The notes under the pieces were generated by a model. That model did no database searches and was not told the DNA's origin. It worked only from the letters and a program-made list of their open reading frames with translations. Positions 1 through 35,824 of a DNA stretch of 35,824 bases are shown piece after piece. Positions within the stretch are counted from its first letter, which is position 1. Every line of letters starts with the position of its first letter. Position numbers and translations under genes: made by a program. The stretch spans positions 1 to 35,824 of the forward strand of contig RXIK01000116.1 in assembly GCA_004211975.1 (NCBI GenBank), in the 5' to 3' direction. Origin of the DNA: Methanosarcinales archaeon (lineage in GTDB: Archaea > Halobacteriota > Methanosarcinia > Methanosarcinales > Methanogasteraceae).

Positions 1-245
1 GAATGTTTCGTGATGCCGGACTAAAGATTATTCACGCAAGAAACTGGGATGCAGACTTCTATTTTGATGAATGGATACGTATCGCCGATCCCGGAGACGA
101 AATCGTTGAGCAGATGCGGAGCACAATGATTAATTCAATCGAAAACGACCGGACAGGTCTAAAGGTCCATTTTGACGCTGACAGGCGGTTGCTTTTTACT
201 TATGATACGGTAATTCTGGTGGCTGAGAAGCACACTGGATTGTGA
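1..245 (+). CDS. C-terminal fragment of a SAM-dependent methyltransferase-like protein (truncated by window edge)
   Basis: ORF open at left edge; C-terminal sequence resembles small class I methyltransferases; stop TGA at 243-245. Confidence 0.5.
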   Translation, partial: MFRDAGLKIIHARNWDADFYFDEWIRIADPGDEIVEQMRSTMINSIENDRTGLKVHFDADRRLLFTYDTVILVAEKHTGL

Positions 246-373
246 AATGAATCCCTGACATTGCATCTTACAGCTTTCATTGACACACTCCTCCAAACAC
301 TGTAAGCCCCCACTTAAACTCAACTTAAACCTGAAACCTAACCCTTAACACCCCAAACCCGGAGGAAACAAAC

Positions 374-1620
374 ATGACCCCCACACCCCTCGAAGACTGG
401 ATCATCCGGCTCCGGCGCGAATTTCACAGGAAACCCGAACTGAGTTTCAAGGAGTTCGCGAATTTCACAGGAAACCCGAACTGAGTTTCAAGGAGTTCAA
501 AACGCAGGAGATGATCATAAGAGTCCTGAGCAACCTTGGTATCGAGTCAGAGAAGATCGCAGACACCGGCGTTATCGCAACAATCCACGGACGTGCGCCG
601 CACCCCTGCATAGCGCTCAGGAGCGACACTGATGCGCTTGAAGTATTGGAAGAGCCAACTGCGTTGAACCAGGAGTATATATCAGAGAGCGAGGGCATCA
701 TGCACGCCTGCGGGCACGACGGGCATATCGCGATGGTTCTTGGTGCTGCACGCGCACTTCAGGAGATGCGCGACAGACTGCCCGGAAGCGTCAGACTGAT
801 CTTCCAGCCAGCCGAGGAGCAGCCGCCCGGTGGTGCAGCGCGGGTGATTGCAGAGGGCGGGCTTGATGGGGTGGACACAATACTTGGGATGCACATATTC
901 GGTTACATCGATCTTGGGAATATCGCGTTTCGACCGGGCAGGTTCATGGCAAGCTCAAACGTCTTCTCGATAAAGATCACAGGGAAAGGCGGGCATCATT
1001 CCACTCCTGCCGACTGTATCGACCCGATCCTGATCGCAGCGGATGCTATTCGCACCATTACAGATGGGGTGAAGGATATACTTGATCCCGCGAGGTACGT
1101 GCTCGGAATCGGCAGGATCCACGGGGGTGCACAGTTTAACAGGACACCGGATACGGTGGATATACTCGGAAGCTTCCGCACGTTTGATGATCGCGACACA
1201 GAGACGATCGAGCGAACGATTGAAAAGACGCTCGACACCCTGATGGAGACCTACGGTAAGGGGGATACCGGAGGTGTTGCTAACCTTCCCACATACGATC
1301 TCGACGTGCTCCATGGCTACCCGGTGCTCGTGAACAACAGCGCATTCACAAACACCGTGGGTGCCACACTTATGAAAACATTCCCGGATGTTGATTGTGA
1401 CGCTGAACCGATCTTCGGAGCAGAGGATTTCGCGTTTTACCTGGAGAAGGTGCCTGGCACATATCTCCTGCTCGGGACGCTGAACACGCAGAAAGGGATT
1501 ATTGAGGGCAACCATTCAAGCAGGTTCGATATCGACGAGGATGTGCTCATAACCGGCACAGAGATTCTGCAAACGATCGTGCTTGACTTTCTCAATAGCC
1601 CGGAGACATATCTACAATGA
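374..1620 (+). pseudogene. M20-family amidohydrolase (peptidase), 5' end frameshifted by a 41-bp tandem duplication
   Basis: ATG at 374 gives MTPTPLEDWIIRLRREFHRKPELSFKEF, a typical M20 N-terminus, then stops at 482-484. Removing one 41-bp copy restores frame with the 511-1620 ORF (GHDGHIAM, EGGLDGVDTILGMH, GAEDFAFY motifs). Confidence 0.8.
416..498 (+). repeat. perfect 41-bp tandem duplication
   Basis: cgcgaatttcacaggaaacccgaactgagtttcaaggagtt present twice, period 41 (416-456, 457-497). Confidence 0.97.
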
Positions 1621-2069
1621 AAATCGGCGTATTTCACAGCTCAATGACCTCTGCGGTGAAAGAACTGGTTCTGGACGTGTTAAGCGAAGAAGGTTTTGAG
1701 TACGACCATGCAAAAGACTTTGATCTGGATAAAATCGAGGATTATTACCTGCAAAACCGCGGAATATTCTACACAGGAGTCGTGGACAACACTATTGTGG
1801 GCACGAGTGCTGTGAGACGGATGGATGACAGGACGTGCGAGATAAAGCGCATCTATGTAAGAAAAGACTTTAGAAGACGAGGTTTTGGGAGCGCGCTCTT
1901 CATCCAGGCTTTAAAATTTGCGGAGGAGAACTATTCAACGGTTGTGCTCAAGACCGATGCACGGCTCAAGGATGCAATCAATATATACCGCCGAAACGGG
2001 TTTTCAGTGATAAAGGAAGAAAATGGGATTATGTACTTTGAAAAAACCAGTTTGAAGGTGAGATTATGA
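1617..2069 (+). CDS. GNAT-family N-acetyltransferase
   Basis: IYVRKDFRRRGFGSALFIQALKFAEE acetyl-CoA binding motif; ATG overlaps upstream stop. Confidence 0.85.
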   Translation: MKIGVFHSSMTSAVKELVLDVLSEEGFEYDHAKDFDLDKIEDYYLQNRGIFYTGVVDNTIVGTSAVRRMDDRTCEIKRIYVRKDFRRRGFGSALFIQALKFAEENYSTVVLKTDARLKDAINIYRRNGFSVIKEENGIMYFEKTSLKVRL

Positions 2070-2395
2070 GAATCTGGGATATACCCCCCGAGAAATTATG
2101 CCGCAACCATCTGCTCGGCGAGCACAGGGAACTTCATGCAATGTGGTCAATAATAACCGGCAACAAGAAAGCGTACGCGAACCACCCTGAAACCCTGCGC
2201 TGGAAGGGGCGGCTGATGGCACTCTACCTCAGGCACGAGAAACTGGTTGAAGAGATGGCAAATCGAGGATACAAGCACCATACGCCCCTTGACGTGAAGC
2301 TTGCGACGGGAGAAGCTGAACAAACGGAATTTGTTACTCCATATGAGGAACAGATCAGGATCCTCCGTGAACGGTGCTGCGAATGCGATGTATAG
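2066..2395 (+). CDS. pyrimidine dimer DNA glycosylase-like protein (T4 DenV/endonuclease V type)
   Basis: MRIWDIPPEKLCRNHLLGEHRELHAMW...; HLLGEHREL resembles the DenV catalytic N-terminus; ~109 aa; overlaps upstream stop. Confidence 0.7.
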   Translation: MRIWDIPPEKLCRNHLLGEHRELHAMWSIITGNKKAYANHPETLRWKGRLMALYLRHEKLVEEMANRGYKHHTPLDVKLATGEAEQTEFVTPYEEQIRILRERCCECDV

Positions 2396-2778
2396 GGGTG
2401 CGAGGCAAAACAACCACGAGATCACACGGGTTTCCACAAGATTCCGGTGTTAATCTCGTGAAATCTTGTGCCTCTCGTAGTTTTATATGCAGATATCCAC
2501 ACAATACTCAAAGTAACACCATCAAAATTATCTGATGACGCACTTACACCCATAACACTCATGCGATTTTATAGTCTCCGCGGCAGAAGACCCCGTTACT
2601 TGTAGCGGGGCGGAAGTCACATATTCGCGCCATCCACAGTCCATTCTAACAGTTTTACCTCAAAAGAGTCAGATGACATGAAAGTTAACAGGTTATTTTT
2701 TGACAAGCCCTAAACATGCACCATAAATCCGATACGCTTAAAATGAAAGCACTGCAATAAGCGAAACGGGTGAATTGA

Positions 2779-3987
2779 TTGAAGGCAGTTATTCTTGCAG
2801 CTGGCGAAGGGATGCGGTGCAGACCACTAACACTCACACGATCAAAGGTGATGCTCAGGATAGCGAACAGACCGATGATCGAGTATGTGGTGCAGTCACT
2901 TGCCAAGAGCGGTATCACAGACATTATCATGGTCGTGGGGTATGCAAAAGAGCGCATCATGAATTATTTCGGAAACGGAAAGGATTTTGGTGTGAATATT
3001 GAATATACGGAGCAGAAACATCAGCTTGGAACAGCCCATGCTATAAAACAGGCAAAGGGTTCTGTGGATGACGAGTTTCTCGTGTTAAACGGAGATAATC
3101 TTGTCAGCGCAGATACGATTGCCGATATCACGAAGAGACACACCGGGGGCACGTCAATCCTGACAACGACCGGAAATGCTACATCCGGGTACGCGCTGGT
3201 GATTGAGAGTGGCGGAGGGGTTAAGAAGATTGTGGAGGGGAAAATACTGAAGAACATCCACAATATTAACACGGGCATCTATATCTTTGATCAGACGATC
3301 TTTGATGCGATTGAGGAGACTCTGCAGGCTGATATCAGTGGTGTCAGCGAATTTGGGATCACGGATTCAATACAGCGGATGATCAATGCAGGCTACGATG
3401 TGCATGCGCACCGGACAGACCACACATGGACCGACGTGATCCATTCATGGGACTTGCTCAGCGTGAACGCAATGATCCTTGAGGGCGTCCCTGATAAGGT
3501 GCATGGACTGGCAGACAGTAAAATCAACGGTCGCGTGGTTATAGGCAAGGATTCAGCGATTGGAGAGAACTCTTATGTGAAAGGTCCGGTTATAATCGGG
3601 AGAAACTGTGATATCGGTCCGAATGTGGTCATCGCCCCGTCAACAAGCATTGGCGACAACGTCACGATCGAGCCGTTCACATACATCAAGAACAGCGTGA
3701 TCTTTGATGACGTGCACATCGGCTCGCACAGCACCATAAAAAACACCGTTATCGGCGAGAACAATGTTATTGACAGTCATTTTGTCGTGGAAAGCAGAAG
3801 GGATCTGACAGTGGAACTGGACCGGAAGCTGTACCATGCAGACGAACTTGGCACCGTGATCGGGGATGATGGCACCATCGGGTGCGATGTCGCTGTAGCC
3901 GCGGGTGCACTGATCGGGATAGAGTGCAGGATCGAAGCAGGTACTGTTGTGAGAAAACAGATACCAAGCCATGCGCTGGTGGTATAG
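2779..3987 (+). CDS. bifunctional sugar-1-phosphate nucleotidylyltransferase/acetyltransferase-like (diverged paralogue, TTG start)
   Basis: N-terminal nucleotidyltransferase domain (LAAGEGMRCRPLT) plus left-handed beta-helix hexapeptide repeats; paralogue of 7212-8402. Confidence 0.85.
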   Translation: MKAVILAAGEGMRCRPLTLTRSKVMLRIANRPMIEYVVQSLAKSGITDIIMVVGYAKERIMNYFGNGKDFGVNIEYTEQKHQLGTAHAIKQAKGSVDDEFLVLNGDNLVSADTIADITKRHTGGTSILTTTGNATSGYALVIESGGGVKKIVEGKILKNIHNINTGIYIFDQTIFDAIEETLQADISGVSEFGITDSIQRMINAGYDVHAHRTDHTWTDVIHSWDLLSVNAMILEGVPDKVHGLADSKINGRVVIGKDSAIGENSYVKGPVIIGRNCDIGPNVVIAPSTSIGDNVTIEPFTYIKNSVIFDDVHIGSHSTIKNTVIGENNVIDSHFVVESRRDLTVELDRKLYHADELGTVIGDDGTIGCDVAVAAGALIGIECRIEAGTVVRKQIPSHALVV

Positions 3988-4081
3988 ATGTGTGGCACAA
4001 TTTTTTCTCCGGAAAAATTGGGTGTTGTCCGGCGTTCCGCTACGCTCCAACCAGACTATCAGAACATGGTGGTGATCTGAT

Positions 4082-5875
4082 ATGTGTGGCATTGTCGGGT
4101 ATCTGGGCAAATCCGAAGCAGTGCCGGTTCTTTTTGACCTCCTACGGCGTCTTGAGTATAGAGGATACGATTCTGCGGGCATCGCCATCCTGAACGGAAG
4201 CATCCAGACCTCTAAAGCGAAGGGGCGTGTCGATAACCTGATATCAATCACCCCGGAGATCATGGGCTGCACCGGCATTGGGCACACCAGGTGGGCGACA
4301 CATGGAGAACCGTCATCCGAGAATGCGCATCCACACTGCAACTGCGAGGGCAGCATCGCTGTTGTCCATAACGGGATCATCGAGAATTATATAGAGCTTA
4401 AAGATAAGTTAATCGCTTCAGGGCATAAATTCAGGTCAGAAACCGACTCTGAAGTACTTCCACACCTGATTGAAGAATATTACGATGGTGATCTTGAATC
4501 ATCGGTGCGAAACGCATTATCACATGTCCGCGGATCGTATGCGATCGCGGTGGTCAGCACCGATGAGCCAGACCAGATCGTGATCGCACGAAAGGACAGT
4601 CCGCTCGTCATCGGGCTTGGCAACAACGAACATTTCGTTGCATCTGATGTTGCCGCCATCCTGAAACACACGAAAGACGTGATTTTCATGGGTGATGGCG
4701 AGATCGGCGTGATAAATGGGGGTGGAGTTAAAGTTACGACATTAGGCGGAGGTTCTGTCGAAAAAAATATCGAGACAATAGACTGGGATCCTGAATCGGC
4801 AGAGAAGAGTGGGTATGAGCATTTCATGCTGAAAGAAATATTTGAACAGCCAGCAGTCATTCGAGAGACGCTTTCAGGACGAATATCATCAGACGGGATC
4901 GATCTCGATGCTGCGCTGCCGAACGTGAGGAGAATTGTTATCCTTGCCTGCGGGACCTCATACCATGCAGGACTCTTTGGAAGGTATGTAATCGAGCGGT
5001 TTGCCAGAATCCCGGTTGACGTCGAGATCGCGTCCGAGTTCAGGTACATCGATCCGATCATCGACTGCGGCGACCTCGTGATAGCGATCACGCAGTCAGG
5101 GGAGACTGCTGACACGCTTGCGGCGATCAGGGAGGCAGGATCACGGGGCAGCCAGAAACTCGGGGTCGTCAACATGCTTGGCAGCAGCATAACACGAGAA
5201 TGCCCGTGCATACAGACAAGAGCCGGACCCGAGATAGGGGTTGCTGCCACCAAGTCATTCACATCACAGCTTGCAGTGTTGCTGCTTATCGCAATCCGGC
5301 TCGGGAGCGAGCGACGAATGATCACGACCGCGGAGATGAATGATCTTGCCGCGGGACTGCGGCAGATAAGCGGCAATATCCAGCGCGTACTAAACGATGC
5401 AGCCCGGACACGCGAATGCGCGAAGTTGTTTGCGGGCGCAAACCAGTTCATGTTCATGGGCAGGGGCGCAAACTACCCATGCGCGCTTGAAGGCGCGCTG
5501 AAACTAAAGGAGATATCCTACATCCCTGCGGAGGGATTTGCTGCTGGCGAACTTAAGCACGGTCCGCTTGCACTGATCTATGAGGGGATTCCGGTGGTTG
5601 CAATCGCCACAAAGGATGCTGTGTATGAGAAAATGCTCGGCAACATCAAGGAGGTGAAGGCAAGGGGCGCTACGGTCATTGGCATCGCAAACGAGAGCGA
5701 CACCGAGATAGAGCGATACGTGGATCATGTGCTCCGTGTGCCCGACGCAGACCCCTGGATCGCACCGATACTCTCATCGGTCGTGCTCCAGTTATTCGCA
5801 TACTATGTCGCATATTACAGGGACTGCGAGATCGACAAGCCAAGAAACCTTGCGAAGAGTGTTACGGTTGAGTGA
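4082..5875 (+). CDS. glmS: glutamine--fructose-6-phosphate aminotransferase (isomerizing)
   Basis: MCGIVGYLG N-terminal Cys glutaminase, GHTRWATHGEPSSENAHPH, SIS domains, C-terminal KPRNLAKSVTVE. Confidence 0.97.
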   Translation: MCGIVGYLGKSEAVPVLFDLLRRLEYRGYDSAGIAILNGSIQTSKAKGRVDNLISITPEIMGCTGIGHTRWATHGEPSSENAHPHCNCEGSIAVVHNGIIENYIELKDKLIASGHKFRSETDSEVLPHLIEEYYDGDLESSVRNALSHVRGSYAIAVVSTDEPDQIVIARKDSPLVIGLGNNEHFVASDVAAILKHTKDVIFMGDGEIGVINGGGVKVTTLGGGSVEKNIETIDWDPESAEKSGYEHFMLKEIFEQPAVIRETLSGRISSDGIDLDAALPNVRRIVILACGTSYHAGLFGRYVIERFARIPVDVEIASEFRYIDPIIDCGDLVIAITQSGETADTLAAIREAGSRGSQKLGVVNMLGSSITRECPCIQTRAGPEIGVAATKSFTSQLAVLLLIAIRLGSERRMITTAEMNDLAAGLRQISGNIQRVLNDAARTRECAKLFAGANQFMFMGRGANYPCALEGALKLKEISYIPAEGFAAGELKHGPLALIYEGIPVVAIATKDAVYEKMLGNIKEVKARGATVIGIANESDTEIERYVDHVLRVPDADPWIAPILSSVVLQLFAYYVAYYRDCEIDKPRNLAKSVTVE

Positions 5876-5879
5876 TATT

Positions 5880-7211
5880 ATGAAATTCGGATCGAGCGGG
5901 ATACGTGGAGTCGTAAACACAGAGATTACCTCTGAATCGGCATTGTGCATCGGGCGGGCAGTTGGAGCTGAGTACCACGATGTGGTGGTCGGCAGGGACC
6001 CGAGAACCTCGTCAGAGATGATTGAATACGCGGTGGTCTCAGGACTGCTCTCAATGGGCTGCCAGATTACGCGCGTAGGCATGGTTGCAACGCCGACACT
6101 CGCTTACGCGGCACGGATCCATAACTGCGGCGTCATGATCACCGCGTCGCACAACCCGCCGGAATATGCCGGAGTCAAGCTCTTCAACCCGGACGGGATG
6201 GCGTTTGACTCGGGGCAGCAGAAATCGATCGAACGATCACTTGAAGGGTCTGTCAGCGGTACACAGCCCGAACTAACGTCGTGGGACCGCATCAACCCAG
6301 TTAGAACCGATAGAAATGCGGTCTCTGACCACATATCAATGATACTCTCCAGCACCCGGATCAAGAGGCAGATGTCGGTGGTGGTTGACTGCGGGTGCGG
6401 CGCAGCATCCCTGACAACACCATATCTGCTCAGGGAACTGGGGTGTAACGTGATCACGTTAAACAGCCAGCCCGACGGGTTTTTCCCGGGTCGCAGTTCT
6501 GAGCCCAAAGAAGAACATCTTGGGGTCTTGCGGTCGGTTGTGCGGGAGGCACATGCAGATATCGGGATCGCGCACGACGGCGATGCTGATCGGATGGTTG
6601 CGGTTGACGACACCGGGCGGTTCGTGAGCAACGACAAGCTCCTTGCGTTCTTCGGAATGCGCGAGGCAAAGCGATCAATGGTCGTGCCCGTTGATACATC
6701 CATGCTAATTGACGCGGTGCTGCCCAACGTCACGATAACCCGAACCCGTGTCGGCGACGTGTACGTTGCAGAAACGATAAAACAGACCCGGGCTGACTTT
6801 GGCGGCGAAGCGAGCGGAACCTGGATATTTCCGAAGGTCTCGTACTGTCCGGACGGCATCTATGCCGCAGCCAGACTCATTGAGATGATCAGCATGGAAG
6901 AGGGACGGTTCAGCGATCATATCTCGGCGCTACCCACATACGAGATAAAACGCGGGGCACTGCCAACACCCAATAGCGGTGACACAGGTGATGGGAGCGT
7001 TATAGGCAGGATCGAGGAAGAATTACGCACCGGTTTTGAATTTACTGACATCAACACACTTGACGGGGTCAGAATCGCGCTCGATGACGCGTGGGCACTT
7101 GTCAGACCCTCAGGCACCGAACCCCTGATCAGGATCACGGTCGAAGGCAAAACAAAAGCCGTTGTCGACAGAATGTACACACACATAGAACAAATAATAA
7201 AGGAGCTATAG
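5880..7211 (+). CDS. glmM: phosphoglucosamine mutase/phosphomannomutase family
   Basis: MKFGSSGIRGVVN, active-site TASHNPPEYAGVK, DGDADRM metal loop, RPSGTEPLIRITVE; start placed at ATG 5880 rather than 5727. Confidence 0.92.
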   Translation: MKFGSSGIRGVVNTEITSESALCIGRAVGAEYHDVVVGRDPRTSSEMIEYAVVSGLLSMGCQITRVGMVATPTLAYAARIHNCGVMITASHNPPEYAGVKLFNPDGMAFDSGQQKSIERSLEGSVSGTQPELTSWDRINPVRTDRNAVSDHISMILSSTRIKRQMSVVVDCGCGAASLTTPYLLRELGCNVITLNSQPDGFFPGRSSEPKEEHLGVLRSVVREAHADIGIAHDGDADRMVAVDDTGRFVSNDKLLAFFGMREAKRSMVVPVDTSMLIDAVLPNVTITRTRVGDVYVAETIKQTRADFGGEASGTWIFPKVSYCPDGIYAAARLIEMISMEEGRFSDHISALPTYEIKRGALPTPNSGDTGDGSVIGRIEEELRTGFEFTDINTLDGVRIALDDAWALVRPSGTEPLIRITVEGKTKAVVDRMYTHIEQIIKEL

Positions 7212-8402
7212 ATGAAAGCAGTGATCCTTGCAGCAGGCGAAGGCACAAGAATGCGCCCGCTAACCACAACACATCCCAAGGTGATGCTTCCTGTTGCAAA
7301 CAGACCGATCCTTGAGCACATCATCAAATCAGCAAGAGACGGGGGGATCACCGACTTTGTATGCGTGGTCGGATACCGAAGCGACATGATCCGGGATTAT
7401 TTTGGCGATGGCAGACAGTTAAACATCCACATCAATTATGTGGAGCAAAAGCAGCAACTCGGAACAGCGCACGCAATAGGAACAGTTCAGGACCTCGTAG
7501 ATGATCGATTCATCGTTTTAAACGGGGATGCACTTGTCAAATCATCTGATGTTTATTCTCTGATGAAACACCGCGAAGATGCCGTGATGGCAGTTAAAGA
7601 GATCAAGGATCCAGGCAAATACGGCGTTGTGAAGACATCTGGCGGCAGGATCATTGAAATAATCGAAAAGCCGGAGCGTGCCACAAGCAACCTTGTGAAC
7701 GCGGGAATATACCTCTTTTCAGACAGTATCTTTGAGAGCATCAGAAAAACCGGGAGATCAAAGCGCGGTGAATACGAGATAACCGATTCAATAATGAGAT
7801 TAGTGTCGGATAACGCTGGTGTTGGCTGCATGCTGCTTAACACGTGGATTGACATCGGAATGCCGTGGAACCTGCTTGACGCAAACGAATTCCTACTATC
7901 AGACATCAAAACCGAGATTTCAGGCGAGATCGAACCCTATGCCACACTAAAAGGAGAGGTTGTGATAGGAGAGAACAGCATCATCCGTAACGGCGCATAC
8001 ATCACAGGACCTGTCATCATCGGAAACAACTGTGACATCGGTCCAAACTGCTATATCAGACCGGGCACAACTGTTGGCAACAACGTTCACATAGGAAACG
8101 CCGTTGAGATCAAAAACAGCATAATAATGAGCGGAACAAAAATTGGGCACCTCAGCTATCTTGGTGACAGCGTCATCGGGCATAACTGCAACTTTGGCGC
8201 CGGAACAAAAGTTGCTAACCTGCGGCACAACGGGAAAAATATCCGCGTGACAATAGATAAAGGATCAACCGACACCGGCAGACGAAAACTTGGCGTGATC
8301 ATGGGCGACTGCGTGCACACCGGGATCAACACAAGCATCAACGTCGGCGTGACGATGGCTGCCGGGAGGGCAACGCGTCCGGGAGAAGTCGTGATGCGAT
8401 GA
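7212..8402 (+). CDS. bifunctional sugar-1-phosphate nucleotidylyltransferase/acetyltransferase (archaeal GlmU-like)
   Basis: MKAVILAAGEGTRMRPLTTTHPKVMLPVANRPI; EKP motif; C-terminal beta-helix with GTKVANLRHNGKNI. Confidence 0.92.
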   Translation: MKAVILAAGEGTRMRPLTTTHPKVMLPVANRPILEHIIKSARDGGITDFVCVVGYRSDMIRDYFGDGRQLNIHINYVEQKQQLGTAHAIGTVQDLVDDRFIVLNGDALVKSSDVYSLMKHREDAVMAVKEIKDPGKYGVVKTSGGRIIEIIEKPERATSNLVNAGIYLFSDSIFESIRKTGRSKRGEYEITDSIMRLVSDNAGVGCMLLNTWIDIGMPWNLLDANEFLLSDIKTEISGEIEPYATLKGEVVIGENSIIRNGAYITGPVIIGNNCDIGPNCYIRPGTTVGNNVHIGNAVEIKNSIIMSGTKIGHLSYLGDSVIGHNCNFGAGTKVANLRHNGKNIRVTIDKGSTDTGRRKLGVIMGDCVHTGINTSINVGVTMAAGRATRPGEVVMR

Positions 8403-8836
8403 TGCCCCAATGCGCATAGGTTATGATTTTTTTTGGTAACTACTCAGGCAGGTTGATTGGTCGACAAATTGCGATTCTGTACTTTCTGGCAAGAAAAATA
8501 ACCGTGGAGTGCGCGGAGGTTTAAGAGATCGGTTAGTCGTTTTCCACCCTCCCGCGTTCCTCTGCGCATTTTGCGGCATTGCGTTAGATCAGATAAACGC
8601 AAAGGCGCAAGGTTTGAAATCACAGAATCCATCAAAATCAGGATATCGATTGGTCCGGATGAAATATAACGCTACAATTTCTCGGCACTACGCCAATATT
8701 CATTGGTGAGGGCACGGATTTAATTAAAAACAGAACTATATTATACTGCCAAAACGTTAATTTTATACGATGAAGTGTTACAGAGATGGTGTTAATTGAC
8801 TAAAGTCTTTCTAAATTTAAATCATGCAGTAAGTAT

Positions 8837-9334
8837 TTATTTTAAACTGCGGATAAAAGTTTCTAATCCTTTTCTCATTATTCCGCATTTTAATCCTTTA
8901 TCCCCAAGTGGTGTCAACAAGCGTTTTGTGTTTTTTGGTGTAGGACTTTTTGAGTGATTTATAATAACAGCACCCCACTTAACATTTTGGAAAAGTCGAG
9001 CACCCGCCAATTTCGTATTAAATATATTGTATGTATTCAATAATTGCTTTACACCATGAGAGACATCCCTTCCCTTCAATTCAACTAAACAAATCGCCTT
9101 TTCCGGTTCATTGTGAGTGTGCTTGAAGTAATAAATCAGTAAGTCACAAATAGGTTCTCCGGTGTTTGCAATACCAAGATATTGGTTGAATTGCTGTCGA
9201 TTTTCATCCGAATCAAGATGGAAAAAAAGAAATGTTTCATCTCTCCCCGGTTTTATTGATACAGACACTCCACTTTCATTGAAACTTGTGCCATGATGAA
9301 GGTGGTTTGCGAGTAACAGGTTAAATGGCACCAA
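8837..9334 (-). CDS. putative PD-(D/E)XK-like nuclease, partner of the adjacent ATPase
   Basis: ICDLLIYYFKHTHNEPEKAICLVELKGRDVSHGVKQLLNTY matches a D-(x)n-(E)xK pattern with downstream Q; 5 bp from upstream ATPase stop; TTG start. Confidence 0.55.
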   Translation of the reverse strand: MVPFNLLLANHLHHGTSFNESGVSVSIKPGRDETFLFFHLDSDENRQQFNQYLGIANTGEPICDLLIYYFKHTHNEPEKAICLVELKGRDVSHGVKQLLNTYNIFNTKLAGARLFQNVKWGAVIINHSKSPTPKNTKRLLTPLGDKGLKCGIMRKGLETFIRSLK

Positions 9335-9339
9335 ATCAC

Positions 9340-10743
9340 CTACAAATCAAAATAAAGATTGGACACATAATCAGATACATTGCCAAATGTGTCCCAGTCG
9401 ATTAAATCATCTTCTTCGAATATATCTTTTACAGTGTTACCATCAAAAAGATATGCTGCTACGTTGTCCGAGTCAATGAAACATGAATCATTCTTCAACT
9501 TGAACTTAGCCTCTAATTTTTCCTTGCCGCTCTTTTTAAGTTCATAAGCCTTGGTCAAGTTTGAAATATGGTCAACTAAATAAGGGCTGTGTGTGGTAGT
9601 AATTACATTCAAACCGGAATTTGCCATCATAGCTAAAAATTCCATAATTTCTATTTGAGCTTCAGGATGTAAATTCATCTCAGGTTCGTCTATTATTACT
9701 AAATCCCTTTCCTCTGCCACATATCTAAGGTAAAGCACTAAAGGGATTAAGTCCTTTATACCCGAAGACACTGGCGGGATGTCAAAGACGGTAGCATCGT
9801 CTTTAAGCTTAAATAAAATTTCAATAGCGTTGTCTGGCTTTTCAATAGTTTCAATCCCGCCGTAAAGAATGTCATTCTCTAAAATTTCTGATAACTCTAT
9901 ATATCGCCTAATTTTGGGGTCTTTTTCCGCCAATTGTTGTCGTCGACTTTGGTTTTTGAAATCGCATGCAGTCAAGATGGTACGTATTAAATCAGCTACT
10001 GGCATAGACATAATCAGTTCGTTTTCATTCTTATTTGATGCAATCTCTGTTGGTATTGTCTCCTTGCCCGTGCGACCGCGAATTGCAGGCAAAAATTGTA
10101 TTATGCCGGTCCTTTCGGCTGGGAAAAAATAAGTACCTTTATAATATGCCTGGTGAATTCGCATAAATACAAAAGAGGCTATTATTTCTTTAGTGATATA
10201 TCTTGGCAGTTCCTGTATTTCTTTATTTGATCTGGTAAATATGTATATATTAGGGTCTTCCTTTTGAATATACAATTCTAAAAGTGCCACACCATCTTCA
10301 TTTTCACTCACTTTTCTTCTAAGAGACGGTATATTTTGGGATGGTGCATATTTTTCGTTGTTCAATTCTACAGCCATAACCAAATTTTCAAATGAAATTG
10401 TTTGACTCCCTAATAGTCTTGGCATATACTTTGGTAGAAGACGGGCAACATTGGATATGTATTCGCCCCCAAATTCTTCAATGAAATTTTTCGTGTCGAT
10501 TTTTGCGGTCCCATTAACTAAGAGACTTTCAATGGCATCTTCGATAACCTCATAACGTTCGCTTAGTTTCTCCCTTGAATATGCAGTGTAGTAATGCTCC
10601 CACATTTGTGGAGTAAACAGACATGCGATCAAAGTGGCAGTCCAAGTTTTACCAGTACCATTTGGACCTACAAATACTGTTAAAGGCTTTGTTTCAATTT
10701 CGCACTTCTCAATCGGTCCAAAATTTTCAATTTTAATCAACAT
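9340..10743 (-). CDS. AAA/OLD-like (AAA15/AAA21-type) ABC-class ATPase
   Basis: Walker A GPNGTGKT, SSGIKDLIPLVLYL signature, Walker B DLVIIDEPEMNLHPEAQ, H-loop TTTHSPYLVDHIS. Confidence 0.9.
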   Translation of the reverse strand: MLIKIENFGPIEKCEIETKPLTVFVGPNGTGKTWTATLIACLFTPQMWEHYYTAYSREKLSERYEVIEDAIESLLVNGTAKIDTKNFIEEFGGEYISNVARLLPKYMPRLLGSQTISFENLVMAVELNNEKYAPSQNIPSLRRKVSENEDGVALLELYIQKEDPNIYIFTRSNKEIQELPRYITKEIIASFVFMRIHQAYYKGTYFFPAERTGIIQFLPAIRGRTGKETIPTEIASNKNENELIMSMPVADLIRTILTACDFKNQSRRQQLAEKDPKIRRYIELSEILENDILYGGIETIEKPDNAIEILFKLKDDATVFDIPPVSSGIKDLIPLVLYLRYVAEERDLVIIDEPEMNLHPEAQIEIMEFLAMMANSGLNVITTTHSPYLVDHISNLTKAYELKKSGKEKLEAKFKLKNDSCFIDSDNVAAYLFDGNTVKDIFEEDDLIDWDTFGNVSDYVSNLYFDL

Positions 10744-11048
10744 TTACAAAACCCACATTTTCTTGTATAATTTGTCGTTTCACAGTTCTTGCATATAATA
10801 TATTCTCTTTGTTCGTGTTATGTTTGTTGAAATGTGGCAAAAAAGTAGTTCCTCCTAAAACTCATGCACCATTTTGGTGCCCCGGACGTTGAGCGTTAGC
10901 GGAGCCCGGGGTTTGGTGACTTCAGTAAACTGTTTGTTCGGGAGTCCTTTATTTGTGTGGTTACCTATAGTTGGAAGGAGTCGGTGCAACCAGAGAACAC
11001 TGTGAAATGTGTTTTTTCCCGGGTGTTTGTGTTTGTGTGGGGGTTTGT

Positions 11049-11213
11049 TTAGTCCTGTAGGCTGTATGAGAACCCGCATTCGGGGCAGAAGTACATGAAG
11101 ATCTTGGTTCCCTTCTTGCTTTTTTTGATGGTGGTCTCCATCCATGTGCCGCAGACGGTGCATTTGTGGTCATGAAGCGTGCGGTTTCTTTGTTGGTTTA
11201 CACCTTCAGTCAC
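11049..11213 (-). CDS. small zinc-ribbon protein (54 aa, GTG start)
   Basis: TEGVNQQRNRTLHDHKCTVCGTWMETTIKKSKKGTKIFMYFCPECGFSYSLQD with two CxxC pairs; GTG overlaps TGA of the upstream gene. Confidence 0.65.
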   Translation of the reverse strand: MTEGVNQQRNRTLHDHKCTVCGTWMETTIKKSKKGTKIFMYFCPECGFSYSLQD

Positions 11214-12280
11214 GGTTTCGCACCTCGAACTGATGATAGTCCTTTGATCAGCCCGAAACACCCGGTCAGCATCATATCGCCGTAGGGCGCGGCAAAAGTA
11301 ACCTTGTGTCTGCTTTGCTTTGCCAGGTGTCGGTTTGGTCCGGTGACGATGATCTGCGGCATCTTGGGGGGTGTGTTTTTGATGTGGCATCCGTGCCCGC
11401 CGCTCTCGAACACTTCTTCGAATGTCAGCGTTCCTGCTGCGAGTTTTTCTATGTATGTGTCGAGCGTCTTGATGGTTATCTGCCGTGTATGGTGCTCAAA
11501 TACGCCGGTGATGCGGTTATCTATCAGTATGGCGCAGAGCGTGTGCCCGTTTCCGATGTTCAGCACGATCATTGGTTGACCGGGGTCTTTTGCGGCACTT
11601 GCTGCTCCGAATACTGCCGCAGGTCCGGTGTCCATCATAATCACATCATCGCAAACATGCGACAACGACCGCGCGACTGAGGTCATGCGCGTAAGATAGG
11701 GGGGGATTGTTTCCGGAGTGTATGCGAACGATCGCAGACTGCCGCCGCGGTCTATCACTTCCTTTAAGTGCTCGAACCTGAATATGCGGTTGCTGCCCAT
11801 GCTTTCGCCATGGTCTTGCACGGCAACTGCGAACGTGCCCGGCATATCCACGCCGAACAGTCCGAGCATCTGTTCTATTGCGGGCAGATCAATATCTCCT
11901 GTTTTGATGCGGACTGCATCAGCAGGGGAATCTTTGTTCTGTGGCATGATGGTTACACCAAGACTGCGTACACGATTAAGATCATCATAGATCGTTTTTG
12001 CAGCAGTTTCCGTTGAATAGACCTGCAACCCATCTTTTAGATGTTGTTTTATGGCGCGGACGCAGGCGCCGCCGCCCATCACACCTCCGGTCATAAAGAT
12101 GTCCTTGCCCAGGTGCGTGGCATCTCCGATCTGTTTTGCCACGATCGTGGTTTGTGATGGTAGGACCATTTTGAAACACTGCTCGATCTGCTTTTCGCTA
12201 TCGTATATCAGGATATCCTGTGTTCCAGCGCCCACGTCGATCGCAACAGCTGATGTATCAATCGAACTTGATGTCATCAT
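11210..12280 (-). CDS. DUF1786-like ASKHA-fold protein
   Basis: AIDVGAGTQDILIYD phosphate-1-like motif, VLNIGNGHTLCAIL, GGVMGGG; length 356 aa. Confidence 0.75.
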   Translation of the reverse strand: MMTSSSIDTSAVAIDVGAGTQDILIYDSEKQIEQCFKMVLPSQTTIVAKQIGDATHLGKDIFMTGGVMGGGACVRAIKQHLKDGLQVYSTETAAKTIYDDLNRVRSLGVTIMPQNKDSPADAVRIKTGDIDLPAIEQMLGLFGVDMPGTFAVAVQDHGESMGSNRIFRFEHLKEVIDRGGSLRSFAYTPETIPPYLTRMTSVARSLSHVCDDVIMMDTGPAAVFGAASAAKDPGQPMIVLNIGNGHTLCAILIDNRITGVFEHHTRQITIKTLDTYIEKLAAGTLTFEEVFESGGHGCHIKNTPPKMPQIIVTGPNRHLAKQSRHKVTFAAPYGDMMLTGCFGLIKGLSSVRGAKP

Positions 12281-13220
12281 GTTCCATTAGCACCTGAAGT
12301 TCCTTTAAGCTCATGCGCCCGGTTGACTTGAATTTCTCCAGTGCGATTTCGTGTTGATCGGTGTCGATTCCCGCACTTGACCTCTCCTTTGGCATCCCTT
12401 TCATTGCATCAATATGTAGGGATAAGTCGTCGCGTAGACGCTCAACTGTTACCTTGTTCGCATCGATTGACTTGCTGAGTGGCTTGACAATGCGGTATTT
12501 CTCTTTTAATTGTGTGTGATACAGGTTTGCTTCCTTGCGAATGGCGTCCAGATTCTTGTATGTGCTGAGTAACTCCTCGTGATGTGTTTGTGACTCATCC
12601 GCAAGAATCTGGATCTCTTGATGGGCATTATCGCCAGTCTTGCGCATCTCCCGAATCTCCTTGTAGATTGGAATGAGTTCGCTATGAACTGCATCAGCTT
12701 CTCTGCTAACGACCAGTCGCTCACCAAGTTGTTTCAGCCGTTCCATAGAGTCTATCTCGTGGTTTAACGGGATATCCGCTTGAATAAAGACATACAGCTC
12801 GTTTGCATAAGCTTTTTCGAGACTTGAAGTCTGCATTTTCGCGATTGAATTGAGCTTATCGCGTTTGGCTTTCAGTTGATCCAGTCGACTTCGCTGCTGG
12901 CTTATCTGCACTTGTACTCCGCTTCGGGGTTTTTTCAGGTCGGCGATTTTCTGGTTGATGGCGTCTCTGGCCTTTCTACATGCTGATGCTTTGGTCGCGT
13001 ATTCTTTGACTTTTGCATTGAGTTCATCGCGTTTATTTCGTAGTTCATCAATCGATCCGCGATGCAATTTAATTTCTTCGATTGATTTCCGTATATCCTT
13101 GTTTAAACGGTCTACCTGTTGCCTGAGACTGTTGACATGACTTTTTAATTCCTTTTCAGTCATATCCGACGCATTTTTTGGTGGATTTGAATCGTCAGTC
13201 ATTTTGTTCGCCTCCTGCAT
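12258..13220 (-). CDS. long coiled-coil protein (archaeal COG1340-like)
   Basis: Nearly continuous K/E/R/L heptad-rich sequence; overlaps the start of the ASKHA gene. Confidence 0.75.
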   Translation of the reverse strand: MQEANKMTDDSNPPKNASDMTEKELKSHVNSLRQQVDRLNKDIRKSIEEIKLHRGSIDELRNKRDELNAKVKEYATKASACRKARDAINQKIADLKKPRSGVQVQISQQRSRLDQLKAKRDKLNSIAKMQTSSLEKAYANELYVFIQADIPLNHEIDSMERLKQLGERLVVSREADAVHSELIPIYKEIREMRKTGDNAHQEIQILADESQTHHEELLSTYKNLDAIRKEANLYHTQLKEKYRIVKPLSKSIDANKVTVERLRDDLSLHIDAMKGMPKERSSAGIDTDQHEIALEKFKSTGRMSLKELQVLMEHDDIKFD

Positions 13221-14010
13221 CCTGTGCGGTCATTGCATTTAGCGTGCCCTCCCAATAATCAACCGCGGCAACGTGACTACTGATACGGTTCTTCAGCCAG
13301 ATGTGCCGCCCACGCACCTCTTTCAGTTGCTCTGCATACTCTACAAATGACTCATGGTGCCCCTGGGACTGGTCTGCGACAGAAACAATCTCGTTGTGGC
13401 ACTTATCTGCATCTTCTATCATGTTTTCGATCTCTGCAGATATGTGTTTGACCGTTCCATCGCTGGTGTTGTCGCTGTCGTCAGACCGGATCTCGTGTAT
13501 CTCATCTATTCGTTTGGAGAGTTTTTTGATCTTTTCAACGATCTCGCGCTCCTTCCGGATACCCATGACCGTTGTCTGAAGTTTCCAGTCAAGTGTCTCG
13601 ATGTCTTTCTGCAGACGTGCCATCTCCTGTTCATGCTTCCGTGCGCTCTGGCTGGCATTGATCAGATCAAACATCTCGATCCTGCGTTGTTTTGCCTGGT
13701 GATACAGCATTTGCCGATTATCCTTTAATTCAGCAACATGCTCGTTGATCTTGTCCCGCTCGCCCCGCTCATCCCCTGACTGTCCCTTCAGTTCGGACAC
13801 CTTTGGATCAAGAACCTCGAACTCGCCCCGGTATGCATCAAGCATCCGCTTATGTTTTGCGATGACTGCATTAACAAGTGCCAGCTCATCCCATGTGTTG
13901 ATGCTTTTGCTTGAAATTCTTGCATCGGATGGCTGTTCGGTGGTTTTGTCGTCATTGTTCGGTTCTTTGGGTTCTTCTGGTTTACCGGGTTCTTCTGGTA
14001 TGTCAATCAC
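13195..14010 (-). CDS. second coiled-coil protein with Pro/Glu-rich N-terminus
   Basis: Heptad-rich; similar architecture to 12258-13220; overlaps it by 26 bp. Confidence 0.7.
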   Translation of the reverse strand: MIDIPEEPGKPEEPKEPNNDDKTTEQPSDARISSKSINTWDELALVNAVIAKHKRMLDAYRGEFEVLDPKVSELKGQSGDERGERDKINEHVAELKDNRQMLYHQAKQRRIEMFDLINASQSARKHEQEMARLQKDIETLDWKLQTTVMGIRKEREIVEKIKKLSKRIDEIHEIRSDDSDNTSDGTVKHISAEIENMIEDADKCHNEIVSVADQSQGHHESFVEYAEQLKEVRGRHIWLKNRISSHVAAVDYWEGTLNAMTAQDAGGEQND

Positions 14011-14029
14011 GTCCTGTCACTCATACTCG

Positions 14030-14332
14030 TTAGCGAGCGTCACTGTCCACCATCATCTGGGCATGTGGCACACCGTCAATTATGAGCATATTGTCTTCTG
14101 TTATGAAACCGCCCTCGAGTGCATGTTTGATAGCTCGCCTGCCAATGAGATTGGCGCTCGTTGCACGTGACATACTATTCATGACTTCGGCGGGGGTCGA
14201 TATCTCGCCTTTGTAGAAAAATTCAGATATTTCAAGGGTTAATGCACCATCGCTGAGGGTTTGTCCGATTAACTCACGGTCGCATATAGCAACCAGCAGA
14301 GTTTCACCGAATGTATGTGTCTTAATGTACAT
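14030..14332 (-). CDS. DUF424-like archaeal protein
   Basis: MYIKTHTFGETLLVAICDRELIGQTL...EISEFFYKGE...ANLIGRRAIKHALEGGFI; start moved to MYIK. Confidence 0.7.
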   Translation of the reverse strand: MYIKTHTFGETLLVAICDRELIGQTLSDGALTLEISEFFYKGEISTPAEVMNSMSRATSANLIGRRAIKHALEGGFITEDNMLIIDGVPHAQMMVDSDAR

Positions 14333-14754
14333 GAGTCCCACCGATATCATCGATCAAACACCAATCACAGGAGATCTATCACTTATTTTTTAGGTTTTCA
14401 CGTTATGGTATATATAACTATGGCGCCTCGGCACGAGAATATACTTTGGCTAACCGCAGGTTTAGCTAACCACCAGATTACGCAGATTTCCACAAGAAGT
14501 AGGGGGAGGGATATGCTATGCAAGCACACCACAAACATTTTGTGTGCACTACCATTTTTCCCCGTCAGTCTCATGGTTTTTCCGCCTTAGCTAAGGCACA
14601 TGCAACTACCAGCATGCCGCCCCCGTAGATGGGGGCGGGCGAGTCTCTCCTGGGTATATGGGGCAACCTCCTGAAACCCAAAACTCAGCGCATACCTGGA
14701 AGTCTCATGGAAAGTTCTTTTTTGCGGTGTTGTGGTTGCTTTACAGGACCGTTC

Positions 14755-14922
14755 CTACATTGCCTCAACACCAGGGAACATCATGAATTCCATGATACAT
14801 TGCATGCAATCCCCGGGGCAAGCTCTGGGATTACCCATTTTGCGTTTGCAATACATCTTAGAAACGTCCCGAGAACGTGATTTCATCTCGTTCAAGGGAC
14901 TTACTGGTTCATTTAGAGCCAT
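14755..14922 (-). CDS. Cys-rich 55-aa ORF directly after CBS gene (TAATG overlap); possibly its displaced C-terminal tail
   Basis: MALNEPVSPLNEMKSRSRDVSKMYCKRKMGNPRACPGDCMQCIMEFMMFPGVEAM*, C-x10-C-x3-C-x2-C; read by hand, below the ORF-track length cut-off. Confidence 0.5.
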   Translation of the reverse strand: MALNEPVSPLNEMKSRSRDVSKMYCKRKMGNPRACPGDCMQCIMEFMMFPGVEAM

Positions 14923-15395
14923 TATTTCATCATCGAATATTGGTATAACGCCTGGGGACTTGCTGCCGCATACATATCTGCAATTGGTATAACGCCTGCG
15001 AACTTACCACCTGCCAGAACTATCAGACCGGGTATGTCGCTTCCCACCTCTATCTGAAATCTTGTGTATTTCAGTATGGCATCCATTACGTCATCCTCTG
15101 CCGATATTGTCATGAAGTTGGTAGAAACAGCCTCCTTGCTCTTCACCTTGCTGGAATCCAGCCCCTTTGCTACCACTTCTTCCAGTATCTTCCGGTAGGT
15201 TATGATCCCAACCACTTTCTTGCTTTCATCCACTACCATTACATCCAGTGCCCTGTGCTGCACCATTTCTTTTGCAGCCTCTGAAACAGGGTCCTCTGCA
15301 TCCACGCTTACATATTTACCAAAGAATCCAAGGTCTTTAACTTTCATTTGTCCACCTCCTATTTGATCACTCAAGCTTCTGTGTAATCTCCACAA
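14922..15395 (-). CDS. CBS-domain protein (tandem CBS)
   Basis: Two CBS repeats: VSEAAKEMVQHRALDVMVVDESKKVVGIITYRKIL and DDVMDAILKYTRFQIEVGSDIPGLIVLAGGKFAGVIPIADM. Confidence 0.8.
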   Translation of the reverse strand: MWRLHRSLSDQIGGGQMKVKDLGFFGKYVSVDAEDPVSEAAKEMVQHRALDVMVVDESKKVVGIITYRKILEEVVAKGLDSSKVKSKEAVSTNFMTISAEDDVMDAILKYTRFQIEVGSDIPGLIVLAGGKFAGVIPIADMYAAASPQALYQYSMMK

Positions 15396-16143
15396 TAGCT
15401 TTTGCGAACGGATGATCCGGTTGTTCCATTATGAATGCGCCGGAGGGTTTCTCAAGTATTCCATCGAAGTTCAACACCTCACAGTAGCAAGGTATCAGTC
15501 CTATTACGTTTAACTTGAACTTGTCCTCCAGCCACTTCCCGACTTTGCGACCCTCGTCGGTAGCAACAACCGCAGGTGCAACCTTGTTCACCAGTATGCT
15601 TACATTCTTTCCAAGGAGTTCATATATGCCACTAACGAGATTGCTTATGCCGTCGAGATCGGACTTGTATGTTGTGGTTACAACTACCACATCTTCCGAC
15701 ACTACGATTGCATTTACCGCGGAATAATGTACGCCAGGACTTGTGTCGAGGACGATGTAGTCCACACCATTGCTAAGCAGATATTCTTTTGCTTTTGTAA
15801 GCCTCTGGAAGGCAGTTAGATGCCATTCCTTCCCTTTCTCCATCATTTCACGCGCAGCGGTCACATCAGGATTTGCAAAGCCAATGAGCATTTTACCCCC
15901 AAGACCGAGTTTGTCACTGAAGTCCACGAGCGCGGAATCAAGTTCACACCGTCCTTCCAGATAGTCGTTTATCCAGTGGTCAGGTTCGTAGTCAAACATC
16001 GTGTTCAAGCTCGGCGCCCTGAAATCCATGTCAATCAGACATGTGGTTTTTCCACTCTGCGAGAGACGTGTCGCAACGTTTGTTGCAACAGATGTCTTTC
16101 CAGTTCCACCCCTGTAGGAATGTATTGTTATTACTTTTCCCAT
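15367..16143 (-). CDS. MinD/ParA-like SIMIBI ATPase next to CO dehydrogenase
   Basis: HSYRGGTGKTSVATNVATRL deviant Walker A, VDYIVLDTSPGVHYSAVNAI, VNKVAP; contains PCYC. Confidence 0.85.
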   Translation of the reverse strand: MGKVITIHSYRGGTGKTSVATNVATRLSQSGKTTCLIDMDFRAPSLNTMFDYEPDHWINDYLEGRCELDSALVDFSDKLGLGGKMLIGFANPDVTAAREMMEKGKEWHLTAFQRLTKAKEYLLSNGVDYIVLDTSPGVHYSAVNAIVVSEDVVVVTTTYKSDLDGISNLVSGIYELLGKNVSILVNKVAPAVVATDEGRKVGKWLEDKFKLNVIGLIPCYCEVLNFDGILEKPSGAFIMEQPDHPFAKAIVEITQKLE

Positions 16144-16230
16144 GTTATAGCCTCTGTATCTTTATTTATGCGTTCTCTTTGTAGTCTGAATATTCAAGTT
16201 CTTACATTGAACTTCTTGCCAAACAAACTA

Positions 16231-18162
16231 TCAATCCGCAGGTTGTGACGTTGTCACGGCGATTGTTTCCGGGTCAACAGCTGGCAGCCCCAGAGCATTG
16301 CGTTTGTTCTCGATGTGCCGTCGTATGAGCACGGCTGCCATTGCAGGGTCCGGCTCCACGGCAAACGTTGCCCCGATCACGTCCTCCGCACCTTCGGTCA
16401 GCAGTTTTGTCACGTTAGCGCTACCAAGCACCGGTGGGGCAACACCCAGCACTGTGAAGACGCCTGACGAGACAAAGTAGGTGCCAATAGAGACTGCTTT
16501 TTCGCTCATCCATTCGGGAGCTGCGCCTGCTGCCGGAAGTTGACTGATGTCGACCCCCAGTGCGTTTGCAATAGCTGCGAGTGCGGTCAGGATTCGGCTG
16601 TTGTCTACGCAGGATCCCATGTGCAGTACTGGCGGGATTCCCAGTGCCTCACAGACGCCTTTAAGCCCGTCGCCCGCTTGTTCAGCTGCTTCAGGCAACA
16701 GAAGTCCTGCTGTGGCACAGGCGATAGCGTTACAACCGGTGGTTACTACCAGGACATCGTGCTTGATCAGTTCTCGCACAAGGGTGACATGCCCGTAGCC
16801 GTGGCGCACCTTGGGGTTGTTACATCCCACAACACCGGTGATGCCACGGATCGCGCCGCTCTTCACAGCACCAAGCAGTGGGTCAAGGCTTCCGCCCAGA
16901 GCCTTCAGAATCGCCTCCACACTGAAGCCAATCATGCATTCAGAGGTCTCTTCAGGGATGTTTACCATCTCAAGATTTCTGGATGGGTAGTTTTCCACCG
17001 CGGTTCTGACGATTTCCTTAGCGATCTCATAGGCTTGCTCCTCACAAAACTCGATGTGTGTTGCACCCGGGAACTTTGCTTTTGGTGATGTGGAGATGAT
17101 CTTTGTGTGGTAGCATTCAGCCAGTTTTGGCAGGGCTGGCATGATACATTGCACATCGACGACCATTGCTTCCACAGCTCCGGTGATGATGGCTAATTCC
17201 TGCTGGAGGAAGTCGCCTGCGATTGGGATTCCGTGACGCATGAGTAGTTCATTGCCGCTGCAGCAAAGACCCACCACATTGATGCCTTCCGCGCCCTGCT
17301 TCTTTGCAAGTTCGATTAGCTCGGGGTCTTCTGCTGCTTCAACGATCATCTCAGACAGGGTGGGCTCATGCCCATGGGCAATGATGTTCACCTGATCCGC
17401 CTCAAGTACGCCCAGGTTGGATACGCCCCGGACAGGCTCGGGAGTTCCGAAGAGAACATCAGTGAGTTCGGTTGCGATCATGGAGCCACCCCAACCATCG
17501 GCAATAGACGTCCTGAGCCCATGCAGGATCAGGTTGACATAGTCGTTATCTACGCCGATGTGTGTGCGATGCATCGACTCCACGATCTCACGGTCAACAC
17601 CGCGCGGATCAACGCCAAGTTTCTGCCACAGTTCGACGCGCTTCTCAGGTGCTCGGCGAGTGGAACGTATCGGACCTTCCTGGTTGCCAAACTCCGCATA
17701 AGTGGCATGCGACAGATCAAGGGCGATCTCTTCTTTGGATCTGCCCTCTACTTCTATGTCGTACTCTCTTGCGAGTGCCTCCAGTTTCGCCTCGTCCTTG
17801 ATTGCATAACCGCCGCTTTTTCCTTGTGCGGTGAGAAGCAGGGTGTGGACAACGTCGCGTCCGTGGTCAGAGTGTGCTGCAGCGCCTGCTGCGATCATGC
17901 GCAGCAGATTTCTGGCAACGATGGTGTCAGCCGTAGCACCACATACACCCTTCTTGGGACCGTTTTTCTCGAATACTTCAATGTAACAGGGTCCCATCGT
18001 GCAGTTCTGACAGCAGACACCCAGTTCACCGTAGCCGCACATGGGTTGTTGAACTGCCAGTCGTTTCCAGGCGGTCTCACGCCCCTGTTTCGCCGCGATC
18101 CGCAGCATAGACTGAGTCGCCGGATCAATCGAACGCTTTGTAGCACGATCTTGTGTAACCAT
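16231..18162 (-). CDS. cooS: anaerobic carbon-monoxide dehydrogenase catalytic subunit, CooS type
   Basis: CGYGELGVCCQNCTMGPC cluster motif, GHEPTLSE, GLCCSGNELLMRHG, DVQCIMPAL, GVVGCNNPK, TGCNAIACA, MGSCVDNSR; start placed at MVTQDRATKRSIDP. Confidence 0.95.
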   Translation of the reverse strand: MVTQDRATKRSIDPATQSMLRIAAKQGRETAWKRLAVQQPMCGYGELGVCCQNCTMGPCYIEVFEKNGPKKGVCGATADTIVARNLLRMIAAGAAAHSDHGRDVVHTLLLTAQGKSGGYAIKDEAKLEALAREYDIEVEGRSKEEIALDLSHATYAEFGNQEGPIRSTRRAPEKRVELWQKLGVDPRGVDREIVESMHRTHIGVDNDYVNLILHGLRTSIADGWGGSMIATELTDVLFGTPEPVRGVSNLGVLEADQVNIIAHGHEPTLSEMIVEAAEDPELIELAKKQGAEGINVVGLCCSGNELLMRHGIPIAGDFLQQELAIITGAVEAMVVDVQCIMPALPKLAECYHTKIISTSPKAKFPGATHIEFCEEQAYEIAKEIVRTAVENYPSRNLEMVNIPEETSECMIGFSVEAILKALGGSLDPLLGAVKSGAIRGITGVVGCNNPKVRHGYGHVTLVRELIKHDVLVVTTGCNAIACATAGLLLPEAAEQAGDGLKGVCEALGIPPVLHMGSCVDNSRILTALAAIANALGVDISQLPAAGAAPEWMSEKAVSIGTYFVSSGVFTVLGVAPPVLGSANVTKLLTEGAEDVIGATFAVEPDPAMAAVLIRRHIENKRNALGLPAVDPETIAVTTSQPAD

Positions 18163-18199
18163 TTTTAGCACTCCCACTATTTAGATGGTAAATCCAATG

Positions 18200-18230
18200 T
18201 ACCCACCACTGAGAATTTACCCACCACTGA
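18200..18230. promoter_or_regulatory. 13-bp direct repeat (18-bp period) upstream of the CODH gene, candidate operator
   Basis: tacccaccactga at 18200-18212 and 18218-18230; TATA-like TTTTATGC on minus strand at 18251-18258. Confidence 0.4.
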
Positions 18231-18299
18231 ATGTAGTGTTAGACGCTATAGCATAAAAGACCACCCTTTCCAAACCCTGTCAGGTTCTTGTTGCAAAGT

Positions 18300-19004
18300 T
18301 TACAGCGGTGACTGATGATCACCATTAATATGCTTAGTCAGGAGTGCTACATACTCACTTACTCCTTTTGCATCAAGTGAATCTCGAGATTTTTCTCTTA
18401 ATTTTCGTTTGAACGACTCTTTCTCTGCCCTGATCGGACTTATCTTCCGCTCGATCAGTTCGTTGTACATATACTTTATGCGGAGTAGTGATTTTATTTG
18501 TGTTATTAATTCTAAAGAATTTACGGGTCTTGTAAGAAAGTTATCCACTCCCGACTCAATAGCTTGTATTTTATATCTCATTTCATTAAGCGCGGTCACC
18601 ATCACAACCGGTATAAACAGCGTCTCTGCTTTTCCCCGCAACATTTTGATGATTTCAAAACCGTTTAGACCAGGCATCACCGCATCAAGTAAGATCAAGT
18701 CGGGCGGTTCACCTTCAACTTTTTTAAGAGCTTCTTCTCCACTATATGCAGCCACCACTTCGTAGCCTGCCGCACCCAACTGCGCCTCAAATAACTCGAT
18801 ATTCATGGGTTCGTCATCAACCACAAGTATCTTAGGTCTCTTTTGTTCCACCATAGCATCCGCTTTTTCCAGCATTGTCCGGGCTGCCGGGTCCGCCGCC
18901 ACATCAGAAACTTCTGACTGGAGCATGATGTTTTCAAAGTCATCGATGGTGAAACCGTCAAGGATATGGTATTCAGGTTCTATTATCATGTTCACAATCT
19001 CCAC
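18300..19004 (-). CDS. response regulator (central REC domain)
   Basis: KILVVDDEPMNIELFEAQL, PDLILLDAVMPGLNGFEII, VMVTAL, RPVNSLEL. Confidence 0.9.
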   Translation of the reverse strand: MEIVNMIIEPEYHILDGFTIDDFENIMLQSEVSDVAADPAARTMLEKADAMVEQKRPKILVVDDEPMNIELFEAQLGAAGYEVVAAYSGEEALKKVEGEPPDLILLDAVMPGLNGFEIIKMLRGKAETLFIPVVMVTALNEMRYKIQAIESGVDNFLTRPVNSLELITQIKSLLRIKYMYNELIERKISPIRAEKESFKRKLREKSRDSLDAKGVSEYVALLTKHINGDHQSPL

Positions 19005-19233
19005 TACTTTACCCAGGCGTTTGCGCGGATATGCACAAACAACGATCTTGATGATCTATGTAATTATCGTCTCTTATCGTATATAAAACCATTGGTTTGT
19101 TATGGATCATGTAAAAAATATAGCAAAACATCACATCCTGGTTTATAGCCAGACCACCGAGCATTTCTCACCCCACCATCCAAAAACCGGTGTAATCTCC
19201 AGGTGCGCAGTACCACGTTTTCCAAGAATAGAA

Positions 19234-20373
19234 TCACACCAAAAAACGCTTCTCCATCTTTGTCAGGTTCTCGCAGCCCGATTCTGTGACCACCACCAGA
19301 TCCTCAAGCCTGATGCCCCCAACCGCCGGATCGTACAACCCCGGCTCGATCGTTACCACGTTCCCAGCTTTCAGCACCTCGCCACCGCTGGCAACTGCCG
19401 GCGCCTCGTGAACATCCAGCCCGACACCGTGCCCGGTCGAATGAGGAAACAGCTTCCGGTATCCGCGGTCATCAAAAAGATCGCAAACCACGCCGTGGAC
19501 TTCATCTCCGGATACGCCTGCACGAACCACCTGAATCGCTGCGGACTGCGCGTCAAGCACAGCCTCATACATCTCGATCAGTGCCTGTGAGGGGTTGCCT
19601 CGCGCTACCGTGCGCGTCATGTCTGCATAATACCGCTCCTTCTCAAGACGCGGGAAAATATCGATCACGATGCTCTCGTCCGCCTTAAGCATGCCTGCAC
19701 CCATGTTATGCGGCTCTGCCCCGTCTTTTCCGCCTGCCACAATCGTGCTGCATGATTCGCACCCGCAGTCGATCAGGGTGTGCTCAATCACCGCCCTGAT
19801 CCGTTCTGACGTCAAAGCCGGACCCAAGTCCGCTGAATCTACCGGATCCCCCGAGTATACCTGATCAACCAGTACCCTATCACGGACTCCTGCACTCCGG
19901 ATCGCGTCGATCGCGCGCTTCATGGCAGCCTCACAGCACTCTTGCGCCTTTCTGATCTGTTCAATCTCTCCCCTGGTTTTTACGGTGCGCAGTTCTGAGA
20001 TCCAACCCCTGGCGGGCACAACCTCAATTCCCCGACTTCGCAAGTCATCTGCAAGGAATAGGGGGAAGTTGTGCGGAACCTCGATGCGAGTTATCCCTTC
20101 GTCATGTAAAAGTTCGGCTACAACCAGATTGTATGCAGTTTCCCGCCCATACCGTTTTGATTTTTCGATTATGTTATAATCTGCGGTTGTGCGAACGTCA
20201 GTGATCCTGGATTCATTAAGGGCGCGGCCAAGTTCCATCTGTGAGATCAGGAGAATCTCTCGTTTCCCCGAGTTTAAGTATAAGAACTGGTCTTGCGCAA
20301 GGAACCTTGTTACGTAGTATAGATCCTGATCATGGATGCTGTCATCAATTATGAGGGTGGGATTTTGGGTCAT
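19234..20373 (-). CDS. M24-family Xaa-Pro aminopeptidase-like
   Basis: IDIFPRLEKERYYADMTRTV, FPHSTGHGVGLDVHEAP, VVTIEPGLYDPAVGGIRLEDLVVVTE. Confidence 0.9.
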   Translation of the reverse strand: MTQNPTLIIDDSIHDQDLYYVTRFLAQDQFLYLNSGKREILLISQMELGRALNESRITDVRTTADYNIIEKSKRYGRETAYNLVVAELLHDEGITRIEVPHNFPLFLADDLRSRGIEVVPARGWISELRTVKTRGEIEQIRKAQECCEAAMKRAIDAIRSAGVRDRVLVDQVYSGDPVDSADLGPALTSERIRAVIEHTLIDCGCESCSTIVAGGKDGAEPHNMGAGMLKADESIVIDIFPRLEKERYYADMTRTVARGNPSQALIEMYEAVLDAQSAAIQVVRAGVSGDEVHGVVCDLFDDRGYRKLFPHSTGHGVGLDVHEAPAVASGGEVLKAGNVVTIEPGLYDPAVGGIRLEDLVVVTESGCENLTKMEKRFLV

Positions 20374-20476
20374 GGGGTTGGTGTTGCAGGGTTATGATGT
20401 TAGGCTGTTATGATGTTAGGCTGTTGCGATTGTGCGGGTTTGGAGTTGCGGGCGATCGAAAGTCAGGCACCCTCCC

Positions 20477-21148
20477 TCAAACAATCTCACCATCCAGCAG
20501 CCGGATGCTCCGCTGCGTCCTCTCTGCAAGATCCTGATCATGTGTGATCACCACAACCGTCTTGCCGCGGTCATGCAGATCCCAGAGAATGTTAAAGACC
20601 ATGTCGCCCGACTTCGTATCCAGATTGCCGGTTGGCTCATCCGCAAGAATGATGTCAGGGTCGTTTACAAGTGCTCTTGCTATCGCGACCCGCTGCTGTT
20701 GACCTCCCGAGAGTTGACCGGGATAATAATCGATCCTGTGACCGAGTTCGAGTGATTCGAGAATCTCCGTTGCCCGAACTCTCCGCTCATCAATATCCAT
20801 TTCCCGAAGTACCATGGGAATTTCAATGTTTTCAAGCACTGTGAACGTTGGTATAAGGTTAAACTGCTGGAAAATGAATCCAAGCACCTCCCGCCTGACC
20901 CGCGCCCGTTCGTTCTCGTTCATGTCCGAGACCTTGTAGCCCCCGATGTAAACATCACCTCTTGTCGGCATATCAAGAATCCCTATCTGGTTCATGAGCG
21001 TGGACTTACCAGAGCCGGACGTGCCTATGATCGATACGAACTCGCCCGCGTCAACCGCCATGCTCACATCCCTGACAGCGACCGTTGATGCCTCGCCCTC
21101 GCCAAATATCTTCCAGACGTGCACAAGTTCAATGATCGCGTCAGCCAT
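20477..21148 (-). CDS. ABC transporter ATP-binding protein (LolD/MacB type)
   Basis: [10 protein letters not shown] Walker [16 protein letters not shown] signature, [13 protein letters not shown] Walker B. Confidence 0.93.
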
Positions 21149-21177
21149 TGTTGTTCACAGTTCACCCAAGGTCTCGT

Positions 21178-22899
21178 TTACGTATGGTGCATGTATGTCA
21201 CGCCTTCGCGGCTGAGCATTTCATCACAGACCGGTCCGGGTTTCCCGTCCGCGATCAACTTACCATCTTCGATCAGTATCGCGCGATGAGACACCTCTCT
21301 CACAAAATCAAGATGATGGCTGATCAGCACGATCGTTGTCCCGAACTCGGCGTTGATCCTTTTCAACGAATTAGTGACGTCACGCAGCGTTATCGGGTCC
21401 AGGTCACCGAATGGTTCATCAAGCAACAGTATCTCAGGACGGTGCGCAAGCGTGATCGCAAGCATCGCCCGTACCTTCTCGCCACCTGACAATTCCTGCG
21501 GGTACTTATCCAGCACATCCATCGGGAGGTCAAGAGCACGGAATATTGGTTCTGCATACGCAATAGTCTCTGTACGCGGAAAACGCGGGAATAACTCATG
21601 AAGAATGTCCGGGGTGTATCCAAGCTCCCCCAGTTTGTCCTTTGCGCCGGTTTCAGGCATGTCAACGATCTGATACAGTATATCCAGCACTTCATCAGAT
21701 ATGCCCAGTTCAGCTGCCCGGTCCTTTGCGATCTCTATCACGTGCTGCCCCTTTACGCCGAGTTTGAATGCAAGCTGGTCCACAACCTGTTCGTGCGGGC
21801 TTAACGCAAACTCCTGGAACATGATCCCGATCTTTTGCCTGACTGCCATCCGCTGCTTGTGGTACTTGCTCAAGTCCACCCACCCATCATCCTGCCTGTA
21901 AAGCACCGATCCTTGCTTTGGAAACAGGAAACCAGACATTATATTCCACAAAACCGTTTTGCCCGCGCCACTCGGACCTATGATCGATGTAATCTCACCC
22001 TTGTTAATCCCGAAGTTAACCGAGTCGAAAACCAGCGTTTTCGCCCTGAGCGCTACGAGATAAAAGCTGTGCGAAACATCATCCATTTTTATGATTACAT
22101 CCCCGTCAGAAGCCACTTCAGAGAGCGGTGCCGGCTCGGACATGCCTTTTAAGAAATCAGCAATTACGGAGTCCGGATCACCTTCACTAACGATCTTCCC
22201 ATTCTCGATCCATATCAGCCGATCTGTAAGATACGTATGGATATCCGGCAGATGCGACGCATAAAGCACGGTAAGCCCGGTCTCATGATTCACCTTCTTT
22301 ATTGTGTCAAGCATTTCCTGTTTGGTGGCAGGACATGCCATAGTTGCAGGCTCATCAAGCAGAAGAATCTTTGGCTTCTTCGCAAGCTGTCTTGCTATGA
22401 TCACCCGCTGTTTTTCGCCTCCGCTCAATGCATAATCGATATGGCGTGCTTTATCCTCCATACCCACCATCCTCAAGTAGCCCATCGCCTCCTCAAGCAT
22501 GTCATCATAGTTGGGCAAATCCGTTGACGGCATCTCCTCATAACCAATTTTAAGCGAATATATCTTGCGAATAACGTCATTTACCGCATAATCCGACCAC
22601 AACGCAAACGAACGCTGAAGATGTATGGCGGTATGCCGTCTAAGCTCTACTAACAGCTCCTCCGGCGAGTCCGGCACCATTTCCAGCCCATCCAGATTCA
22701 GCGCCCCTTCGTCAAACGTCTCAGTCCCGCGAACGATATTTAAGAGCGTGCTTTTTCCGCCGCCACTACGCCCGATCAAACCCACGATCTCACCATCATT
22801 CACATCGAAACTGATCCCATCAAGTGCCCTGACCTTCTCAGAGCCGATACTATAGTCCTTTACAAGATTGTTGATCTGCAACATTTTTGTCATGTATAT
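21178..22899 (-). CDS. atwA: methyl-coenzyme M reductase system component A2-like double ABC ATPase
   Basis: Two ABC modules in one chain: GRSGGGKST...LSGGEKQR...LLLDEPATMACPATKQEM and GPSGAGKTVL...LSGGEKVRAML...LLLDEPFGDLDP; start approximate, at MTKMLQ or the upstream MQQN. Confidence 0.82.
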   Translation of the reverse strand: MYMTKMLQINNLVKDYSIGSEKVRALDGISFDVNDGEIVGLIGRSGGGKSTLLNIVRGTETFDEGALNLDGLEMVPDSPEELLVELRRHTAIHLQRSFALWSDYAVNDVIRKIYSLKIGYEEMPSTDLPNYDDMLEEAMGYLRMVGMEDKARHIDYALSGGEKQRVIIARQLAKKPKILLLDEPATMACPATKQEMLDTIKKVNHETGLTVLYASHLPDIHTYLTDRLIWIENGKIVSEGDPDSVIADFLKGMSEPAPLSEVASDGDVIIKMDDVSHSFYLVALRAKTLVFDSVNFGINKGEITSIIGPSGAGKTVLWNIMSGFLFPKQGSVLYRQDDGWVDLSKYHKQRMAVRQKIGIMFQEFALSPHEQVVDQLAFKLGVKGQHVIEIAKDRAAELGISDEVLDILYQIVDMPETGAKDKLGELGYTPDILHELFPRFPRTETIAYAEPIFRALDLPMDVLDKYPQELSGGEKVRAMLAITLAHRPEILLLDEPFGDLDPITLRDVTNSLKRINAEFGTTIVLISHHLDFVREVSHRAILIEDGKLIADGKPGPVCDEMLSREGVTYMHHT

Positions 22900-23012
22900 T
22901 CTCCGGTCACTGATTCGGTTAATGCATCTGTTCTGTTGCATGTATTTAACGTTTTGATGATGACAAGCAAACCTCCCGACATGCAGGCAGTATACCCCCC
23001 ATAAGTCAAAAA

Positions 23013-23033
23013 CGATTTTTTCACAAAAAATCG
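23013..23033. other. perfect 9-bp hairpin upstream of the A2-like gene
   Basis: CGATTTTTT-CAC-AAAAAATCG. Confidence 0.7.
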
Positions 23034-23522
23034 AGTAAAAACTGCCCTCCGGGTCGGAATAACAGTTTTTGTGAAAAGTTTGCGGGTGAGAAATGCCCTT
23101 TTGGGGGGCTGGCGATATATTTCTTCATAAATAGGGGTGGTGTGTAGAATACTCGAACGTTATAGTGTGTGTGCCACATAAAAAAGAAAAGAGGGGAAGG
23201 AGCTTGCAATCCTGCCCTGAAACGAGTAGGGGTGTTTGCGTTCCTTAATATATGCATCTGGTGGGGGTATATAAGTGCATGATCCAAGAGCGGGGTGAAA
23301 GTGAAACCGGAAGTGAATGGAACAAACACGGAAAACCGGTTAACATCATTTCCAGTAGCCATGATGGGCGCTCAATCAGGAAATCCACCATCCTAACTCG
23401 CGTTTAAAACAGCATCATGCCAACCAGTGCCAGAACTGTGGTCACCTTGGTGCTTACAGAAAAATAAAGTAGCAAAGTTGGCTGATGTCACGCTACATCC
23501 CTGACATTCGTGCGATTCGTTC

Positions 23523-23574
23523 ATTCGTGCCATTCGTGATCCTTTATGCCGATTTTATCACGAATTTCACGAAT
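23523..23574. repeat. inverted repeat built from ATTCGTG/CACGAAT units
   Basis: ATTCGTGCCATTCGTGAT ... ATCACGAATTTCACGAAT, 16/18 complementary. Confidence 0.8.
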
Positions 23575-23755
23575 GTGCCGAATGCCACGAATTTTAACAG
23601 ATTGTTTTCTGGCAAGCCCTTGGCAAGTGTTGCCAGATGAGCGCTTGATGTCGGCTACGCCAGCAAGATCCCCTTAGGGTATTTTTGAGTTCTTGCGTTC
23701 CTGCGTTCTTTGGCTGAGCCTTTTGTGAGGAAAGTGGAAGAGTTATTACAAATAC

Positions 23756-24586
23756 GTGAAAAACAAGATGAATAAAGGCGATCATCACATGAAAATCGAA
23801 GACAAATTCACCGAACTAAGATCCCGCGGCGAAGGCGCGCTCATCGCATACATCTGCGCGGGCGACCCGACGCCCGAGGGCACAACTGAGATTGTGCATG
23901 CGCTGGTGCGCGGCGGTGCGGACATCATCGAACTCGGGCTACCGTTTTCAGATCCGATCGCTGATGGTCCAACGATCCAGGCATCGATTGAGCGGGCGCT
24001 TGATGCAGGAATGACCCCGGATATCTTCTTTGAGCTTGCCAGATCGCTGGATGTGGACGCAGATGTGCCGCTCGTTGTGATGACGTACTACAACCTCATA
24101 TTCAAGCGGGGGCTTGATCGTTTCGTTGCTAACTGCGTGGAAAGCGGGATCGCCGGCATCATCGTCCCTGATCTACCGGTTGAAGAGTCGGAGGATCTTG
24201 CCACGCATTGCAGGAAACACGGGGTTGACCTGATATTCCTGATTGCGCCAACCACATACCCAGAGCGCATGCAGCGGATTGTGGATAAGGGTTCTGGTTT
24301 CATCTACCTCGTTGCAAGAACCGGTGTCACCGGGGCAAGGGATGATGTTGCGGAATCAACGCTCTCCCTGATTGATAAGGTGCGCGGCACAACCCGCACA
24401 ACCACACCACTTGCAGTTGGGTTTGGCATATCTACCGGTGATCAAGCGTCAACTATTATTAAGGAGGGTGCTGATGGCGTGATCGTTGGTTCGGCGTTCG
24501 TAGATATAATCGCTGACGGAAGTTTGGTGCCAGAGCGCATCGAGGAGCTTGCGCAGGGGTTAAAGGCTGGCTGCCGTCGGGACTGA
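23756..24586 (+). CDS. trpA: tryptophan synthase alpha subunit
   Basis: IAYICAGDPTPEGT, IIELGLPFSDPIADGPTIQASIERAL, VPDLPVEES, GVTGARDDV, ADGVIVGSAFVD; start may be ATG 23789 (MKIEDKF). Confidence 0.95.
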   Translation: MKNKMNKGDHHMKIEDKFTELRSRGEGALIAYICAGDPTPEGTTEIVHALVRGGADIIELGLPFSDPIADGPTIQASIERALDAGMTPDIFFELARSLDVDADVPLVVMTYYNLIFKRGLDRFVANCVESGIAGIIVPDLPVEESEDLATHCRKHGVDLIFLIAPTTYPERMQRIVDKGSGFIYLVARTGVTGARDDVAESTLSLIDKVRGTTRTTTPLAVGFGISTGDQASTIIKEGADGVIVGSAFVDIIADGSLVPERIEELAQGLKAGCRRD

Positions 24587-24648
24587 CTGCACCCCCCCCA
24601 AAAAACCGATACATTAAAGTTCAATCCAATCAGTGTATTATAATTCAT

Positions 24649-24687
24649 CCGTAGCAGACAAGATATGTCATTATGACTACGGTGGTG
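24649..24687 (+). promoter_or_regulatory. leader hairpin overlapping the L1 ribosome-binding site, candidate L1 autoregulatory site
   Basis: CCGTAG-CA-GACA-AGATA-TGTC-ATTATGA-CTACGG followed by GGTG; ATG at 24696. Confidence 0.4.
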
Positions 24688-24695
24688 CGTGATTC

Positions 24696-25334
24696 ATGGA
24701 CAAACAAACAATAAACGCCGTTAACACCATGCTGGACGAATCCCCGCAGAGGGGTTTTGAAGAAGGTGTGGAACTGGCGATTAACCTGAAGAATCTTGAT
24801 CTGAGCCAACCGCGTTTTCGGGTGGACGAAGAGATCATACTTCCACATGGTCTTGGCAGACCAATCTCGGTTGCGGTCTTTGCACGTGGCGAGACCGCGA
24901 TTGTGGCAGATAAGGCGGGTGCCGACCAGATCATCGATCCGGATTTGATCGATGAGTATGGCGATGATAAAAACAAGGCAAGAGGTCTTGCAAATGCACA
25001 CGACTTTTTCATCGCGGAGACTGCGTACATGCCAGCCATAGGAAAGAAGCTTGGAGCAATTCTTGGTCCCCGGGGCAAGATGCCAGAGCCGCTGACGCCT
25101 GACAAGGACATTGCCCAGATCATCAACAAGATACGAAACAGCATAAGAATCAGGTCCAAAGACCGAAAGACTTTTCATGCGCCGGTCGGGCGGCGGAATA
25201 TGTCCGCTGACGAGCTTGCTGAAAATATAGAGTCGGTGATCATCAGACTCGAAGATGTGCTGGATAAGGGTGTGCAGAACATCAGGTCCATCTATGTGAC
25301 GACGACGATGGGTACATCTGCAAAGGTGAGGTGA
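24696..25334 (+). CDS. rpl1: 50S ribosomal protein L1
   Basis: GAILGPRGKMPEPLTPDKDI, SKDRKTFHAPVGRRNMSADELAENIE. Confidence 0.96.
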   Translation: MDKQTINAVNTMLDESPQRGFEEGVELAINLKNLDLSQPRFRVDEEIILPHGLGRPISVAVFARGETAIVADKAGADQIIDPDLIDEYGDDKNKARGLANAHDFFIAETAYMPAIGKKLGAILGPRGKMPEPLTPDKDIAQIINKIRNSIRIRSKDRKTFHAPVGRRNMSADELAENIESVIIRLEDVLDKGVQNIRSIYVTTTMGTSAKVR

Positions 25335-25340
25335 GTTGTT

Positions 25341-26399
25341 ATGGATATACTGACAGAACACCGCACAGCACACATTCCACAGTGGAAGCTTGACGAGATT
25401 GAGAACATCAAGCAACTGGTAGGCAAGTATCCGGTGATGGGAATTGTGGGGATCCGCGACATACCGGCAAAGCAGCTACAGGAGATGCGCCGAAGTCTGA
25501 AGGGCGTCGCAAAATTCCACCTTTACAGGAACAGCCTTTTGCGCCGTGCATTTGATCAGTGTGATGATACCGTCGGCGCGATGGAGGAACACATCAACGA
25601 TCAAACCGCGCTCATCTTTACCGACTTAAATCCGTTCAAACTATTCAAGCTGCTTGAGGCAAGCAAGACAAGTGCCCCGATCAAAGCAGGTGCACTCGCA
25701 CCCGAAGACATCGTGGTGAAAGCAGGTCCAACCTCATTTGCCCCGGGACCGGTCATAGGCGATCTGCAGAACGCAGGCATACCTGCCAAGATCGATAAGG
25801 GCAAGGTCATGATCAGGACGACAACGGTGGTTGCACATGCAGGCGAGCCAGTGTCAAGGGAGCTCTCTAAGATGCTTACGCGTCTTGAGATCTATCCGAT
25901 GACGGTCGGTCTCGATCTCCGAGCTGTTTACGATGCAGGCACAGTACTTGAGTCGGGCGTTCTGGATATCAATGAGGCTGAGTATACGGACAACCTTGCA
26001 ATAGCTGCCACACGCGCATTCAATCTTGCCATTGGCATTACATACCCGTCGAACGCAACAATCCTAACGCTGCTTTCGCAGGCATCAGCCGGTGCAAGGA
26101 ACCTTGGTATAAACTCCGCCATACCCGTGCCGGGTCTTGTCGATACGCTGCTTCAGGTGGCGCAGTCAAAGGCAACCTCGCTTGCATGTAACATTGATGA
26201 CCCTGCTGCGCTGGGAGATGCTTTGCAGGCTTTACTCCCAGCGCAGGCAGCAGTAGAGGAAACAGCACCTGTTGCAGAGGCAACCGAAGAGACAGCGGAA
26301 GATGCATCGGGTGGAGACTCACAGGAAGCGGCAGAAGAAGAGTCAGCGGAAGAGAAAGAAGAGGAAGCGGCAGAGGGGCTTGGTCTTCTATTCGGATAA
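25341..26399 (+). CDS. rpl10: 50S ribosomal protein L10 (P0)
   Basis: HIPQWKLDEIENIKQL, GIRDIPAKQLQEMRRSLKG, acidic GLGLLFG tail. Confidence 0.96.
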   Translation: MDILTEHRTAHIPQWKLDEIENIKQLVGKYPVMGIVGIRDIPAKQLQEMRRSLKGVAKFHLYRNSLLRRAFDQCDDTVGAMEEHINDQTALIFTDLNPFKLFKLLEASKTSAPIKAGALAPEDIVVKAGPTSFAPGPVIGDLQNAGIPAKIDKGKVMIRTTTVVAHAGEPVSRELSKMLTRLEIYPMTVGLDLRAVYDAGTVLESGVLDINEAEYTDNLAIAATRAFNLAIGITYPSNATILTLLSQASAGARNLGINSAIPVPGLVDTLLQVAQSKATSLACNIDDPAALGDALQALLPAQAAVEETAPVAEATEETAEDASGGDSQEAAEEESAEEKEEEAAEGLGLLFG

Positions 26400-26449
26400 C
26401 CTGACAACGAACGATCAACGAATAATCAATCATTAGAGGTGAACTAAAT

Positions 26450-26788
26450 ATGGAATATATATATGCAGCATTAATACTGCACAACGCAGAGAAAGACGTA
26501 ACCGAACAGGGAATAAACAGCATACTCGATGCAGCAGGCGTCGAGGTGGATGAATCAAGAGTAAAAGCACTTGTTGCAGCGCTTGATGGCGTTGACATCG
26601 AGAGCGCAATCGCGCAGGCAGCAGTAGCACCAGTTGCAGCAACAGCAGCACCAACAGGAGGCGCGGCGGACGCTGCACCAGCAGCAGAAGCAGCACCAGC
26701 ACCAGCAGCTGAAGAAGCAGAAGAAGAAGCAGAAGAAGAGGAAAAAGAAGAGGCAGGAATGGCAGGTCTTGGCGCACTGTTCGGATAA
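26450..26788 (+). CDS. rpl12: 50S ribosomal protein L12 (archaeal P1 type)
   Basis: [30 protein letters not shown], Ala/Glu hinge, [10 protein letters not shown]. Confidence 0.96.
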
Positions 26789-26796
26789 TCACAGAC

Positions 26797-27849
26797 ATGC
26801 AAGACCTATTACAGAGATTATCAGACGCGCACGGAATCTCCGGATACGAGGACAGCGTTCGTGAGATCACCCGCCAGGAACTCGCCCCCTACGGAGACCT
26901 GAGGGTAGACGCGCCAGGCAACCTGATATTCACAAAGAAAGGTACGAAGGATGACACAAGCCCCAGCATCATGCTCGCCGCACATCTCGATGAAATCGGG
27001 CTTGTGGTAAAGCACATCGATGACGAAGGCTTCCTCAGGTTCGTTAAGGTCGGTGGATGGTTCGATCCGACCTTACTCAACCAAAGGGTGATTGTTCACT
27101 CGGAAAAACCATGCATCGGCGTGATCGGGTCAAAACCTCCGCACGTCATGAAAGAGGCAGACAGAAAAAAGCCGGTGGACTCAAAAGACATGTTCGTCGA
27201 TGTCGGCGCATCATCAGCAGACGATGCAGCAAAAATGGGAATTGAAACCGGAACAGCGATCTCAATCGACCGCAACTTCACCCCACTTGCAAACGACAAG
27301 ATCACCGGAAAAGCCCTTGATAACCGCGCCGGTGTTGCACTCCTCATAGAGGCAATGAAACAGATCAGCAAGACCGATATCAAGTCAACCGTCCATGCAG
27401 TCTTCACGGTTCAGGAAGAGGTCGGGCTCAAAGGAGCAAAAACCTCCGCATTCGGGCTCGACCCAGACGTTGCAATTGCACTTGACGTCTGCGTCGCAGG
27501 CGACCACCCCGGCATCAACAAAACAGACTCCGCAGTGGCAGCCGGAAAAGGTGCGGTCATAACAGTGATGGACGCAGGCGGAAGAGGTGTGATCACACAC
27601 CCCACAGTGCTCAAATGGCTGCGCGAGACTGCTGATACAAACAAGATCCCATACCAGCTCGACGTCTCCGACGGCGGCACAACCGATGCAACAGCAATCA
27701 GCCTGACACGCGCGGGAATCCCGTCAGGAGTTCTTTCAATGGCAACACGCTACATCCACTCACCAGTCGAGGTACTCTCGCTTGATGACATGAAAGCATG
27801 CGCTGACCTGATCGTTCACGCAGTTGGTACGGCAGAAAAGTGGTTCTGA
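26797..27849 (+). CDS. M42-family aminopeptidase
   Basis: AHLDEIGLVV, GKALDNRAGVALLIEAM, VQEEVGLKGAKT, VAIALDVCVAGDHPG, ATRYIHSPVEV. Confidence 0.95.
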   Translation: MQDLLQRLSDAHGISGYEDSVREITRQELAPYGDLRVDAPGNLIFTKKGTKDDTSPSIMLAAHLDEIGLVVKHIDDEGFLRFVKVGGWFDPTLLNQRVIVHSEKPCIGVIGSKPPHVMKEADRKKPVDSKDMFVDVGASSADDAAKMGIETGTAISIDRNFTPLANDKITGKALDNRAGVALLIEAMKQISKTDIKSTVHAVFTVQEEVGLKGAKTSAFGLDPDVAIALDVCVAGDHPGINKTDSAVAAGKGAVITVMDAGGRGVITHPTVLKWLRETADTNKIPYQLDVSDGGTTDATAISLTRAGIPSGVLSMATRYIHSPVEVLSLDDMKACADLIVHAVGTAEKWF

Positions 27850-27865
27850 GCAATCAGAACCACTA

Positions 27866-27975
27866 CTAAGCGCCGATGATGACAACCACGACTGAAACGG
27901 TGATGAACCCTATGAGACCTGAGGCGCGTTTTTTCCGGTTCCGGAAAGACTCGGTAAACCATGCGAAGGTTAAGT
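27866..27975 (-). pseudogene. C-terminal remnant of a basic + single-TM protein, cut by the IS left end
   Basis: LTFAWFTESFRNRKKRASGLIGFITVSVVVVIIGA* open only up to the IS terminus. Confidence 0.35.
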
Positions 27976-28192
27976 GGCTCTGTGGTAGCTCCCGTGACAG
28001 TCAATCATCACTAAATTGATATATCGCTATCTGCATACTAAACAGTCGCTTGTTAATTGTCCGGACCATGCGAGAACTGAGTAGACTCACCATTCATCAT
28101 GTCCATTGAGATTTTAGCAGATCCTATGGTTAATTATTTATATATCTAACACACTGTAACATATTCATTGAATCTGAGAGGATGGATTTCAA

Positions 28193-29690
28193 TGGATATA
28201 ATCGAGAAACTGTTAGATACCCCCCAACACTAAGATTGAAAGCATCAAATTAAATGAAGAAAATGATGTCATCATCACTGTGCGAAGCACGATCAACAGC
28301 ACTCACTGCCGTAAATGCGGCAGAAAGATCAGGCAAACCCCATGGGCATGATTAAGCGATCATGTTGCGTTATTTGCCGATTTTTGGTATCCACTCCAAA
28401 AAGGAGGGTAAGACGTATTCGGGCTTCAATTTACCTAAATCTTGTGTTATGATCCGCTTTGATTTCTAAAGATCATCTGTTATCGATTTAGTAGCATTTT
28501 ATTATACATTTAAGATTTAAACTAACACCTATTGCGTGATTTAAAACACTATTTGCATAAGACAGTAACAACAAATTGTTGATTTTTAGATAATACCCCC
28601 ATTTACCCTCTAATTTGGAGGGGATACGATTTTTGGGCGGAAAACTTACATCCGCATCTACCCGGCAAGATATCGGTGCACCCATTGCGAAGGCAAACCG
28701 ACAACAACACAGAAATTGCATGAGTATAAAGCGAGAAGCTCATGCACGGGTAGCGTATGAAGAGCACCTATTACTTCAATTAGTGAATAGTACTTATTAG
28801 ATGTTAGTATAAAGGAAGACATAGGTTACGAGACTGTTGTGGGGGCTATCCAGCGCCATATTAGTGATACGGTGAATTGGGCTGAGATCAAGAGATTAAA
28901 TGTTATAGGGCTCGATGAAATCACCTTGAAAAAGGGGCACAAGGACTTTGTGGTGATTGTGACAGCGCGCGATTGTGGCAACATAACCATACTAGCAGTG
29001 CTCAACGATCGTAAAAAGAGTACTGTGAAGGAGTTTTTTATCGAGTATTCCCGAACGATTGAAAAAGACGGTCACGACAGTCTGTTCAGACATGTATGAC
29101 GGCTATATTAATGCTGCAAAGGAAGTTTTTGGAGAAGATGTTGTGGTTGTGATTGACCGTTTTCACGTTGCCAAACTGTATGGAGGAGGGCTGGATAACC
29201 TTCGAAAGAAGGAGATTGCACGTTTGAAGGCAGAGTTGGCAGAAGAAGAAGAAGAAGAACATAAAAACCTGAAGGGGGTGATGTGGCCACTACGCAAGAA
29301 TACAAGAGATTTGGTGGACGCGGAGTTAGAAGTCTTGAAACGGTTATTTAAATATTCTTGATGTTAGAAATAACATATAAACTTCGTAATGATTTGACCG
29401 ATATATTTAATTCGGATATTTCTAAAAGCGAAGCGCAGGTTAAAATCGATAATTGGATTAATGAAACCATAAAAAGCGGGTTAACTTGTTACAACAACTT
29501 TTTATCAACATTAGACACGCGGATGTGCGAGATTATAAATTACTTTATAAACCGACAAACAAGTGGATTTGTAGAAAGGCTGAATAACAAGATTAAGGTG
29601 ACCAAACGCCGTTATTATGGAATTCTTAATGTCAAACATCTATTTCAGCACATACATCTTGATTTAAATGGATACCCATTATTTACTTGA
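28193..29690 (+). pseudogene. ISL3-family transposase, several frameshifts and one internal insertion
   Basis: MDIIEKLLDTPQ / KIESIKLNEENDVIITVRSTINSTHCRKCGRK / YIRIYPARYRCTHCEG / LLDVSIKEDIGYETVVGAIQRH / LNVIGLDEITLKKGHKDFVVIVTA / VCSDMYDGYINAAKEVFGEDVVVVIDRFHVAKLY / YFINRQTSGFVERLNNKIKVTKRRYYG in different frames. Confidence 0.88.
28388..28626. mobile_element. 239-bp MITE-like element nested in the ISL3 transposase
   Basis: TIRs TATCCaCTCCAAAaagGAGGGTAA / TATCCcCTCCAAAttaGAGGGTAA; 10-bp direct repeat CGATTTTTGG at 28378-28387 and 28627-28636; excision restores LPIFGRKTYIRIYPARYRCTHCEG in frame. Confidence 0.88.
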
Positions 29691-29731
29691 TTTATCATGA
29701 AGATCAATTTCACGAGAATTACCAAAGAGCC

Positions 29732-29836
29732 GGTATTTATTAGACTCTGAATGTTTCTACCGATTCTGGTATATGCCTTATCATCAAGAGCATCGAGATC
29801 CTTCTGTGCGCTCTTCTTGATACGGATCTCATACAA
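29732..29836 (-). pseudogene. RelE/ParE-type toxin, truncated by the IS
   Basis: MYEIRIKKSAQKDLDALDDKAYTRIGRNIQSLIN then diverges into IS sequence. Confidence 0.75.
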
Positions 29837-30038
29837 CTTGTTTCAACCTGTGCCTTCTGTAGCCCCCATAATCCATCGTTTCTTCGGTTTTCAACACTTC
29901 AAAATCCATAGCGTCTTCATAGTCTTCTAACATCCCTATAACTGCTTTAAATGTAGGGATATCCATAATAACTCCCTTTTTCTCGTTATTTTGGTAAACA
30001 TACTGCAAATTCTCTTCTTTTATCTTAAGCATCTTCAC
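29829..30038 (-). CDS. RelB/Phd-like antitoxin
   Basis: IMDIPTFKAVIGMLEDYEDAMDFEVLKTEE; overlaps the toxin start. Confidence 0.65.
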   Translation of the reverse strand: MKMLKIKEENLQYVYQNNEKKGVIMDIPTFKAVIGMLEDYEDAMDFEVLKTEETMDYGGYRRHRLKQVV

Positions 30039-30195
30039 CCTCCTTATCTACTTTAAAATCTATTCAGCAACACCTCATTTAAGGATTACGATTCCCCCCT
30101 CATCTTTCTGTTCGTCCGCCATTCCCCAATTATCAGAAAAACCAAACCGCACATCTCACCAAAGATTGTCCCGCCCAATCGGACAAAATCGCCCC

Positions 30196-30572
30196 CGTCC
30201 CGTATCATCGATCGGGTCACCCCACAGTCCGGGTGTGCTTTCGGATGCCTCCGCCAGAATCACTCATATCGTCCTGGGACTCCTGCGCAGCGAGAAGGAC
30301 GAGGTTCTCGCGTATTTCGGAGTTTTGGGCGCCAGCCGGCTGCCGTCGGGAACTGCCGTCTCGTAGCTGAGTGCGGTCTGGTGCATGGGTGTGGTGGCGG
30401 TCCCGGTCCATATTGATGTGGCTTTCGGTGTTTGCGAAAATTTGTTGCGGATGCTTGCCGTCCGGTGACTGCGATTTCAGTTGTACCCAAATTGGGGACA
30501 ACTCAAACGGTTTGGATGCCCGGTCTTTGGCGTTGCCCCGGTGCGGTCCGGGCGTCGGGCGGTCTGCCATGA
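30196..30572. repeat. GC-rich ~0.38-kb repeat, copy A
   Basis: Aligns with 32449-32825 and 34534-34720; core CTCGCGTATTTCGGAGTTTTGGGCGCCAGCC. Confidence 0.85.
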
Positions 30573-30632
30573 TGGCGACTTAATTCCATTAACACCCGTA
30601 TATTGAGAACGTTTTCCATCATCAGTCCTACA

Positions 30633-31409
30633 TCAGGTTAACAATCTGGAAAATATCAGTATGCTAACAAATATTAACGTTAATGAGATAAATATTTTAA
30701 GACGGTTAACATCCACATTTCTAATAATCTGGGGTCCTATCTGCCCTCCAATAACAACTGAAGGTAGTACAAAAATCAGAACGCTCATTAATGCAGTTCG
30801 ATTATCGACGAGTTCATTGACGAACACTGGATTCATTCGGGTCAATGCGGCTACAATATCTACAATAAATATAATAACAACTGCTGAACCGATAACTTCG
30901 GATGGATGCCCGATTCGTTCATGGTTCCACATCCCAGGGACTATCAGCTTGCCCAAACCGGTGGCAATTAATCCCTTTAAGAAGCCAGCAATAATTCCCA
31001 CTTCCCAGAAAATTTTCTGATGCTTAACTTTTGCTTTCTGTGTGTTGCTACTGGAAATAAGCTGATATAGCCCATATATAAATACAAATAAGCCAAAAAT
31101 AAGAATGAGAACTTTTTCATTAACGTAAGATGCCAGAAGAGAACCAACGATGGCAGCAGGAACTGTTGTGATCAAATACTGTTTTACTATATACCAATTG
31201 ACAGTTCCCTGATAGACATTTCTGATTACGCCACTCCCAAATCCAAATAACATAGTTAAAAGCGCTAACCAGAAAACGATTCTGGGATTCAATCCGATGA
31301 AAAATAGATATACGGGTATCCAGAAATTGGCTCCAGATATGCCAGAAGTCATCGAGATGATACTAATAACTATACCGATGGGAAAAAGATACCAATATGT
31401 GAACTCCAT
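30633..31409 (-). CDS. TauE/SafE-family membrane protein (sulfite exporter-like)
   Basis: Polytopic; GIVISIISMTSGISGANFWIPVYLF and GIIAGFLKGLIATGLGKLIVPGM repeat halves. Confidence 0.82.
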   Translation of the reverse strand: MEFTYWYLFPIGIVISIISMTSGISGANFWIPVYLFFIGLNPRIVFWLALLTMLFGFGSGVIRNVYQGTVNWYIVKQYLITTVPAAIVGSLLASYVNEKVLILIFGLFVFIYGLYQLISSSNTQKAKVKHQKIFWEVGIIAGFLKGLIATGLGKLIVPGMWNHERIGHPSEVIGSAVVIIFIVDIVAALTRMNPVFVNELVDNRTALMSVLIFVLPSVVIGGQIGPQIIRNVDVNRLKIFISLTLIFVSILIFSRLLT

Positions 31410-31533
31410 GAATGTAAATTATTTTTGATAGTTATATGTGGTTCGGAATGACTTCCACACATCTAATTATGAATTGGTCTTCCCGAAGTCACTAAATTTT
31501 ATAAATACCAGACTCAACAAAAATACACCCCAT

Positions 31534-31800
31534 TCACCTCGACTTCGGACAAAACCGCGTAAGCCCAAGCATCTGCGCAACCCCTGCGATGCTGATCACA
31601 TAAAATACCGCCTTCGCCCCCGCAACTTCCAGTATCACCTCAAGCGTCCCGTTAACAACCGTCGTCCCCGTAACAAGCGATTGAATCGCAGCATCGCATC
31701 GATGACACCAGGCAGCACCACATTAGACGCAATCACCGTCGTGCACAGCGCAATATCGAGACAGACGAGCGGCAGCTCTGCAAGGGGTTCTTGTGACCAG
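31534..31800 (-). pseudogene. frameshifted remnant of a small hydrophobic protein
   Basis: ELPLVCLDIALCTTVIASNVVLPGVIDA then, after a frame change, AIQSLVTGTTVVNGTLEVILEVAGAKAVFYVISIAGVAQMLGLTRFCPKSR*. Confidence 0.35.
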
Positions 31801-31851
31801 GGTCAGGGAATCGGATAGTATTATAACATATAGGAATCTATAGTATACTAT

Positions 31852-32088
31852 ATGGCAGCTACCACAACGATCTGCATAGAACCCGGAGTGAAGGACCTAC
31901 TGACAAATCTGAAACGTCACCCTCGTGAATCATATAATTCTGTCGTTGCGCGGTTGACGAATCTGGCGATCGATTGCGAACCACTGAGCGATGAGGCGAT
32001 ACAAGGCATCGAAGAGGCACTTGAAGACATTAAACATGGGCGCCTGCACTCCGAAGAAGAGATCATGAAAGAGTTTGACCTGCTATGA
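31852..32088 (+). CDS. RelB-like antitoxin
   Basis: Short acidic protein IQGIEEALEDIKHGRLHSEEEIMKEF; stop overlaps RelE start. Confidence 0.7.
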   Translation: MAATTTICIEPGVKDLLTNLKRHPRESYNSVVARLTNLAIDCEPLSDEAIQGIEEALEDIKHGRLHSEEEIMKEFDLL

Positions 32089-32351
32089 GCTACAAGGTCA
32101 ACTATACCGCAAAAGCGAGAAAGGATCTCAAAAACCTGCCCCCGGCTGTTGCAAAGAGGATTATTCTATCGATCAATAGTATCAGGGATGACCCCTACAC
32201 TCATGCCAAGAAGATCAAAGGGGCGAAACGCCATCCACTTTACACCCACCGCGTCGGTGACTACCGGGCGATCATGGACATAACAGAGGATCGCCTGCTA
32301 ATCATGGTGATGGAAACAAGGCACAGAAGCAAGATATATCGGAAATATTAA
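32085..32351 (+). CDS. RelE-family toxin
   Basis: YKVNYTAKARKDLKNLPPAVAKRI...HPLYTHRVGDYRAIMDITEDRLLIMVMETRHRSKIY. Confidence 0.88.
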   Translation: MSYKVNYTAKARKDLKNLPPAVAKRIILSINSIRDDPYTHAKKIKGAKRHPLYTHRVGDYRAIMDITEDRLLIMVMETRHRSKIYRKY

Positions 32352-32448
32352 TGTGATGCGATAAACCACGAGTCGCATTGCACATAACTCTTCCAGGAGT
32401 CTGCCGGATCGACCCCCACATCCGGGAACTTGCATGTAATGGTATGCC

Positions 32449-32825
32449 AGTCCCGGATCATCGATCAAGTCATCCCACAGTCCGGGTGCGCTTTCGGATA
32501 CCTCCGCCGGAATCGCTCAGGTCGTCCGGGGGCTCCTGTGCAACGGAAAGGAGGATTCTCGCGTATTTCGGAGTTTTGGGCGCCAGCCTGCCGCCGTCCG
32601 GAACTGCCGTCTCGTAGCTGAATGCGGTCTGGTGCATGGGTGGGGCATCTGCGGTTCCAGTCTGTATGATATGGCTTTAGGTGTTTGCAAAAATCTGTTG
32701 CGGTACTGCTTGCCATCTGGTGATTGCAATTTTAGTTGTACCCAAATTGAGGACAACTCAAGCGATTTGGATGCCCGGTCTTGACGTTGCCCTGGTGCGG
32801 TCCGGGAATCGGGCGGTCTGCCAAT
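32449..32825. repeat. GC-rich ~0.38-kb repeat, copy B
   Basis: Nucleotide alignment to copy A over its whole length with small indels. Confidence 0.85.
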
Positions 32826-33007
32826 GCGGGGGCGTACGTCAACGACACTGCAATATGGTTGCGGGGCATCTTTAACCGAGGGGGGTCCGCGTATATGGGA
32901 TGATGACGAGCGCGGACAGAGGTGGGGATAGAGCGATTCAAAAGGTTTAAATGCAGCGGCTGATTAATGAAACATATATGTTTGATAATAGGTGATACGG
33001 TGAAGAT

Positions 33008-33313
33008 ATGACGATAGAAGAACCTAAGCCTACTCAAGTCCAAATCGAAGGATTGAATCTCAGAAATATTTTCGATGATAAATTTATAGGCGCGCTGGAA
33101 AAAGCTATAGGAAGAACTCCGTATTATATCGCAGTACGACTCGTCGATTTCGATGATGATAAGAGCGAAATCATAAGTCTGTTTCATGGAAATAAAGAAA
33201 AATCAGATCAGAATCTCTTAAATATAGACGCATCAGATCCAGAAACACTTGATAAAGTGGTGAAAGCTGTCATAAAATATTATGGGGGATGTGAAGATGA
33301 TCACTCCGAATAA
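33008..33313 (+). CDS. uncharacterised protein, first gene of a MazF operon
   Basis: 101-aa ORF overlapping the next gene. Confidence 0.6.
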   Translation: MTIEEPKPTQVQIEGLNLRNIFDDKFIGALEKAIGRTPYYIAVRLVDFDDDKSEIISLFHGNKEKSDQNLLNIDASDPETLDKVVKAVIKYYGGCEDDHSE

Positions 33314-33632
33314 TGTCAATGTCTCTGACCCTTATATGTCAGAGTTCGGCTTATATGGAAAAATTGAACCATTGTCTGATCCAAAACGTTTCATAGAGGG
33401 GTGGGCAAAGAATGTCTCTGGAAAAGAGCGACATAAAAGAGAGATACTTTTTGATGCAAATTTTTTAGCCAGAGAATTTGAAGATCTAAAAAATAAGAAT
33501 AAAATCCTTAACGAACGGCTTGAAAAAATAGAAGAAGAATTATCAAAAACGCACCTGATAGGAGTTCATAACCTCATGTTTTCTCATAATGTAATAGATG
33601 AAATATGGGATGAAGAAGATGACACCCTATAA
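33297..33632 (+). CDS. putative coiled-coil antitoxin-like protein
   Basis: MITPNNVNVSDPYMSEFGLYG...EFEDLKNKNKILNERLEKIEEEL; overlaps the MazF start by 14 nt. Confidence 0.6.
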   Translation: MITPNNVNVSDPYMSEFGLYGKIEPLSDPKRFIEGWAKNVSGKERHKREILFDANFLAREFEDLKNKNKILNERLEKIEEELSKTHLIGVHNLMFSHNVIDEIWDEEDDTL

Positions 33633-33978
33633 TTTAAATGTTGCTCAACGTGAAATTGTTTGGTTGGAATTTCCTTTTTCAGATTTATCCGATTCAAAAA
33701 CCAGACCTGGACTAATAGTGTCGAATAATTCATATAACAAAAATCATTCGGATGTTATTTGCTGCGCGATCACCAGCAAAAAGCGTGACGATTATTGTAT
33801 TGGAATTAACAACACAGATATTGAGATTGGAAAACGTTTTACAAAAAAAAGCCGAGTTAGATATGATTGGATTCTTAAAGTGGATAAAAAATTAATTAAA
33901 GGAAGGCATGGAACACTAAAAAAAGAAAAAAGCCGAGAAATAATTAATGCAATTCAAAAATTAATAAACATAGAATAA
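33619..33978 (+). CDS. MazF/PemK-family toxin
   Basis: REIVWLEFPFSDLSDSKTRPGLIVSNNSYN..VICCAITSK; start at ATG 33619. Confidence 0.85.
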   Translation: MTPYNLNVAQREIVWLEFPFSDLSDSKTRPGLIVSNNSYNKNHSDVICCAITSKKRDDYCIGINNTDIEIGKRFTKKSRVRYDWILKVDKKLIKGRHGTLKKEKSREIINAIQKLINIE

Positions 33979-34264
33979 CAAAACAGTGTTACCAATTGAG
34001 TTGAGCCTGACCATAACCCACCCCCTAAAACCCTGATAATCATCCGATTCACACCAAACCCCCCATACACTCGAAAGTACAGTGATAGATTCCGAAGTCG
34101 CCAAACCCCGCCCTTAAGTATAGATCCAGCACATAGTGTTTTCACGTTCGGATAACCCTCAACAAGACAATTACACGGTTAAGTCATAAGTGAAACCATG
34201 CGGCGATTATGAGGAGGTTCTCTGCACCTTCACCAATTCCCGATTACCATCTCTTCTACCAGTT

Positions 34265-34333
34265 CTATTAACCGCAGATGCACGCAGATACCCAACTAAC
34301 AAATCCACATTCATCTGCGTTTACCAGCGGTCC
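34265..34333. repeat. imperfect inverted repeat of the ACGCAGAT dispersed type
   Basis: ACCGCAGATGCACGCAGAT ... ATCTGCGTTTACCAGCGGT. Confidence 0.6.
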
Positions 34334-34533
34334 ATTATATTTTCAACTGACCGAAAGAACTCTGCAAAACCGGTATCGAGAGGATGGATAGATTGTTACT
34401 CTGATGGAGATCAGGTTCACGGTCACGAAAGGTACTATAAGCCCGAGTTTTTCGCCATCAGTTCTGTCAACCGACTACAAATAATGTGATCGGAACCGAG
34501 AACACTTGCCCTACCAATCAAACACAGTCGTTC

Positions 34534-34720
34534 CAGTCCCGGATCTTTCGATCGGGCGATCCCAAAGTCCGGGTGCGCTTTCGGATGCCTCTGCCAGAAT
34601 CGCTCGTGCCGTCCAGAGACTCCGGTGCAGCGAGAAGGGGGGATTCTCGAGTATTTCGGAGTTTTGGGCGCCAGCCTGCCGCCGTCTGGGGCTGCTGTCT
34701 CGTGGCTGAGTGCGGTCTGA
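34534..34720. repeat. GC-rich repeat, copy C (only the left half)
   Basis: CCAGTCCCGGATC..CGATCGGGCGATCCCAAAGTCCGGGTGCGCTTTCGGATGCCTC... ends after GAGTGCGGTCTG. Confidence 0.82.
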
Positions 34721-34855
34721 TCTGTGCGCTGGATAGTGGGAAAGTCCAGACGTATGGTGAGCCCCTTGCAGCGGTTCTTACATATCCGAATCACGAGAGA
34801 CCCCCCCCCCAGATCGATTACGTTGATATGTTCCGCATCCGTACTTACACACTCA

Positions 34856-35353
34856 TCAGATCTCGTCTATCAACTCTAAAAATTTGATGTATTGTTCGCT
34901 ACCAATTCTCCAACCCTTTCTGATCATCTCACCCATTTTTTCTACGGATTCTTGCTTGCTTAACGAACCACGCCGTATTGCTTGAAATATCAGGTAGAAG
35001 GTCCCGTGCACATTCACATTACACATTTCACCGATTTCTCTTGCGATTCCATCATCGATGATGGCGACGCACCCATATTCGCTTGCCAGCGCCATAACAT
35101 CCATCTCTGCAGCGTGTATCTCGCTCTCAAAACCGGTAAACTTGCTGGCAGGATCCACAATTTTTATCGTGCCGCGTTTGATGCACTCTTCGATGATAAA
35201 TGAGTCTGCATCACCCCTTTGTTTTCCAACCGTGACAACTTCGTCAAATACCAGCCCCGGGATCAGTAAATCATCCCCGGTTTCCTCTATTATTGAGATG
35301 AGACCGACTTTAGCGAGATATATCAGCGGGGTGGAGTTGAGTACAACCGTCAT
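34856..35353 (-). CDS. PIN-like toxin (DUF3368 type)
   Basis: VVLNSTPLIYLAKVGLISII, IHAAEMDVMALASEYGCVAIIDDGIAREIG. Confidence 0.85.
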   Translation of the reverse strand: MTVVLNSTPLIYLAKVGLISIIEETGDDLLIPGLVFDEVVTVGKQRGDADSFIIEECIKRGTIKIVDPASKFTGFESEIHAAEMDVMALASEYGCVAIIDDGIAREIGEMCNVNVHGTFYLIFQAIRRGSLSKQESVEKMGEMIRKGWRIGSEQYIKFLELIDEI

Positions 35354-35652
35354 TCTGTTGCTGCATTAAAATCCTTTTGGATGTCCCGTGTTGATATGTT
35401 CAGGGGGATATCTCTTTCTTTTAAGAGCTCCAGCATCGCTCTCTTTGATATTCCCGATATTTCCGCAGCTTTTCCCAGGGATACTTTTTTGTCCCGGAAA
35501 AGCCCGATAGCATAATCTTTCAACTCGTGTTCGATTCCAATATCGATAAGTTTTCTTACCAACGATGGCGTATCCATATATCGTATCTTTGAAAGCCGTT
35601 CAATTTTCATACGCATCTCCCCTGTTGGTTCTATTGATATTGCTTCCATGTT
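35350..35652 (-). CDS. UPF0175-like HTH antitoxin
   Basis: YMDTPSLVRKLIDIGIEHELKDYAIGLFRDKKVSLGKAAEISGISKRAMLELLKERDI; start approximate (MEAISIEP). Confidence 0.8.
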   Translation of the reverse strand, partial: NMEAISIEPTGEMRMKIERLSKIRYMDTPSLVRKLIDIGIEHELKDYAIGLFRDKKVSLGKAAEISGISKRAMLELLKERDIPLNISTRDIQKDFNAATE

Positions 35653-35707
35653 TAATGAAATTGGGTTCTGTACGGATAACCTTTTGCACCTCGCTCCACT
35701 CAACTTT

Positions 35708-35824
35708 GTCAACTAAGAAGACGCGATTACTCGCGCCTTCTCGTCTAAGAACGGTGCGTGAAACTTTCACCTCACACCGCTCAAGCATTTTGTAACCCTT
35801 TCTGTCTTGGGCAGCAGTTCACAT
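35708..35824 (-). mobile_element. 3' end of a group II intron (domains V and VI); rest lies beyond the window
   Basis: Domain V, minus 35782-35749: GAGCGGTG-TGAGGT-GAAA-GTTTCA-CG-CACCGTTC (34 nt, AGC triad, GAAA loop, 2-nt bulge). Domain VI 35745-35711 with unpaired A opposite 35714, 7 nt from the 3' end ..GTTGAC. Confidence 0.82.

Follow-up and report, generated by a model that had tools for sequence, protein, structure and literature searches.

A two-gene pair of an OLD-type ABC ATPase and a PD-(D/E)xK-like protein in a Methanosarcinales archaeon, a candidate defence system

Gene layout and insertion site

Two adjacent open reading frames (ORFs) lie on the minus strand of a 35,824-nucleotide stretch of Methanosarcinales DNA, which was analysed as a whole and is referred to here as the window (Table 1). 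Gene A encodes an ABC/OLD-type ATPase, the predicted sensor and regulator, and gene B, which follows it, encodes a small PD-(D/E)xK-like protein, the predicted effector nuclease; both ORFs were found where an earlier note on this DNA had placed them. The gene B ORF opens with TTG at 9334, directly followed by GTG at 9331. Since its homologues have an ATG at the position of this second codon, the start is probably GTG 9331, giving a protein of 164 aa and an A-B gap of 8 bp. The gap of 5 bp and the length of 165 aa reported in the earlier note hold if translation begins at TTG 9334, but not if it begins at the GTG.

Table 1. Features of the locus, in window coordinates
Feature	Position	Strand	Evidence or remark
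Gene A, 467-aa ABC/OLD-type ATPase	9340-10743	minus	ORF, AAA_15 and PD-T4-4_A matches, motifs, dN/dS
Gene B, 164/165-aa PD-(D/E)xK-like protein	8837-9334	minus	ORF, conserved residues, profile match, model and fold search
Active-site core of gene B, from D63 to G87 (DLLIYY...LVELKG)	9071-9145	minus	
Inserted segment, 2588 bp	8439-11026	none	BLASTN against same-genus genome G038
Dispersed genomic repeat, one end of the insert	8436-8576	plus	
Left core flank, sugar-1-phosphate nucleotidylyltransferase (GlmU-like)	7212-8402	plus	
Right core flank, conserved protein	11210-12280	minus	Present in 15/15 relatives searched

The pair sits in an AT-rich region with a GC content of 0.364, compared with 0.480 for the whole window, and GC3 is 0.33 in gene A and 0.31 in gene B versus 0.56-0.58 in three core genes. 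BLASTN aligned window positions 8001-8438 and 11027-11698 to positions 226-669 and 674-1343 of G038, a genome of the same genus that has 4 bp in place of the insert, between the same two flanking genes spaced about 240 bp apart. The low GC and GC3, the empty site and the shared flanking genes confirm the AT-rich insert in a core region that had been described before and, judged from this genome comparison, the two-gene cassette is one gained by recent insertion.

Exactly at the insert edge lies the dispersed repeat, 138 bp long, of which the genome carries 40 copies or more; it begins GTAACTACTCAGG and ends in a GC-rich hairpin. The insert was examined for tRNA genes, an integrase and clear terminal repeats, and none were found. 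A non-exhaustive search of the window recognised no known defence genes beside the pair, and in other genomes the A-B pair stands beside different genes. Near the contig end, an Rfam group II intron match was recorded at 35708-35784 on the minus strand (56.3 bits).

The ATPase and its small partner

With residues counted from the ATG at 10743, gene A displays a Walker A motif (GPNGTGKT, 26-33), a signature (SSGIKDL, 326-332), a Walker B motif (DLVIIDEPE, 347-355), a D-loop (NLHPEAQ, 357-363) and an H-loop (TTTHSP, 382-387), and a Pfam search matched it to AAA_15 at 8e-28, in agreement with its earlier description as an OLD/AAA15-type ATPase carrying Walker A, signature, Walker B and H-loop. 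The domain search of gene A gave no TOPRIM match and the protein ends at 467 aa, consistent with the claimed lack of a C-terminal TOPRIM; nor was an HNH (PtuB-type) match found in the pair, so that the distinction drawn in the earlier note from the nuclease types of PtuB (HNH) and OLD (TOPRIM) holds.

Amongst PADLOC models, gene A scored best against PD-T4-4_A (7e-51) and second best against PDC-M47A (8e-44), and it shares about 25% identity with members on bacterial plasmids. PDC-M29, to which gene B has a weak match, was rejected as the family on the score of the ATPase, which reaches 2.5e-20 for PDC-M29 against the far stronger PD-T4-4_A value. In a tree, the window ATPase falls within a six-member archaeal group (95/89 support) apart from PD-T4-4, within the limits that long branches set on this tree.

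Gene B carries D40, C62-D63, E84-L-K86 and Q96; the D-x(n)-ELK-x(n)-Q arrangement previously read from the protein is thus recovered as D63, E84-L-K86 and Q96, with D40 in addition. An alignment of 11 diverged homologues shows no variation at D40, C62, D63 and E84 and at least 90% conservation of K86 and Q96. Searched alone, gene B matched nothing in Pfam, NCBIfam or PHROG at a significant level; its best PADLOC score was just 1.4e-3, for PDC-M29B, and it matched neither the PD-T4-4_B nor the PDC-M47B model. Searches of PDB sequences with the profiles of the small proteins returned chance matches only, and nothing was found in plasmid and phage records searched with the small protein or in viral contigs searched with profile A3.

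Profile comparison with hhalign aligned the archaeal B profile to the bacterial B set (PD-T4-4_B/PDC-M47B) with a probability of 94.2% and an E-value of 1.2e-7, and placed D40, CD63, ExK86 and Q96 in register. The bacterial B profile also recovered the archaeal B at 7e-5 in a whole-genome search of G160. When the archaeal B profile was run against 1440 ORFs, the weak matches that did not belong to its own family, with E-values of 5e-4 to 0.8, were small ORFs adjacent to ATPases. Two further small proteins resembling PD-T4-4_B/M47B (L161, 1378-1950, and L162, 1384-1956) have no recognised ATPase in the flanks that were fetched. An archaeal B subclade of family f9 (L016, L155, L156 and L159) has an ECTTGK-like stretch replacing ExK, possibly an altered active site.

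An AlphaFold model of gene B from a 16-row alignment was of moderate quality (pLDDT 57.6, pTM 0.62), with residues 61-120 at a pLDDT of about 70-77; the model from a six-row alignment (pLDDT 36.7) was unusable. Its elements follow the order helix, two long strands, a helix with Q96 and a strand, and the ELK ends the second strand. Comparison of this model with PDB folds gave no match at or below 1e-3; the sub-threshold top 50 include Mus81-Eme1, PaqCI, BamHI, MspJI, BstEII, HamA and XPF, and many of these look-alikes below significance are PD-(D/E)XK nucleases. The outcome of modelling and fold search, a check named in the earlier note, was divided, with PD-(D/E)XK enzymes amongst the look-alikes but none at 1e-3 and a pTM that stayed at 0.62. 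Together with the alignment to PD-T4-4_B at the catalytic residues, the model supports, without proving, the PD-(D/E)xK fold suggested for the small protein; the earlier note had named the lack of such a fold as a ground for rejecting its reading, and neither the alignment nor the model points to this lack.

Distribution, pairing and selection

Within the order, 6 out of 186 genomes encode the gene B protein, and a close relative (L009) comes from a Methanosarcinales MAG. A sample of 394 genomes from the phylum yielded 13 matches to the B profile, one per genome; an ATPase lies directly upstream in 12, and the 13th is cut by a contig end. Five of the 13 B proteins were absent from the profile, and an ATPase precedes all four of these that were testable. 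Viewed from the other side, each ATPase match with E <1e-20 in the same sample is followed by a small ORF with CD...ExK or a variant of it. Homologues of the two genes that never co-occurred had been set beforehand as grounds for abandoning the pair; instead, all archaeal B homologues with intact upstream sequence (12/12) follow an ATPase.

Most close relatives show the same A-B layout on prophage-derived contigs, with many prophage copies, and relatives are also carried on small plasmids; in PADLOC, the plasmid relatives that served as yardsticks are scored as PD-T4-4_A plus PD-T4-4_B pairs. The genome of the window holds a second, diverged pair of an ABC ATPase and a PD-(D/E)xK-like protein (L002/L137, G000 C163:5064-7012), which PADLOC scores as a clear PDC-M47A/B (1e-224 and 3e-63). 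On a viral contig (L021, 1653-2579), a shortened ATPase relative of 309 aa stands beside a 947-aa ORF, not a small nuclease.

Comparisons of the window with homologues gave a dN/dS of 0.21-0.25 for gene A and 0.21-0.40 for gene B. These values show purifying selection, so that neither ORF is a product of chance. At the level of sequence, the analysis establishes that both proteins are linked to the family, that they are strictly paired, that selection acts on each gene and that the pair was gained by insertion.

Proposed function and relation to known systems

We consider it quite probable that the pair represents an archaeal subfamily within the defence family that combines an OLD-type ABC ATPase with a separate PD-(D/E)xK nuclease, as in PD-T4-4 and WonAB. 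The likely defence role proposed in the earlier note gains support from these relatives, from which we infer by analogy an antiviral role for the pair in this archaeon; the proposed architecture of an ATPase and a separate nuclease stands, but it had been overlooked that the PD-T4-4/WonAB layout was already tested in bacteria. In WonAB, the best-studied pair of this architecture, from a Vibrio prophage (2025), neither gene is dispensable, and the same is true of the ATPase motifs and the nuclease lysine; infection is abortive, with translation halted and DNA intact (PMC12137116). By analogy, the window pair would most likely stop virus-infected cells from making new virus. Gene A may dimerise around ATP bound between its Walker A and signature motifs, while its C-terminal extension would hold gene B and keep it idle. 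A signal caused by the virus could then alter the state of the ATPase and activate gene B, which would cut nucleic acid through D63, E84, K86 and metal ions, and the infected cell would halt before virus assembly. RNA is a plausible target because the arrest by WonAB hits translation without loss of DNA.

The two-gene layout with a small nuclease-like partner, the relatives on small plasmids and the insert in the window could also reflect a toxin-antitoxin-like selfish module, in which B would be a toxic nuclease neutralised by A and kept for its own stability instead of antiviral defence. This is unlikely, as gene A has a complete set of ATPase motifs and evolves under purifying selection, and as B of WonAB is toxic only in the presence of A (PMC12137116), which rules out simple neutralisation in that system. 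It is less probable still that gene B regulates the ATPase without being a nuclease, or as a catalytically dead one, a role that would fit its lack of library and significant fold matches and the replacement of ExK in one archaeal subclade; the clade of the window, however, retains D63, E84, K86 and Q96, and these residues line up with those of the bacterial nucleases. In the least probable reading, the pair would act in DNA repair or recombination as a factor of OLD/RecF type and only resemble a defence pair. The superfamily of the ATPase does include RecF/SMC-type repair proteins and gene A has a weak SMC_N match, yet the patchy distribution in the order and the phylum (13/394), the insertion polymorphism, the low GC3 and the many prophage copies fit defence and not housekeeping.

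A more ambitious form of the defence reading, which we regard as rather doubtful, is that of a distinct archaeal branch with a nuclease invisible to current models, sensing archaeal viruses and arresting cells by cutting archaeal RNA; if so, archaeal abortive infection of this type would be under-counted. Bacteria are already known to have this two-gene architecture, and the novelty is modest, consisting of the archaeal clade and a nuclease that escapes current models. The pair extends a bacterial abortive-infection architecture that has experimental support to archaea of the methane cycle and their relatives, in Methanosarcinales and in further families of their phylum. Since no current PADLOC or Pfam model covers the nuclease, the system may escape surveys in which both genes must be present. 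The presence of two diverged pairs in one genome makes it possible to ask whether each senses different viruses.

Septu (PtuAB), OLD, Gabija and PARIS share a distant OLD/ABC-type ATPase with the window, combined with HNH, TOPRIM or other effectors. The PADLOC candidate PDC-M47 is closer by its ATPase and differs in that its B model does not match the window protein. The combination of an OLD-ABC ATPase and a novel REase of Krishnan et al. 2020 belongs to the same architecture class, as described in a citing paper (PMC12137116). PD-T4-4, found in E. coli by functional selection (Vassallo et al. 2022; PMC9519451) and with a nuclease listed as PD-(D/E)XK (PMC10952713), likewise has an ATPase followed by a PD-(D/E)xK protein; it provides the best match to gene A, and the catalytic residues of the B proteins align. 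In contrast, ATPases of the window type form their own supported group in the tree, and the window B has 164 aa versus about 200 aa and is missed by the PD-T4-4_B models. WonAB, with homologues reported mainly from Gram-negative bacteria, resembles the window pair, as described in PMC12137116, in its OLD-type ABC ATPase joined to a PD-(D/E)xK protein, in the same ATPase motifs and in the active-site lysine.
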